A stretch of 59,594 nucleotides of DNA from contig DASXLG010000271.1 in NCBI GenBank assembly GCA_036496425.1, positions 1 through 59,594 of the forward strand, given 5' to 3'. The stretch comes from Terriglobia bacterium. GTDB taxonomy: Bacteria > Acidobacteriota > Terriglobia > 20CM-2-55-15. The position numbers and the translations under genes are program-made. This document shows positions 1 through 59,594 of the stretch, one piece after another (the first letter of the stretch is position 1; every line of letters starts with the position of its first letter). The notes below the pieces were generated by a model. That model was not told the origin of the DNA. It did not search any database and worked only from the letters and a program-made list of their open reading frames with translations.

Positions 1-735
1 GGTCTCATAGAACGCCGCCACCAATGCATCATGGCCGGTCGTTTTCTCAAGCTGATGCTCATCAATCAAATAGGCGGTGCGGCAAACGGCCATCGGGGTA
101 AAGTGCAGTGAAGCGTAAACGATCATCGCGGCGCGTTCCAACACAACCTCATCGTCGTCGCTGACTTGTACCTGAGCGGTGTAAAGGTCGCTCTGTGGGT
201 CCGTTCGGCGTCTCGCTATCGACGGTGCCACGAGATCTTTCATCGTTTGGAACGCCTGTTCTGCCGGCGGCCCGTTCTGCAAGGACTTGTGGTAAATCCA
301 TTGTTCCATCGCCGGGAAGATCTCCGCCGCCGTTACGCCGTCAACCCCCAGCAGTGCTGCGCTGACAGCCCAGGTGAACTCCACCGCCTCGTGCTGCAGG
401 TCGCCGCCGCCTGCGCGCAGCAGCCGTTCCCGCACCGAGTCGGCCTCTCGCTCGATCAAGGTCTTTGTATAGTGTTCCACCCGCTCTCTGCTGAAGTGAT
501 CGATGATCTGCATCCGCAATCGGCGATGCGCTTCCCCGGAAGCCGCAACCACCGCGGCATTCGGATAGCGGCAGCCCCCCTCACCGTCATACAGATCGCC
601 CTGTTCAAACCCTCGTCCATCGGCTCGCAGCATTTCCATCGCGAGGTCGTAAGAATAGATCACCCATTGGCCACGGAAGGTTTCCGGCCAGGGGTTGGCA
701 AGGATCGTCGGTCGGGGAGGACTGTCCGGCAGCAT
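1..735 (-). CDS. Cytochrome P450, N-terminal 245 residues (cut by window edge)
   Basis: The minus strand is open from ATG at 735 to the window edge, so the heme-binding cysteine lies outside. GGAG sits just upstream of the ATG. The sequence GEAHRRLRMQIIDHFS (residues 67-82) matches the P450 helix C region, where an H..LR motif contacts the heme. The preceding WVIYSYDLAMEML resembles the usual beta-1/helix B segment. The stretch at residues 203-216 (MIVYASLHFTPMAV) falls where helix I is expected, but the usual acid-threonine pair is not obvious: F occupies the acid position. The gene starts 46 bp after the acyl carrier protein gene on the same strand, which suggests a carrier-bound acyl substrate (inference). 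Family assignment rests on the helix C region and general pattern; the cysteine loop would settle it. Confidence 0.7.
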   Translation of the reverse strand, partial: MLPDSPPRPTILANPWPETFRGQWVIYSYDLAMEMLRADGRGFEQGDLYDGEGGCRYPNAAVVAASGEAHRRLRMQIIDHFSRERVEHYTKTLIEREADSVRERLLRAGGGDLQHEAVEFTWAVSAALLGVDGVTAAEIFPAMEQWIYHKSLQNGPPAEQAFQTMKDLVAPSIARRRTDPQSDLYTAQVQVSDDDEVVLERAAMIVYASLHFTPMAVCRTAYLIDEHQLEKTTGHDALVAAFYET

Positions 736-781
736 GGTTACTCCGTTGCTCGTCCGGGCCCATACCGGAAGCGCCGGGCGT

Positions 782-1054
782 TCACTGCTGCAAGCGCCGG
801 TCCATGTAGTCAATGGCTCCGCCGATGGTTTGCAACTGGCCGATATCCTCCTGCGGGATCACTACGCCAAAACGCGATTGGACATCCAGCAGAATCTGCA
901 CCATCGCCAGCGAGTCCACTCCTAGATCGGTGATCACGAAGTTGCGGTCTTCCGGCACTTGGATCTGCCGTCCCTGCAGCGCCATCGCTGCGATCAAAAT
1001 GTCTTTCATGTCGGAGAAAGTGAACCGTTTTTGCTCTTTTTGTTCCATAACCAT
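782..1054 (-). CDS. Acyl carrier protein (phosphopantetheine carrier)
   Basis: A 90-residue acidic protein with the carrier signature LGVDSLAMVQILLDVQ. Ser48 in the DSL motif is the expected phosphopantetheine attachment site. The following segment FGVVIPQEDIGQLQTIGGAI matches helices II-III of ACPs. A strong AAGGAGG lies 10 nt before the ATG. It sits 16 bp after the patatin-like gene and 46 bp before the P450 gene, all on the minus strand, so the three are probably cotranscribed. The carrier is not next to fatty acid synthase genes, so it looks like a dedicated, pathway-specific ACP rather than housekeeping AcpP. The partner that loads it is not in the window. Confidence 0.88.
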   Translation of the reverse strand: MVMEQKEQKRFTFSDMKDILIAAMALQGRQIQVPEDRNFVITDLGVDSLAMVQILLDVQSRFGVVIPQEDIGQLQTIGGAIDYMDRRLQQ

Positions 1055-1070
1055 GATTCTCGTTCCTCCT

Positions 1071-2802
1071 TCAGATACGTGTGTGTTCTGCCAGTCTGTG
1101 TTCCGCCCTCCGGGTCAGGGAAGGCGCATAACGCTCCAACATCGATAACCTGGCGTGCGCCGCTTCCCGGCCCGCCGCCACAAAGCGGTCTGCCATATCG
1201 AAATCCTTGTAACTGCTGGGGCCGAACTGTGGCGTCACGGCCACGTCCGCCATAGCAGCGTGACGCGCGCTGGCGTCCGCATATCCCAGCACCATGGTGT
1301 CTACGAGCGCCTCGATGATGTTCATGGTGCGCCGCGAAGCGTCAGGGTTCGGCGGATCATCGCCGGGCCACGCGGGCAAATTGCCGCTCAGGATATCGAT
1401 GCCGAGAGTAACGTCGGCCCCGGCTTCCATCACATAGCTCGTGGGCACTGGCGCCATGACCGCCCCGTCAATCAGCCGCCGGCCGTCCAGGATATACGGG
1501 GGAAACATGCCGGGGAGAACCGACGATGCCAGCACCGCCTCCCAGACCAGGCCGCTGCGGATGGGGTACGGGCGCCGGGTGTCAAGGTCGACGGTCAAAA
1601 TGACCATGGGGATCTTCAAGTCGGCGAACGTGCAGTCTTGAGTCATCTCCCGCAGCAGCCGGATCATGAGTTGCAGCGGTTCGGCGCCGCCCAACATGCC
1701 CTTCATCAAGATTGCGACGTTTTCCGGGTTCATGTGCCTACGGATGGACACTGCCGCTTCGGCTGCGCTCAAGCCCATCGCCAGCAGCGCGCCTACGAGC
1801 GTTCCAGCACTGCTCCCTGCCAGGTAGTCAACGGGATGCCCGGTTTCTTCCAGGACTTGCATCACCCCGATATGGGCAAAACCCTTCGCTCCACCGCCGC
1901 CGAGCGCGACGCCCAGCTTGGTGCGCGCCAGATGCCGCCCCAGCCATTCGAGATCATCCGGGTGACTCGGACGGATGGCGCGCGGGACGGGCAGACCGGC
2001 GAGCGTCTGGTTATTGTCCGCGCTGGCTGTGAGCGGGATCGCCGCAGTGGGACGCTCGCCCGCGCACCGGGCTGCGGCCTGGCTGATCGCAAAAGGGTTC
2101 CCGACCAAAAACACGCGCTCCATGTTGTTCAGCAGCGCAGTCAGGTCCGTTTGTTGGGGACTGGTGAACACCAGGAGCGTCGCATGATCGAAGCGTAGCT
2201 CGTCAACCGAGGCCAGCACCGCTTCCACGCTCGTGTGTTGTTGCACACCGGGGCCCCCCCTGCCAGGACGCCGGTGAGGTCGAGCGCCGTGACGGCACCT
2301 GGACTTGCGTCGCGCGTTTCGGCGAAAAGTGCTTCGGCGGCCAGCCGCTGCGGCGGACACAGGACCAGAGCGATAGTCTCGCCCCAATGATGGCGTTCAC
2401 CCGTCCGGCTGTTCGTGCGAGTCAGGCGCTGGCTGAGAATCCGCACGAGATTGATGAGAACCTGTGGATAACGGCTGTAGAGTTCCGTGAATGCGTCCTG
2501 GGTCAGTTCAAGCACCTCGGAAGGCATAATCGCGATCGCGCTGGCGGTGCGTGCGCCCCCGGCAATCAGCGCCGTATGACATCGCCGCCGTGCAGGCGGG
2601 CCAGCGGCGTCGTGCCGTCGGCGTGCTGGAGAAACACCTGTAACACGCCCTGCCGGATCACGAAGAGGCTTGAGCCCTGCTCACCGTGCCTGAACAGCAT
2701 CTGATTGCGCTCTAGATGACGCACCTTCAACCGCAAAGCGATTTGCGCTAATGCGTCGTCGTCAAGCCCTGCGAAGATGCCGATCGCGCCCAGGTTCATC
2801 AT
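1071..2802 (-). pseudogene. Cyclic-nucleotide-domain patatin-like phospholipase, two frameshifts
   Basis: Three overlapping reading frames together spell one NTE/RssA-type protein. Frame 1 (about 2802-2566) is a cyclic-nucleotide-binding domain (IGIFAGLDDDALAQIALRL, then LHGGDV) that breaks exactly where the GE(M/L)A loop should be; about 7 nt seem missing near 2566. Frame 2 (to about 2260) continues ALIAGGARTASAIA. Frame 3, entered at the G/C run 2250-2260, holds an intact patatin domain: oxyanion motif LGGGGAKGFAHIG, nucleophile elbow GSSAG, and catalytic Asp in LIDGAVMAP. Such proteins are serine lipases acting on membrane phospholipids. It is the first gene of the presumed patatin-ACP-P450 operon. 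The homopolymer break could be a sequencing error; the break in the binding domain looks like a real deletion, so I call it a pseudogene with reservation. The chosen start (MMNLGAIGIF) lacks a clear ribosome binding site. Confidence 0.7.
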
Positions 2803-3199
2803 GATGCTGGAAACCACACTTACCACCAAAGTGCGATGAGAGCCTATGACAGTAGGGATTAAAAAAAACAAGGAATTGAAAATTCCAATGTGAAACATGC
2901 TTCGGCGAACGCCTTCGCGAGAGTTGCGGGCTCCGCTTACGAGATCCAATTGTTGGGGGTCCCTCACGATTGCGGCACTGAGTATCGTTTCACTCGACTA
3001 GCGAGGGGAATCGCAGGGTATGCGTAATCCTGCGGCACGCCGTCGCGGTGCGGCGCGGGAGTCTTTGCCGCACAAAAATCCGGATGAATCTTACGACTAC
3101 CAAAGTCAACGCGGCGGCTTTCTTCCAATAGCTCGGGGGGATGGTGTGACCATAGTTGTTGACCATGGTGGATGGTATGCTGGATGTGAAGCGGAACCC
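2803..3199. other. Gene-free stretch
   Basis: About 400 bp between the patatin-like gene and the Phd antitoxin. Short frames exist on both strands but none resembles a protein I recognise and none has a convincing ribosome binding site. I see no long hairpin or repeat here. Confidence 0.5.
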
Positions 3200-3442
3200 A
3201 TGGAACAAATTGCGATATCCAAATTCAAGGCCACCTGCCTTGAGGTTCTTGAGCGCGTCAAGCGCACTCGGAAACCGATCCTTGTAACGCGTTTCGGTCA
3301 ACCTATCGCAGAGGTAACCCCACCCTCATTTTCCTCGAGTAAGGGACGAAAACCTGGTTCCATGACGGGAACGATCAAGATCAAAGGAGACATCATTTCA
3401 CCGGCAAGCAGCACCGGTGATTGGGAAGTGCTCAAGAAATGA
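3200..3442 (+). CDS. Phd/YefM-type antitoxin
   Basis: An 80-residue protein with the Phd/YefM fold pattern: AISKFKATCLEVLERVKRT followed by RKPILVTRFGQPIAEVTP. These antitoxins bind DNA with the N-terminal half and neutralise a toxin with the C-terminal tail, here TGDWEVLKK. ATG at 3200 is chosen because the family begins a few residues before the first helix; the frame is open further upstream but that part is not conserved in character. The stop overlaps the ATG of a PIN toxin remnant (ATGA), the normal layout of a Phd-VapC/PIN operon. The toxin is reduced to its last third, so the antitoxin is probably an orphan. Confidence 0.8.
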   Translation: MEQIAISKFKATCLEVLERVKRTRKPILVTRFGQPIAEVTPPSFSSSKGRKPGSMTGTIKIKGDIISPASSTGDWEVLKK

Positions 3443-3540
3443 AGCTTCATGCTGATCCCGCCGACCACTTCATTGCAGCTTTCGCGAGAGTCTTTGATTT
3501 GACCCTGGTGACCGGCGATCCTCGTCTGCTGGGATCTTAA
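3439..3540 (+). pseudogene. PIN-domain toxin remnant (C-terminal 30 residues)
   Basis: Only 33 codons, but the sequence DPADHFIAAFARVFDLTLVT followed by GDPRLL is the C-terminal part of PIN toxins, where DPADR.IAATA and the last acidic residue (TxD) complete the metal site. Intact members have about 125-130 residues. The start codon and the ATGA overlap with the antitoxin are kept while the first roughly 95 residues are missing, so an in-place deletion joined the toxin start to its tail. The product should lack ribonuclease activity. Confidence 0.75.
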
Positions 3541-3660
3541 AAGCCAGGGTATCGCCATTCTTTCGAATCGCTAAACCCTCTGCACGGTGGGCAGAACTCT
3601 CTATTATATTGATTTCAAAGGGGTAGATTGAATTTCGATGCTTCCGTTTGGGAAACTTAC

Positions 3661-4150
3661 CGATTCCAGTTCCGAAAATCGAATGTGAACTCCGAAATCC
3701 GGATTCTAGTTCCGAAAGTCGAATGTGAACTCCGAAATCCGGATTCTAGGTCCGAAAATCGAATGTGAGCTCCGAAATCCGGATTCCAGTTCCGAAAGTC
3801 GAATGCGAACTCCGAAATCCGGATTCCAGTTCCGAAAGTCGAATGTGAACTCCGAAATCCGGATTCTAGGTCCGAAAATCGAATGTGAGCTCCAAAAACC
3901 GAATTCTAGTTCCGAAAATCGAATTCGAGCTCCGAAATCAGGATTCTGATTCCGAAAATCGAATTTGAGCTCCGAAATTCGGACTCTAGTTCCAAAAATC
4001 GAATTTGAACTCCGAAATCCGAATTCTGGTTCCGAAAAACGAATTCGAGCTCCGAAACCCGAACTCTATTTCCGAGAGTCGAATTCGAGCTCCGAAATCC
4101 GGATTCTCTCTCCGAGATTCGAATTTTAGTTCCGATAAGCGGATTTCGAC
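3661..4150. repeat. Minisatellite, 40-bp period made of two related 20-bp halves
   Basis: About 12 tandem copies of a 40-bp unit run without spacers. Each unit alternates two 20-bp halves, TCCGAAAATCGAATGTGAAC and TCCGAAATCCGGATTCTAGT. Copies between about 3670 and 3900 are nearly identical; copies from 3900 to 4150 diverge, with GAATTCGAGCTCCGAAA variants. TCCG-AAATC-CGGA in each second half can form a small hairpin. The unit is not a multiple of three, so frames across it are accidental. The right end abuts the truncated ATPase gene. Confidence 0.9.
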
Positions 4151-4158
4151 CTGAAGAT

Positions 4159-4596
4159 TTATAGCTGCCGCGGCGGCGCGCCGCCGTGAGGGCTTCTCCT
4201 ACCGCCTGGAGAAGGGATTCCCCAGGAGAGCATCTCGCGAACTTTGCCATCCACATCTCTGGCTGACGCAAGAGGATGCCAGCGTTGACCGTCGCGGGAT
4301 TTCTCCAACGTAGCGGTACCTCGGGCTCCCGTGCCGAAGGTCTTCGTAATACGGAAGCAGTCGTCGCCTTTTTCAAATTCAAGTATGACTTTCGGTACGT
4401 GATCGGTGCCTGCCGGAATGAAGGGTTTGTGATCGACCGAAGTGGGCGGGAGTAGAAGTGCCGCACGGATCGCCTCAGCAAGACTCGACTTGCCCAGATC
4501 GTTTCGACCGTGCAAAACGTTGAGACCGGGCCCGAATGTAATTTGAGCCGACCTGATGCAACGGAAGTGTTCAACAGCTAGAAAGCGGAGTCGCAT
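4159..4596 (-). pseudogene. AAA/RecF-like ATPase, N-terminal fragment
   Basis: From ATG at 4596 the protein starts MRLRFLAVEHFRCI and continues to a Walker A motif GRNDLGKSSLAEAIRAALLL, the pattern of SMC/RecF/OLD-type ATPases whose N-terminus carries a beta strand, the FRxI motif and the P-loop. About 135 residues remain (LSWGIPSPGG is the last plausible segment); the Walker B, signature and rest of a protein normally of 500 or more residues are absent. The break falls beside the 40-bp minisatellite. It starts 1 bp after the preceding frame, so it was the last gene of a helicase-unknown-ATPase operon typical of defence islands. Confidence 0.7.
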
Positions 4597-4597
4597 C

Positions 4598-4945
4598 TCA
4601 GCAACCACCTGCGTGCGCTTCATGCAGCAGCTTCTGCAGTACAACAAGGGCATGCTTCGCTTCCGGCCTCGTTCGCGCCATCTCCCGCAAGGCTGCGGCT
4701 GTCAGGTTCACGACTTCCGGCAGTGCCTGGTTGACGAACGGGTCGCCCGCATCAATTTCGAGTTTTAATCCAGAGCGTTCAATGGCAAGAACTCCTGCCT
4801 TTCCGTGGGTAGCCGACGTGCCTTTCAATTCCGCAAGTATGGCTTCGACTTCTCTGAATTCCTGAAGGTTAACAGTGATGTCTAATCGGATTCGCAGGAC
4901 AGTAGACGCCAGTTCGTCGTCGGCCAGCTTGCGTAAATCGGCCAT
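4598..4945 (-). CDS. Unknown protein between helicase and ATPase remnants
   Basis: 115 codons from the first ATG ([19 protein letters not shown]). The same frame is open 50 bp further upstream (to a TAG near 4997) and reads [17 protein letters not shown] before the ATG, which looks like protein sequence too, so this may be the C-terminal part of a larger gene joined to the helicase stub by a deletion. Mostly helical, ending [21 protein letters not shown] do not recognise the family. It touches the ATPase fragment with 1 bp spacing, which suggests cotranscription. Confidence 0.45.
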
Positions 4946-5366
4946 ATCTCTGACGAGTTCTTCCCGCCATTTCCAGTGTGCTACAAACGCCTTCTCCTAT
5001 GAATGCTTCGGGATTGGCCCTGCCTTCCCGCGCCTCGATCCGGAAGAGGGCATAGAGTTCCGATTGCCATTGTCCCAGTAGCGATTTGGGCACAATGAGG
5101 AGAATACGACGTGCTCCCTCGGCGAGCATCTGCGCCATGATGAGGCCGGCTTCGATCGTTTTCCCAAGACCAACCTCGTCGGCAAGAATGCATCCGCCCT
5201 CGGGGATTCGGCGCAACGCAAACACCACCGCATCAACCTGGTGCGGGTTAGGATCGATTCGGGCAAGCCGCTGTGACGCCACATATCGCTGCTGCTCGTC
5301 GGGCCGTCGACGACGCATGAGATCTTCGGCCAACAAGCGGCGGTGAAGCAAATGGGGTTTAGACAC
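4869..5366 (-). pseudogene. SNF2/HepA-type helicase, N-terminal stub
   Basis: Residues 1-125 match the start of RapA/HepA-like SNF2 helicases: [13 protein letters not shown] (Q-motif region), the Walker A segment [19 protein letters not shown] (60-78) and motif Ia [13 protein letters not shown] (88-100). From about position 4998 the reading continues in a frame overlapping the next gene and loses any helicase character. Intact members have 900 or more residues, so motifs II-VI are gone. The fusion point is at or near AFIGEG. An orphan P-loop without the helicase core should be inactive. Confidence 0.72.
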
Positions 5367-5507
5367 AGATTAATACCATCGCGAGTATAAGGAAAACAGC
5401 TGGCCTTGTGAAATCAGAAGTCCTCTACAATTGAAGGAGTTCCGGGGACAGACACCGAATTTATTGATCTGGCTGGAATTCCAAGAATTCCGCGGCAATG
5501 CGCAACG

Positions 5508-5726
5508 GTGCTATTTTTTGGTGATGATCAAACCGTTGATGCGATTTACGAGAATGGGAGACTGGTACTTCAGCAACCGCTTCCGTTGCCGGACATGCTC
5601 ATGTTCGCGTGACTATCGACTCTGATCTGGAGCGAGAGGCATGGCTGAAGCTTTCCGAGGAATCGCTCAAAAAGGTTTGGGACAACGACGCCGCCGGATG
5701 TTTTCAATGACCTGCTCCAGAAATGA
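5508..5726 (+). pseudogene. DUF104/AF2212-like antitoxin, two frameshifts
   Basis: The segment QTVDAIYENGRLVLQQPLPL is the hallmark start of DUF104-type antitoxins. A missing base near 5597 (PLPD then HVRVTIDS in the next frame) and an extra base near 5697 (DNDAA then VFNDLLQK) break the frame; restoring both gives one continuous protein of about 70 residues ending at TGA 5724-5726. The start is uncertain (GTG 5508 is a guess). The end overlaps the beginning of the PemK-like gene, as in intact pairs. Confidence 0.6.
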
Positions 5727-5984
5727 CGTCGTTCTCCTACCGATCCCATTTACGGATCTGACCAGTCGAAAGGTTCGTCCGGCAATTGTTATCGGCGGCA
5801 AAACACCAGATGTCTTTGTCGTCCCAGTCTCATCCGTTTTATCCAACACCGATTTTCCGCTGCAGGAGTGGCAAGCAGCCGGGCTGAATGTTCCATCGGG
5901 CGTGAAAACGCGATCATCGGCAGTATCACCGCAATGGACCGCGACTCCCTGGACGATAAACTCCGAGGCTGGTTGCAACTGTGA
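5707..5984 (+). pseudogene. PemK/MazF-family toxin, frameshifted near the C-terminus
   Basis: NDVVLLPIPFTDLTSRKVRP is the classic MazF/PemK N-terminus, and VVPVSSVLSNTDFPLQEW with AAGLNVPSGVKT continues the family pattern to about residue 66. One missing base near 5912 then shifts the frame; the other frame supplies the expected ending AIIGSITAMDRDSLDDKLRG and a stop at 5982-5984. Unshifted, the frame runs on into unrelated sequence. These toxins are single-strand ribonucleases. With three indels over both partners the pair is almost surely dead. Confidence 0.68.
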
Positions 5985-6117
5985 TCCGCATCAGGTAAAA
6001 GTGCCGCATCGTGCCCGTCGGCGTCAGGCTTGGCCGAAGTTGACAGGGCCGTTACAAGCTACCCATATCTCTCACACCCCGTTTGTTTTTCTTACAATTC
6101 TGAAAAAGCATCAAAAG

Positions 6118-7056
6118 CTAAGAAGTGCTTTTGTGCTTTTTGTGGCTGATTAATATTTTCCGGGTCAGGGAAGACATCGGTACTGCATCAATGTCCGTCC
6201 ATTCGAACCCACTTTGCTCGATTTTGCCGCTGTAAACACTCACATCCAGCCGATGATGCGTAATGGTGTGTTTGCATTCCCCGACATTTTCAAACGACCC
6301 TTCGGGCAACTCGTTCAACATCGGAAATTCCCACATCCCGTTCACGTTCCGCATCAGGTAGCGATCATCTTTCTTACAGATTACCGCACTAAGGTGCACA
6401 TGGACGGTTGCCGGCCGTTTCTTCACTGCAGGGATCTTGTCCTGCATGCCCGTTCGAAACGCGGCGCATGACGATTGCAAAGGACAGATCAGACAGCGGG
6501 GAGACTTGAAGGAGCAGACCTTGGCGCCCAATTCCATGACGGCCTGATTGACCAGTCGAGGTTCGGCTTCCTGAACCAGGCGTGTGGCCGCTTCCCACAA
6601 GGCTTTGGGATTCTCCTCCGTCCATCCGAAGACACGCGAGAGCACACGCCGCACATTCCCGTCGACAACGGGATAGGGCTTGTTGAAGGCGATGCTCAGG
6701 ATTGCGCCTGCCATGTATTGGCCGATGCCGGGGAGGGCGAGCAGCGCATCGTAATCGGCAGGAATTTTCCCGCCATGGTTCTCGACGACATTTTTGGCGG
6801 CCGCCATGAAGTTCTTTGCGCGCCGGTAGTATCCGAGTCCGGCCCAGAGGGTGAGGACCCTCTGCTCGTCGGCACGAGCCAGCAATTCGACCGTGGGAAA
6901 CTCGCGGATGAAACGTTCGTAATAGGGAAGCGCGGTTTCGACCTGGGTCTGCTGGAGCATGACCTCCGACACCCAGACATGGTAGGGATCGTATGTCGCG
7001 CGCCACGGCAGCGGCCGCTGGTTTTCTTTAAACCAGCTGACGAGCGGCGGCAGCAC
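6118..7056 (-). CDS. mutY: A/G-specific adenine DNA glycosylase MutY
   Basis: A 312-residue MutY that removes adenine mispaired with 8-oxoguanine. Visible are the catalytic Glu31 in VSEVMLQQTQ, the helix-hairpin-helix LPGIGQYMAGAI (108-119), Asp132 in VVDGNVRRV, and the iron-sulfur cysteines 181, 188, 191 and 197 with C-x6-C-x2-C-x5-C spacing. The C-terminal NUDIX-like domain that reads 8-oxoG is shorter than in E. coli MutY (350 residues). The start overlaps the end of the radical SAM gene by 29 bp, so the two are cotranscribed. Its functional partner mutM is at 57071. Confidence 0.95.
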   Translation of the reverse strand: MLPPLVSWFKENQRPLPWRATYDPYHVWVSEVMLQQTQVETALPYYERFIREFPTVELLARADEQRVLTLWAGLGYYRRAKNFMAAAKNVVENHGGKIPADYDALLALPGIGQYMAGAILSIAFNKPYPVVDGNVRRVLSRVFGWTEENPKALWEAATRLVQEAEPRLVNQAVMELGAKVCSFKSPRCLICPLQSSCAAFRTGMQDKIPAVKKRPATVHVHLSAVICKKDDRYLMRNVNGMWEFPMLNELPEGSFENVGECKHTITHHRLDVSVYSGKIEQSGFEWTDIDAVPMSSLTRKILISHKKHKSTS

Positions 7057-8161
7057 TTTCTTTCATCTCGTTTTCGATTTTTTTGATCTCGACGAGATGA
7101 GTCGGATTGAACGGAAGCGAAGGGTAGTAGCAGTTGCTCTCGTGAGTGCAGAAGCAGCCATTCGCGACGCTTTCGCGGCGTCCGTCCATGGCCGGCGAGT
7201 ACCAGAGTTTCGAGAAGTCCCAGTTGTATTCGCGCAGGTTAGCGACCGAATCGAGAATTTCGCAGCTCGAAACCGTGCCTTCGTCATAAATGACGGCGCC
7301 GGCCGTTCCGGCCCAGCATTGCAGCTGCGGCCTTCCCTCGAACGCGGTTCTGGCGATCAGGTCGTGCATGTAAACGTCGACCGCCGCCTTGAAGAATCCG
7401 GCATCGCCCGAGTAATTGTTCTTGATCGCGGCGTGACGGGAATCGGCGTTGATCATGTGGGAAAGCCGGTCATACCGGCTCTTGTCGATGATCAATTCTT
7501 TCGGCCGGGCGGACGGCGGGCGAATGTAATTGAAATTGACCTTATCCGGCTTCAGCTCGAATTTCAAAAAGTCATACCAGTCGAAAATCCGGTCCTGGTT
7601 GCTGTTCATGAAGCACGTGCAGGTTTGAATATCGAGCTGCGGCTTCTCGCGTTTGATGGCCTGGAGCTTGCGAGCGGTGTCAATTGCAATGTCCCAGCTG
7701 CCCGTCTTTTGCCGGATCGATTCGTGGTCTTCCTTCAGTCCGTCGATTCCGAGGGCCACGGTAACATTGAGATTCGGGCATTCCTGCAGAATCCGCGAAA
7801 CGTCGGGGATGATTCGCTGCTGAATCTGTCCATTGGACATCAGGTAGATCGATTCGAGCTTGTTGTTCTCGTAGAACGCGCGCGCAATCTCGGGGAGGTC
7901 TTTGCGGGTGAAGGGCTCGCCGCCCGCGATGATCAATACGCCGAGATTGGCGCCCAGGGTCTCGCTGATCCGGACGACATTTTCAGTCGTCATCTGCAGT
8001 TTCTTGCGGGGCTTATCGTCCAGTTCGTCGGTGAAGAAACAGTGGACGCACCGCATGTCGCACACCGAGGTGATCAGTATGTTCAGCAGGATGGGCGCGA
8101 ACGGGCGCCCGGTTGCCATTCTGGCGTAGCGCTTGAGTATTTCTTTGTGGTGGAAATCCAT
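7028..8161 (-). CDS. Radical SAM protein with SPASM-like C-terminal cysteines
   Basis: 377 residues. The radical SAM cluster motif CDMRCVHC holds Cys34, Cys38 and Cys41; GGEPFTRKDL is the GGE-type SAM-binding strand. The C-terminal part has spaced cysteines (QCWAGTAGAVIYDEG, SSCEIL, GCFCTHESNC) like a SPASM or twitch domain that binds extra iron-sulfur clusters. SPASM enzymes often modify peptides or proteins, but no short precursor peptide gene is seen beside it. It is cotranscribed with mutY (29-bp overlap). A TATTGCAG hairpin separates it from the VWA genes upstream. Substrate unknown. Confidence 0.85.
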   Translation of the reverse strand: MDFHHKEILKRYARMATGRPFAPILLNILITSVCDMRCVHCFFTDELDDKPRKKLQMTTENVVRISETLGANLGVLIIAGGEPFTRKDLPEIARAFYENNKLESIYLMSNGQIQQRIIPDVSRILQECPNLNVTVALGIDGLKEDHESIRQKTGSWDIAIDTARKLQAIKREKPQLDIQTCTCFMNSNQDRIFDWYDFLKFELKPDKVNFNYIRPPSARPKELIIDKSRYDRLSHMINADSRHAAIKNNYSGDAGFFKAAVDVYMHDLIARTAFEGRPQLQCWAGTAGAVIYDEGTVSSCEILDSVANLREYNWDFSKLWYSPAMDGRRESVANGCFCTHESNCYYPSLPFNPTHLVEIKKIENEMKESAAAARQLV

Positions 8162-8195
8162 TCAGAGTAAAGAGGGAGTATAGCAATTTTGGCTA

Positions 8196-8230
8196 TAAAA
8201 AGGGCTTATTGCAGATGCAACCTGCAATAG
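8196..8230 (-). terminator. Hairpin with T-run after the VWA pair
   Basis: The 8-bp stem TATTGCAG/CTGCAATA with a 7-nt loop (8207-8229) lies just after the VWA gene stop. Read on the minus strand it is followed after 5 nt by TTTTT (8201-8197). The gap before the T-run makes it a moderate candidate for an intrinsic terminator. Confidence 0.5.
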
Positions 8231-8234
8231 TTTC

Positions 8235-9206
8235 TTACTGATTGCTGGATACGGCCTGGGCTTTCGGCGCGTAATACCCGGGTTTTGCCCGCCACGTGAT
8301 CTTACCCGCATTCTTCGGAGTGGTGATTTTTACGCTGATTTCACGGTACGTGCCGTCGAGATTCGCGTTTGTCGGCGTGTAGGTAATGGTGTAGTGATTC
8401 CGGATATCGTGGGCGATGCGCTTTGTGATGTCCTCGACTTCATCGAGGCTCTTCGGGAAGAACGCCTGGCCGCCGGTGATTTCGGCGAATTTGACCAGGT
8501 CGCCCTTGGCTTTCTTGGAAGGCGCATCGTGAAACAGTCCGCCGCGTGTGTCGTCTTCTTCGAGCAGGCCGATCGCGTATAGAGTCACTTTCGACTGGCG
8601 CAACGCGTCGATGACTTTGTTGAAGTTGTATTTGCTGACATTATCTTCGCCGTCGGTGATCAGCAGGATGGCCTTCTTGTCTTTCTTGCCGGCCTTGAGA
8701 TGATCCGACGACAGGTAGATCGCGTCGTACAGCGCGGTCTCCCCGCGCGCATCGATGTTGTCGAGGGCATCGACCAGATCGCCGATACTGCCGGTGAAAT
8801 CCTGCTCGAGATAGGCGGAGTCGTCGAAATTGACGATGAAGGTCTCGTCGTCCGGATTGCTCTCCCGCACGAAAGCCAAAGCCGCGCTGTTCACACGTTC
8901 GCGTTTGTTGCGCATGCTGCCGCTGTTGTCGATGACCAGACCGAGGCTCAGGGGAATGTCTTCGTGGCGGAAGGTTTTGATCGTCTGCTGGACTTTGTCT
9001 TCGAAGACCTGGAAGTTTTCCTGTTTCAGGCCGTCGACCGGCCGTCCTTCCTTATCCTGCACGGAAACCGGGAGTTGGACTTCAACGGTCTCGACTTTCA
9101 GGCTGAAATCCTTGTCGTTCTGACCTTTCTGCGGCTGCGGTTTATCCTGCGCGGCGAGCGCAAAACTCGACAGACACACAACTGCAATGAAAAGGAATTT
9201 ACGCAT
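8235..9206 (-). CDS. VWFA-related exported protein (acidobacterial type)
   Basis: 323 residues with a signal peptide (MRKFLFIAVVCLSSFALAAQ) and a von Willebrand A domain. The MIDAS metal motif is intact: Asp93, Ser95 and Ser97 in VIDNSGSM, with DGED later in the fold. The N-terminal region VEVQLPVSVQDKEGRPVDGL matches the architecture of the VWFA-related acidobacterial family. Such domains bind ligands or partner proteins through a divalent metal outside the cell or in the periplasm. AGGAGA precedes the ATG. It follows a paralogue 18 bp upstream, so the two form a pair. The ligand is unknown. Confidence 0.88.
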   Translation of the reverse strand: MRKFLFIAVVCLSSFALAAQDKPQPQKGQNDKDFSLKVETVEVQLPVSVQDKEGRPVDGLKQENFQVFEDKVQQTIKTFRHEDIPLSLGLVIDNSGSMRNKRERVNSAALAFVRESNPDDETFIVNFDDSAYLEQDFTGSIGDLVDALDNIDARGETALYDAIYLSSDHLKAGKKDKKAILLITDGEDNVSKYNFNKVIDALRQSKVTLYAIGLLEEDDTRGGLFHDAPSKKAKGDLVKFAEITGGQAFFPKSLDEVEDITKRIAHDIRNHYTITYTPTNANLDGTYREISVKITTPKNAGKITWRAKPGYYAPKAQAVSSNQ

Positions 9207-9224
9207 GTCTCCTATTGAAAGACG

Positions 9225-10211
9225 TTAGTCTTTGGTCGCAGGCGCTGCGTCGGCCATCGCGGCAAAGTAGCCCGACTTGGCCCGCACGTTCAGGTGCTGG
9301 ATTCCTTTGGGAGGATTCACTTTCACTTTGAGCTTGCGCCACTTCCCGTCCTTCGCTCCATTCGTTGAATGATAGCCGAGTACGTACTGATTTTTCAGCT
9401 CGACCGCGATCTTCGTGCAGATATCGTCCAGTTCCTGTACGGAATCCGGGAAGAATGCGCGTCCTCCGGTGAGGTCCGCTAATTCTTCGATCATCGCGCG
9501 GCCGCTACGCCCGGCGTTCAACTGTGAATTAAAGTCATCGACGATGCCGATCCCATAGATCTGCACGTCCTGTTCTTTGACGAAGTCTTTGACGTTTTGG
9601 AAGGTGTACCGGCTGCGATTGTCCTCGCCGTCGGTAATCAGAAGGAGCGCCTTTTTCGGATTGCTGCCTTCCTTGAGCTTCTCGAGGCCCAGGTAGACCG
9701 AATCGTACATGGCCGTCATGCCCTTGGCGTTGGTCATGAGCAGCTTGCTCTGAAGCCTCGTGACGTCTGTCGTGAAATCGGCGACCACTTCGGGCCGATT
9801 CGCGAAGGTCACGAGAAAGTACTCATCATCTGGATTGCCGGTTTTCAAAAATGTCGCAGCAGCCTGTGTGGAAGTTCCGATCTTCTCTTTCATGCTGCCG
9901 CTGACATCGAAAATGATGCCAACGCTGATCGGTACATCTTCGGCGTTGAAATATTCAACCTTTTGTTCGACTTTGTCTTCCCAGATCTGGAAGTGCTGCG
10001 ATTCCAATCCGCTGACGTATCTATTGAGTTGATCGGTGACTGTCGCATTGACGAGCACCAGATCGACGTCAACCTTAAGGGTCTGCGAAGGCTTCTTGTC
10101 GGCAGCGTTTTGCAGGGAAGCCTGACTCCGAGCCGTTCGTGCGATGATAGCGACGGGGAGCGCTGCAAGCAGGAGCGCCGCCAAAATCAGAGTCCACTTT
10201 TTCCGAGTCAT
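9225..10211 (-). CDS. VWFA-related exported protein, tandem paralogue
   Basis: 328 residues from ATG 10211 (MTRKKWTLILAALLLAALPV), preceded by AGGAGA; the frame is open for 11 more codons upstream but without a ribosome binding site. It has the same layout as the next gene: signal segment, VDVDLVLVNATVTDQLNRYV, then a VWA domain with the MIDAS motif Asp102-Val-Ser104-Gly-Ser106 and DGED. The C-terminal motif LKNQYVLGYHSTN is shared in form with its neighbour. It is the first gene of a two-gene operon that probably arose by duplication. Confidence 0.87.
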   Translation of the reverse strand: MTRKKWTLILAALLLAALPVAIIARTARSQASLQNAADKKPSQTLKVDVDLVLVNATVTDQLNRYVSGLESQHFQIWEDKVEQKVEYFNAEDVPISVGIIFDVSGSMKEKIGTSTQAAATFLKTGNPDDEYFLVTFANRPEVVADFTTDVTRLQSKLLMTNAKGMTAMYDSVYLGLEKLKEGSNPKKALLLITDGEDNRSRYTFQNVKDFVKEQDVQIYGIGIVDDFNSQLNAGRSGRAMIEELADLTGGRAFFPDSVQELDDICTKIAVELKNQYVLGYHSTNGAKDGKWRKLKVKVNPPKGIQHLNVRAKSGYFAAMADAAPATKD

Positions 10212-10448
10212 TGCCCTATCTCCTGGGGGTGACTGCCGATCCATTCAATAAATTAGCGCCATTATATGAACGTGCTCCGGTTGAATGCAACTTGATCGGT
10301 TCACCTTTTTTAAAATCTCCACCAGACCTCCAGAGAACGGCCGGGCGGCGTTAGCCCAGTCATCTAGCCCAATGCCTTGCAAATCTTCTGCCAAAAGATG
10401 ACCTGCCCTGTCCGGTAGCGTCATGATAGGATGAAGTGCGGTATTTTG

Positions 10449-11168
10449 ATGCAGCTCGATGCCGCCATCGCGATCATCCCGGCAAGGTTCAACTCCACTC
10501 GTTTCCCTGGAAAACCCGTAGCCCAAATAGACGGAAAAACGTTGATAGAGCACGTTTACAGGCGAGTCCAGCAGGCTTCGCTGGTGACCCGGATTCTTGT
10601 GGCGACGGATGATCAGAGGATTGCCGACGCAGTCGAGCGGTTCGGCGGGACCGTTATTATGACCCGGAATGACCATCCAAGTGGCACAGACCGTTTGGCC
10701 GAGGCTGCCGAAACCCTCGATTCCCAGGCGCTAGTGGTGAACGTCCAGGGGGACGAGCCGATGATCGAGCCCTCCGACATCGACCAGGCCATTGCCGCGG
10801 CCGCACTCGGAGACGCCGAAATTGTAACCCTGATGACAAAATTGGAGCCTGCCGCAGCCGATGATCCGAACCGGGTCAAGGTCGTAACGGACCGGAATGG
10901 AATCGCGCTATATTTTTCCCGCGCGAAAATTCCATCGGGAGGGACCTGTTTTCTCCACCTCGGCCTTTACGTTTACCGGGTGGATTTTCTCAGAAAATTT
11001 TCGAAACTCGAGCGCACGCCTCTCGAGATCGCCGAAAGGCTGGAACAGTTGAGGGCGCTGGAGCACGGATATCGGATTCGCGTGGTTGAGGTCGCAAACG
11101 AATCGTGGGGCATCGATACGCCTGCCGACCTTGAAAGGTATAAAGAATTAGTTGGGAGCCGGGACTGA
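10449..11168 (+). CDS. kdsB: 3-deoxy-manno-octulosonate cytidylyltransferase
   Basis: Activates Kdo to CMP-Kdo for lipid A/core lipopolysaccharide. Motifs are the nucleotide-binding start AIIPARFNSTRFPGKPVAQI, HPSGTDRLAEAAE, VNVQGDEPMIEP, and GLYVYRVDFLRKF. 239 residues from ATG 10449, which places the start four residues before the family's usual IIPAR; an in-frame ATG at 10431 is also possible. It is the first gene of kdsB-pyrG-kdsA-kdsC, 3 bp before pyrG. Confidence 0.95.
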   Translation: MQLDAAIAIIPARFNSTRFPGKPVAQIDGKTLIEHVYRRVQQASLVTRILVATDDQRIADAVERFGGTVIMTRNDHPSGTDRLAEAAETLDSQALVVNVQGDEPMIEPSDIDQAIAAAALGDAEIVTLMTKLEPAAADDPNRVKVVTDRNGIALYFSRAKIPSGGTCFLHLGLYVYRVDFLRKFSKLERTPLEIAERLEQLRALEHGYRIRVVEVANESWGIDTPADLERYKELVGSRD

Positions 11169-11171
11169 TAA

Positions 11172-12812
11172 ATGGAAAAGAAATTCATCTTCGTGACGGG
11201 CGGAGTGGTTTCATCGCTGGGGAAAGGCCTCGCGTCCGCTTCAATCGGTTGTTTGCTGGAAAGCCGCGGGTTCACGGTCAACCTGCTGAAATTCGACCCT
11301 TATTTAAATGTGGATCCGGGCACGATGAGCCCGTACCAGCACGGCGAAGTCTACGTCACCGACGACGGTGCGGAGACCGATCTCGACCTCGGCCACTACG
11401 AACGCTATACGCACGCGGAACTGACCCGCAAGAATAACCTCACCACCGGCCGCATCTACGAAACCATCATTCAGAAGGAGCGGCGCGGGGATTATCTGGG
11501 GAAGACGGTCCAGGTCATTCCTCACGTGACGAACGAAATCAAAGCTGCCGCTCGTCGTGTGTCGGAGGACGTGGACATCACGATCGTCGAAATCGGCGGC
11601 ACCGTCGGCGATATCGAATCCCTTCCTTTCCTTGAGGCGATCCGGCAGCTGCGCCAGGAAGTCGGGCGCGAACACTCCTTATTTATCCACCTGACTCTGG
11701 TGCCTTTCATTCCTACCGCCGGTGAATTGAAGACCAAGCCGACCCAGCACAGCGTCAAGGAACTGCTTGAAATCGGAATTCAGGCCGACATCCTTTTGTG
11801 CCGTACAGACCGGTTCCTGTCGCCGGATATGAAATCCAAGATCGCTCTTTTCTGCAACCTGTCGGAGCACGCCGTCATCACCGCGAAAGATGTCGAAAGT
11901 GTTTATGAAGTGCCGCTTGTGCTTGCCGCCGAAGGACTCGACGATGAGATTGTCCGGCAGCTGCACCTTCCGAACTCCGAACGCAGGATGGACGACTGGA
12001 AAGCGTTGATCGAACGTGTGCACAATCCGATGGACGAGGTCCATATCGGCGTCGTCGGCAAATACGTCGAACTGGAGGACGCATATAAGAGCCTTCGCGA
12101 GGCGCTGATTCACGGCGGGCTGGTTCATAACCTGAGAACACGAATTCATTGGATCGAAGCCGAAAGCCTGGAAGACGGTAAAGAACCCGCCACGCTGCGC
12201 CAGTTCGACGGCATCCTGGTTCCCGGAGGTTTCGGCAAGCGGGGCATTCCCGGAATGATTCGCGCCATTCAGTTCGCGCGCGAGGAGAAGGTCCCGTATT
12301 TCGGAATTTGTCTCGGCATGCAATGCGCCACGATCGAATATGCGCTCAATGTCTGCGGCTTGAAAGCCGCGAACAGCACCGAATTCGACGCCAACACGCC
12401 ATACCCGGTTATTTACAAATTGCGCGATCTGCTCGGCATCGATACCATCGGCGGGACCATGCGTCTCGGAGCTTATCCGGCGGACCTGCAGCCCGGTTCG
12501 CTCGCGAACCGGATCTACGGATCGGCAGTGATTTCCGAGCGGCATCGCCATCGTTATGAATTCAACCGGCAGTTCGAGAAGGCCCTGACCGATAACGGCC
12601 TGATCATTTCGGGAGTCTCGCCCGACAAAAACTTTGTGGAGATTGTGGAGATCGCCGACCATCCGTGGTTCCTCGGATGCCAGTTCCATCCGGAGTTCAA
12701 GTCGAAGCCGCTGGCTCCGCATCCGCTCTTCGCATCATTTATTAATGCGTCGTATGAACATCGCCTGAGCCATGCAACAACTTCCGCTGAAGTACGCCGA
12801 ACTCGGGCGTGA
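11172..12812 (+). CDS. pyrG: CTP synthase
   Basis: 546 residues, full length. It makes CTP from UTP, ATP and glutamine. The N-terminal synthetase domain begins [20 protein letters not shown] with its P-loop, and the C-terminal glutamine amidotransferase domain has Cys380 in FGICLGMQ and the HPEF motif near the end. It lies between kdsB and kdsA with a 3-bp gap and a 41-bp overlap. CTP is a substrate of KdsB, which gives the arrangement a metabolic logic. Confidence 0.98.
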
Positions 12813-13587
12813 ACTATTCCTGATCGCCGGTCCCTGCGTGATCGAGAGCCGTGATCACGCATTCTTCATGGCCTCGGAGCTGAAGAAGATTACTTCCGCG
12901 GCCGGCGTTTCCTTTATCTTCAAGGCTTCGTACGACAAGGCGAATCGCAGCTCGATCAAGTCGTTTCGAGGCGCCGGCATGAAGGAAGGCCTGAAGATTC
13001 TCGGCGACATTCGCGAGCAGATAAACGTCCCTGTTCTTTCCGATGTACATGAAGCTTCCCACTGCGGGCCGGCCGGCGAAGTTCTGGACGTGCTTCAGAT
13101 TCCGGCATTTCTATCGCGTCAAACCGATCTGCTTGTGGCGGCGGCGGAAACCGGGAAGATGGTCAACGTTAAAAAGGGACAGTTCCTCGCCCCATGGGAG
13201 ATGAAGAACGTCGTCGACAAGCTGCGCGAATCCGGGAATTCCCAGGTTCTGCTGACCGAGCGCGGCGCGTCTTTCGGTTATAACAACCTGGTCGTCGATT
13301 TCCGCAGTTTTCCTATCATGCAGAGTTTCGGTTGTCCCGTCATTTTCGATGTCACGCACAGCCTGCAGCTGCCGGGCGCTCAAGGCCAGAGTTCCGGCGG
13401 CCAGCCTCAGTACATTCCCCACTTCGCTCGCGCCGGCGTGGCCGCCGGCGTGGACGGTCTGTTCATGGAAGTCCACGATGATCCGGCGAAGGCTTTGTCG
13501 GACGGCCCCAACGCGTTGCGCTTGTCATTATTGGCGCCGCTTCTCGAAGAAGTGATTAAGATACGGACATGCCTGAAAAAGACATAA
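12772..13587 (+). CDS. kdsA: Kdo-8-phosphate synthase
   Basis: 271 residues. It condenses phosphoenolpyruvate and arabinose 5-phosphate. Motifs include [36 protein letters not shown] and [14 protein letters not shown]. The cysteine in AGPCVIE is the residue that in metal-dependent members binds the metal, so a class II enzyme is plausible. The ATG lies inside the end of pyrG (41-bp overlap), showing translational coupling. Confidence 0.97.
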
Positions 13588-14114
13588 CGCCGCTGGCGTG
13601 GAAAATCGAGCTCGTGTTGATGGACGTCGACGGTGTCCTCACGGACGGCAAACTCCTCCTGGTTCCGATGCCGGACGGCAGCGTCGTTGAAGCAAAAGCA
13701 TTCAACGTCAATGACGGAGCGGCTCTCGCCATGGCGCGCCGCGCCGGCATGAGGACCGGCATCATTTCCGGCCGCAGTTCGGCCGCGCTGTCACGCCGCG
13801 CCGAAGAGTTGAAGGTGGAATTCTTTTATCACGGCCTCGGACGGACCAAGACCTCCGCGATCGAGGAGATTTTCAAGAAAACCAACCTTACGAAAGACCG
13901 CGTCTGTTATGTCGGAGATGATGTCCAGGATCTGCCGCTGTTTTCCCGCGTCGGCCTGCCTATTGCCGTCGCCAACGCCTCTCAAGATGTCGCTTCCCGC
14001 GCTGCCTACGTCACGCGTGTGCGGGGCGGGGAAGGCGCTATCCGGGAAGTGGTGGAGCTGATCCTGCGCGCTCAAGGTAAGTGGGAAGCCGCATTGAAGG
14101 AGTTTGAGGATTAG
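13569..14114 (+). CDS. kdsC: Kdo-8-phosphate phosphatase (HAD)
   Basis: 181 residues of the KdsC type: HAD motif I is MDVDGVLTDG with Asp19 and Asp21, motif II ISGRSS, and motif IV GDDVQDLP. It hydrolyses Kdo-8-phosphate to Kdo. It overlaps kdsA by 19 bp. The stop codon TAG (14112-14114) is contributed by the left arm of a 37-bp palindrome. An N-terminal extension of about 10 residues precedes the usual start. Confidence 0.93.
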   Translation: MPEKDITPLAWKIELVLMDVDGVLTDGKLLLVPMPDGSVVEAKAFNVNDGAALAMARRAGMRTGIISGRSSAALSRRAEELKVEFFYHGLGRTKTSAIEEIFKKTNLTKDRVCYVGDDVQDLPLFSRVGLPIAVANASQDVASRAAYVTRVRGGEGAIREVVELILRAQGKWEAALKEFED

Positions 14115-14197
14115 CCGCAGATGACGCGGATGACGCAGATGGGTGCATAAAAGACCTTGGTGCACCCATCTGCGTCATCCGCGTCATCTGCGGCTAA
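14111..14197. repeat. Palindromic element A1 (37-bp perfect arms)
   Basis: Arms 14111-14147 and 14161-14197 are exact reverse complements, with a 13-nt loop. The arm carries the 9-bp word repeat GCAGATGAC-GCGGATGAC-GCAGATGGG. It lies between convergent kdsC and osmC, and its TTAG...CTAA ends provide the TAG stop of each gene. It can act as a bidirectional terminator-like hairpin. Related elements lie at 44621 and 56901. Confidence 0.95.
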
Positions 14198-14619
14198 ACT
14201 TCGATCTTCGCTTCCATGCTGACCTTCGCATTCAACAGCTTCGAGATCGGGCAGCCGGCCTTGGCATTATCCGCTGCAGTCTGAACCTTGGCGCGATCCG
14301 CGCCGGGCGCTTTGATCGTGACTTCCAGATGGCTGGCCGTGACGGAGAACCCGTCACCGACTTTCTCCAGAGTGACCGTTGCCGACGCCGCAATGCTCTG
14401 AGCTTTGATGCCGGCGGCATCCAACTGTGCCGAAGTCGCCATTGCGAAGCAGCTCGAATGAGCCGCGGCGATCAACTCCTCAGGATTCGTGCCTTTCTCT
14501 TCTTCGAAACGCTTTGAAAACGAGTACGGTGTATTGATCAGTACACCGCTGTCCGTGGATATCGTTCCCTTGCCGTCTTTGAGCCCGCCTTGCCACACCG
14601 CAGAAGCTTTTCGTTTCAT
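14194..14619 (-). CDS. OsmC-family peroxidase
   Basis: 141 residues of the OsmC type, thiol peroxidases that reduce organic hydroperoxides in the cytoplasm. The peroxidatic Cys57 is in AAHSSCFAMA and the resolving Cys123 in KAGCPISKLL. The SKRFEEEKGTNPEELIAAAH stretch is typical of OsmC rather than Ohr. AGGAGG precedes the ATG. The stop codon lies in the right arm of the palindrome it shares with kdsC. It is divergent from the SMP-30-like gene with only 35 bp between starts. Confidence 0.93.
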   Translation of the reverse strand: MKRKASAVWQGGLKDGKGTISTDSGVLINTPYSFSKRFEEEKGTNPEELIAAAHSSCFAMATSAQLDAAGIKAQSIAASATVTLEKVGDGFSVTASHLEVTIKAPGADRAKVQTAADNAKAGCPISKLLNAKVSMEAKIEV

Positions 14620-14654
14620 TTGTCCTCCTCTACGTAAGATACACTTGTACTGTT

Positions 14655-15713
14655 ATGGATACGAAGTTCGTTGCGGTGGGCGCGCTCTCCATATGGAGCG
14701 TTGCCGCCGGTTTGATTTATGCACAGCAGGGGCAGGTTCGGCCCGCTCAGGAAAGAACAGCTCGCGAGGTCACCGTCACCGCGATTCCGGATGTTATCGA
14801 CGCGGACGCCAAGTGGGGACTGGTCTGGCAGGGAACGGACAACGCCGACGGCATTGTCGGAACGAAGGACGGCGGACTGCTCTTCGCCCAGGAACAGCCA
14901 AGCACTGTCCGCAAGCTGGATAAGAACGATAAGGATTCGGTTTACGTGGAGAATACGCACGGCGCCGGCGCGCTGGCCATCGATGACAAAGGACGCGTTC
15001 TGGCCGTCGAGAGAACCTGCACCGATCCCGGCAGCGGGGGTGCCGCGTGTTCGGAGCCGACGGCGATAGCGGTCATCTACCCGGAAGAGGCCCGCAGAAC
15101 CATCATCGACAATTTCGAGGGAAAGTCGCTGGGACGCCTCAACGATCTGGTCGTGGACAAGGATGACACAATCTATTTCACATCCGGTACCGCGTACTAC
15201 GTCACGACACGGGCGAAAAGAAATAAGCTGAAGCTGGTTAAGGGCAAGGAGGAGATCCAGATTAACAGTCTTGGCCCGGACCTGCGTACCAATGGAATCA
15301 TGCTCAGTCCCGACGAGAGAATACTCTACGTCACGAACGGTCAGACAATCATGCAGTTCGACATCCAGCTGAACGGCTACGTGAATAATCGCCGGCTGTT
15401 CGCGAAGCTCCAGGACGACAGTAACGGCGACGGTATGGCCATCGATGAAGCCGGCCGTCTATATGTGACGGCCGGTCCTGGCGTTCAGGTATTCAGTCCT
15501 CAAGGTAACTACCTGGGGACGATTCCCACGCCCCGCAACGTCATCAGCGCCGCATTTTCCGGCAAGGAAAAGAGGACGCTATATGTGGTCGGGAGCGGCG
15601 CCCTCGGTCCGGACGGCAAGGAGGTCACCACTCCTGAAGGCGTCCGCAACAATGCAAAAACCATCTACAAAATTCAGATGGTGGCCGCCGGCTTTAAGGG
15701 CCGCGCGAAGTAG
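14655..15713 (+). CDS. SMP-30/gluconolactonase-like exported protein
   Basis: 352 residues with a signal peptide (MDTKFVAVGALSIWSVAAGL, then IYAQ). The mature part shows six-bladed propeller features of the SMP-30/gluconolactonase/LRE group: DGIVGTKDGGLLFAQ, GRLNDLVVDKDDTIYFTS, RTNGIMLSPDERILYVT and GDGMAIDEAGRLYVT, whose Asn and Asp residues form the metal site. Members hydrolyse sugar lactones. The exported location suggests catabolism of an external lactone, but the substrate cannot be told from sequence. Confidence 0.82.
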   Translation: MDTKFVAVGALSIWSVAAGLIYAQQGQVRPAQERTAREVTVTAIPDVIDADAKWGLVWQGTDNADGIVGTKDGGLLFAQEQPSTVRKLDKNDKDSVYVENTHGAGALAIDDKGRVLAVERTCTDPGSGGAACSEPTAIAVIYPEEARRTIIDNFEGKSLGRLNDLVVDKDDTIYFTSGTAYYVTTRAKRNKLKLVKGKEEIQINSLGPDLRTNGIMLSPDERILYVTNGQTIMQFDIQLNGYVNNRRLFAKLQDDSNGDGMAIDEAGRLYVTAGPGVQVFSPQGNYLGTIPTPRNVISAAFSGKEKRTLYVVGSGALGPDGKEVTTPEGVRNNAKTIYKIQMVAAGFKGRAK

Positions 15714-15722
15714 ACACACCGT

Positions 15723-16136
15723 TCAACTACCCCAGGAGAGAACTTCCAGTTTCACGCGCGCCTTGCCGTTCTCGATCACGTCGAGCGCGCGTGCCGCATC
15801 ACGAGACAGATCGATGATGGCGCCTTCGCGGTGATTTTTTCCATAAGGGCCGCGGTCGAGGATGACGACATTTGTCGAACGGCCGTTCTCAAGATTAGTC
15901 ACACGAACGACCGTGCCGAAGGGATAGTTCCGGTGCGCGGCTGTTGCCTTCCGATTGTCGAACTTCGTTCCACTCGCGGTCTTTCCGCCCTGAAAAGAAT
16001 TTGCATAGAACGTCGCTTCCCCAAATTGCGTATCGAGGACTGTTTCTCCTTGGGCTTCGGTTTTCGCTTCGGTACTGCAAGCACATAGCGATAGACCGGC
16101 CAAAGCTGCGGCAAGGAAACGGAATCTGGATTCCAT
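15723..16136 (-). CDS. RlpA-like septal ring lipoprotein
   Basis: 137 residues. The signal sequence ends in a lipobox-like LSLCACS, so an outer-membrane lipoprotein is likely. The double-psi beta-barrel is complete: GEATFYANSF, KTASGTKFD, AAHRNYPFGTVVRVTNL and VVILDRGPYGKNHREGAIID, with the Asp and His typical of lytic RlpA. It lacks the C-terminal SPOR domain found in E. coli RlpA. The role is probably cleavage of stem-less peptidoglycan at division sites. It is convergent with the SMP-30-like gene. Confidence 0.88.
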   Translation of the reverse strand: MESRFRFLAAALAGLSLCACSTEAKTEAQGETVLDTQFGEATFYANSFQGGKTASGTKFDNRKATAAHRNYPFGTVVRVTNLENGRSTNVVILDRGPYGKNHREGAIIDLSRDAARALDVIENGKARVKLEVLSWGS

Positions 16137-16261
16137 CAGACGATCCCCTGCATATCGAAGCTACAATTCAGGTACCAATGGAACTGGATGTTTCTTCCAA
16201 GCACGCTGCAGCGGGTCGTTTATTGCTCTTCAGGCCTGACCTGTGTAGCCGTCCTTAGGGA

Positions 16262-17155
16262 TTACGTCGTCCATGGTGGAAGGGCGACGAAAGACCACTC
16301 CTTACTGTCAGGACCCGTCCACGTGGTTGAGACGCTGAACAGCGCGATTCCGGGAAGGCGAGTTCCATTGACTTGAAAGCGAGTTCGCGAACCATAGAGT
16401 TTGTCGCCGACGATCGGGCTGCCCAGGGCGGACAGCTGAACGCGAATCTGATGTGTTCTTCCCGTTTCCAGATCGATCTCAACGTCGAACGTCTGCGGCG
16501 CGGGAACAATGCACGTTCCAGGTGTTACTTTCACCACACGCAACGCACACTCCAGCCAGTTCGGACGATTTTCCGTGCTCACAGTTTTGGAGCTTCGCTC
16601 TGTGGGCTCCATATAGTGAATATGCCGACCGACTTCGGGAGCCGAGATCACCAGCGCGCGATACCGCTTCTTCACCTTGCGCTCGAGTAGAAGCCGATTG
16701 AACTGCCGCTGGAACTCTTCGGTTTTTGCAAACACGATAAGGCCGCCCACCTCGGTATCCAGACGGTGCGTCACATAGACGGAGCCGCCAAGGGTCAGAC
16801 GCAGCTGATGAAGGGCGTTCTCCACTTGATTATCCAGCGTCGCGTGCACAGGAATACCGGCGGGCTTATTCATGACGACGAATTCCTTATCGTCATGCAC
16901 GATCGTCTTCCTCCAGTCGATACCATCCACGGGAAAGCGCTTCGGGTGCAAATGGACTCGGATATATTGCCCCGGAGAAAGGAGCCGATTCGAGTTAATC
17001 CGCTGCCGATCCTGGTAGACAGCTCCGAAAGCGATGAGCCGTTCGCATTCCTCGATTGGCAAGCCGAAGTGGTGCGCGAGGCAGTCGATCAGCATTATTT
17101 GTTCTTTGGCGACAAAGTGGCGAATCCGGTTTTGTCGGGGGCGTTTTTGAGACAT
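16262..17155 (-). CDS. RluA-family 23S rRNA/tRNA pseudouridine synthase
   Basis: 297 residues from ATG 17155. An N-terminal S4-like RNA-binding domain (residues 20-70: MLIDCLAHHFGLPIEECERL) precedes the catalytic domain. The catalytic Asp133 is in THRLDTEVGGLIVFAK, and MNKPAGIPVH and GRTHQIRVQLSALG are the family's other signatures. Longer in-frame starts exist but lie inside the preceding gene. It starts 10 bp after an unknown gene and probably shares its transcript. The exact RNA target is not predictable. Confidence 0.92.
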   Translation of the reverse strand: MSQKRPRQNRIRHFVAKEQIMLIDCLAHHFGLPIEECERLIAFGAVYQDRQRINSNRLLSPGQYIRVHLHPKRFPVDGIDWRKTIVHDDKEFVVMNKPAGIPVHATLDNQVENALHQLRLTLGGSVYVTHRLDTEVGGLIVFAKTEEFQRQFNRLLLERKVKKRYRALVISAPEVGRHIHYMEPTERSSKTVSTENRPNWLECALRVVKVTPGTCIVPAPQTFDVEIDLETGRTHQIRVQLSALGSPIVGDKLYGSRTRFQVNGTRLPGIALFSVSTTWTGPDSKEWSFVALPPWTT

Positions 17156-17165
17156 GAACTCAAGA

Positions 17166-17954
17166 TTAAGCCGGCAGCCAGTGTTCGATGAGCCAGTCCA
17201 GCGCCACGGGCGTAGCGCGTAACGTGCTGTCGATCGCGTGCACGGCGTATTGTTGTTCGACTGCGGCAACTCCGTAGGCCTTTGCATACAGCACCCATGC
17301 CGATAGCTGATAGTGATGCAGCAGACACCCGAAACGGTGTCCCTCGAAGCTTTCAAGGACGTCATAAGCGCCGGTTGTGTCCCGGCAAGCGTGCAGCGCG
17401 ATCGTGACGTCGAAGAGCAGCCGGCGCAGATCTTCGAATGCGCGCTCCGGGTCGTTCACCACTTCCTCCAGCAACGCGGCAAACTCGGTTTCCGTGGCCC
17501 CGCTCTGCTCGGCTGCTTCCCACATCATCGGTACCTGGGTCGCGATGAAGGTGGAGTCGGGCACGTTGCGCAGAAGTCGACCGACAAGGTAAAGATCGAA
17601 TGCGCTGGCAATGGATTCTGCAAAAAAAAGGGCATCGGCGCACGACTCGACAAGTGGCGGGTTTGCGCCGCCTGCGAGATTCCTGGCGGCAAGGTGGTGC
17701 CACGCCATGTGCGCAACCTCATCGGCGTGCACGCTGTTGTCGCAAAGCACGTCCGCCCCTTCGTGACCACTCCAGAACGTGAGGTTCAGGAAAATCGTTC
17801 GGTCCCAGCTCATTCCGGTTCCTGCCGTCGGAACACGAAACTGGTGTCGGGAATTGCGCAGGGCTTGCTTGAGTTGTGTATAAACGGCAACGTGAGAGAA
17901 CGATGTCTCATCGGTGATTGTCAGATCATCAAGGCCGACGTTTCGGAGGCTCAT
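17166..17954 (-). CDS. Unknown protein with a histidine-rich motif
   Basis: 262 residues, no signal peptide, mainly helical. I do not recognise the family. The segment VHADEVAHMAWHHLAARNL (residues 75-93) places His76, Glu79, His82, His86 and His87 on one helix, a pattern that could bind a metal or heme-like group. Three cysteines and many alanines follow in SCADALFFAESIASAFDL. It lies 9 bp after a TonB receptor and 10 bp before the RluA-type gene, so it is probably translated from the same message as both. A role linked to the receptor's ligand is possible but is inference. Confidence 0.75.
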   Translation of the reverse strand: MSLRNVGLDDLTITDETSFSHVAVYTQLKQALRNSRHQFRVPTAGTGMSWDRTIFLNLTFWSGHEGADVLCDNSVHADEVAHMAWHHLAARNLAGGANPPLVESCADALFFAESIASAFDLYLVGRLLRNVPDSTFIATQVPMMWEAAEQSGATETEFAALLEEVVNDPERAFEDLRRLLFDVTIALHACRDTTGAYDVLESFEGHRFGCLLHHYQLSAWVLYAKAYGVAAVEQQYAVHAIDSTLRATPVALDWLIEHWLPA

Positions 17955-17963
17955 CGAGCGGCA

Positions 17964-20873
17964 TTAGAAACTCAGCTGAACCTGCATCGTCATCTTCCTG
18001 TTGTACGTTGCGTTACCTGGGGTGAACGTGCCCTGGAGGCTCAATGGCTTTCCGAAGAAGGAGGACGTGAGGTTCCCGTCCGGTTGCGCGAAATTCGGAT
18101 GGTTCAACGGATTGATCGCGTAGACACTGAGCGTCATGTGGTACCTCATCGACGATCCAGGGTTGGCAGCCGGCGGAACACCAGCGCCCTGTGCCGGCCC
18201 GGGCGTGGAAGCCAGGGCGGCCGCTCCCGCGGATTCGCTCTTGCCGAAATCCCAGGTGCGAGAAAGCCGCAGGCTCATATTGGCATTGCTTGGTCCTCGG
18301 CCGTAATTCTTCGGGATGACCGGAGTCCCCGGCGCCGGGGTCAAATTGAAACAACCGAATTGGGCGGTGTACACCAGCGTTGCTCCGGTGCATGAAGCAG
18401 CAGGCAGATCCACCAGGGACGGCCGTTGAACTGCGGATCCGTCGCCTGACGGGTCCGGCAATCCCGTTGTGATGTTGTAGGCGCGGCCGCTGTTATAGAT
18501 AAAGATCGTGTTGGCGATCAGCTTTCCTGGCAGCGGGAACGTCGGTCCAAGCGTGAGCCGATGGCGGATATCGCCGAATGCCGGTCCGTATTCGGCGCGA
18601 AGGTTGTAATAGTTCGTAGGCAACGTGTCGAAATCCGCCTTCAGGAAATTGAGGCCGTAATTGGCGAATATCGAGATCTTCTTATAGTTGAATGTGGGGT
18701 TGATGTTGAATTGCCGCTGGTCGGCAACCCCGGTGCTTTCCGTCATCATCCTTACCGTCGTGTCTCCATAAGGAAAGGCGTTCGTAACCGGCAGCGGAGC
18801 ATTCACATCGCGGCTGCGGATGAAATCCAGCCCGTGCAGCATATTGAAGTTCGCGGAGACCTTGAGGTACTTGCCCAGTTGCCGGTCAACCCCGACATTT
18901 CCGAAAATGAGCTGCGCGCCTTTGAGATCGGGTGCGAGCAGCTGTAGCGTCTGCGGCTGCAGCGATCCCGCCAGGGAAGCTGCCGAAGGAATATTGGGAA
19001 AGAAATTCGGGTCGGTCAGCAGGTACGATTGTTGTGTTGATCCGTTATAGCGGATGGCATTGAGGGTCGTGAAGTCGCCCACTCGATTGAAGAAGCGGCC
19101 CGCGCCGATCCGCAGTACGGTTTTTGCCGGAGTCGACCCCTGGCCGTCGATACCCCATGCGACACCAATTCGTGGTCCCCAGTCCGCTTTATCCGCGATG
19201 TTTGTCTGCATTTCATACCGCAGGCCGTAGCTCAAGGTCAGGTTCGGGCGGAGCTTCCAGTCATCGTTGAAGAAGGCGCCCATGTCGAATTGCGTCACCC
19301 GGGTCAGGGCGGTTCCTGTATTCAAGCTGAACAGCGACGCTCCGCCGCCTGCTTTTTGAATCTGCGATGCGCTGAAACCCTGTTGCTGAAGGAGTAACGT
19401 TCGCTGGTAAACATCCAATCCGGTAAGCTGGACCGACGTTCCCGCAATCGGTTGATTGTTGGCGTCGAGCTGTGGGCCGGTCCCGCCGAAGAATGTGAAT
19501 GTACCCTTGAAATTGTTGTCGGACACGTCGTCGTTGAAGGATTGGCGGAGGCGGGCTCCCCATTTCAGAGTGTGCGTTCCGCGATTCAGCACGGATATGT
19601 TCGTGAGCTCGAAACGGTCTGTGGTGTTCCGCGAGTTGCCAATGGTCGCGCTTCCGCTGGTGAAGGCATCCTGGACAGAAATCGCAGGCGCGGTGCCCTG
19701 TGTAATCGCGGCGCGTGTGAATCGGGCAAACTGGAAGCGGGTTTCGTTGACGAGCATCGGCGTGACCAGGGCAGTCTCCGTCGCGCTCAAAATGTGGCTG
19801 CCAATGGTCTGGTTATAGGCCGTTTCCGGCAGGCTGAACCCGTTCGCCCCTTGATTGTCGAGTTCCTGCGTGGTGTTTTCATACCGGACGGTCAGCGTGT
19901 TATTTGCGTTGATCGACCAGTCGAAGCGTGGCACGAAGCTTGTGAAGGTCTGAGGTAACAGGAGCGCCTGATTCACGCTTTGCTGCTGCAGGCTGCTGTT
20001 GAGAGTTGTCGCGAGGATGAATGCGTTTTCCGTAATGTTGCGCCGGACGAAGTCGAACGTGAACGACGACTTGTTCTTCTGGATCGGTCCGGAGATATTC
20101 CCGTTAAAGAACAGGTTTTTGTAAGGCGGCAGCGATGACGACTGGACATACAGCGGGCTTCGCGTATTGAAGTTCTCGTTATTGAATTGCGTGGAGAACT
20201 GTCCGTGCACGGCGTCGCTGCCCGGCTTGGTCAGGATTTCGATGCGGTTGTTGCCGGGCGAATCATATTCCGCCGAATAAGGATTCGAATTGATGCGGAT
20301 CTCGCGTATGGACGTTTTGGGCGGAATGGTGCCGTTACTGAAGCCATCCGTATAGATCTGGCCGCCCGTCCCCGGACCGACGCCGGGACCGGCAAGGGCC
20401 TGCAACTGTTGCGCGAGTTCGTCCGGGTCGTCCGACAGGCCTTCCAGTTCCGATTTGTCCAGCACGGTCGCCGATGCGTTTGAATCCGGGTCGAGGCTGA
20501 CCGTGGCGGCCTGCTCTTCGACCGTGACTTCCTGCGCTTGAATCGCGAGACCCAACTGAAAATCCAGGGCCGCCGGGGCGCTGAGATTCACCGCCTGCCT
20601 TTGCTCGGATTTGAAATCCGGCGCGCTCACTTGAATGTCGTAGTTCCCGGGCTGGACGCTTGTGAATACGTACTCGCCGTTCGCGTTCGACGTCTGTGTC
20701 TGTTGCTGGCCGGACGCGGCGCGCAACTGAATTGTCGCGCCGGGTATGCGGCCGCCGGACGGATCTGTAACAACGCCTTTAAGAGCAGGTTGTGGATTGT
20801 TTTGCGCGAATGCCGCAAAACACAGACAGAGGGTCAGGGCAGAAAAAATGACGATTCTATAGACGCTCCTCAT
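17964..20873 (-). CDS. Oar-like TonB-dependent receptor with carboxypeptidase-regulatory domain
   Basis: 969 residues. A signal peptide (MRSVYRIVIFSALTLCLCFA) is followed by a carboxypeptidase-regulatory-like domain (about 28-110: LKGVVTDPSGGRIPGATIQL, NGEYVFTSVQPGNYDIQVSA), a plug-type segment (IREIRINSNPYSAEYD, NRIEILTKPG) and a long beta-barrel ending in a C-terminal phenylalanine. It belongs to the large acidobacterial Oar-like receptor family in the outer membrane. The substrate is unknown. The genes directly downstream (unknown protein and RluA-like enzyme) are close enough to be cotranscribed. Confidence 0.92.
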   Translation of the reverse strand: MRSVYRIVIFSALTLCLCFAAFAQNNPQPALKGVVTDPSGGRIPGATIQLRAASGQQQTQTSNANGEYVFTSVQPGNYDIQVSAPDFKSEQRQAVNLSAPAALDFQLGLAIQAQEVTVEEQAATVSLDPDSNASATVLDKSELEGLSDDPDELAQQLQALAGPGVGPGTGGQIYTDGFSNGTIPPKTSIREIRINSNPYSAEYDSPGNNRIEILTKPGSDAVHGQFSTQFNNENFNTRSPLYVQSSSLPPYKNLFFNGNISGPIQKNKSSFTFDFVRRNITENAFILATTLNSSLQQQSVNQALLLPQTFTSFVPRFDWSINANNTLTVRYENTTQELDNQGANGFSLPETAYNQTIGSHILSATETALVTPMLVNETRFQFARFTRAAITQGTAPAISVQDAFTSGSATIGNSRNTTDRFELTNISVLNRGTHTLKWGARLRQSFNDDVSDNNFKGTFTFFGGTGPQLDANNQPIAGTSVQLTGLDVYQRTLLLQQQGFSASQIQKAGGGASLFSLNTGTALTRVTQFDMGAFFNDDWKLRPNLTLSYGLRYEMQTNIADKADWGPRIGVAWGIDGQGSTPAKTVLRIGAGRFFNRVGDFTTLNAIRYNGSTQQSYLLTDPNFFPNIPSAASLAGSLQPQTLQLLAPDLKGAQLIFGNVGVDRQLGKYLKVSANFNMLHGLDFIRSRDVNAPLPVTNAFPYGDTTVRMMTESTGVADQRQFNINPTFNYKKISIFANYGLNFLKADFDTLPTNYYNLRAEYGPAFGDIRHRLTLGPTFPLPGKLIANTIFIYNSGRAYNITTGLPDPSGDGSAVQRPSLVDLPAASCTGATLVYTAQFGCFNLTPAPGTPVIPKNYGRGPSNANMSLRLSRTWDFGKSESAGAAALASTPGPAQGAGVPPAANPGSSMRYHMTLSVYAINPLNHPNFAQPDGNLTSSFFGKPLSLQGTFTPGNATYNRKMTMQVQLSF

Positions 20874-20909
20874 CGAGACCCTTTCTATGAAGTTCTATTT
20901 AGTTTCGGA

Positions 20910-21956
20910 TTACTGCAATCCCAGGACGCTGAGGCCGCCGCCGTCGCCGCTGCCGAAGACGAGCGCGCCGCCGCGGCCTGAAGGGGCACTGGCCATGCGG
21001 ATCAGGAGATCGGCGTTGGTGACGACGGTAATTCCGGTCACCTTATCGGGCTGCGACCCTTTTGTACTGGATACGACGATGGATGTGCCGGGTTTAATGT
21101 CTTCGATTTTGCCGGCGGGCAGCTTGTCGACGATTTGCGCGACGTTGCCTCCTGCGGGAGCGGTACCGCGGCCCTCTGCGGGCGCCAACGGCATCTGCTT
21201 AATGGTGGTGTCCGGCGTGAGCTTGATGATGACCGTTTTCCCGCTGCCGAGTTCCTTCAGAGTCACCTCTTTAACAGAAACATCAACCGATACCACCGAC
21301 CCCGCCTGCGTAAGAAAAGTCCCGAACAGAATCTCCTCCGCGTCGACTTTCAGTCCATCAGGACTCTTTTGCCCCCGCGCACGAATTTGATCGCCGGCGC
21401 TGATCTCGTCCAATTTGCTGATCTTCGCGTCGGCGAATTTGACCGAATCCGGAGAGTACCGGCGAAACTTTGTCTTGGCCGAAACGGTGATTGCGGGTTG
21501 CACATCGCCGGCAGGACTCTTGGATTTCTGAAGCAGGATTTGATCTCCCGTCTTTGAAGCCACCACGCCGCTGATGCCGCGTGTGACCCAATCCTGCCGG
21601 TCCGCATCGTCGCGCCGGGCAATATCACTTGCGGAAATGACGACCACGCGGAGCGCGTCAGCACCGTTTGATGCCACAGTCACCAGAACACGGTCTCCTG
21701 CCGCAATTTCAGCCTGTTGAATCGCGACGGCGTTAGCCAGATTGGTCTGTCCGGGCGCAATTCGTTGAACAACTGTATTTCCGAGAAGTTTTACCGGAAC
21801 CGGCACGCCATTGTCGGGCCTTACCTCGAGGGTTTTGGCATCCTTATTGAAGGATGTGACTGTTCCAAGAACAGACTTCGATGTGGATGTTTGGGCGCCG
21901 GCAGAAAGATAGCTAAGGAAAATCAGAATTAATGCTGCGAGGGAAGCATTTCGCAT
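20910..21956 (-). CDS. Exported DUF5666-type repeat protein
   Basis: 348 residues from ATG 21956, with GGAG six bases upstream; a signal peptide (MRNASLAALILIFLSYLSAG) follows. The mature part has two or three OB-like segments of the pattern VLGTVTSFNKDAKTLEVRPD, ISGVVASKTGDQILLQKS and AGSVVSVDVSVKEVTLKELG, typical of the DUF5666 group. A Gly-rich tail (GRGGALVFGSGDGGG) ends the protein. Function unknown, probably periplasmic. It stands 37 bp upstream of the TonB receptor on the same strand, so cotranscription is possible. Confidence 0.75.
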   Translation of the reverse strand: MRNASLAALILIFLSYLSAGAQTSTSKSVLGTVTSFNKDAKTLEVRPDNGVPVPVKLLGNTVVQRIAPGQTNLANAVAIQQAEIAAGDRVLVTVASNGADALRVVVISASDIARRDDADRQDWVTRGISGVVASKTGDQILLQKSKSPAGDVQPAITVSAKTKFRRYSPDSVKFADAKISKLDEISAGDQIRARGQKSPDGLKVDAEEILFGTFLTQAGSVVSVDVSVKEVTLKELGSGKTVIIKLTPDTTIKQMPLAPAEGRGTAPAGGNVAQIVDKLPAGKIEDIKPGTSIVVSSTKGSQPDKVTGITVVTNADLLIRMASAPSGRGGALVFGSGDGGGLSVLGLQ

Positions 21957-22094
21957 GTAGCTCTCCACGACTTAATACGAACCGTAAACGTCAGAATTTC
22001 AAGGCTGATCCCCAAATGCCTCGTTGTATAGACGTAGAATCTAAAAGGAAGGTTCCAGAATTTCTGCGAACAGGACAAGCGAACTTATTTCGGC

Positions 22095-22418
22095 ATGTCA
22101 TTCCTTGACTTCATCTTTGGCCGGCCGCTTGCATTGGATGAAAGCGAACAGCAACGTAATCGAAGCGTACGGGGTGTTTCCGTCTTTGGCCTCGATGCAT
22201 TCGGCTGCTTACGGACCTGAAGCGGCTCTGACCATCCTGATACCGGCTGGACTTGCAGGCCTGCCGCACATCCTGCCGATCAGCCTCGCTATTATTACAC
22301 TTCTGACGATTGTTTACTTCAGTTATCGCCAAACCATCGGCGCATATCCTGAGGGATGCGGGTCTCGAAAGGCGACCGGCGCATCGTCACCATCAATGTT
22401 CCATGGTATCTCCGGTAG
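22095..22418 (+). pseudogene. APC-type amino acid permease remnant (N- and C-terminal pieces)
   Basis: Frame 1 from ATG 22095 reads MSFLDFIFGRPLALDESEQQ and then VSVFGLDA, the usual start of a large APC permease. After a small indel near 22200, frame 2 continues SAAYGPEAALTILIPAGLAG and TIVYFSYRQTIGAYP, the first two membrane segments. At about 22360 a third frame gives RVSKGDRRIVTINVPWYLR and a stop, which resembles the C-terminus of the same family. Some 500 internal residues are missing, so this is an internally deleted, frameshifted relic. The C-terminal match is the least certain part. Confidence 0.62.
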
Positions 22419-22472
22419 AGGACCCGATTTTTCGATGTATCCTAACCGGATCAAGATAAAGGGGCGGAGAAA

Positions 22473-24359
22473 ATGAAGAAGCAATCCACAATGCGTTATG
22501 TTGCCGCCGTCCTCGTGGTGACGGGTTTGACCGTTTCTCTTATGGCTCAGGAGCGCGACCGCGTGAAAATTCCGGACAAGTTTAAATGGAATCTGGCCGA
22601 CATTTATCCCAATGAAGCGGCGTGGCGGGCGGCCAGAGAAAAGCTTGCAAAGGATCTGCCGCAGATGCAGGCCTACAAGGGAAAGCTGGGTTCGTCTGCA
22701 ACCGTACTGGCGGACGCCCTCGAAAAATCTTCGGTCCAGGACAAGGAATTGTCGCGTCTGTATGCATATGCGTCGATGCTTTCGGACCAGGACACGCGGG
22801 ACGCCACGCATCTCGGGATGAAACAGGAGATGACCCAGCTTGCGGCCGCCGCGGGCGCGGAAACCGCCTACATCGAGCCGGAGATTCTTCATTTCGACAA
22901 AGGCAAAGTCGAACAGTTCATTGCCGCCGAACCGCGGCTCAAAGTCTTCCGGTTCTATCTTGAAGACACCGCGCGTCGCGCTTCGCACACGTTGACCGAA
23001 GGTGAGGAAAAGCTCCTGGCGGACGCCGGCCCGATGGCGAGCGCGTCTTCGAATGTGTACAACGTTTTTTCGAATGCGGATTTTCCTTTTCCCACGGTCA
23101 CATTGAGCGACGGCAAAGACGTGCGTCTGGATCAGTCCGCCTTCGCCGATCTGCGCGCGCTTCCGAATCGTTCCGATCGCGAGAAAGTCATGTCCGCTTA
23201 CTTTGGCGCCCTCGGCAAATACTCCGGGACGTTCGGAACAACCACGAATGGCGAAGTTCAGAAGGTCGCTTTCATGGCGAAGGCCCGCAAGTACGAATCG
23301 GCGCTGCAGTATTCGCTGGATGGACCGAATGTCCCTGTCGGCGTTTACCACCGCTTGATTGACGGGGTCAACAAGAACCTCCCCGCGTTTCATCGCTATC
23401 TGAAATTGCGTAAACGCATGCTGGGCGTGGATCAGCTTCATTATTACGACCTCTATGCGCCGCTTGTCGGCTCGGTGAATCTCACGTACACACCGGAAGC
23501 TGCGCAGAAGCTTGTCCTCGAGGCCGTGGCGCCGCTCGGAAAGGAATACACAAGCACCGTGCAGCGCGCGTATGACAACCGGTGGATCGACCTTTTCCCC
23601 AACGACGGCAAGCGCGCCGGGGCGTACTCCAATGGAGGCGCCTATGACGTTCATCCCTACATGCTGATCAACTACAACGGCAAGTATGCGGATGTCAGCA
23701 CGCTGGCCCACGAGATGGGGCACACGATGCAAAGCTACTTCTCGAACAGGAATCAGCCTTACCCGCTTGCGAACTACCCCATCTTCGTTGCGGAAGTGGC
23801 GTCGACGTTCAATGAAACGCTGCTGATCAATCACGTCCTCAAGACCGTGAAGGATGATGACACCCGTCTCGCATTGCTCGGCAATTACCTTGAAAACATC
23901 AAAGGCACCGTATTTCGCCAGGCGCAATTTGCGGAGTTCGAGTTGGCAATGCACGAAATGGCGGCCAAGGGTCAGGCGATCACGGGACAGGCGCTGTCAA
24001 AGCTCTATCTGGACATCACGAAGAAGTATTACGGCCATGATCAGGGCGTCTGCGTGGTCGACGACTACATCGCGAACGAGTGGAGCTATATTCCGCACTT
24101 TTACCGGGACTTCTATGTGTACCAGTATGCGACGTCGTTTACCGCCTCGATGGCGCTGGCCGAAAAAGTCCAGAGCGGCGACCCCGCAGCGCTCAAACGC
24201 TATCTGGCATTCCTTTCGGCCGGCGGCTCAAAGTATCCGATCGACCTGTTGAAGGACGCCGGTGTCGACATGACAACGGATGAACCGCTGGACCTTACCG
24301 TGAAGGCGATGAACCGCGTCATGGACGAGATGGATGCCATCCTGGCTCGCCGGAGATAA
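22473..24359 (+). CDS. pepF: Exported M3-family oligoendopeptidase F
   Basis: 628 residues. A PepF-type zinc metallopeptidase: the HEMGH motif is at 413-417 (STLAHEMGHTMQSYF), with a distal Glu in FVAEVASTFNETL. The N-terminal KFKWNLADIYPNEAAWRAA is the standard start of PepF. Unlike the usual cytosolic enzyme it has a signal peptide (VAAVLVVTGLTVSLMAQ), so it should work in the periplasm on short peptides. It begins 55 bp after the permease remnant. The old permease may have been a peptide or amino acid uptake partner (inference). Confidence 0.93.
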   Translation: MKKQSTMRYVAAVLVVTGLTVSLMAQERDRVKIPDKFKWNLADIYPNEAAWRAAREKLAKDLPQMQAYKGKLGSSATVLADALEKSSVQDKELSRLYAYASMLSDQDTRDATHLGMKQEMTQLAAAAGAETAYIEPEILHFDKGKVEQFIAAEPRLKVFRFYLEDTARRASHTLTEGEEKLLADAGPMASASSNVYNVFSNADFPFPTVTLSDGKDVRLDQSAFADLRALPNRSDREKVMSAYFGALGKYSGTFGTTTNGEVQKVAFMAKARKYESALQYSLDGPNVPVGVYHRLIDGVNKNLPAFHRYLKLRKRMLGVDQLHYYDLYAPLVGSVNLTYTPEAAQKLVLEAVAPLGKEYTSTVQRAYDNRWIDLFPNDGKRAGAYSNGGAYDVHPYMLINYNGKYADVSTLAHEMGHTMQSYFSNRNQPYPLANYPIFVAEVASTFNETLLINHVLKTVKDDDTRLALLGNYLENIKGTVFRQAQFAEFELAMHEMAAKGQAITGQALSKLYLDITKKYYGHDQGVCVVDDYIANEWSYIPHFYRDFYVYQYATSFTASMALAEKVQSGDPAALKRYLAFLSAGGSKYPIDLLKDAGVDMTTDEPLDLTVKAMNRVMDEMDAILARRR

Positions 24360-24395
24360 GCCGGGCATCATGTTTCGACAAGCGCACGACTTTTT

Positions 24396-25487
24396 ATGCA
24401 AAGCCCTGTAGCATTGAAGGCGATGATGTCGAAAGTGATATGGCCTTTGGCGGCCGTCGTCCTGGCCGCGGTCCTGCTTGGAGTGATTGTTCATTCTCCG
24501 CCGGCCCGCGCGTGGACTCTGCCTGAACGGTTGGCGGACCAGGAATTCTGGAAGCTGGTGACCGATTCATCCGAGCCCGGCGGGTATTTCCGCAACTCCG
24601 ACATCACGAATCTCACCTCGAACGAGATGTTGTATGAACACGTGCTGAGCGATCTCCTGAAGCGCGTCAAGCCGGGAGGCGCATATCTCGGCGTCGGTCC
24701 GGAGCAGAATTACACGTACATTGCAGCGCTCAAGCCGCGAATCGCGATCATCTTCGATATCCGCCGCGGCAATCTCGATATGCAGCTGATGTACAAAGCG
24801 CTCTTCGAGTTGTCGAAGGATCGCGCGGACTTCGTTGCAATGCTGTTTTCAAAGCAGCGTCCGTCCGGCCTCACACCCTCGGTGTCGGCCACCCAGTTGT
24901 TCGATGCCTTTGACCGCGTGCCGGCAGTGAATGAAACGGCATTCTCCAGGAATCTGGCCGCTGTTGAGGACCGCTTGACGAAGACACACGCTCTTCCTCT
25001 GCTGCGGCGTGACCTGGATGGAATCGCCGAGATCTACCGGAACTTTTATGAAGCCGGCTTTGCAGTGCGTCCGTCACCGTCGTATGACGACCTCATGACG
25101 GCCACGGATGAGCGTGGCGCCGAACGAAGCTACCTCGCTACGGAAGAGAATTACCGGTTTATGAAGGACCTCGAATCGAGGAATCTCGTCGTGCCTGTGG
25201 TCGGCGACTTCGGCGGCCCGATGGCCATTCGAACGGTCGCGAAATATCTCAAAGCGAACGGCGCAACCGTCGCCGCCTTCTACCTTTCCAATGTCGAACA
25301 ATACCTCCGTCAGGACGGGAAGTGGGACGCGTTCTGCCGCAATATCGCCGCTCTTCCGCTGGACAGTTCCAGCACGTTCATCCGTTCCGAATCCGGCTTC
25401 GCCGGCAGTTTCCGCCGCGTCGGCCCGGGTTTCGTATCGAGCCTCGGCCAGATCACCAGCGATATCAAGCCCTGCGCCGGAAGATAA
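24396..25487 (+). CDS. Conserved exported protein, LIC_10091-like
   Basis: 363 residues with an N-terminal membrane anchor or signal segment (VIWPLAAVVLAAVLLGVIVH). The body has GGAYLGVGPEQNYTYIAALK and IAIIFDIRRGNLDMQLMYKA, which resembles a Rossmann-type SAM-methyltransferase-like fold, then LATEENYRFMKDLESRNLVV. I recall this pattern from proteins typified by Leptospira LIC_10091, whose function is not known; this assignment is from memory only. It starts 36 bp after pepF on the same strand and could share its transcript. Confidence 0.65.
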   Translation: MQSPVALKAMMSKVIWPLAAVVLAAVLLGVIVHSPPARAWTLPERLADQEFWKLVTDSSEPGGYFRNSDITNLTSNEMLYEHVLSDLLKRVKPGGAYLGVGPEQNYTYIAALKPRIAIIFDIRRGNLDMQLMYKALFELSKDRADFVAMLFSKQRPSGLTPSVSATQLFDAFDRVPAVNETAFSRNLAAVEDRLTKTHALPLLRRDLDGIAEIYRNFYEAGFAVRPSPSYDDLMTATDERGAERSYLATEENYRFMKDLESRNLVVPVVGDFGGPMAIRTVAKYLKANGATVAAFYLSNVEQYLRQDGKWDAFCRNIAALPLDSSSTFIRSESGFAGSFRRVGPGFVSSLGQITSDIKPCAGR

Positions 25488-25551
25488 GAATATTGGATCA
25501 TTGCATCATCGCAGGTTTCTTCAATGCTTCATTCAACTTACGTTTTTCAGA

Positions 25552-26469
25552 TCAAGGCACGTAGGGCGGCGGCGTGATGATAAACGTTCCATCCCCCACG
25601 ATCAGTCCCGGAGCCTGGTTGTTGTCCTGGCAGACGAATTCGAAGCTTTCCACTCCGGTGGCCCACCGCATGTAGAAACCGCTGCTCCACGGAGCCGTAT
25701 ATGCGCCCGGGTCGTCGATCGTCATTTCATATTTGATCTGATTGAAATCGGTGCGCGTGAATTTCTCGATGGTGTGGAGCTTATCTGTCGTGGGGACTCC
25801 CAGATTGTCGATCCAGACCCGTTCGCCGAACCCGACAGTGTCGACCACCAGGGTGTCGCCTTCCCAATGCCCGATGGAGTGGCCACGGTCTGAGGGCTCC
25901 AGATTGGCCGGATGTGGGCGGCCATCCATATAAACGGTTCTAAAGCTGTGCGCTCCGCCCGTTTCAAAAATGTAGAACCGTTTGTGTTCCCGATCGTCGA
26001 CCAGCTGCGTGCCGTATGCCGTTGCGACTTCGCGAGCCCCGGCCGAAGGCTTGCACCGCACGTAAGGTTCGTTTCGTATCTGTACGCGGTAAGCAAAAAG
26101 CGCACGGGCCCAGGGCTGGAAGGGTATCTGGCTGAGTTTTGGTTTCGATGCCAGGAACGGATCGGTGGGTTCCCGGGTATCGGCGGCAAAAAGTCCAAAG
26201 TCCGAGGCAACGTCGGGTCTTGCCAGCGGGATTTGCGTCGGTCCGATATCCCACAGCCCGCGCGGTTGTCCTTCAACCTGGCCCAGATTGATCTGCCCGT
26301 CCGGCCAGCGCGGAGCCGGCCGCGGGGGTGCCTGTTGTTGTCCGCGTCCCTGACCTCCCTGACCGCGGCCGCCACCCCCTCGACCACCTCCCTGACCTTG
26401 TCCGAACGAAGGTGACGTCATGGCCAGTGAAAAGATCAGAATGAGTCCTGCTAGTCGTATATGTCTCAT
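25552..26469 (-). CDS. Exported protein of acidobacterial type (paralogue of next gene)
   Basis: 305 residues: signal peptide (MRHIRLAGLILIFSLAMTSP), a Gly/Gln/Arg-rich low-complexity linker (GRGGGGRGQGGQGRGQQQ), then a globular part. Motifs shared with the gene just upstream are RPAPRWPDGQINLG, HWEGDTLVVDTVGFGE, LHTIEKFTRTD and YEMTIDDPGAYT. No catalytic motif is evident. Such proteins are numerous in Acidobacteriota genomes; function unknown. It follows its paralogue by 17 bp, so the two form an operon. Confidence 0.72.
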   Translation of the reverse strand: MRHIRLAGLILIFSLAMTSPSFGQGQGGGRGGGGRGQGGQGRGQQQAPPRPAPRWPDGQINLGQVEGQPRGLWDIGPTQIPLARPDVASDFGLFAADTREPTDPFLASKPKLSQIPFQPWARALFAYRVQIRNEPYVRCKPSAGAREVATAYGTQLVDDREHKRFYIFETGGAHSFRTVYMDGRPHPANLEPSDRGHSIGHWEGDTLVVDTVGFGERVWIDNLGVPTTDKLHTIEKFTRTDFNQIKYEMTIDDPGAYTAPWSSGFYMRWATGVESFEFVCQDNNQAPGLIVGDGTFIITPPPYVP

Positions 26470-26486
26470 TTATTTATCTCCTGGGC

Positions 26487-27614
26487 CTACGGCCGGTTGT
26501 CCTGACAATAAGATACCGGCAGATCTTCGGGAACCCACTGCAACGTCCAGCCGGTCGACCACGTCCGCGTGTAGGCGCCGGGATCGTCGATGGTGACTTC
26601 GTATTTAAGAGTGTTCATATCCGTGCGGGTGAAGCGCTCGATCAGATGAAGCTGTTCGGTATGCGGCAGGCCGCCGTTGCTGAACCAGAATTTTTCATTG
26701 AATCCTTTGGAGTCGACGACGAGCGTGTCGCCTTCCCAGCGGCCCCGCGCGTTTCCATAATAGAGAGGATTCGTATCGTTGCCCGACAGTTCGCCCGTCT
26801 GGGGCCGTCCGTCGGTATAGATGAAATGCCAGTCATGATTGCCGCCGGAGGCCATCACATAGATCCGGCCGAAGGTCTTGTCTTCCAGAAACTGATTTCC
26901 ATGTGGCATTTGAAACTGCCGGACTGCGCCAGGCGGCTTGCAATACAGATATTCGGGATCGTCTTTGAGATCATTCCGCTGGCGGTATTCATAAAGGTCC
27001 AGCGCCCAGCGCTGGAACGGCGCGACCTTGGCCGCGTCCTTGATGTTTTTGAGCAGGCCGCTGGAATCCATTTCGACGTTGACGCCAGTCTCCACCAGGG
27101 CTGTCGAACTGGGTCTTGCCCAATATCCGGTTTCGCCGGGCGCGGCTCCCAGCCGCGGTTTGCCGTCGGGCCAGCGGGGAGCCGGTCTGGCCGTTTGGCG
27201 ATTGACCGCCGGCTTTAACGCCGCAAGCGCTTCCGCGGACATGGCGAGGACCTTCTTACCGCCGGAAGTGATCGTGTTTCCCCATGCCTGGAGGCTGCCG
27301 TCCCGGGCTCGCATCCCTTGTACGCTGATCGCGTCTCCCGGTTTGAGCGTGTTTCGGTTCCAACCACTGCGCTCCAGATCCAGCGGGCTTTCCAGTTCGA
27401 CAGCCCAGTTTGCCGATTGCGCTCCGCTCGAGACATTCATCAGCACATGAACGTGTGGGTCAACCCAATCCACACGCGTCACTTGCCCATTGAGAGTGAC
27501 TGTCTTACCGGGGTCGAATTTCGCTGAAATCGGGCGCTGCTGCGCCAGCAGGGGGGTTGCAACCAGGGTGCACACCACAAGGGTGGCCAGACAGCCGCCG
27601 GACATTCGTAACAT
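26487..27614 (-). CDS. Exported DUF6152-containing protein of acidobacterial type
   Basis: 375 residues. A signal peptide is followed by an OB-like N-terminal domain (TVTLNGQVTRVDWVDPHVHV, typical of DUF6152) and then by the same globular domain as the downstream paralogue (RWEGDTLVVDSKGFNEKFWF, LHLIERFTRTDMNTLKYEVT, DDPGAYTRTWST). The extra DUF6152 domain distinguishes it from the paralogue. It is divergent from the kinase gene at 27738 with 123 bp between the starts. Function unknown. Confidence 0.75.
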   Translation of the reverse strand: MLRMSGGCLATLVVCTLVATPLLAQQRPISAKFDPGKTVTLNGQVTRVDWVDPHVHVLMNVSSGAQSANWAVELESPLDLERSGWNRNTLKPGDAISVQGMRARDGSLQAWGNTITSGGKKVLAMSAEALAALKPAVNRQTARPAPRWPDGKPRLGAAPGETGYWARPSSTALVETGVNVEMDSSGLLKNIKDAAKVAPFQRWALDLYEYRQRNDLKDDPEYLYCKPPGAVRQFQMPHGNQFLEDKTFGRIYVMASGGNHDWHFIYTDGRPQTGELSGNDTNPLYYGNARGRWEGDTLVVDSKGFNEKFWFSNGGLPHTEQLHLIERFTRTDMNTLKYEVTIDDPGAYTRTWSTGWTLQWVPEDLPVSYCQDNRP

Positions 27615-27737
27615 TCAAATTCCTCCACACATTGCATGACCGCATCTACAACAAATTTCGGGGAGAAGGATATAGCATCTTTTCCGCAAGCGAAATGGGT
27701 TGAATACATTTCCTTGCGTAGCTTATGGTAGCCGCTT

Positions 27738-30347
27738 GTGAAAACTTTCGCGCACTACGAACTCATCGATACCATCGGCCGCGGCGGTATGGGAGTCGTC
27801 TATAAGGCGCGCGACACGAAACTCGGCCGTTTTGTGGCTCTCAAGTTTCTACCCGAGGACCGGGCCACCGACAAGCGGCTGATCGCCCGATTCCGCCGCG
27901 AAGCGCGGGCCGCTTCCGCGTTGAATCATCCGAACATCTGTACGATCTATGATATCGATGACGCCGCCGGTCAGACGTTCATCGTTATGGAGTTGCTGAA
28001 CGGCGTTTCTCTCCGGGACTTTATTCACGGCCAGCCTCTTGCCATCGACGCAGCCATATCCATTGCGATCGAAATTACGGATGCTCTTGAAGCGTCACAT
28101 GCCGGCGGTATCGTTCATCGGGATATCAAACCTTCGAATGTGTTTGTTTGCGCCAACAACCGGATCAAGGTTCTTGATTTCGGACTCGCGCTGCAGACCG
28201 AGCCTGTCGATGTGCCGGGTGAGATCGGCCGCACCATTGATGCTCACGAGCTGACGGTCTCGGGCACCGCCATCGGTACCATCGCATATATGGCGCCCGA
28301 ACAGGCCCGCTGCGAAGAGGTGGATGGGCGCGCCGACCTCTTCTCCTTTGGAGCGGTGCTGTACGAAATGCTGACGGGGCGGCCGGCATTTGCCTCCAGT
28401 TCGATCGCGCTTACGTTTCAGGCGATATTGAGCGGAAATCCGAGGCCTCCTTCTGAAATCAATCCCGCTGTCACTCCGAACCTCGAACGGATTGTCCATC
28501 GTCTGCTCGAGAAGGATCGCGAGCGCCGTTATTCGTCGGTCGGCCAGCTCAAAAGCGACCTGGAGCGGCTTCGCATTGGACAACCGCCGGTTCAGGCCGG
28601 CCCTGCGCCGCGCCTGCGGCGGTCATGGATGTTGGCGAGTGCGGCCGTTCTCCTGTCCGGCGTGGTCGTCTGGCTGGGTTTTCACAGCAATCCGCCGAAG
28701 CCCGCATCGGATGAATCGGTATTCACTCACTTCACCAGCCAGCCCGGTCCCGAACTGTTTCCAAGCTTTTCTCCGGACGGCAAAATAGTGGCATATGCCG
28801 GCAGGTCGTCTGGAAACTGGGATATCTACATTCAAAGGGTTGGCGGGCACAATCCGATCAATCTCACGCTGGACTCTGCGGCTGACGATACGCAGCCGGC
28901 GTTCTCACCGGCCGGAGAGTGGATCGCCTTCCGTTCGGAACGTGATGGAGGCGGCATTTTCATCATGGGAGCCACCGGCGAGTCCGTTCGGAGAGTGTCC
29001 GATTTTGGTTTCAATCCGGCGTGGTCGCCGGACGGCAAGCAGCTGGTTTTTGCGGAAGAGACTGTGGAAGATAGTCCGCAATACAGGTATACGAACAGCA
29101 GTTTGTGGACAGTTGCCGTCGCGACGGAAGAAAAGAAAAAGCTATTCCCCGGCGATGCCGTCCAGCCGCAGTGGTCCCCTCACGGCGATCGGATCGTGTA
29201 CTGGGCGAGAAACGCAGGCCAACGGGACATCTGGACCATTCGAGCCGATGGAACCAATCCCGTAGCCTTGACGAACGATAAGTCATTGGACTGGAGCCCG
29301 GTGTGGGCCGCCGACGGACAGGCTGTGTATTTCTCCAGTGATCGCGGCGGAGCGACGGACCTCTGGCGAATGCCCGTCGAAGAGAAGACCGGCCGCAGCA
29401 TTGGGGCTCCGCAGGCTGTCACAAAAGGAGGCACAGCGCAGCGGCTGCACCCGACAATCAGTACTGACGGGAAAAATATCGCCTACGTCGAGGAAACCGT
29501 TACAGAGAACATTTTCCAGGTCGCCTTTGATCCCGTCTCCGGCCGAACAGCCGGACCTCCAAAAGCGGTCACCACTGGAGCACGTACTGTAAGCGCTCCC
29601 GATGTGGCGCGGGACGGAAAGCATATTGCGTTTCAGTCTCTCGGCAAGAAGATGGACATTTACGTGGCGGGCATCGATGGCACGGGTGAGAGGCAACTGA
29701 CCGACGATGAGTTTCAGGATCGTATTCCACGCTGGGCGCCCGGCGGGAAGCAGATCGCTTTCTACAGCAATCGCACCGGCCACTTTCAAATCTGGTCGAT
29801 CAACGCGGACGGCAGCGGCTTGCGCCAGCTTTCCGACGACGGATCGAGCGGCGTCCTTCGCGCCGTCTGGGCTCCCGATGGCAATCACCTTGCGGCCCGT
29901 CATGAGGACGGAACAACATTCATCCTCAGCCTGCTTTCAGGAGAATCGATGCGTTCGATTCCATCGCCTCCGAATGCATCCGAGATCTTCGATGTCTGGA
30001 ACTGGTCGCCCGACGGCAATTGGCTTGCGGGTCATCGAAACTCCCGCGCGACGGGACAATCGGTGGGACTCGCTCTCTACTCCCTGCAAACCGGAATGTT
30101 TCAGACTTTGGCCGGCCTCGGAAGCTTTCCTGTCTGGTTGAAGGACAACCGCCGGCTCCTCTTCACAGACAGGAGCAAAATTTACAGCGTCGACCGTCAG
30201 TCCCTCAAAATATCCGAGGTTCTTGATGTCAAACCGAACCTGATTGCCAGCCTGGGACAGTTGCCGGACGATAACAAAATCGTCGTTTTCAGCGAAGAAC
30301 AGCGGGAAGCGGATATCTGGCTTCTGACCCGCGGCACGTCGAAGTGA
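27738..30347 (+). CDS. Membrane Ser/Thr protein kinase with TolB-like propeller
   Basis: 869 residues, GTG start. The kinase domain occupies residues 8-275: glycine loop GRGGMGVVYKARDTKLG (14-30), Lys36, HRDIKPSNV (127-135), DFGL (147-150) and MAPEQAR. One membrane segment follows (about 298-315). The exported remainder has repeated PD40/TolB units (FPSFSPDGKIVAYAG, PAWSPDGKQLVFAEE, RWAPGGKQIAFYSN), a six- to eight-bladed propeller likely to sense a ligand. This architecture is common in Acidobacteriota. The borosin promoter candidate begins at the base after its stop codon. Confidence 0.93.
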   Translation: MKTFAHYELIDTIGRGGMGVVYKARDTKLGRFVALKFLPEDRATDKRLIARFRREARAASALNHPNICTIYDIDDAAGQTFIVMELLNGVSLRDFIHGQPLAIDAAISIAIEITDALEASHAGGIVHRDIKPSNVFVCANNRIKVLDFGLALQTEPVDVPGEIGRTIDAHELTVSGTAIGTIAYMAPEQARCEEVDGRADLFSFGAVLYEMLTGRPAFASSSIALTFQAILSGNPRPPSEINPAVTPNLERIVHRLLEKDRERRYSSVGQLKSDLERLRIGQPPVQAGPAPRLRRSWMLASAAVLLSGVVVWLGFHSNPPKPASDESVFTHFTSQPGPELFPSFSPDGKIVAYAGRSSGNWDIYIQRVGGHNPINLTLDSAADDTQPAFSPAGEWIAFRSERDGGGIFIMGATGESVRRVSDFGFNPAWSPDGKQLVFAEETVEDSPQYRYTNSSLWTVAVATEEKKKLFPGDAVQPQWSPHGDRIVYWARNAGQRDIWTIRADGTNPVALTNDKSLDWSPVWAADGQAVYFSSDRGGATDLWRMPVEEKTGRSIGAPQAVTKGGTAQRLHPTISTDGKNIAYVEETVTENIFQVAFDPVSGRTAGPPKAVTTGARTVSAPDVARDGKHIAFQSLGKKMDIYVAGIDGTGERQLTDDEFQDRIPRWAPGGKQIAFYSNRTGHFQIWSINADGSGLRQLSDDGSSGVLRAVWAPDGNHLAARHEDGTTFILSLLSGESMRSIPSPPNASEIFDVWNWSPDGNWLAGHRNSRATGQSVGLALYSLQTGMFQTLAGLGSFPVWLKDNRRLLFTDRSKIYSVDRQSLKISEVLDVKPNLIASLGQLPDDNKIVVFSEEQREADIWLLTRGTSK

Positions 30348-30376
30348 TTGACCGGCTGCGGCGCATAGCGTAGTAT
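30348..30376 (+). promoter_or_regulatory. Candidate sigma70-like promoter of the borosin operon
   Basis: TTGACC (30348-30353) and TAGTAT (30371-30376) are separated by exactly 17 bp. A transcript would start near 30383, giving a leader of about 48 nt. It begins directly after the kinase stop codon, so the downstream pair has the means to be expressed independently. Five of six and four of six matches to consensus; prediction only. Confidence 0.5.
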
Positions 30377-30430
30377 CCGGGCCTCACTGCAGTACCGTTA
30401 CACACATACTCAATCGTGCAGGAGGTTGCG

Positions 30431-30757
30431 ATGTCGACACAAGAGAACCCGGTACCTTTAAATCTTGCGCACCTGTTGGTCGAACTTTCACAAAATATCG
30501 AGAAGCGGGAACAGTTCCGCCGGAATCCGTCTCCATTTCTTGCAAACAATGAATTCAATCCGAAAGAGATTGAGGCGCTTCTGAGCAGGGATTCACAGGC
30601 AGTAAGGCAGGCATTTGGCCTCAGCCTCGGGCATGCCGGATTGGATGCCCACGAAGATTTCATCCGCGAGATCGTGCGCGACGAAATCAAGAAGGCCAAG
30701 AAAAAGAAGCCGTCCAAGAAGAAAGACAAAGCGGAAAAGAAGAAGAAAAAGAAGTAG
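30431..30757 (+). CDS. Split-borosin-type precursor peptide with lysine-rich tail
   Basis: 108 residues from ATG 30431, with a perfect AGGAGG five bases upstream; a GTG at 30416 is less likely. Residues 12-63 (LAHLLVELSQNIEKREQFRR, then PSPFLANNEFNPKEIEALLS) match in layout the borosin-binding leader of split borosin precursors such as SonA: a helix, an F/Y-x-x-NP-type turn, then a helix beginning NP(K)EI. Residues 64-86 (LSLGHAGLDAHEDFIREIVR and on) form a linker or helix. Residues 87-108 hold 16 lysines among 22, in a purine-only tract of the gene. The methyltransferase that would act on it starts 8 bp later. In known borosins the core is C-terminal and N-methylated on hydrophobic residues. 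Here the C-terminus is polycationic, so the modified region is open: the tail itself, or residues 64-86 with the tail as a targeting tag. Leader assignment is by pattern. Confidence 0.8.
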   Translation: MSTQENPVPLNLAHLLVELSQNIEKREQFRRNPSPFLANNEFNPKEIEALLSRDSQAVRQAFGLSLGHAGLDAHEDFIREIVRDEIKKAKKKKPSKKKDKAEKKKKKK

Positions 30758-30765
30758 CCGGCGGA

Positions 30766-31560
30766 GTGAAAAAGGGAAGTTTGACGGTTGTAGGCACCGG
30801 CTATCAGGTCGCCGCTCAGATGACGCCCGAAGCGGTCGATCACTGCCGGAAAGCAGACAAGCTTTTTTACGTGGTGGATGCGGTGACGGAGGTGTGGCTG
30901 ACACAGCTCAATCCGTCCGCCGAATCCCTCGCAATTTGCTACGCGCCGGGAAAACCTCGTTTCGTTACATACGGCGAAATGGTCGAACGCATCCTCAGCG
31001 CGGTCCGCGCTGGGGATCGGGTTTGCTTCGCACTGTACGGGCATCCCGGCGTGTTCGTCCATGCGTCTCACGAATCCATCAAGCGCGCCCGGCTCGAGGG
31101 CTTCGAAGCGAGCATGCTGCCTGGAATTTCCGCCGAAGACTGTTTAATCGCGGATCTCGGTTTCGATCCCGCCAAAGGCTGCCAGAGCTTCGAGGCCAGC
31201 CGCTTCATCGTCCGGAGGCGCGCTCCAGACACGACTGTGCCGCTCCTTCTCTGGCAGATCGCGCTCGTGGGTACCATGGATTTCGACCCGAAGGGGCCGC
31301 CGGCGAATGAAGCCGGCCTCAAGCTGCTGACGAAGACGTTGCTCAAAAGCTATCCCCGGCGCCATGAAGTCACGGTGTATGAGGCGTCGCCGTTTCCGGT
31401 TTGCGATCCCATGATTGACCGCCGTCCGCTCTGCGACCTGCCCCACGCCCGGGTGACGACATCTTCAACGCTTTTCGTGCCGCCCGCGGAAGAGGCGCCC
31501 GTCAATCACCGCATCATGCGGATGCTGCTCGGGTTCAACGGTTCGAGGGGCAGGTTGTAG
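30766..31560 (+). CDS. Borosin alpha-N-methyltransferase (TP-methylase family, SonM-like)
   Basis: 264 residues, GTG start. It closely follows the split borosin methyltransferase SonM: LTVVGTGYQVAAQMT (SAM site, residues 6-20), WLTQLNPSAESLA, TYGEMVERILSAVRAGDRV (68-86), ALYGHPGVFVHASH (89-102), MLPGISAEDCLIADLGFDP (117-135), CQSFEASRF (139-147), LLLWQIALVG (160-169). Tyr91 in YGHPG and the upstream Tyr69 lie where the catalytic tyrosines of these enzymes are found. Such enzymes N-methylate backbone amides of a peptide bound through a leader domain. Unlike fungal OphMA, the substrate is a separate protein, encoded 8 bp upstream. It is too unlike CobA/CysG for tetrapyrrole biosynthesis, and no such pathway genes are nearby. 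Weak ribosome binding site, so translation is probably coupled to the precursor. Confidence 0.9.
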   Translation: MKKGSLTVVGTGYQVAAQMTPEAVDHCRKADKLFYVVDAVTEVWLTQLNPSAESLAICYAPGKPRFVTYGEMVERILSAVRAGDRVCFALYGHPGVFVHASHESIKRARLEGFEASMLPGISAEDCLIADLGFDPAKGCQSFEASRFIVRRRAPDTTVPLLLWQIALVGTMDFDPKGPPANEAGLKLLTKTLLKSYPRRHEVTVYEASPFPVCDPMIDRRPLCDLPHARVTTSSTLFVPPAEEAPVNHRIMRMLLGFNGSRGRL

Positions 31561-31582
31561 CCGGCTTTATGGGCAGGCCATT

Positions 31583-31603
31583 CCCCGCCTTTCCAAGGCG
31601 GGG
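31583..31603 (+). terminator. Strong GC hairpin after the methyltransferase
   Basis: CCCCGCCTT, loop TCC, then AAGGCGGGG: a 9-bp perfect stem 23 bp after the stop. No T-run follows, so it is a pause or 3-prime-end stabilising hairpin rather than a classic intrinsic terminator. It separates the borosin pair from the next gene. Confidence 0.45.
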
Positions 31604-31745
31604 TGGCTGAGCCATCAATAAAATGGTCCCGTTCCTGAGCGGCGCAGACGGGGCGGTTAGTAATTTCCATCAACAAAGAACTGTTTTGGTGTTTGAACGC
31701 GGGGATGTGCGCGTCGTCAAAAACAGTTACAATCTCCTCATTGCC

Positions 31746-33674
31746 ATGATATCCCGTAAAATCTTCCTCGTTGGGTTTGGATCGCTTGCCTTGCTTGTGG
31801 GCTCACTGCTGGCGCAGCAAAAGACGCCGCCACTGACCCCGGATATTCCGCAAAAGTTCGACGTGCCTTCCGGCGCCTACGACTACGTCAAACGCGATGT
31901 CATGATTCCGATGCGAGACGGCGTAAAACTCCACACCGTCATTATCGTGCCGAAAAGCGCCCAACGGTCGCCGATCCTTCTCACACGCACGCCGTACAAT
32001 GCCTCGGCTCGCTCGTCGCGCAACGATTCGCCGCATGTTGTCGCCGCTCTCCCCCTCTTCGATGAGTTATTCGTTGCCGATGGTTACATTCGTGTATACC
32101 AGGACGTCCGTGGCAAGTACGGCTCCGAAGGCGAGTATGTGATGACACGTCCGCTGCGCGGCCCGTTGAACAAAAGCAGCGTCGATCATTCCACCGACGC
32201 GTACGACACCATCGACTGGCTGGTGAAGAATGTTCCCGAATCGAACGGCCGCGTCGGCATGGTGGGCAGTTCTTATGAAGGGTTTACCGTTGTCATGGCC
32301 CTGGTAAATCCGCATCCCGCTCTCAAAGCGGCCGTACCCGAGAGTCCCATGGTCGACGGCTGGATGGGCGACGACTGGTTCCATTACGGCGCGTTCCGCC
32401 AGATCAACCTCGATTATTTCAGCGAGCAAACCAGCGTCAAAGGCGAAGGCGCCTCCGTCGTGCGCGAGGGCTATGACGATTACGCAAACTTCCTGCGCGC
32501 AGGCTCGGTTGGAAACTGGGCGAAAGCCGCCGGTTTCGACCAACTCCCCTGGTGGCACAAGGTGGGGGAGCATCCGGCCTACGATGAGTTCTGGCAGGAT
32601 CAGGCGCTCGATAAGATCATGGCCGCGCAGCCGTTGACTGTCCCGACGATCTGGCTGCAGGGGCTTTGGGACCAGGAAGACATGTGGGGCGCTATCCACA
32701 GCTATCTCGCGGTTGAGCCGAAAGACACGAACAACGACAAAAACTTCCTGATCATGGGGCCGTGGTATCACAGCCAGATCAATAGAGACGGCTTTTCGCT
32801 CGGCCCGTTCCGGTGGAATGGCGACACCACGCTGGAAGTCCGCCGCGACATCCTGAAGCCGTTTTTCGACCAGTATCTGAAGGACGGGACGCCAAAAGCC
32901 AACACGCCGCCGGTTCTGATCTATAACACAGCTGAAAACCATTGGGATCGATTCAGTTCGTGGCCCAGGTCCTGTGCATCGGGCTGCGGATGGAAAGCGA
33001 AAGCGCTGTACTTCACGACAAACTTCGGGTTGTCGTTCACCGCGCCGGCCGCCTCCCAGCCGGGCACGGCGTACGATGAGTACGTTTCCGATCCCGCGAA
33101 ACCCGTTCCTTACCAGCCGCGTCCTGTCCGGTTTGCCGATACCGACGCCTGGAGACGCTGGCTTGTCGCCGACCAGCGCGCATTTGTGGATCGTCCGGAC
33201 GTCCTGAGTTACGTGACTCCTCCGCTGACCGAAACCGTCCGCCTCGGTGGCGCTCCGATCGTGCATCTCGTCGCATCCACAACAGGAACCGATAGCGATT
33301 GGATCGTAAAACTGATCGACGTCTATCCGGACGAAGTGCCCAGCCAGCCCGAACTGGGCGGCTATGAACTGAGCATCGCGATGGATATCTTTCGCGGCCG
33401 CTATCGCGAAAGCTTCGAGCTTGCTCAAGCCATCACGCCGAACAAAGCGCTGCCGTTCACGTTTGCCTTGCCGACTGTAAATCATGAGTTCAAGCCGGGC
33501 CACCGCATCATGGTTCAGGTGCAATCGGCGTGGTTCCCGCTCTATGACCGGAATCCGCAGACATTCGTGCCGAATATCTTCTTCACGAAGCCTTCTGACT
33601 ACATCAAGGCAACTCAGCGGATCTATCACGCCGCCGGCCAGAGCAGTTATATCGACCTTCCGGTCGTGCCGTAA
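31746..33674 (+). CDS. CocE/NonD-family exported hydrolase (S15-like)
   Basis: 642 residues from ATG 31746 (MISRKIFLVGFGSLALLVGS, then LLAQ, a signal peptide). Alpha/beta hydrolase: nucleophile Ser176 in GMVGSSYEGF, conserved VYQDVRGKYGSEGEY, DGWMGDDWFHYGAFR, and a C-terminal jelly-roll domain (ELSIAMDIFRGRY, FKPGHRIMVQVQSAWFPLYD). The family includes cocaine esterase, alpha-amino-acid ester hydrolases and X-Pro dipeptidyl peptidases; alpha-amino-acid ester hydrolases are the closest in layout. It lies 185 bp downstream of the borosin methyltransferase on the same strand with a hairpin between. A link to borosin processing is only a possibility. Confidence 0.9.
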   Translation: MISRKIFLVGFGSLALLVGSLLAQQKTPPLTPDIPQKFDVPSGAYDYVKRDVMIPMRDGVKLHTVIIVPKSAQRSPILLTRTPYNASARSSRNDSPHVVAALPLFDELFVADGYIRVYQDVRGKYGSEGEYVMTRPLRGPLNKSSVDHSTDAYDTIDWLVKNVPESNGRVGMVGSSYEGFTVVMALVNPHPALKAAVPESPMVDGWMGDDWFHYGAFRQINLDYFSEQTSVKGEGASVVREGYDDYANFLRAGSVGNWAKAAGFDQLPWWHKVGEHPAYDEFWQDQALDKIMAAQPLTVPTIWLQGLWDQEDMWGAIHSYLAVEPKDTNNDKNFLIMGPWYHSQINRDGFSLGPFRWNGDTTLEVRRDILKPFFDQYLKDGTPKANTPPVLIYNTAENHWDRFSSWPRSCASGCGWKAKALYFTTNFGLSFTAPAASQPGTAYDEYVSDPAKPVPYQPRPVRFADTDAWRRWLVADQRAFVDRPDVLSYVTPPLTETVRLGGAPIVHLVASTTGTDSDWIVKLIDVYPDEVPSQPELGGYELSIAMDIFRGRYRESFELAQAITPNKALPFTFALPTVNHEFKPGHRIMVQVQSAWFPLYDRNPQTFVPNIFFTKPSDYIKATQRIYHAAGQSSYIDLPVVP

Positions 33675-33678
33675 CCTC

Positions 33679-34083
33679 ATGGCCAACGATTATCAGGAAC
33701 TGAAGGACAGCCTGGTCAAGCTCTCCGACGAGCAATTGATCGAGATCGCGCTTTCTACGGAGGGCGAATACCGCCAGGACGCTCTGGAGATTGCCAGGAA
33801 CGAACTCAAATGGCGAAGTGTTGAAATTCCGAAACCGGAGGAAGACGAATCGGCGGTCGAGCCTGTGTCGACCGATCCGACTCGCATTGTCCGCCCGGCG
33901 ATTCCGGATCAGGGCTGTCCTTTTTGCGGCGGACGGTTCCGCCCAGGGACGCTCGTGGCGGAGAAGGAACTCACCATCATCTTTTCGGACAATCAGGAAG
34001 AACGCTTCGTCAGGGTCAATGTTTGCACGCAGTGCGGGCAACTATCGCTGGCCGTCGATCTGGAGACAGTTGTGGAACCATAA
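33679..34083 (+). CDS. Small zinc-ribbon protein
   Basis: 134 residues from ATG 33679, 4 bp after the hydrolase stop. The N-terminal 50 residues are helical (YQELKDSLVKLSDEQLIEIA), then an acidic linker, then a ribbon with CPFCGG and, about 45 residues on, CTQCGQ, spacing suited to a single structural zinc. The pattern resembles small acidobacterial zinc-ribbon proteins; I do not know a function. Position implies cotranscription with the hydrolase. Confidence 0.75.
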   Translation: MANDYQELKDSLVKLSDEQLIEIALSTEGEYRQDALEIARNELKWRSVEIPKPEEDESAVEPVSTDPTRIVRPAIPDQGCPFCGGRFRPGTLVAEKELTIIFSDNQEERFVRVNVCTQCGQLSLAVDLETVVEP

Positions 34084-34220
34084 GGGGGAGGACCACAAAG
34101 ATATATTGGAAGTTGCAACATTAGAGGTTTCTGCATTTAACATTTGAAATGCAGAAACCTCTAATGTTGCAACTTCCAATATTTTCTTTTCTGCTTCTTG
34201 TGGTTCCTCCCCTTTGTTGC
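34083..34220. repeat. Palindromic element C1, 36-bp perfect arms inside a second palindrome
   Basis: Arms 34103-34138 and 34147-34182 are exact reverse complements with an 8-nt loop. They contain GTTGCAACATTAGAGGTTTC. Outside them AAGGGGGAGGACCACAAAG (34083 on) and TTGTGGTTCCTCCCCTTT (34199 on) also pair, so two palindromes are nested. Related sequence lies at 57956. Confidence 0.93.
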
Positions 34221-34240
34221 TGGCGTAGTAGAATCTCGTC

Positions 34241-35158
34241 ATGCGCAACCTGATGGCGCCTTTGATTCTGATCGTCGCGACCCTGTCCGTTGTCCAGGCG
34301 CAGTCTCCTTCGACGGCGCTGCACGACGCGTTTGATGCCAAACAGGCGTATGCCTACACGGCGCAAGTGGCCGGCTTCGGCGAGCGGTGGCCCGGCCTGC
34401 CCGCCCACGCCAAGACGGAAAGCCTCATCCATCAGGTCCTCCAGAAAGACGGCGCGCAGATCGAAGGCGATGATTTCACCGCCTCGACGCCGCTCGGCCG
34501 CCAGCCGGTTCATAACATCATCGGCAAGTTCAACGTCAGTGCTGATTCCCGGCAGCCGATTTTCATTCTCGCCGGCCATTACGATACCCTGCACAAACAG
34601 GGTTTCATCGGCGCCAATGACGGCGGTTCGAGTACGGCGATTCTGCTTGCCTTCGCGGACGCGCTTGCGCATCACAAGACGAAGATGCAGATCTGGCTGG
34701 TCTTCACCGACCTGGAGGAAGGGACTTTCGTCGATAACGACGGGCTTTACGGCAGCCGGCATCTGGCGATGAAACTCAAGGCAAACGGTATGGTGCCGCG
34801 GATCAAAGGCTTTTTCCTCCTCGACATGATCGGCGATAAAGATCTGGGCGTGGCCCGCGAGACCCAGTCCTCGCCCGAATTGCAGGACGTCATCGCCGCG
34901 GCCGCCAAGTCGCTCGGCTATGGACGGTACTTTTTTCAATACGATTCGACCATTACCGACGACCACGTCGAGTTTCTGAATGTCGGTATTCCTGCTGTGG
35001 ATGTCGTTGACGCGGAATTCGGCCGGATGGGTCCCAAGTTCGACGGAATGGGCGAATTTCACCATGGCAACACCGACACCATGGACAAAGTATCGGCCGC
35101 CAGCCTCGGGATCGTCGGCCGCACCATTCTTCTGACGATCGAATTGCTCGACCGCTAA
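34241..35158 (+). CDS. Exported M28-family peptidase / glutaminyl-cyclase-like enzyme
   Basis: 305 residues with a signal peptide (MRNLMAPLILIVATLSVVQA). Metal-site motifs of M28: AGHYDT (His113), GANDGGSSTAILL (Asp127), DLEEGT (Glu), LLDMIGD (Asp) and GEFHHGNTDTMDKVS (His). The long insertion pattern and FVDNDGLYGSRHLA resemble glutaminyl-peptide cyclotransferases as much as aminopeptidases; the two cannot be separated from sequence alone. It lies 157 bp after the zinc-ribbon gene with a large palindrome between. Confidence 0.85.
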   Translation: MRNLMAPLILIVATLSVVQAQSPSTALHDAFDAKQAYAYTAQVAGFGERWPGLPAHAKTESLIHQVLQKDGAQIEGDDFTASTPLGRQPVHNIIGKFNVSADSRQPIFILAGHYDTLHKQGFIGANDGGSSTAILLAFADALAHHKTKMQIWLVFTDLEEGTFVDNDGLYGSRHLAMKLKANGMVPRIKGFFLLDMIGDKDLGVARETQSSPELQDVIAAAAKSLGYGRYFFQYDSTITDDHVEFLNVGIPAVDVVDAEFGRMGPKFDGMGEFHHGNTDTMDKVSAASLGIVGRTILLTIELLDR

Positions 35159-35258
35159 GACCTCCCCGCTGCATCAATCGCTACCTATCGCAAAGAGGAG
35201 CAGGGCGTGCATACCACCCTGTGGCGGTCGACGTGCAGCACACAATTGGGAGTGTCTT

Positions 35259-36089
35259 ATGAGAGTTTTGATCGGTTATGACGGTTCCCAGTTTGCAGAA
35301 GCTGCAATTGCCGACCTGCCTTATGCCGGCTTACCCGAGAACACGGAGGCACGGATCTTTCACGCCGTCGAACGGCCGATTGATGGAGCGGCGGAATCCA
35401 TGTCGGAAGACGCCTGCACCCGGCTGCGGCAGCAGTTTCGCTCCTGGAATGTGCAGATTGAGACTGCTACCGGAAACCCGTCCGACATGATCATCAGACG
35501 CGCAAGGGAATGGTATGCCGATCTGATTGTGATTGGTACACATGGGCGGTCCGGCCTGGGCCGGGTTCTTCTTGGGAGCGTATCCGCAGTCGTGGCGAGG
35601 GAAGCCAGCTGCTCCGTTCGAATCGTGAGGAAACGCGAGCGCCCGCGTGAAAACACGCTGCACCTCCTCATCGGTCATGATGGTTCGCCCGAAGCGGACC
35701 GTGTTGTCGATGCGGTCTGCCGCCGGCGCTGGCCCGCCACAGCCGAAGTGAAAGTAGTCAGCGTGATTGAAGCGCTGGTGACTACACGTGCGGACGAGAT
35801 GGCGGGCATCGCCGATACCGTCCACAATATCAATACCGAGGAGCATCGATGGCTCAGCTATCTCGCGGCTGAAGCCGAAGGGAAATGCGCCCGGGCCGGG
35901 CTTGCCGCTTCATCCGTGGTGATTGACGGGCATCCCAAAGACACGCTAGTCCATGAAGCGCAGCTTTGGAACGCGGACACCGTTTTCCTCGGTGCGCGCG
36001 GCCTCGGACTGGTGGAGCGCCTTTTTCTTGGCAGTGTTTCAACCTCGGTTGCCGCTCACGCACCGTGCACGGTCGAGTTGGTCAGATAA
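35259..36089 (+). CDS. Tandem universal stress protein
   Basis: 276 residues, two Usp domains in one chain (1-130 and 135-276). Domain 1 has the ATP-binding pattern GTHGRSGLGRVLLGSVSAVV; domain 2 has GARGLGLVERLFLGSVSTSV. Each begins with a beta strand and Asp (VLIGYDGSQFAE; LLIGHDGSPEAD). Two-domain Usps are stress and dormancy factors that bind ATP in the cytoplasm. It stands alone, with about 100 bp on each side. Confidence 0.9.
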   Translation: MRVLIGYDGSQFAEAAIADLPYAGLPENTEARIFHAVERPIDGAAESMSEDACTRLRQQFRSWNVQIETATGNPSDMIIRRAREWYADLIVIGTHGRSGLGRVLLGSVSAVVAREASCSVRIVRKRERPRENTLHLLIGHDGSPEADRVVDAVCRRRWPATAEVKVVSVIEALVTTRADEMAGIADTVHNINTEEHRWLSYLAAEAEGKCARAGLAASSVVIDGHPKDTLVHEAQLWNADTVFLGARGLGLVERLFLGSVSTSVAAHAPCTVELVR

Positions 36090-36203
36090 CCAATGATGAA
36101 TGACGGAAAGACCGAAGAGGCGGAACGCTCTCTCAACGGGCAGGAGCTGCAAGGCCGGCGTGTGCAGGTCGCGCGCATCCTGGCGCGCACGGCCTGACAG
36201 GCT

Positions 36204-37136
36204 TCAGGGCCTTTCGTAGTACACGCTATCGACGGGCAGTTTCTCCGTTCGATAGTCCTGCTGTTTGAATGGATAGGAAGGCCGCGGTTTGGAATTGATG
36301 AACGCAGCGACTTGCTGTGCTTCTTCATCCGACAGCTTCCCTGGATCGAGATAGGGCATCGAATATCGAATGATGCCCGCCAGCGTATAAACGCGCGCCG
36401 CGCCGGCCCCGTCGTTCCAGGAGTCCGGCCCCCACAGGGGCCCGGCTTTCTTGTCGCCGATGGCGACGCCCTGGCCGTTTTCACCGTGACAATTCGTGCA
36501 GTGTTCCATAAAGAGCGCTTCGCCCCTATGTATATCCAGCTTTGCGACGGGGATCAGGTGCGATGAGGCAATTGTGTTTTGACCACGCCATGCCGGGTTC
36601 TTTCCGATTTCGAAACCGCGTGCCAGCCAGGTTAAATAGGCCTGGACCGCCAGGACTTCCTTCGACGTGGTCGCGGGCAGCTTTTCCTGGCTCGCGCCGG
36701 TCGCATTCTCGCTTCGGACAAAGCAGTCAACGATGCGATCGCCGAGACTGTACAAGCGGCCGGACCGTTTGTTGTACTCCGGAAACATGCCGGCCACTCC
36801 CACCAGAGGAAGGGACCGCTCTCTCTGACCTCCATTGAGATGACAGTTATTGCATGACATCTTGCCGGGGGCGAACTGCGGCGCCTCTTGTGGTGTATTC
36901 GTAAAGATGCGGAATCCCCAACGGATCTCATTCGAAAGTGTCGATTTATCGAGCGAAGGATCCGTGAGGGGGTTCCTGGGAAAATACCATGCCGTCACCA
37001 TCGTTGTTTTCGATGACACGATCGGTCCGCTCAACTTGTACGGCGAGGGTGGCGAAGGGGGCGCATCTGCAACATGTGAACAGGCGGCAAACGCCAGACA
37101 GAGCGTGATGAGTGCACAGGCGCGGGTCATGAGCAC
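36204..37136 (-). CDS. Diheme c-type cytochrome, TsdA-like
   Basis: 310 residues. An N-terminal signal with a lipobox-like LAFAACS; two heme c motifs, CNNCH (95-99) and CTNCH (213-217). The block following the first heme, GVAGMFPEYNKRSGRLYSLG with IVDCFVRSEN, resembles thiosulfate dehydrogenase TsdA (pattern PxYxxRxGxxxxLxDRIxxCxxRSxN). TsdA enzymes use a Cys or His ligand at the active heme; the Cys in IVDCF is a candidate. It is probably periplasmic. The preceding gene is an alcohol dehydrogenase on the same strand with 63 bp between. Substrate not certain. Confidence 0.82.
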   Translation of the reverse strand: MLMTRACALITLCLAFAACSHVADAPPSPPSPYKLSGPIVSSKTTMVTAWYFPRNPLTDPSLDKSTLSNEIRWGFRIFTNTPQEAPQFAPGKMSCNNCHLNGGQRERSLPLVGVAGMFPEYNKRSGRLYSLGDRIVDCFVRSENATGASQEKLPATTSKEVLAVQAYLTWLARGFEIGKNPAWRGQNTIASSHLIPVAKLDIHRGEALFMEHCTNCHGENGQGVAIGDKKAGPLWGPDSWNDGAGAARVYTLAGIIRYSMPYLDPGKLSDEEAQQVAAFINSKPRPSYPFKQQDYRTEKLPVDSVYYERP

Positions 37137-37178
37137 GCATTATATATGTATCAGGCCGCGCTTCTGCCTGCCTGTAAA

Positions 37179-37195
37179 CGCGGTCTGTGACCGCG
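37179..37195. repeat. Short GC hairpin between alcohol dehydrogenase and cytochrome genes
   Basis: CGCGGTC-TGT-GACCGCG, 7-bp stem and 3-nt loop, between the dehydrogenase stop (37200) and the cytochrome start (37136). REP-like in size. No T-run. Confidence 0.5.
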
Positions 37196-37199
37196 CATC

Positions 37200-38183
37200 C
37201 TACGGAACAAGGACAGCTGCGCCGCGCAGCTGCCCTGAACGTAGACGCTGGAGCGCTTCGTTGGCTTCGCTGAGCGGGAAGACCTCAATATGCGTACGCA
37301 CGGGGACTTTCGGCGCGATGGCCATGAATTCATCGGCGTCTTTTCGAGTCAGGTTCGCAACCGAACAAACCTGCCGCTCTCCCCACAACAGCTCGTACGG
37401 AAACTGAGGAATATCGCTCATATGAATGCCGCCGCAGACGACGATTCCGCCTTTGCGGACGGCGCGTAATGCCTGAGGTACGAGGCTGCCGGCCGGCGCG
37501 AAGATGATCGCGGCATCGAGATGGTCCGGCGGCAGCTCTAACGAGCTTCCGGTCCAGGTCGCGCCGAGCGACCGGGCGAATTCCTGGCCATCGCTATCGC
37601 CTTCGCGTGTGAATGCGTAAACCTCGCGGCTCTGGTATACCGCAACCTGCGCGACCAGCTGGGCCGCCGCGCCAAAGCCGTAGAGGCCCAGGCGGCGGGC
37701 GTCGCCCGTTTTGATGAACGACCGGTAACCGATCAGCCCCGCGCACAGCAGTGGAGCCGCTTCGGTGTCCGAATAGAGCTCCGGTATCGGGACGCAAAAT
37801 CGTTCGTCGGCTGTCGTGAACTCGGCGTAGCCGCCGTCGCGTGTATAGCCGGTGAATTGCGGTTGATCGCAGAGATTCTCCATGCCGGCTTTGCAAAACG
37901 GACAGACGCCGCAGGTTCGGGCCAGCCACGGAATTCCGACGCGCTCGCCGAGTTGGAATCGCGACGCCTGCGGTCCCGTGGCAAGAACCCGGCCGACAAT
38001 TTCATGCCCCGGGATGATCGGAAGCTTCGGATTCGGCAGTTCGCCGTCGACCTCGTGAAGATCGGTCCGGCAGACCGCGCATGCTTCGACGCGGACCACG
38101 ACTTCGCCCTTGGATGGTAAGGGGTCCGGCATGCGCCTCTCATCAAGCGGGGTTTTCGTCTGCGAAAGAACCATTGCGCGCAT
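37200..38183 (-). CDS. Zinc-dependent alcohol dehydrogenase (MDR family)
   Basis: 327 residues. Catalytic zinc ligands are Cys in EACAVCRTDLHE and His in IPGHEIVG; structural zinc ligands are spaced in CGVCPFCKAGMENLC. The nucleotide site is GLYGFGAAAQLVAQV. It resembles the AdhP/YdjJ-like zinc dehydrogenases that oxidise primary alcohols or reduce aldehydes with NAD(P). Single gene followed after 63 bp by the cytochrome; a shared pathway is not obvious. Confidence 0.9.
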   Translation of the reverse strand: MRAMVLSQTKTPLDERRMPDPLPSKGEVVVRVEACAVCRTDLHEVDGELPNPKLPIIPGHEIVGRVLATGPQASRFQLGERVGIPWLARTCGVCPFCKAGMENLCDQPQFTGYTRDGGYAEFTTADERFCVPIPELYSDTEAAPLLCAGLIGYRSFIKTGDARRLGLYGFGAAAQLVAQVAVYQSREVYAFTREGDSDGQEFARSLGATWTGSSLELPPDHLDAAIIFAPAGSLVPQALRAVRKGGIVVCGGIHMSDIPQFPYELLWGERQVCSVANLTRKDADEFMAIAPKVPVRTHIEVFPLSEANEALQRLRSGQLRGAAVLVP

Positions 38184-38294
38184 TGTTTAGCTACATTATC
38201 TGTCGGGATCGGGAACGGAACACAAAAAGCACAAAAAGGACACAAAAGGCACAGGAATCGGGGTTCGCAAAGCCCTTGCAGATCGGCTAGGCCT

Positions 38295-38322
38295 TTGCTT
38301 CAGCCTATCGGTATCGTAAAAT
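38295..38322 (+). promoter_or_regulatory. Candidate promoter of tRNA-His-hisS
   Basis: TTGCTT (38295-38300), 16 bp, then TAAAAT (38317-38322). The start would lie about 20 bp before the tRNA. The -10 box is strong, the -35 weak. The same transcript could continue into hisS. Confidence 0.42.
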
Positions 38323-38346
38323 AAAGCGTTTGGGTCTGTGTTCGAT

Positions 38347-38419
38347 GCCGAGGTAGCTCAGTTGGTAGAGCACTGGATTGTGGATCCATAGGTCAAGGGT
38401 TCGAGCCCCTTCCTCGGTA
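38347..38419 (+). tRNA. tRNA-His (GTG), atypical acceptor end
   Basis: A complete cloverleaf: acceptor GCCGAGG/CCTCGGT, D-stem GCTC/GAGC, anticodon loop TTGTGGA with anticodon GTG, T-stem AAGGG/CCCTT with loop TTCGAGC. CCA is not encoded. The usual identity element of bacterial tRNA-His, an extra G at -1 facing C73, is missing: the base at -1 is T, the first pair is G1:U72 and the discriminator is A73. That is the arrangement known from alphaproteobacterial tRNA-His. The anticodon stem closes with a C:U mismatch. It lies 49 bp upstream of the histidyl-tRNA synthetase gene. Confidence 0.93.
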
Positions 38420-38468
38420 TTTCGCCCCGCGGTCCTCCGCGGGTTCCGCATTTTTGAGGGAAATATCC

Positions 38469-39893
38469 ATGGACCTGATCCAACCCCGGCTGTCACGGGG
38501 GCTCCGGGATTTATTGCCGGAAGACACGCTGGCCCGTCAGGCCATGATCGATGTGGTTAAAGGGGTTTACGAACTTTACGGATTCGTACCCCTGACCACG
38601 CCCGCGATCGAATATCTCGACGTGCTCTCCGGTTCCGGCGGGAAAGAGATCCAGGAATCCATCTTCGTGGTCCGGAATCCCGAAGAAGAGGATCTCGGGT
38701 TGAGGTTCGATCACACCGTTCCTCTCGCGCGCGTCATCGCCCAGTACAAGGATCTGCCCAAACCATTCCGTAGATACACGGTCGGGCCTGTGTGGCGGGC
38801 GGACAAACCAGGGCCAGGCCGATTTCGGGAGTTCCTTCAATTCGACCTCGACGCCGTCGGCGTCCAGTCGGAGATGGCCGACGCGGAGATTATCGGTGGT
38901 ATCTGCGACAGCCTGGAAGCGCTGAAAGTTTCCAACTATCAGGTTCGGTTTTCCAGCCGCCGTGTTCTGAACCTGCTGTTGACGTATGCTTCCATCACAC
39001 CGGAACGCGCCGCGGATGTGTTTCGCGTCATCGATAAACTGGAAAAAATCGGCATTGCGAAGGTTCGCCTGGAACTGACAACGGGGTACACGGACGAATC
39101 CGGCGACAAAATCGCGGGCCTTGCTCTTTCCGATTCCCAGGTGCAGCAGATCGAACAGTTTCTCCAGATCCGCTCTGCCAGCAGAGCCGAAGTCATCAAA
39201 CAACTGCACGACAGCTTTGGCGTCATACCCGGAGCCGGTCCGGAGATCGCGGTCCTCGAAAAAATGTCGCACTATCTGGACGTCGCGGGATACCACGACG
39301 ACCGGGTGGTTATTGATTTGACGATTGCCAGGGGCCTGGCCTATTACAACGGGCCTGTTTTCGAGACGATTCTGCTGGACGCGCCACAGTTCGGATCGGT
39401 CTTCAGCGGGGGACGCTATGACGATCTGGTCATGCGCTTCCTCGGCGAACGCGTTCCAGCCACGGGCGCATCGATGGGAGTCGATCGCCTGCTTGCCGCG
39501 CTGCGGTTCCTCGACAAAGTCAAGCTTCGCAAGTCGACGGCAAAAGTCCTCGTGACGACGTTTGATCCGGCGATGAATGACGATTACGTCGCGATGACTT
39601 ACGAACTCCGCCGCGCCGGAATTCAGACCGAAATGTATTTCGGAACAGATCGCGCCGGAAAGCAGATCAAGTTCGCCGACAAGCTGGAAATTCCGGTGGT
39701 GCTTCTCTACGGACCGGATGAAAAGGCGAAAAATGTCGTCACGATCAAGGACATGTCGATTGGCCGCGCGCGAGCGCAGCAACTGACAGGCAGCCGGGAT
39801 CAATGGCTACAGGAGCGCCCCGGGCAGTTCGAAGTGCCTCGCGAGAACCTGGCTGCCGCCGTCAAAGAACTGCTGTCGAAGATCGGAATCTGA
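38469..39893 (+). CDS. hisS: Histidyl-tRNA synthetase, alphaproteobacterial-type
   Basis: 474 residues from ATG 38469 with GAGGG upstream; a TTG at 38454 is possible. Class II synthetase: motif 1 near residues 40-60, motif 2 FRRYTVGPVWRADKPGPGRF (100-119) then REFLQFDLDAVG, and histidine-specific IARGLAYYNGPVFE instead of the common RGLDYY. Motif 3 is GASMGVDRLLAAL. The motif 2 GPVWRADKPGPGRFREF is what I know from alphaproteobacteria (RNEKPGPGRFRQF), and differs from the common bacterial FRYERPQKGRYR. It is longer than E. coli HisS (424). It follows the matching atypical tRNA-His. Confidence 0.95.
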   Translation: MDLIQPRLSRGLRDLLPEDTLARQAMIDVVKGVYELYGFVPLTTPAIEYLDVLSGSGGKEIQESIFVVRNPEEEDLGLRFDHTVPLARVIAQYKDLPKPFRRYTVGPVWRADKPGPGRFREFLQFDLDAVGVQSEMADAEIIGGICDSLEALKVSNYQVRFSSRRVLNLLLTYASITPERAADVFRVIDKLEKIGIAKVRLELTTGYTDESGDKIAGLALSDSQVQQIEQFLQIRSASRAEVIKQLHDSFGVIPGAGPEIAVLEKMSHYLDVAGYHDDRVVIDLTIARGLAYYNGPVFETILLDAPQFGSVFSGGRYDDLVMRFLGERVPATGASMGVDRLLAALRFLDKVKLRKSTAKVLVTTFDPAMNDDYVAMTYELRRAGIQTEMYFGTDRAGKQIKFADKLEIPVVLLYGPDEKAKNVVTIKDMSIGRARAQQLTGSRDQWLQERPGQFEVPRENLAAAVKELLSKIGI

Positions 39894-39904
39894 CCCGATG
39901 TAGT

Positions 39905-39922
39905 CGCGGGCTTCAGCCCGCG
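39905..39922. terminator. Hairpin between convergent hisS and 39939 gene
   Basis: CGCGGGCT-TC-AGCCCGCG, 8-bp perfect stem, 12 bp after the hisS stop and before the end of the convergent gene. A REP-like sequence that can serve both transcripts as a 3-prime-end hairpin; no T-run. Confidence 0.5.
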
Positions 39923-39938
39923 TTCCACAAGCGGCTGA

Positions 39939-40463
39939 TCACTCCGAAAGACGCGCCAACCGCCGCTGCTCCCTCCCATAGTGGACATAATCCGAAACCA
40001 TCGATGCAAGCCGCGCTGAGGCTGCGGCATTGGCTTCGATGTAATCCTCGTATTCACCGTTACTTCGATTCTTCGGGTTGTCATTGAAAAGCTCAATCGC
40101 GCCGGTTGTATTTGAAGCCAATTCATTCAGCACCGGAGTTATCCGGTCAATGGCCGCCTGTTGCCAGGGTGCGGCGGAACCGCGGGCTTCATCGAGTTTC
40201 ATGACCTGGCGCACGAGAGTATTGACGTCGTCTTTCATCTTGATGAGTTGCTCGGTATGGCTTTGAAAGCTCATCGGGACGGCCGTCCAGTTGAACGTCT
40301 CCATTTCCGAAGCATCTCTATTCAATTGAAAAGCCTGGTGCTTGGCCTCCAGGAGCAACTTGAAAATGTGCGGCGAGTCTTGTGCGGCCGCCAACGCGGG
40401 AAAGATGACCGAGGCCGCCAATGCGATTATGAATGATCCCATCCAGGTTCGATGTCTGCGCAT
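39939..40463 (-). CDS. Small exported helical protein, unknown
   Basis: 174 residues. Signal peptide (SFIIALAASVIFPALAAAQD), then an alpha-helical body (LLLEAKHQAFQLNRDASEME, HTEQLIKMKDDVNTLVRQVM, ANAAASARLASMVSDYVHYG) that suggests a four-helix bundle. No cysteines or catalytic motifs. I do not recognise a family. It converges on hisS and is divergent from ppk2, with 137 bp between the starts. Confidence 0.7.
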   Translation of the reverse strand: MRRHRTWMGSFIIALAASVIFPALAAAQDSPHIFKLLLEAKHQAFQLNRDASEMETFNWTAVPMSFQSHTEQLIKMKDDVNTLVRQVMKLDEARGSAAPWQQAAIDRITPVLNELASNTTGAIELFNDNPKNRSNGEYEDYIEANAAASARLASMVSDYVHYGREQRRLARLSE

Positions 40464-40600
40464 AACTTACTCCTATAAATGATTTGACGTCCCGGAGATG
40501 GGATGCGCTCGCGATCGGAGATCTCTAAGCGCGGGGCGGGCGTGTGGTTTTTACGCGTCCGTCCCGGTGCACTGAGAGCATATAGAGTATTCTTACACCG

Positions 40601-41413
40601 ATGACCACACATGAATCCCGCTTCCGAATCCGGCCCTCAAAGAAAGCGCGCCTGTCTAAATTCGATCCGGCCGATACCAGACTGATGCCGGACAAAGCGC
40701 TTGCCGAGACCGAGATCGCAAAAGACATCCTCAAGCTGGAGGAATTGCAGCAACGTCTTTATGCGGAGCATCAGCGGTCTCTCCTCGTCATTCTTCAGGG
40801 AATGGATGCCGGCGGCAAAGACGGCACGATCAAACACGTCATGAGCGGCCTCAACCCGCAGGCATGCGTGGTTGCCAGCTTCAAAGTTCCGGCCGGCGAG
40901 GAACTGGAGCACGACTATCTCTGGCGCATCGAGCGGACGATGCCGCGCCATGGCTACATCGGAGTCTTCAACCGGTCGCAGTACGAGGACGTTCTTGCGG
41001 CGCGTGTTCACAAACTGGTGCCCGCTCACATATGGAAAGAACGCTACGATCAGATCAATCGATTCGAGCGCCTGAAGACAGAACTCGGAACCGTGATTGT
41101 GAAATTCTTCCTTCACATCAGCAAAGACGAGCAGAAAAGAAGGCTTGAAGAACGTCTCGCCTCCCCGCAAAAGAACTGGAAATTTTCGGCTGCGGATGTT
41201 CGTGAACGCAAGTTGTGGGACGATTATCAGGATGCCTATGAAGACGTCCTCACGAAGTGCAGCACGAAATGGGCCCCTTGGTACCTCATACCGGCTAATC
41301 ACAAGTGGTATCGCAACTGGATGGTTGCGCGAACGATCGTAGAGACGCTCGAAGCGATGGATCTGGAGTATCCGAGGCCGAAGGAAGACTTATCCAAAAT
41401 TACCATCAAGTGA
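40601..41413 (+). CDS. ppk2: Polyphosphate kinase 2
   Basis: 270 residues, single PPK2 domain. Walker A is QGMDAGGKDGTIKHV (66-80) and the catalytic lid and Walker B region is FNRSQYEDVL. The C-terminal LIPANHKWYRNWMVARTIVE is the family's usual end. PPK2 enzymes transfer phosphate between polyphosphate and nucleotides; a single-domain form of this length with the short N-terminus (class I or III) could use ADP or AMP. Monocistronic. The following 95 bp hold no gene. Confidence 0.93.
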   Translation: MTTHESRFRIRPSKKARLSKFDPADTRLMPDKALAETEIAKDILKLEELQQRLYAEHQRSLLVILQGMDAGGKDGTIKHVMSGLNPQACVVASFKVPAGEELEHDYLWRIERTMPRHGYIGVFNRSQYEDVLAARVHKLVPAHIWKERYDQINRFERLKTELGTVIVKFFLHISKDEQKRRLEERLASPQKNWKFSAADVRERKLWDDYQDAYEDVLTKCSTKWAPWYLIPANHKWYRNWMVARTIVETLEAMDLEYPRPKEDLSKITIK

Positions 41414-41508
41414 TTGTGCTGTTGCCGACTGAGGCGGGCAAGGTGCTCCTGACTCTTCGGGGGACTGCAGTCGCCAAAATGTCAAATGTTGACGTTTGGC
41501 ATTTCTCC

Positions 41509-43950
41509 TCAATACCGCGCGCTGGTCTCCCTCGGCTGGTCTTCTCCACGAAGCCAGACATACAAGGGCGCCCTCGGCGAGGGCGGCGGCCATGGGACGG
41601 CGATCTTGAGGGTTTGTTCCTCCGGATTGCCCGGCATGGGCGTTGGAATTCCCTGAACCGGTTCGGACCCGGCGGAGCCCCATCCGGTCTTTTCGATCAA
41701 CTGCAAACCCTGCCCGGTCACCACGGCAGCGTAACTGGTGTCGCCGACTTTTTCATCGGTTGGCGTGAAGCTGGTGATATGGGGAAGTCGGATGACCTGT
41801 CCCAGCACAAAGGGATCGGATGTGCCGGTTTCTTCTTCATTCACTTCTGCGATCAACTGGCATCCGGAATCTCCGACGACGCCGGGATCGACCGAAAGGA
41901 ACAACGATCCATGCCCGGTGACATCCAGTTCCGCCGAGTCCTTTTTATCGCCCGGCATAACCGAGATTTTGTGCCGTGTATCGCCATCGCTGCTGCAGGC
42001 GAGGGTAACTGACGGGTGCGAATCGAGGTTTTGCGCCTGGAGGGCGAAGCTCACCGCAGTACCTGCCGGAATTTCACCATCGCGCAGCTCCACTCCGGAT
42101 GCTCCGGCAAATGATTTCGTCGTCCGGCTTATCCGAGGCCGCGGGCCGGCGACTCTGGCGATGCCGTCGATTTTCAGCGGATTCTCCAGGCCGCTGACGA
42201 AGATTTCCGCGTTGATCAATTCGCCCTTCTTCGCAGACGTCCCGAGCTTTGCAGTCGCGGAGCGTTCATTGAGATCTTTCGCGTCTTCCGGAACGTCTGC
42301 CAATATCCATTCCGCTCGCGAACTGGTTATCTTCTGAATCCTTTCCAGGTGCGTTCCATGAAGAATGATGTGTTGCTGTGGTTCACCGGTATTGACGCGA
42401 AGCGGAATCTGCGTCATTTCGGGATTCGCCGGATGAACGGTAATCGGCACTTCGCCGGTAGCTCCATTCACCTGTTGGATAGCGAGCGAGTACGCTCCGG
42501 GAGCCAGCCCGGCGGTATCGATTTCAGCCTGCATCTCAGGTTGATTCCCCAGCCCCTTCCCCTTGGGAAGCGTGAATTCGAGCGCGACGGGTTTCCGCGA
42601 CCGGCCCTTCTGCACAAGCGAAACCGAATCGACAAACTCAAAGTCCGTTCCCGTCAGCCGAACATCGACGGGCCCCGTTCCGGCAATCAATGCATCCGAC
42701 GAATCCGGTGCGAGATGAACGCCGGCGATATTTCCCAGAGCATGAACCTCGACCTTTCCGTTGACTTTGAACAGCGTCCAGTCCCAGTTCGCCGCCAGCT
42801 GGTATTCCCCGGGCATCGGCTTCGCCCTGCCCAGGTCGAGAGCGATCGTATCGTTCGCAGCGCCGGTAGTGATCTTGACGGGGATGGGGATCGCGGTCGC
42901 CGCCGAAACAAGCTGCCAGTCCCGCGCGCGTGTCAGGTTTCCGAGCTGCGCGACTGTGGCCGCGGAAACGGCGACGGTCGAGGACATGCCTGCCGGAAGA
43001 TGCGCCTCGGCTGTGAGCGAGATGGTAGGAGGATCCAGATTCGGGATGCGGGACATCCAGATATAGTCGATGTGGGCCCGCGTTTCCTTGTCGTCGCTCT
43101 TCGCGGAACATAAGTTCGTCGCGTCGGCCGCCGCCGGCTGAGCAAACGCCGACCGGAAGTTGGTTGGAGGAAACAGCGATGAGTGCAGGGTCTCCAACAA
43201 TGCCGCGCCACCCACGGTAAGAGCAACGGGAGCGCCGAAATAACTCACCGCCACGGATTCGGCCAGGCCCCCCGCCTTGACGGCCGATCCGCTGGCGAGC
43301 AGGGGATCCTGCGGGCCGGCGGCCGGAGCGATCGCCTTCAGCATACCCAGCACCTGTTCACTCGACGCGGTTTTGTTATCCAATGCCGGCATCTGCAGTC
43401 CGTACTGCGTGGAGAAACCCTGAAGAACCGATTGCAAGCTCTTACCGGTCGGCGGCGACTTTTCATACGTAGACAATGTCTGCACCAGCGCTTCGACGCG
43501 GGTGTTCTGTTCAGCATAGTCGGTAAGCTTGGTCACAATTTCCGGATGTTTCTGTACGATCGACGTGATTTTCTTGTTGTCGATGCCATAAGAACCGAAA
43601 ATCAATCCGATAGCGGATGGAGTTTGGGGAATCACCCACTCCGCCGCATTTTTGATGGGCTCCGCGTCGAGGATTTTGAAGTGCCTGGCATCGCTATCGC
43701 TCGCGGGAACCAGGATCACGGATACGCTGGCTGCGCCCTTCAGATCGTCCGGCAGTTTAACCGGCTCGTAGCGGAGTTTTTCGCCCGGGCTTATCTCATT
43801 GACCGAGTTCAACGGAATGGCGCTTCCGCCTTTCAAGGGCAGGATCTTTACATTGAAGGTTGCGATCGGCGTTCCTGTCGCACAGCCGTCTGCGAAGGAA
43901 AACCCGGCGGTGGCAGCGGCCAGTAATATAAGGAGAACTCCACGTCGCAT
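41509..43950 (-). CDS. Large exported protein of unknown function
   Basis: 813 residues with a signal peptide (MRRGVLLILLAAATAGFSFA). The C-terminal third is made of beta-sandwich-like segments of IPT/Ig type (VVTGQGLQLIEKTGWGSAGS, DVRLTGTDFEFVDSVSLVQK, VNTGEPQQHIILHGTHLERI). The N-terminal third is Ala/Pro/Lys-rich and partly helical. Cysteines are few. Probably a secreted or surface protein with repeated Ig-like domains; no enzyme motif is seen. It converges on ppk2 and is divergent from the SOD gene. Confidence 0.7.
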   Translation of the reverse strand: MRRGVLLILLAAATAGFSFADGCATGTPIATFNVKILPLKGGSAIPLNSVNEISPGEKLRYEPVKLPDDLKGAASVSVILVPASDSDARHFKILDAEPIKNAAEWVIPQTPSAIGLIFGSYGIDNKKITSIVQKHPEIVTKLTDYAEQNTRVEALVQTLSTYEKSPPTGKSLQSVLQGFSTQYGLQMPALDNKTASSEQVLGMLKAIAPAAGPQDPLLASGSAVKAGGLAESVAVSYFGAPVALTVGGAALLETLHSSLFPPTNFRSAFAQPAAADATNLCSAKSDDKETRAHIDYIWMSRIPNLDPPTISLTAEAHLPAGMSSTVAVSAATVAQLGNLTRARDWQLVSAATAIPIPVKITTGAANDTIALDLGRAKPMPGEYQLAANWDWTLFKVNGKVEVHALGNIAGVHLAPDSSDALIAGTGPVDVRLTGTDFEFVDSVSLVQKGRSRKPVALEFTLPKGKGLGNQPEMQAEIDTAGLAPGAYSLAIQQVNGATGEVPITVHPANPEMTQIPLRVNTGEPQQHIILHGTHLERIQKITSSRAEWILADVPEDAKDLNERSATAKLGTSAKKGELINAEIFVSGLENPLKIDGIARVAGPRPRISRTTKSFAGASGVELRDGEIPAGTAVSFALQAQNLDSHPSVTLACSSDGDTRHKISVMPGDKKDSAELDVTGHGSLFLSVDPGVVGDSGCQLIAEVNEEETGTSDPFVLGQVIRLPHITSFTPTDEKVGDTSYAAVVTGQGLQLIEKTGWGSAGSEPVQGIPTPMPGNPEEQTLKIAVPWPPPSPRAPLYVWLRGEDQPRETSARY

Positions 43951-44093
43951 TACAAGATTAAAGACGCGCGCCAGGCGCGAAAAGACTTAAGACGACGTGG
44001 ATATCGTACCACGATACTGGTGCGGTTCTTTTCGGTTTCGCGGCCCCTGGAGATACAATTCTAATGTTCTGACGATTTTCAAGGAGGTTCGAA

Positions 44094-44621
44094 TTGACTA
44101 AAAGAATGGTTGGTCTTGCTGCTGCAGCACTCTTCGTCAGCACGGTCTTGATGGCCGCGAACAAACCGGTGACCGTAAACCTGAAAGATGCGAACGGAAA
44201 AGACGTCGGAACGGCCATGCTGTCCGACGCGAACGGCGGGAAGGGCGTCAAAATCGCCCTCAATCTTAAGAATCTGCCCCCAGGGGAGCACGCATTCCAC
44301 ATCCATATGACCGCGAAGTGCGAAGCGCCTGCCTTCACGTCGGCCGGCGGCCACTTCAATCCGACGAACGCGCACCATGGGATCAACAATCCTCAAACGC
44401 CAAAGCCGCATGCCGGCGATATGGCGAACTTCACGGTGAAACCCAACGGGACTGCAAAACTCACGGCCGAGGATCCTATGGTCACGCTCGGCGATGGAAG
44501 CAACTCCGTGTTCGCGGGCGGCGGCACGGCTTTAATGATTCATGCCAAGGCGGATGACCTGAAGAGCGATCCGGCCGGCAACGCCGGAGATCGCATCGCC
44601 TGCGGGGTGATCACGAAGTAG
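44094..44621 (+). CDS. Cu/Zn superoxide dismutase
   Basis: 175 residues, TTG start preceded by AAGGAGG. A signal peptide ([18 protein letters not shown]) directs it to the periplasm. The metal ligands are all present: [16 protein letters not shown], and MIHAKADDL; the disulfide cysteines are in AKCEAP and [17 protein letters not shown] is the family signature. It removes superoxide outside the cytoplasm. Its stop is followed directly by a 130-bp palindromic repeat. Confidence 0.95.
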
Positions 44622-44750
44622 CGGCTATGCCGCCAACCAAGCGTTTTTAGCCGCAGATGACGCGGATGACGCAGATGGGGCGCCTCCAAAGTTCGTTTTT
44701 GCGCTTCATCTGCGTCATCCGCGTCATCTGCGGCTAAAAACCTTGTCAAG
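44621..44750. repeat. Palindromic element A2 (130-bp repeat, first copy)
   Basis: Central perfect arms 44644-44677 and 44707-44740 (34 bp each) with the same 9-bp words as element A1, and a 29-nt loop. Left of it lies GCGGCTATGCCGCC, right of it CCTTGTCAAG. The whole segment, loop and both flanks, reappears inverted at 56901-57029. Confidence 0.94.
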
Positions 44751-44759
44751 TTGCCTGCC

Positions 44760-46310
44760 TCACGGCAATTTCAAAAAATCCGGCAACGCCTCCGCGGCGC
44801 GTCCGATCGAGCGGGCCAGGGTCAACTTCGCCAGGTTGTGCGCGAATACGCTGTTGATGTAGTCCAGTTGGGCGCCGGCCACGTTTTCCTGCGATTGGAT
44901 GACTTCAACGTTATCCGTCACTCCCGCTTCGAACCGTTGCCGCGTGAGATCAAGCGCCTCCGCTGCCACCTGTTGATTCCTCCTCGCAACCTCGACCTGG
45001 CTGGTTGCGGTTTCCAGATCGAGATAGGTTTTCCGGAGGTCGGCTTCGATCTGGTTCTGAAGGTCCTGCAATTCCGCCTGGCGCTGGGCCAGCGCCGCTC
45101 TGGCCTGTTCGATGTCTCCTCCGGCCCGTCCACCTTGCCATATCGGAAAGCGCAGGCTTGCGGCCGCGGTGAATGTTCCGTGTGACTGCGCCGGATTGAG
45201 TCCTATAACTCCGTAATCGCCGCTCAGGGAAAGCGATGGCAGTTGCTCCGCCCGCGCCGCCGACAATGCGCGCTCGCCGGCGCGGACCTGCGCGCCGGCG
45301 GCCTTCAAGTCGGAGCGGTTCTCGAAAGACTCTTTCAGCGCGTCATCGACAGTCAGCGCCGGCGCGCTGGCGTAAGGGATATCGTCGGTGACGTCGTATT
45401 GATCGGTGGGCGGCAAACCGGTCATACGCGCGAGATTGATTTTCTGTTTAGCCAGGTCGTTCTGCAGGGAAAGCAGCCGCTGCTGCTGGGTGAGCGTTTC
45501 GACCTCGCTCCGGTCCACATCAAGCTGCGCGGACACGCCCGCATTCCGCTTCTCCTGCGTTTGCTGATACAGGGCCCTGGCCGTTTCCAATTGCACGCGA
45601 ACCGAGTCGATGCGGGCTTTCGCAGCGATGACCTGAAGATATGCTCCGCCCACGCCGAGGACGATCAGTTGCCGCGCATCGGCGGCGGACAACAATCCCG
45701 CGCGATGGATTTCTTCGGCCGCGCGATAGTTGCTTTTCGCCGTGATGTCGACGACGGTCTGAGTCAGCCGGGCCCGGAGATCGAAGTAATTGAACGGCCC
45801 GACAACCGCCGGAATGTTAAATCCAGGAATCGGAGAATTGAGGCGCAAACCGAAAGCTTTAAGGTCGGACTGCTGGACTGTCTCACCCAGCGAGCCGTTC
45901 ACATTCGGCAGCAGATTGCTGCGCGCAGACCGGGCCTGGCCTTCGGTCTGACGGACGGCCTGTGCCATCTCGATTTCCCCAAGGTTGAACGCGAGCCCGC
46001 GGTCGACCGCTTCCCGGAGCCCGAGTCTGCCTGAAAATGGTTTCGCTGCAACGCCAGGCGTGCTACCCGAGTAAGGTCCCTGCACCTGTACTGTCGGCGT
46101 GATGGTGTTGACCGTTGTCGTCGTTCCGGTCATCGGCGCCTGGCTCGTCGTGACGCTTCCGTTCTGGTTGGAGCGTCCGGAAATTGGAATGGAAATCGCC
46201 GGCTGCGCCGCCGGAGCCGACGATCCGCCGCCGAGCTGTCCGAAAGCAATGTTGATGAAACCGAACGCCGCCAGGCAAACTGCCGCGGCCGCCTCTATGC
46301 CTCTTCTCAT
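44760..46310 (-). CDS. TolC-family outer membrane efflux protein
   Basis: 516 residues. A signal peptide (AAAVCLAAFGFINIAFG), a Ser/Thr/Gln-rich linker, then two outer membrane efflux repeats with long coiled coils (IEMAQAVRQTEGQARSARSN, ERALSAARAEQLPSLSLSGD, VEVARRNQQVAAEALDLTRQ). Ends LPDFLKLP. It makes the trans-outer-membrane duct of the exporter whose other genes precede it in the same operon, 12 bp away. Confidence 0.93.
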   Translation of the reverse strand: MRRGIEAAAAVCLAAFGFINIAFGQLGGGSSAPAAQPAISIPISGRSNQNGSVTTSQAPMTGTTTTVNTITPTVQVQGPYSGSTPGVAAKPFSGRLGLREAVDRGLAFNLGEIEMAQAVRQTEGQARSARSNLLPNVNGSLGETVQQSDLKAFGLRLNSPIPGFNIPAVVGPFNYFDLRARLTQTVVDITAKSNYRAAEEIHRAGLLSAADARQLIVLGVGGAYLQVIAAKARIDSVRVQLETARALYQQTQEKRNAGVSAQLDVDRSEVETLTQQQRLLSLQNDLAKQKINLARMTGLPPTDQYDVTDDIPYASAPALTVDDALKESFENRSDLKAAGAQVRAGERALSAARAEQLPSLSLSGDYGVIGLNPAQSHGTFTAAASLRFPIWQGGRAGGDIEQARAALAQRQAELQDLQNQIEADLRKTYLDLETATSQVEVARRNQQVAAEALDLTRQRFEAGVTDNVEVIQSQENVAGAQLDYINSVFAHNLAKLTLARSIGRAAEALPDFLKLP

Positions 46311-46322
46311 ACGTTGTGTCCT

Positions 46323-47492
46323 TTAACTGAGCTGCTTCCGGAATCGCCAGACGCTGAGCGACACCAGAACGAAAGTGAAAATGCCAAGCCCCAGGAAATT
46401 GGGCCAGAGGCTCGTTATGCCGCTTCCCTTCATCATGCTGGCCCGCACGATGGCGGCGAAATGATGTACAGGGTTGAGAACCGTCAACGGTTGAAGCCAT
46501 GCCGGCATCGCCTCGATGGGATTCAGTGCGCCGGAAAGCGAGGAAAGCGGCGGATTAACGAAGAAACTGGTCAGCATTGCCTGCATGGCGGACTTGCTGA
46601 ATGTCGCGATCACCGTTCCCATGCTGATGCCGGAAAGGATACAAAGCGCGCCGCCGGCCAGGAGGTAGAGAACGCTGCCTTGAAAGGGAACATCGAAAAC
46701 GATTTTGAGGACCACAAGTGCGGCAGCCATCATCAATGACAGGAGCACGAACAGCGGGCTCATCTTGGCAATGATGATTTCCGTGGTCGTTGCAGGCGAC
46801 ATCAGTAATTGTTCGATCGTACCGGCTTCCCGCTCTTTGACCATCGACGCCGACGACACGATCGAACTGTTCAGAATCAGCAGCAAGCCGAAGACGCCGG
46901 TCACCGTAAACCAGGAATCCACCAGGCCGGGATTGTAGAGAAAGGCCGGTTGAAGAGATATGCGGCCGTGATGGCCGCCGTTCGCCGCGGAAACCGGGCG
47001 GACAATCGTCTCGACTCCCTGGCTGCGCAGCGTCGCGTTATAACTTTGAATCACGCCCTCGGCATAACCCTGGCCGATGGTTGCCGTGTTGGTGTTCATC
47101 GCGTTCAACAACACTTGAACGGTCGTCGTGCGGCCGCGGCTCAAGTCCCGCGCGTAGTCGTATGGGATTACCACTCCGGTCTCGACTCTTCCTTCGCTGA
47201 TCGCCTGGCCGAGTTGATCGGCGGAGAAGTAGTAGCCCGACAAACGAAAGCTTTTGCTCTCCGTCAGGTTGGCGACCAGTTCGCGGCTTTCCGGCGTGTG
47301 ACTTTCATCAACTATCCCCATGCGGAGGTTGGTAACGTTTGCGCTCAATGCGAACCCGAACAGTGTCAGTTGTACGACCGGCGGCAGGATCAGGGAGATG
47401 GCAAGGCGCCGGTCCCGGCGGATCTGGTTGAACTCCTTCCGGATGAGCGCCCGGACGCGGTAGTTGAATATGCGGTCGAAGAACTTTTTCAT
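46323..47492 (-). CDS. ABC-2 permease, YbhR-like
   Basis: 389 residues from ATG 47492. One N-terminal membrane segment (LAISLILPPVVQLTLFGFAL), a large periplasmic loop with VTNLRMGIVDESHTPESREL, then five C-terminal segments (TVTGVFGLLLILNSSIVSSA, LLSLMMAAALVVLKIVFDVP). The motif VKEREAGTIEQLLMSP is the usual coupling helix of ABC-2 permeases. Forms the membrane channel with the next permease. Confidence 0.92.
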   Translation of the reverse strand: MKKFFDRIFNYRVRALIRKEFNQIRRDRRLAISLILPPVVQLTLFGFALSANVTNLRMGIVDESHTPESRELVANLTESKSFRLSGYYFSADQLGQAISEGRVETGVVIPYDYARDLSRGRTTTVQVLLNAMNTNTATIGQGYAEGVIQSYNATLRSQGVETIVRPVSAANGGHHGRISLQPAFLYNPGLVDSWFTVTGVFGLLLILNSSIVSSASMVKEREAGTIEQLLMSPATTTEIIIAKMSPLFVLLSLMMAAALVVLKIVFDVPFQGSVLYLLAGGALCILSGISMGTVIATFSKSAMQAMLTSFFVNPPLSSLSGALNPIEAMPAWLQPLTVLNPVHHFAAIVRASMMKGSGITSLWPNFLGLGIFTFVLVSLSVWRFRKQLS

Positions 47493-47500
47493 AACCTTCC

Positions 47501-48607
47501 TTACGCGCGGAGTTGCATACGGCGCATGTTTTTCCACCCGATGAGGTAGAAGATCATTCCGATTCCGCCGATGATCCAGACGTTGAGCCAGACCGCCGGC
47601 CAGCCGCCGCCTTGAAGCAGGGCGTCGCGCACAACTTCGATGTAATACCGGCCCCAGACGATATTCGACAGCCACCGTATCGAAGGCGGTATGTTGTCAA
47701 TCGGGAAGATCAGGCCCGAAAGCAGGAAAACCAGAAGGAATCCGCCGAGCGCGACCGCCTGCATCGCGGCCGCCTGATTCGGGATCGTGGCGCCCACCAT
47801 GGTTCCGAACGCTGCGACGCAAAATGCATACAGCACCGTCGACACCAGGAAGGGTGTCGGATCACCCACAAATGTCAGGCCGAAGTAGGTGAACAGCAAT
47901 ATCAACATCAGCACACATTCGGCGAGGGCGACGACGACAAAGGCCAGGATCTTTCCGAGCAGAAATTCGTGCGCGGAAACGTTCGACACGTACACCTGGA
48001 GAATCGTCTTCTGTTCACCTTCCTTCGCCATGGCGAGCGCCGCGAGCAACGGTGGAAACATCGAGAGACCGAGCACGAAAACGCCTGGTCCGTAAAACTT
48101 CTTGGATGAGAGCCCGGGGTTGTACCAGAGACGGATCGCAGAAAGCACCGGGCCCTGGCCGCTGCCTCCCGAGAGCTGCTGGTTGTATGCGGCCGTAATG
48201 CGCGCCGCGTAACCGGACACGATCTTGGCCGTGTTCGCGTCCGATGCATCGACGATCAGCTGCACCGGAGTTTCGACGCCGCGATCCATATCCCTTCCGA
48301 AGTGCAACGGTATGATCAGCACCGCCCGGGCGGCGTTCGCGATCAGAGGATCCTCGGCGTGAGACACTACCGGCCAGGTGACGATGCGAAATGTATTTGA
48401 GGCCTGGAACGCGTCTATGAAGGCGCGCGATGACGGCGAGTTGTCATAGTCCTGCACCACCAGCGGAAGATCGTTCACGGTAAACGAAATGGCGGTACTC
48501 ATCAGCAGCAGCAGTACGAGCGGAAGAGCCAGAGCCAGACCCAGCGTGCGCCAGTCGCGCGCGATCTGAATCAGTTCTTTTCGGGCCTGCGCCAGGATTC
48601 TTCTCAT
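47501..48607 (-). CDS. ABC-2 permease, YbhS-like
   Basis: 368 residues. Same topology: N-terminal segment (LGLALALPLVLLLLMSTAIS), periplasmic domain, C-terminal membrane segments (ILAFVVVALAECVLMLILLF, AVALGGFLLVFLLSGLIFPI). AKEGEQKTILQVYVSNVSAHEFLLGK is the coupling element. It starts 12 bp after the ATPase gene and ends 8 bp before its partner. Confidence 0.92.
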   Translation of the reverse strand: MRRILAQARKELIQIARDWRTLGLALALPLVLLLLMSTAISFTVNDLPLVVQDYDNSPSSRAFIDAFQASNTFRIVTWPVVSHAEDPLIANAARAVLIIPLHFGRDMDRGVETPVQLIVDASDANTAKIVSGYAARITAAYNQQLSGGSGQGPVLSAIRLWYNPGLSSKKFYGPGVFVLGLSMFPPLLAALAMAKEGEQKTILQVYVSNVSAHEFLLGKILAFVVVALAECVLMLILLFTYFGLTFVGDPTPFLVSTVLYAFCVAAFGTMVGATIPNQAAAMQAVALGGFLLVFLLSGLIFPIDNIPPSIRWLSNIVWGRYYIEVVRDALLQGGGWPAVWLNVWIIGGIGMIFYLIGWKNMRRMQLRA

Positions 48608-48619
48608 AAATGTGCTTCC

Positions 48620-50572
48620 TCAGTCCTCGCTGCCGATCTTGCCTTGCTCCCGAGCCTTTTCCACAATAGCGATGAATACGTCTTCCAGTGAGAAGCGTCC
48701 TTCAATCGCGCTCAGAACATGGACACCCGCGGCTTCGAGCGTTCTGGACGTTTCGGCGATGGCTTCTCCGGCGTCGCCTTCCGTGATGAGGTGAAGACGG
48801 TCGCCGAAAAGCGACACCCGCCATCGTTCCTTTCCGGTTTTCAGCAGGTCCGCCGCGCGCTGCGGCTTGTCCGTGACAAATTCGAGCAGATGTCCTTTCT
48901 GCTGCTGGCGCACCGCCGTGGGAGTGCCCTCCGCGACCAGTTCTCCGGCCACCATCATGCCGATACGATTACATTGTTCGGCTTCTTCCAGATAATGTGT
49001 CGTCACAAGGATGGCTGTACCGCTGTCGGACAGCCGGTTGATCATTCTCCAGAATGCGCGGCGGGCGAGCGGATCGACGCCGGACGTCGGCTCGTCGAGA
49101 AAAAGCACGCCGGGTTCGTGCATGATGGCGGCCCCGAAAGCGACGCGCTGTTTCCAGCCGCCCGGCAGGCTGCCGGTCATTTGTTCCTCTTTGCCTTCCA
49201 GCCCGGAGAAGGAAAGAACCCAGCGGATCTTTTCGTCGCGTTCCTTTTCAGGGACGCCGTAGACTCCCCCGAAAAATTCCAGGTTTTCGCGCACCGACAT
49301 GTCGTCATATAGAGAAAACTTCTGCGACATGTAGCCGATGCGTTGCCGGACGCGCTCGGAACGGAGATTCCCCGTTTCTCCGGCCAGTTCAACCGAGCCC
49401 TGTGTCGGTTCGAGCAGTCCGCACAACATTTTGATCGTGGTTGTTTTTCCGGCTCCGTTCGCGCCCAACAGCCCGAATACCTCACCGTAGCGGATTTGGA
49501 GGTTGACGTTATGAACGGCCGTAAACGCTCCGAACTGCCGTGTGAGGCTGGTGGCGCCGATCGCGATCTGGTTGCGAAGTTCGCGGAAGTCGCGCCTGGC
49601 AGGGAAGGGAAATGCGTGGGGCTCCTGTCCCAGTGCGCGGAGTTTTGCGACGAATGTATTTTCGAGCGTGGGCTCCGCGGTGTGGATTTCATCTTTGGTG
49701 ATCCCCGCTTCGCGGAGCCTGCTCTCGATTTCCTTTTCCGCGGCCTCGGGATTCGGGGACAGCAGATCGAGGCGATCCCCGAAGCGCTGGACGTCGATGA
49801 TCGTTCTATCCGGACCGGCAATCGGAGACAGGACAGCCTCGGCTTTGCCGAGATCGGGCGTTCTTAATTCCAGCCGTTTGGAGCCCAGGCTGGCACGCAA
49901 CTCGCGGGGCGTGCCGATCTGTTGAATGCGGCCCTGAAAGATCAGGCCGATGCGATGGCAGCGTTCGGCTTCGTCCAGATATGGCGTTGCGACGAGGATC
50001 GTGAGACCGTTTGCCGCCAGATGCGCGAGTGTGTCCCAGAACTCACGCCGCGATACGGGATCGACACCGGTCGTCGGTTCGTCCAGCAGCAGCACCTGAG
50101 GCTGCGGCACCAGAGCGCAAGCCAGGGCAAGCTTCTGCTTCATCCCGCCGCTCAAGCGGCCGGCGAGACGGGCGGCGAAGCGATCCATGTCGAACATGCG
50201 CAGATATTCCTGGCCTCGTCTGGCGATTTCCGCAGGCGGTACCTGCCGCAGGTCACCGATGTACCGGATATTTTCCGAAACGCTCAGATCGGGATAGAGG
50301 CTGAACGACTGTGTCAGGTATCCGGTCTGGGATCTCATTTCGCGGGCAGGACGCCCGAAAACATCGGCGACACCGGAGGTCGCCTCCATGACTCCGGCGA
50401 GGATCTGAAATGTGGATGTCTTTCCGGCGCCATCCGGGCCGATGAGCCCGAAAATTTCGCCTTTGCTGACTTCGAACGCGATCCGGTTTACGGCTTCGAG
50501 CGTCCCGTAGGATTTGCGAAGGTCCTGTACCCGGATCGCCGCCGCATCGGCGGGTTTGCTTTCGACCGTCAT
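48620..50572 (-). CDS. Fused double ABC ATPase, YbhF-like
   Basis: 650 residues with two nucleotide-binding domains. NBD1: Walker A GLIGPDGAGKTSTF, signature RLSGGMKQKLALA, Walker B LLLDEPTTGVDP. NBD2: Walker A GLLGANGAGKTTTIKM, Walker B LFLDEPTSGVDP, but the signature is SLPGGWKQRVAFG in place of LSGGQ. Fused twin ATPases with two permeases and a HlyD adaptor are the mark of YbhF-type exporters. The ATG overlaps the stop of the adaptor gene (4 bp). Confidence 0.95.
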   Translation of the reverse strand: MTVESKPADAAAIRVQDLRKSYGTLEAVNRIAFEVSKGEIFGLIGPDGAGKTSTFQILAGVMEATSGVADVFGRPAREMRSQTGYLTQSFSLYPDLSVSENIRYIGDLRQVPPAEIARRGQEYLRMFDMDRFAARLAGRLSGGMKQKLALACALVPQPQVLLLDEPTTGVDPVSRREFWDTLAHLAANGLTILVATPYLDEAERCHRIGLIFQGRIQQIGTPRELRASLGSKRLELRTPDLGKAEAVLSPIAGPDRTIIDVQRFGDRLDLLSPNPEAAEKEIESRLREAGITKDEIHTAEPTLENTFVAKLRALGQEPHAFPFPARRDFRELRNQIAIGATSLTRQFGAFTAVHNVNLQIRYGEVFGLLGANGAGKTTTIKMLCGLLEPTQGSVELAGETGNLRSERVRQRIGYMSQKFSLYDDMSVRENLEFFGGVYGVPEKERDEKIRWVLSFSGLEGKEEQMTGSLPGGWKQRVAFGAAIMHEPGVLFLDEPTSGVDPLARRAFWRMINRLSDSGTAILVTTHYLEEAEQCNRIGMMVAGELVAEGTPTAVRQQQKGHLLEFVTDKPQRAADLLKTGKERWRVSLFGDRLHLITEGDAGEAIAETSRTLEAAGVHVLSAIEGRFSLEDVFIAIVEKAREQGKIGSED

Positions 50573-51777
50573 TCCGGTGTTTTTGTTGTGGGCCAGCTTT
50601 CCCCTTGCGTGAGAACTTCGCCGTCGGCGGGCATGCCGGGTTTCGCGTAGCCTGTCCCGCTTTTCAACTGCAGTTTCACGCCGACCACCTGTTTGACCCG
50701 GTCTTCACGGAAATATGTGTTCTCGGGAGTAAACGTGGCTTGCGGATCAATACGGGAAACATAGGCGTCGATGGGCTGCTTTGGATTGGAATCCAGATAG
50801 ACACGCGCGGGTTGCCCGAGTTTGACGTTGCCGATCTGACCTTCGGAGATGAATCCGCGGAGATAGACTTTCGAGAGATCCACCATGGAAACGATCGCCG
50901 TTCCGGCCGTCACAACTTCACCGGGCTCGGCCGAGCGCACGACGATGACGCCGGCAAAGGGAGCACGTACAGTCAGGTCTTGCCGGTTGGCCTTGGCCTC
51001 GGCAAGCTGCGCTTCGGCCTGCGCGGTCTGCGCGGCTGCGCTGGCGATTTCCGATTCCTGCTGCGCGATTTGCCGCCGGACGGTCAGCGTTTGAGCTTCG
51101 TGAATGTCGGGATTGGTGAGGTTCGCCTGAGCGGATGTCAGGGCGCCTTGTGACGATTCCACGCGCCGTTTCGCCGCCGCGACGGTTGCGGCCTGCTGGT
51201 CGGCAGTGACGTTTGCCTGCAGGCCCTGGCGTTCGGAGACGGCTCCGGACTTCGCCAGACGGGTGTAGGCCTCCTTGTCGAACATCGCGATCTGATAGGC
51301 CGCCTCCTGTTGCGCCAGTTCCGCCTGGGATGCCGCCAGTTCGGCTTCCGCCTGGTGCACGCGGCCCTGAGCGTCCATCTTCGACTGGGATGTTTGAAGC
51401 TGGCTCTGCTTTTCCTGTTCCTGAAAGACGCTGATTTGATCACGCGCCGCCTTCGCCTTGGCTTGCGCTTCGGTAAGCGCGGCGCGCGCGGCCTCTTCCC
51501 GGGCGCGGATCTGTTCGTCGTCGAGGACGGCGATCACGTCTCCTCCGGCAACCGTGTCGCCCTCGCGGAAACGGACTTCGAGAATGCGGCCAGTCGTTTT
51601 GGGAGCGACCGCAGAGTCGTCGCCCTCGATGCGTCCGCTCAAAGCGATCACGTTGGGAGGCAGGGCCGGCATCGCGAAGAACAGCCGCCAGATCAGGACG
51701 GCGATTCCTGCAATAAAGAAAAGTGCAATAAAAGGAAGGACCTTACGGCGGGTCGCGCGGTTCTCAGTCACAGTCAC
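50569..51777 (-). CDS. HlyD/YbhG-like membrane fusion protein
   Basis: 402 residues from GTG 51777 (VTVTENRATRRKVLPF); a start inside the upstream palindrome is less likely. One membrane anchor (VLPFIALFFIAGIAVLIW), then a biotinyl-lipoyl-like half (AVAPKTTGRILEVRFREGDT), a long coiled coil (SQLQTSQSKMDAQGRVHQAE, GALTSAQANLTN), the second half (FAGVIVVRSAEPGEVVTAGT) and a barrel. It bridges the inner-membrane exporter with TolC. First gene of the five-gene operon adaptor-ATPase-permease-permease-TolC. Confidence 0.92.
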   Translation of the reverse strand: MTVTENRATRRKVLPFIALFFIAGIAVLIWRLFFAMPALPPNVIALSGRIEGDDSAVAPKTTGRILEVRFREGDTVAGGDVIAVLDDEQIRAREEAARAALTEAQAKAKAARDQISVFQEQEKQSQLQTSQSKMDAQGRVHQAEAELAASQAELAQQEAAYQIAMFDKEAYTRLAKSGAVSERQGLQANVTADQQAATVAAAKRRVESSQGALTSAQANLTNPDIHEAQTLTVRRQIAQQESEIASAAAQTAQAEAQLAEAKANRQDLTVRAPFAGVIVVRSAEPGEVVTAGTAIVSMVDLSKVYLRGFISEGQIGNVKLGQPARVYLDSNPKQPIDAYVSRIDPQATFTPENTYFREDRVKQVVGVKLQLKSGTGYAKPGMPADGEVLTQGESWPTTKTPE

Positions 51778-51796
51778 ATTTTCGACTTTGAAGGGG

Positions 51797-51870
51797 AGGA
51801 ACACAAGAAGCACAAGAGGCACAAGAAAAACGCGGCTTTTTCTTGTGCCTCTTGTGCTTCTTGTGTTCCT
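51797..51870. repeat. Palindromic element B1 (34-bp perfect arms)
   Basis: Arms 51797-51830 and 51837-51870 pair perfectly with a 6-nt loop. The arm is built from CACAAGAAG-CACAAGAGG-CACAAGAAA, again 9-bp words. It lies between the Hsp70 stop (51880) and the exporter start (51777), both read leftward, and could end the first transcript. The two sides GGGGA(A)GGAAC also pair outside. Confidence 0.94.
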
Positions 51871-51879
51871 TCCCCGGCT

Positions 51880-54588
51880 TTATGCCGCCAGTCCCACCGG
51901 AAGCGTGTCGCCGAAGGCCCGGGCTTTGTCCGCCTCCTCCATTTGCACCGCATGCAGGAGCAGCTGTTGCCACGATTGCGGCGCTCCCGCTCTTTTCAGA
52001 ATTTCCAGGGCGCGGTCGCGTAACGGTTCATCCAGATCGCGTGAGCGGTCTCCAGTGAGCCGCGCGATCTGCGTGATTGCGAACAGGGCACCTTCCACAT
52101 TCTGGGAATGCGCCTGCAGAAGAACATCGAGCCAGGAGGCAGCCTTTTCCGGATCGACTGCCCGATGAGCGCTGCCGTACATCGGAACGCGGGCGCCGAC
52201 GCGGCCGAGAGCCCAAGCCCAGGGGCCGTGTGTCATGGCATGCGGCGCGATCCAGTCTCCGAGTTCCGCTTTATCTTCCGGACTGAGGTGTTCCAGCGAA
52301 ACGGCCAGCCGAACCATTTCATCCAGACTTTCCGGCTGAACGCCCTTGAGCTTCGGGATATTCTTTACGGACGGGGAGCCGAGCCGGCGCTGGAGGTGAG
52401 GCCGGAGATAGTTCCAGATTTCCTGCTGCCGAGTATCGGTCAGGCCCCCGGCGATCCGCCGCCACATGATCCAGAATTCCGTCCATACACGTTTATCGTT
52501 GTGCGCCTGTATACCTGGCGAAAGCGTGGCGGTCTGTTCCGCTCGCCAGTCATCCAGCGGATAACCGAACCCCGGCCGTAGCGTGTATCCCACGAGCTGA
52601 AACCATATCCGCTCGTGATCGGGCGATTTGCGGCGCCTTTTCGCCCCGGCGAACAGCGCTGTCCACAGTTCCCGCAGGACCGGCGCGCGCCACTGTTCGC
52701 GCGGGCCAAGCGTTTGTTCCAGTCCGCGCCATAGCCGTTTGATATCCGTGGTGATGGGCGTGCCCGGCGTCGGTTGTCCGCCGAATATCTGTTCGATCGA
52801 AGTGCGTGCTTCGGAAAAACGCGGCGGCATGGATTCGATGATCGTTTCACCAGGCGATGCGGAAGATCCGCGCAGTTCGAATTCGAGCCGCCATTGTTCG
52901 CCGGTCACGCCCGAGACGCACCATAGTTGCAACGTGCCGATCTCGGTCAGAACGGCGCGAAGATGCACCGGAACCGTCCCGGTTTTGTTTTCGCTGCTTT
53001 TGAGCAGCGTATGAATCGGCGGCAGCGGGTGCAGGTCGTCTTCGATCGTGACGATATCGCCCGAAGCGGCGATCCGGTCGGAAGTCGATGTGAACAGCGG
53101 AAATTGCACGGGACGTCCGAGGGTCAGGTTGAACGTGCGATCGCTGATTTCGGCAATGCGGCCCTCTTCCTGGCCGCGCGGAATGACGCAAAGCGCTTTC
53201 GGCTCGCGTTTGCTTTCCAGCCCGACATAGAAGGCGTGCGCCGTGCCGCCGCCGATCCTGCGTCCCATTCCGCGGCGAACGAGAGCGTAGTATGCCGCGC
53301 CGCGGGCAACCGCCAATTCCAGGGAATCATGCTGGAGCACTCGAATACGCTCGATCGAGGAATACCACGACGAGACGACTTCAACGAGCCGTGCCGCGAT
53401 TCGAGCGGAGTTGAACACGCCACCATTCAGAAGAATCGCATCGGGAGGTCCCGCCTGCCCGTGCGTCCGGAGGAATGCCGCGATCTGGCGTGTGATCGCC
53501 GGATCCTGCGCATAGGGCAGGCCGAATTCCTGCAATGCCATGCGCGTTGCGCGGCGCGGCATATCATCGACGCTGCAATGCGGAAAAAATCCGTCCAGGA
53601 CGATCTGCGCAATTTCTTCCGCGTCGAGCTGGGTGGAAAGCGATCCGCCCACCATGCGGCTCCCCTCGCTGACGACCGAGAGATGATAATTTTGCGGCGG
53701 CCGCTCGCCGAGCAGCGATTCCTTTGCAAGCCGGCTGACCTGGACGAGCTGGCTCCATTGAGAGGGCCTGAGCTTGCCTTCCGCTTTCATCTTTTCTTCG
53801 GCCCGTCTGGCGATCGCGGCATCCATGTTGTCGCCGCCCAGCATCAGGTGATCGCCGACGGCGATTCGCCGCAAGGTATGCGCGGCGCCCGTCTCCACGA
53901 GAGTGAAATCCGACGTGCCGCCGCCGATATCGACCACCAGCACGAGCTTGACGCCTTCCAGCTGCGTATCGAGGTCATTCCGGTGGTTCGCGATGAAATC
54001 GTAGAAGGCCGCCTGCGGTTCTTCGACCAGGGTGAATTTGTCGAAACCGGCCTCGCGCGCGGCGTTGACGGTCAGTGCCCTGGCAATTTCATCAAAGGAT
54101 GCCGGAACCGTGATCACCACCTCCTGCTTCGCGATCGGACTTTCGGGATGCGCGGAATCCCAGCTCTGCAGGATGTGCCGCAGCAGGCGGGCAGAAGCAT
54201 CGACGGGAGAGATCTTTGCAACATCCGGCGGCGCTCCCCACGGCAGAATAGCGGCGGTACGATCGACCGCGGAGTGAGAGAGCCAGCTTTTGGCGGAGAT
54301 CACGAGACGGCCGGGGACGCGTGCTCCCTGCTCACGGGCAAACTCGCCGGCGAGGTCGCGTGGAGCGGGATCCCAGGGTAGCGCGATGGCTTCCGGCGGC
54401 AGCTCATGTTCTCCTTTTATATAGATCGCGGAAGGAAGAAGGGGACTGGGACCGGCATCCCCAGCGTGACGCACCTGTGTGATCGGAAAATCGGCGACCG
54501 GCGCATTCGCACCGCCGGAAGGATCGACAAACGCTACTGCACAGTTCGAAGTGCCCAGATCGATGCCGACAAGATATTCACGCGACAT
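51880..54588 (-). CDS. Hsp70-family protein, large form
   Basis: 902 residues from ATG 54588 (MSREYLVGIDLGTSNCAVAF); a GTG at 54597 is also possible. Hsp70 nucleotide domain in residues 1-400: LGTSNCAV, VVDIGGGTSDFTLVE, LMLGGDNMDAAI, ILLNGGVFNSARI. The C-terminal half (about 500 residues) has no canonical peptide-binding beta sandwich; it is helical and Trp-rich (LRELWTALFAGAKRRRKSPD). Its start overlaps the end of the second Hsp70 gene. Probably an ATP-driven partner of its neighbours rather than a general chaperone. Confidence 0.9.
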   Translation of the reverse strand: MSREYLVGIDLGTSNCAVAFVDPSGGANAPVADFPITQVRHAGDAGPSPLLPSAIYIKGEHELPPEAIALPWDPAPRDLAGEFAREQGARVPGRLVISAKSWLSHSAVDRTAAILPWGAPPDVAKISPVDASARLLRHILQSWDSAHPESPIAKQEVVITVPASFDEIARALTVNAAREAGFDKFTLVEEPQAAFYDFIANHRNDLDTQLEGVKLVLVVDIGGGTSDFTLVETGAAHTLRRIAVGDHLMLGGDNMDAAIARRAEEKMKAEGKLRPSQWSQLVQVSRLAKESLLGERPPQNYHLSVVSEGSRMVGGSLSTQLDAEEIAQIVLDGFFPHCSVDDMPRRATRMALQEFGLPYAQDPAITRQIAAFLRTHGQAGPPDAILLNGGVFNSARIAARLVEVVSSWYSSIERIRVLQHDSLELAVARGAAYYALVRRGMGRRIGGGTAHAFYVGLESKREPKALCVIPRGQEEGRIAEISDRTFNLTLGRPVQFPLFTSTSDRIAASGDIVTIEDDLHPLPPIHTLLKSSENKTGTVPVHLRAVLTEIGTLQLWCVSGVTGEQWRLEFELRGSSASPGETIIESMPPRFSEARTSIEQIFGGQPTPGTPITTDIKRLWRGLEQTLGPREQWRAPVLRELWTALFAGAKRRRKSPDHERIWFQLVGYTLRPGFGYPLDDWRAEQTATLSPGIQAHNDKRVWTEFWIMWRRIAGGLTDTRQQEIWNYLRPHLQRRLGSPSVKNIPKLKGVQPESLDEMVRLAVSLEHLSPEDKAELGDWIAPHAMTHGPWAWALGRVGARVPMYGSAHRAVDPEKAASWLDVLLQAHSQNVEGALFAITQIARLTGDRSRDLDEPLRDRALEILKRAGAPQSWQQLLLHAVQMEEADKARAFGDTLPVGLAA

Positions 54589-56344
54589 CCCGTTCACCGG
54601 TTCGTACGTTCAGTTCGAGATTCCAGTGGCCGGATCCGCCCTTTTCGAGACAGCGCAGCTCGAGCGTGCCGACTTCCGTGACGGCCGCTTGCAGGTTGAC
54701 CGGAACCAATCGGCCGGATTCACCTTTTAAAGAGGTTTCGATCGGAGCCACCTCTTCGAGTTCGTCGCTGCGCGCCGCGTCTTCAACCGTGTCGCCCACG
54801 CGATCGTCCCGCCGCACGGATGACGCGAAGAATCGGAACACTGTGGGTTCACCGACTACCAGCGCAAATTCCTGCGGTGGGATGTCGGCCTGCGTGCCTT
54901 CTTCCATTCCGAACGGCGCTACACATACCGCGCGAACGGGCGGTTCGAAGCCGGGGACCGCGGGCATCGCGGCTTCGACGCCCACGTAATAAGCGCGAGC
55001 CGTTCCGCCCCGAATCCGGATTCCGTGGCCATGGCGGACCCAGCCGTAATAAGCGGCGCCCCGCGCGACGGCAAGGTCGAGGCCTGCGCTTTCGAGTTCT
55101 TTGACGGCGGAGCCCCCGTCGGCCGCCAGCCATTGGTTGACGACCTCGATGACCCGGGCTTTCAGGACGTCCGCTTTGAAAACGCCTCCGTTGAACAGGA
55201 TGGCTGTGGGATGGACAAACGATCGCCCCTCGGCAATCCGGGACTGGCGTGTGAGGAACGCCGCGAGATGCCGTGTAATGGCAGGATCCTGCGCGTACGG
55301 CAAGGCGACCTGAGTCAAACCCGTGCGGCGGGCCGACTGCGGCGTTTCTGATACCGGAACCTGCGGCATGAAACCGTCGACCAGGATGCGCGCGAGGTCC
55401 TGGCGCGTCAGTTCGAATTTCAAAGTTCCACCGACGAGCGCAGATCCGCGGCTGACGACGGAGATCGGCGCCTTTGCGAGTTTCGGATCCGCGAACAGCA
55501 GCTCTTTGGCCTGCCTGCAACCGTAGGTCAAAGAGGTGAACTGCCAGGCGTCGAGCTTGCGGTCCCGCGCAAGATTGTGCGCGAGCGTCAGGTCCATATT
55601 GTCGCCGCCCAGCAGAATGTGGTCCCCGACGGCCATGCGGGTCAGCTGAAGATCGCCGCCTTCCTCGGTGACGCGGATCAGCGAAAGATCGGTGGTGCCT
55701 CCGCCGACGTCGACAACCAGGATCACATCTCCAAGTTCCACCTGTTTGCGGAAACTGTCGCCGGATTTTTCCAGCCAGGCATACAACGCCGCTTGCGGTT
55801 CCTCGAGCAGCGTTACGTTTTCGAGTTGCGCCGCGCGCGCCGCTTCGATCGTCAACTCCCGCGCGGCCGCATCGAAGCTGGCGGGAACGGTCAGGATCAC
55901 TTCACTGTAGTCGATGTTCGCGTGCCGCAGTGCGCCCGCAATGTGCCGCAGGTACCGGGCCGACGCATCCACCGGCGATACCTTGTCGACGTCGGCCGGT
56001 GCTCCCCATGGGAGAATCTTCGCCGATCGATCCACACCCGAGTGAGACAGCCAGCTTTTGGCCGACACCACCAGCCGCGTTGGAACTTTCATACCATGCG
56101 CCCGGGCAAATTCGCCGGCGATGACTTCACTGTCCGGCTGCCACGGCAGGGCCAGCGTTCCTTCGGCAAATTCGTCAGCCTGAGGCAGATATAAGAAGGA
56201 TGGAAGCAGCGCGCGCTCTTCCAGCGTGCCGGGCGAAGTAAGCTGGGGAATCGTGACGCCCGCTCCTGTCGATGCCGCGGCAATCTCGCGCCGCGCGACG
56301 GCGCAGTTTGTGGTGCCGAGATCGATGCCGATGACGCTGTTCAT
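54578..56344 (-). CDS. Hsp70-family protein, short form
   Basis: 588 residues from ATG 56344, which overlaps the stop of the DUF2760 gene (ATGA). Nucleotide-binding motifs: VIGIDLGTTNCAVARR, VVDVGGGTTDLSLIR, LLGGDNMDLTLAH and LFNGGVFKADVLK. The C-terminal 150 residues end in a beta-rich segment (GTLELRCLEKGGSGHWNLEL). It lacks the canonical C-terminal lid. It is a paralogue of the larger Hsp70, not of DnaK, with no DnaJ or GrpE gene nearby. Confidence 0.92.
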   Translation of the reverse strand: MNSVIGIDLGTTNCAVARREIAAASTGAGVTIPQLTSPGTLEERALLPSFLYLPQADEFAEGTLALPWQPDSEVIAGEFARAHGMKVPTRLVVSAKSWLSHSGVDRSAKILPWGAPADVDKVSPVDASARYLRHIAGALRHANIDYSEVILTVPASFDAAARELTIEAARAAQLENVTLLEEPQAALYAWLEKSGDSFRKQVELGDVILVVDVGGGTTDLSLIRVTEEGGDLQLTRMAVGDHILLGGDNMDLTLAHNLARDRKLDAWQFTSLTYGCRQAKELLFADPKLAKAPISVVSRGSALVGGTLKFELTRQDLARILVDGFMPQVPVSETPQSARRTGLTQVALPYAQDPAITRHLAAFLTRQSRIAEGRSFVHPTAILFNGGVFKADVLKARVIEVVNQWLAADGGSAVKELESAGLDLAVARGAAYYGWVRHGHGIRIRGGTARAYYVGVEAAMPAVPGFEPPVRAVCVAPFGMEEGTQADIPPQEFALVVGEPTVFRFFASSVRRDDRVGDTVEDAARSDELEEVAPIETSLKGESGRLVPVNLQAAVTEVGTLELRCLEKGGSGHWNLELNVRTGERDVA

Positions 56345-56862
56345 GCGAGTTCCACTTCGGCGGGCGCGGCCACGCGCGGGTCGAGAGCCTCGGAGATTTC
56401 CGGCACATGGATGTCGGTGACGACCCATCCGTGGTGCTTTAATGTGCCTCGAAACGGCGGCTGCCCCGTCACATTCCCGGTAAGGCGAATCCGTTGTGCG
56501 TCGAAACCGGCTGGGACTGTCAGCGCCTGCCCCTCCGAGCCACTGGACGCCGGCTGAAACTTGAAAAACTGATCGAGCACTTTCCGGCAGCCCGCATGCA
56601 CGATCCGCCCGGCCGCTCCAATGTCTTCATCCGAGAAGCCTGTGACGTCCTGACGGATGAAATCGATAAAACGGCCCTCCCGCTGCAGCGCCGAAAGCAG
56701 AACCAGCGCGGAAGCATGTGCGCGTTCCGGCGGCATCGCTGCCTTTGCCCGTTTTGCCTGAAGCTCGCTCAGCCCCTCGACAACATCGCTCGCATAGCTG
56801 CCATGAATAAGAACCCGCCAGGCCAACTTGATTCGGTCCAGGAAACGGATGTTTTCGCCCAT
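56341..56862 (-). CDS. DUF2760 protein
   Basis: 173 residues. The pattern IRFLDRIKLAWRVLIHGSYA, then ALVLLSALQREGRFIDFIRQ, DVTGFSDEDIGAAGRIVHAG and LTVPAGFDAQRIRLTGNV is that of DUF2760, known next to Hsp70-type genes. No signal peptide. First gene of DUF2760-Hsp70-Hsp70, overlapping the next by 4 bp. Function unknown; I infer an adaptor or co-chaperone role. Confidence 0.85.
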   Translation of the reverse strand: MGENIRFLDRIKLAWRVLIHGSYASDVVEGLSELQAKRAKAAMPPERAHASALVLLSALQREGRFIDFIRQDVTGFSDEDIGAAGRIVHAGCRKVLDQFFKFQPASSGSEGQALTVPAGFDAQRIRLTGNVTGQPPFRGTLKHHGWVVTDIHVPEISEALDPRVAAPAEVELA

Positions 56863-56900
56863 AACAAAGAGTGTAACAAGGTCGTAGGTTTTAGTTTTTT

Positions 56901-57029
56901 TGACAAGGTTTTTAGCCGCAGATGACGCGGATGACGCAGATGGGGCGCAAAAACGAACTTTGGAGGCGCCCCATCTGCGTCATCCGCGTCATCTGCGGCT
57001 AAAAACGCCTGGTTGGGCGGCATAGCCGC
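56901..57029. repeat. Palindromic element A2 (second copy, inverted)
   Basis: Reverse complement of 44621-44750, about 95% identical, including its loop and both flanks (TGACAAGG at the left, GGTTGGGCGGCATAGCCGC at the right). Its arms differ from the first copy only at their outer ends. It lies between the divergent DUF2760 and mutM genes. Confidence 0.93.
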
Positions 57030-57070
57030 GCTATGCTTTTTGTGCCCTTTGTGGCTAATCTCTTTGTGGA

Positions 57071-57946
57071 ATGCCTGAATTACCTGAAGTTGAAACGGTC
57101 CGGCTGGGTTTGCAGCCGGTGCTCGAAGGACACCGTTTTACGCATGTCGAAACGCGGCGGGCCGATCTCCGCGCGCCGTTTCCCTCCGGGTTTGCGCGCC
57201 GCCTGACCGGCCGCCGTGTGTTGCACCTGCGGCGGCGGGCGAAATACATTCTGGCGGATCTCGATAACGGCGAAACCCTGGTCGTCCATCTTGGCATGAG
57301 CGGCCGCATGGCGGTGTACGCGACCGGCAGCGAGCAGAGACCTGGCCGGTTCTACTACGAGATCGCGCCGGCCGCCGCCGGGCAGGGCAAGCATGATCAC
57401 GTGGTGTTCGAGACGGATGCGTCCGCCCGCATCGTGTTCACCGATCATCGCCGCTTCGGCTTGATGACGCTGATCGAGACGCAGAAGCTCGACGCCCATC
57501 CTTTATTCAAAGGACTCGGCGGCGAACCGCTTTCGGCGGAATTCACCGCGGCATATTTGAAAGGTGCGCTCAAAGGGAAGAAGACGCCGATCAAGTCCGC
57601 GCTGCTCGATCAGCGCGTCATTGCCGGCCTCGGCAATATCTATGTATGCGAGTCGCTGTGGCGGGCCCACATCTCTCCGAGGAAACTGGCCCGGCGGGTC
57701 AAACCCGCCCAAATGGATTTGCTGGCCCCAGCCATCCAGTCGGTCTTGCGTGAGGCGGTCAAAGCCGGCGGTTCCTCGTTGCGCGATCACAAACGGGTCG
57801 ACGGGGAACTCGGCTATTTCCAGAAGACCTTCGCGGTCTACGATCGCGAGGGTAAAAAATGCAAAACGCTGAACTGCACCGGCGTGATTAAACGCATCGT
57901 CCAGGCCGGCCGCTCCACGTTCTACTGTCCGGTCTGCCAGAAATAG
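57071..57946 (+). CDS. mutM: Formamidopyrimidine-DNA glycosylase
   Basis: 291 residues. Start MPELPEVETVRLGL with catalytic Pro2 and Glu3; NIYVCESLWRAHISPR is the helix-two-turn-helix region; C-terminal zinc finger has Cys pairs in CKTLNCTG and FYCPVC. It removes 8-oxoguanine opposite C. Together with MutY (6118) the window holds both glycosylases of the GO system. Monocistronic. Confidence 0.97.
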   Translation: MPELPEVETVRLGLQPVLEGHRFTHVETRRADLRAPFPSGFARRLTGRRVLHLRRRAKYILADLDNGETLVVHLGMSGRMAVYATGSEQRPGRFYYEIAPAAAGQGKHDHVVFETDASARIVFTDHRRFGLMTLIETQKLDAHPLFKGLGGEPLSAEFTAAYLKGALKGKKTPIKSALLDQRVIAGLGNIYVCESLWRAHISPRKLARRVKPAQMDLLAPAIQSVLREAVKAGGSSLRDHKRVDGELGYFQKTFAVYDREGKKCKTLNCTGVIKRIVQAGRSTFYCPVCQK

Positions 57947-57955
57947 GGCAGGACT

Positions 57956-58037
57956 TTATTGCACCATTGCAACATTGGAAGTTTTTGCAGTTCTAAATTG
58001 AAATGCAGCAACTTCTAATGTTGCAATGGTGCAATAA
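57956..58037. repeat. Palindromic element C2
   Basis: Arms 57956-57992 and 58001-58037 pair with about four mismatches. The inner GTTGCAACATTAGAAGTTGC type sequence (right arm reverse complement) is shared with element C1 at 34103. It follows the mutM stop by 10 bp and precedes the end of a convergent gene. Confidence 0.9.
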
Positions 58038-58055
58038 GACCTTCTATGCCTCGTA

Positions 58056-59399
58056 TTATTTCTTTGGTTTGTCGTCGAAGATATCAAGTATCGCCGCGGG
58101 AATATCGTCATCGGGTTTGTCCCATCCGGCTTCGAAGTATTTCTCCCAGTTCTTTGCCCAGGGCCGGCCATAGTAGTCGACATAGCGATCGTTGTTCGGT
58201 GCGATTTGCGTCGGTCTGCCGTCGACGTTGACGATATTCGACAGGCATTCCACATAGGTATGGCGAAGTGCCGGGCTGTCGAGACCTGAGATGCGGGTCC
58301 AATGCGTGGTCGACCGTAACGGCGCGGCGAAGGCTTCCGGATCGTAGAACACCGTTTCCACGGTAAGACCGGCGAAGTTTCCTTTGTCGTCGCGAGTGGG
58401 GCTGACAATCTCAATCGTCTCCAACTTATCGCTGTATTCGAACATCGCGTGAGTGATCGTCCATCCCTGAACATTGGCGGTCCAGGAGATCAACGTATCG
58501 CCCCTCCAGAATCCAATCGTCTCTCCATACCACTGGGGGACCTGCTGCACGTGCTGTCGCCCGATCAGAACCCGGCGCAGGAAGTTGTCGGCGATGCCGC
58601 CGAGAAACTGGACTTGGTAGGGAGTCGTCATCACTTCGATCGGCTGCTGCACGGCATATTGGGTGTAGTACCGTAAAAGGCCTTCCGGATAACAGAATGA
58701 GGCATTCCACTGCGGCGCGTTCGTCACGGCCTCGTGAAAGGCTCCTTGAACCATGCGTTTCTGGTATTCCGGAGTAAGCAGCGAAAGTATGGTGCTCATC
58801 TGGTTGTTGTGCCCCCAAAGCCACTGGTTCGGGGCGTCAAGCTGATCGTTCCGGCGGTAGAAACCGTCCCAATCGGGAACCGTCTGCTTCGTGTGCTTTG
58901 TCGGGCCGCCTGCCTTCACGGCCTCCGCCATCAGAGCCTCATAGTGCTCTTTCGCGCTTTTATAAGGATAGGGGCTCTTGATTTTTTCCACGGGATAATC
59001 CCTGGAACAATCGGCCCAGCCGGCAGTGGCTGGCGGATTATCGCCCATGCGTCCGTCGGCCCAGATCTCCGCAAGCATCTCCGGCGCGTTGCAGCGGAAA
59101 TAGCGCGGGTCCGACCACAGGTCCTTGTCTTTATAAAAATTCTTTGTGGTAAAGAGATCGACCGGCAAAGCGGCGGGGTGAGGAGTGCCGGGAGGCAATG
59201 CTCCTGGAGGTAATCGCATCACAGTGCCGCGAGCGCCCGGAATCGGTCCAATCGGGCCGCCCCGCTGCGCCGGCGCAGCTCCACGTTGCCCGGTCTGTTG
59301 CCCGGCACCCTGTGCGAGAACACCTGTCACCGGGGCCAACACAACCCCGATAAACAAAAAAAGCGCACAGTCCATCATGGGCCTCAACCGAATCGTCAT
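58056..59399 (-). CDS. Exported protein of acidobacterial type, distant paralogue
   Basis: 447 residues from ATG 59399 ([20 protein letters not shown]), with AGGAG 8 nt upstream. Signal peptide, then a Gly/Pro/Gln-rich linker ([20 protein letters not shown]) and a globular domain. Motifs [17 protein letters not shown] and [12 protein letters not shown] resemble those of the proteins at 25552 and 26487 (EGDTLVVD, LHTIEKFTRTD). Function unknown. Confidence 0.72.
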
Positions 59400-59480
59400 T
59401 TGTTTCACTCCTGGCACTGCAGTTTGGTCTTCCTGCCTTAATCGCGACATTATCTTATAGTAACGTTCACGACTCCAATT

Positions 59481-59594
59481 TCAGGCGTTGATGCGGATCT
59501 GCGAGCGCATCAGCACGACCCCATAGGGGTGCTGCGTCGAGAGCAAATACTGAATGGTGACGGTACGATTCGGCTGGTCCCAGTTGGTATAGGG
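59481..59594 (-). CDS. C-terminal end of an unknown gene (cut by window edge)
   Basis: 37 codons open from the window edge to TGA at 59483-59481, ending in TIQYLLSTQHPYGVVLMRSQ then IRINA. No recognisable motif. Its direction makes it the gene upstream of the exported protein at 58056. Confidence 0.5.
   Translation of the reverse strand, partial: PYTNWDQPNRTVTIQYLLSTQHPYGVVLMRSQIRINA

Follow-up and report, generated by a model that had tools for sequence, protein, structure and literature searches.

Many split borosins are listed in bacteria. To our knowledge, none has a known natural function. The closest described relative of the locus studied here is the SonA/SonM pair of Shewanella oneidensis (type IV; PDB 7LTC and others), in which a separate methyltransferase of ~263 amino acids accompanies an adjacent precursor carrying a borosin binding domain (BBD). 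The SonA BBD is described as five helices, with the linker and core placed directly after it (PMC8429565). SonM contacts its substrate mostly through the backbone and is largely indifferent to side chains; the single changes Y58F, R67K and Y71F cost it 14- to 98-fold in catalytic efficiency, and almost no activity is left in R67A or in the Y58F/Y71F double mutant (PMC8429565). In the fused fungal borosins OphMA and dbOphMA, the enzyme, the clasp and the core are in one chain.

We analyzed a contig of 59,594 nucleotides (hereafter the window; DASXLG010000271.1, assembly GCA_036496425.1) from a soil-type Acidobacteriota. An initial annotation, made from the sequence alone, had placed a split borosin RiPP locus there and had rightly called the genome acidobacterium-like. 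The proposal is supported: the enzyme goes with SonM and OphMA, and the precursor has a BBD of the SonA type (Table 1). By nearly every defining feature that can be reached from sequence and predicted fold, the locus is a split borosin, and the best explanation, which we hold to be very probable, is that the enzyme methylates the precursor after its leader. The polylysine tail of the precursor and the conserved kinase upstream come in addition to what the annotation had described.

Table 1. Features of the locus, in window positions (residue numbers are those of the precursor)
Feature	Position	Strand	Evidence or remark
Sensor Ser/Thr protein kinase	27738..30347	+	Pfam Pkinase 1.5e-47, PD40 4.7e-41; orthologues upstream of borosin pair in relatives
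Promoter-like TTGACC-17-TAGTAT	30348..30376	+	9/12 consensus positions; 0.4 expected in shuffles
Ribosome binding site AGGAGG	30420..30425	+	5 nt before ATG; sequence
Split borosin precursor, 108 aa	30431..30757	+	only window ORF matched by BBD profile, E=7e-9
Borosin binding domain (leader), residues 11-63	30461..30619	+	five-helix bundle, AlphaFold2; Foldseek matches to SonA
Post-leader segment, residues 64-86 (LSLGHAGLDAHEDFIREIVRDEI)	30620..30688	+	position equivalent to SonA linker and core; predicted helix 73-90
Polylysine tail, residues 87-108 (KKAKKKKPSKKKDKAEKKKKKK)	30689..30754	+	16/22 Lys; sequence; similar basic ends elsewhere
Borosin alpha-N-methyltransferase, 264 aa, GTG start	30766..31560	+	SonM E=1e-59; model; catalytic residues
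Peptidase_S15/PepX_C hydrolase	31623-33674		after borosin pair; not conserved beside other borosin loci

Methyltransferase, leader and expression signals

The elements follow each other closely on the forward strand: the kinase stop (30347), the promoter-like site (from 30348), AGGAGG (30420-30425), the precursor from ATG (30431) to stop (30757), and the enzyme from GTG (30766) to stop (31560). The ribosome binding site, the 108-residue frame, the 8-bp gap and the GTG start were all recovered at the positions previously reported, and the translation contains the five enzyme motifs quoted (GTGYQVAAQMT, YGHPGVF, CQSFEASRF and LLLWQIALVG among them). Precursor and methyltransferase are separate open reading frames, divided by a stop codon and 8 bp, which is not the arrangement of fused borosins (types I-III). 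SonA/SonM differs in layout from the window, where the precursor precedes the enzyme and the kinase lies upstream. The promoter-like site is present as annotated and is the sole such site within 30250-31800, but taken alone it is a weak candidate given its 9/12 consensus positions and the 0.4 sites expected in shuffles. A same-family relative (L113) has TTGACC-18-TAGCAT at the equivalent place, which adds a little support, and its precursor ATG is also preceded by AGGAGG. The promoter-like site could uncouple precursor from kinase; since the gap between these two genes is only ~34 bp in a same-genus relative (L114), cotranscription is also possible.

Elsewhere in the window, a "tRNA-Pyl" called by ARAGORN at 57961-58033 was rejected: it is a long inverted repeat (57967-58026) where Rfam finds no tRNA, and no PylS scored over the cut-off. 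Positions 34113-34172 hold a similar inverted repeat.

Searched against all PDB sequences, the enzyme matches SonM (1e-59) and the OphMA family (~1e-47), the best cobalamin enzyme being the precorrin-2 methyltransferase CobI (0.007). A borosin profile made from 81 borosin enzymes, with the window enzyme left out, gives it 351 bits, against 19.6 and 3.3 bits for the genome's other two TP-methylase genes. Family placement is by these profile scores; a tree in which further TP methylases served as outgroup was discarded because their branches reached the limit. No equivalog among the NCBIfam models for cobalamin, siroheme and RsmI enzymes passed (best 42.8 bits, cut-off 525). The predicted structure (mean pLDDT 87) has SonM as its best PDB match (TM 0.87, 45% identity) and shares the methyltransferase fold of OphMA and dbOphMA (TM 0.9), whose clasp is homologous to the BBD. 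All eight catalytic and lock residues of SonM are kept: Y58, R67, Y71, Y93, F99, E146, W166 and Q167 correspond to Y59, R65, Y69, Y91, F97, E143, W163 and Q164 of the window enzyme. The first four are the catalytic ones, and the SonM pattern noticed in the initial annotation is borne out, as is the grouping with SonM/OphMA and not with cobalamin or siroheme enzymes. A difference from SonM is the acidic top-clamp residue E173, here Thr. Sequence and predicted fold together show a discrete methyltransferase of the SonM/OphMA clade with its catalytic residues.

Some enzymes at other loci look different. Two relatives, one of the same family and one of the same genus, have a second, tandem borosin-type methyltransferase that lacks active-site residues (L113:2456-3316 and L114:1915-3024; in the alignment SonM Y71 is Cys, Y93 is Ser or Gly, and R67 is Val or Trp), and these are likely pseudo-enzymes paired with an active one. 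At L118:6312-7271, a BBD is fused N-terminally to a methyltransferase with Pro, Thr and His at the positions of R67, Y71 and Y93, and the fusion is flanked by two copies that retain all three. In cyanobacterial enzymes (L024, L026, L028, L031, L036 and 11 other loci) the position of SonM Y58 is Asn, and the precursors, at those of these loci that have one, mostly carry a DPxPDP-rich tail. A genome of the same class encodes a distant borosin-like methyltransferase (L011:233-2274), which scores 118 bits with the borosin profile and immediately follows an ORF carrying a radical-SAM-like CxxxCxxC motif; the two possibly form a hybrid pathway.

The 108-residue protein had been proposed as the precursor, and both profile and predicted fold agree. 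It is the sole match among 661 window ORFs (E=7e-9) of an iterative profile that began with the SonA leader and took in relatives encoded next to borosin enzymes in public genomes, with the window excluded. AlphaFold2 predicts helices at residues 12-21, 23-31, 33-38, 44-52 and 55-61 (block mean pLDDT 85-93). The SonA-like leader placed by the initial annotation at residues 12-63 is thus present, although as a five-helix bundle rather than in a two-helix layout. In Foldseek searches of the PDB, SonA chains and the OphMA clasp make up the nine best matches, with TM(target) up to 0.8 and 1.5 A over ~50 residues for SonA. The small size of the domain keeps the Foldseek E-values weak (0.4 or more), yet it is telling which proteins are matched. 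Together, the profile and the predicted fold show a separately encoded precursor with a BBD.

There is a distant likeness of the leader to the LigA subunit of the LigAB dioxygenase (fold match 1bou) and to Os1348-type NHLP leaders. However, Pfam LigA (E 0.076) and NCBIfam NH_RiPP_Os17 (E 0.069) score below curated cut-offs, and the window has no dioxygenase partner. The precursor is poorly conserved among relatives. Its N-terminal 88 residues, searched in 247 Acidobacteriota genomes, matched nothing besides themselves except three BBD-methyltransferase fusions, in their BBD part. We found no second full-length precursor of this kind in the host genome, only two weak partial matches.

Post-leader segment and polylysine tail

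The window precursor is longer than SonA, ends in polylysine and is without a hydrophobic SonA-like core. In other words, it does not have the short hydrophobic or beta-branched core typical of most split borosins. Residues 64-90 are mixed, charged and helix-like, with FIREIV as the only hydrophobic stretch, and the lysine tail comes next. From its position, the post-leader segment is most likely the methylation target.

Basic C-terminal ends occur in other precursors from Acidobacteriota (L019, L025, L061, L068 and the same-family L102), Actinomycetota (L050), Myxococcota (L034) and Thermoplasmatota (L021, L032). In each of them a Lys/Arg-rich end comes after the BBD, and a borosin methyltransferase is encoded alongside. 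Of the 573 long ORFs at the same loci, only 9 have an end with at least 40% Lys+Arg. Unlike the window precursor, most of these basic-tailed precursors retain a short core-like stretch ahead of the tail (DHMTIITKK, GTGIMTRQA and NHVATTVGV are examples). A same-genus precursor (L103) carries its basic stretch N-terminally, and its leader is followed by an ordinary core-like segment (HLKMMGFLVDSEFEPI). Plotted on the enzyme tree, the tail requires ~six changes. Given its recurrence, its N-terminal place in one relative and these changes on the tree, we take the tail to be a movable module and not the core: in these sequences it is probably a separate basic part, gained and lost repeatedly, that lies outside the methylated core. 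Another Acidobacteriota precursor (L112, 11674-12273, reverse strand) carries AIKAKTA repeats after its BBD, similar to repeated cores.

Signalling genes at split-borosin loci

The upstream kinase has an N-terminal Pkinase domain, a putative membrane segment (~residues 295-317) and C-terminal PD40 beta-propeller repeats. A search of 12 related genomes gave, as the best matches, orthologues directly upstream of the borosin pair in two relatives (G248, 50%; G254, 46%); the next best reach 43% or less, and five genomes have none at threshold. The same order of kinase, precursor and enzyme is found at L019, L025, L039, L068 and L090, where the kinase ends 10-61 bp before the precursor and these kinases have TPR or FGE-sulfatase C-termini. 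This conserved gene order in the compared genomes suggests that the kinase is the third member of the unit. The L112 contig has three such units in a row.

Basic-tailed bacterial loci with intact flanks have a Ser/Thr kinase too, though with C-termini that are mostly TPR and not beta-propeller. Their archaeal counterparts have a nucleotidyl cyclase instead, with TPR in the one scanned. Split borosin loci also occur in records labelled Thermoplasmata and Methanomassiliicoccus, which are archaea (L021, L023, L027, L032, L041, L045).

A kinase, nucleotidyl cyclase, GGDEF or histidine-kinase gene was found nearby in 44 of the 52 split-borosin loci with full flanks, against 3 of 26 RsmI control flanks (Fisher p ~4e-10), although the signalling HMMs were seeded from these same split-borosin loci, so that the exact first figure is provisional, and the control flanks, from genomes of the same set, were drawn from loci already inspected. 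Since the borosin loci of the control genomes have a signalling neighbour in 26/26 cases, the full set was used for the comparison. The signalling enzyme is usually the adjacent gene. Thermoplasmatota and several Actinomycetota and Alphaproteobacteria have class III cyclases in this place (those scanned also carry TPR, or AAA plus TPR), Shewanella (L079, L089, L091) and its relatives GGDEF proteins, relatives of Alteromonas histidine kinases (with TPR in the single one scanned) and Cyanobacteria Ser/Thr kinases (with an AAA domain in the single one scanned). An adjacent signalling gene is therefore another trait shared with SonA/SonM, and a GGDEF domain is mentioned in a figure of borosin types (PMC11395268). 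Our literature search on borosins with kinases, lysine-rich sequences or archaea returned nothing on point; the papers defining types V-X were outside that search, and basic-tailed or kinase-linked forms may already be among these types.

From the gene neighbourhood, split borosins may work in signalling. A functional link between the borosin pair and the kinase seems to us plausible at somewhat under even confidence.

Alternative readings and proposed role

The alternative that survives best is a protein modification system instead of a natural-product pathway, and we regard it as nearly as likely as not. The methylated precursor would stay intact as a regulatory protein, with methylation as a mark for folding or protease resistance, and no small peptide would be released. 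The length of the precursor, the basic module found at one end or the other and the conserved signalling neighbours fit this reading, as does the composition of the unit, which has no conserved protease or transporter. We set aside the downstream S15 peptidase as a candidate for processing, since it has no homologue at other borosin loci. However, processing enzymes may be elsewhere in the genome, and split borosins are generally regarded as RiPP pathways.

It is unlikely that the lysine-rich tail is itself the core, methylated at many amides and released as a polycationic N-methylated peptide, for example an antimicrobial. The recurrence of Lys-rich C-terminal stretches, the (AIKAKTA)n precursor of L112 and the indifference of SonM to side chains (PMC8429565) would suit such a product. 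Yet the L103 precursor has its basic stretch N-terminally and an ordinary segment after the leader, several basic-tailed precursors retain a core-like segment before the tail, and a conserved exporter is missing from the unit, as is a conserved protease.

That the kinase is a chance neighbour, in a three-gene order inherited within one family only, appears improbable. The host genome has about 20 Pkinase genes, kinases of this sort are widespread in Acidobacteriota, and the phylum often has beta-propeller and TPR forms. However, at ~one kinase per 300 kb, only a few percent of loci would be expected to have one, while most Acidobacteriota loci do, often at 10-60 bp from the precursor, and other phyla fill the same place with unrelated classes of signalling enzymes, in contrast to the rarity of such genes at the control flanks. 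Finally, an ordinary tetrapyrrole methylase of cobalamin, siroheme or RsmI type beside an unrelated basic protein is hardly credible, since Pfam's assignment of the enzyme only to TP_methylase is outweighed by the PDB search, the profile scores, the low scores of the genome's other TP methylases, the fold and the BBD of the upstream neighbour.

In the split borosin reading that we prefer, the methyltransferase would bind the five-helix leader of the 108-residue protein and, with SAM, would methylate backbone amides just after it (residues 64-90), like SonM on SonA. The charged post-leader segment without a typical core, the Thr at the top clamp and the poor conservation of the precursor weigh against this reading. 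The polylysine tail would probably lie outside the methylated core; it may tether the modified protein to a polyanion (nucleic acid or membrane), or be the acting part itself. With a membrane sensor kinase in the same unit, the modified peptide would probably join its signalling as ligand, regulator or substrate. We tentatively extend this proposal, as a possibility that falls short of an expectation, to the split borosins of bacteria and archaea. They could be the peptide part of signalling cassettes made of a signal enzyme, a BBD precursor and a methyltransferase, in which the N-methylated segment would regulate the neighbouring enzyme and the basic module would be a second, movable part. 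The signal enzyme of such a cassette would be a Ser/Thr kinase, a class III cyclase, a GGDEF protein or a histidine kinase, and would often carry TPR, AAA or propeller modules.

The locus and its relatives thus offer a testable proposal for the function of split borosins. The conserved signalling partner and the polybasic module point to intracellular regulation and not to a secreted natural product, and the locus widens the range of proposed substrates for a class of enzymes that makes drug-like N-methylated backbones.
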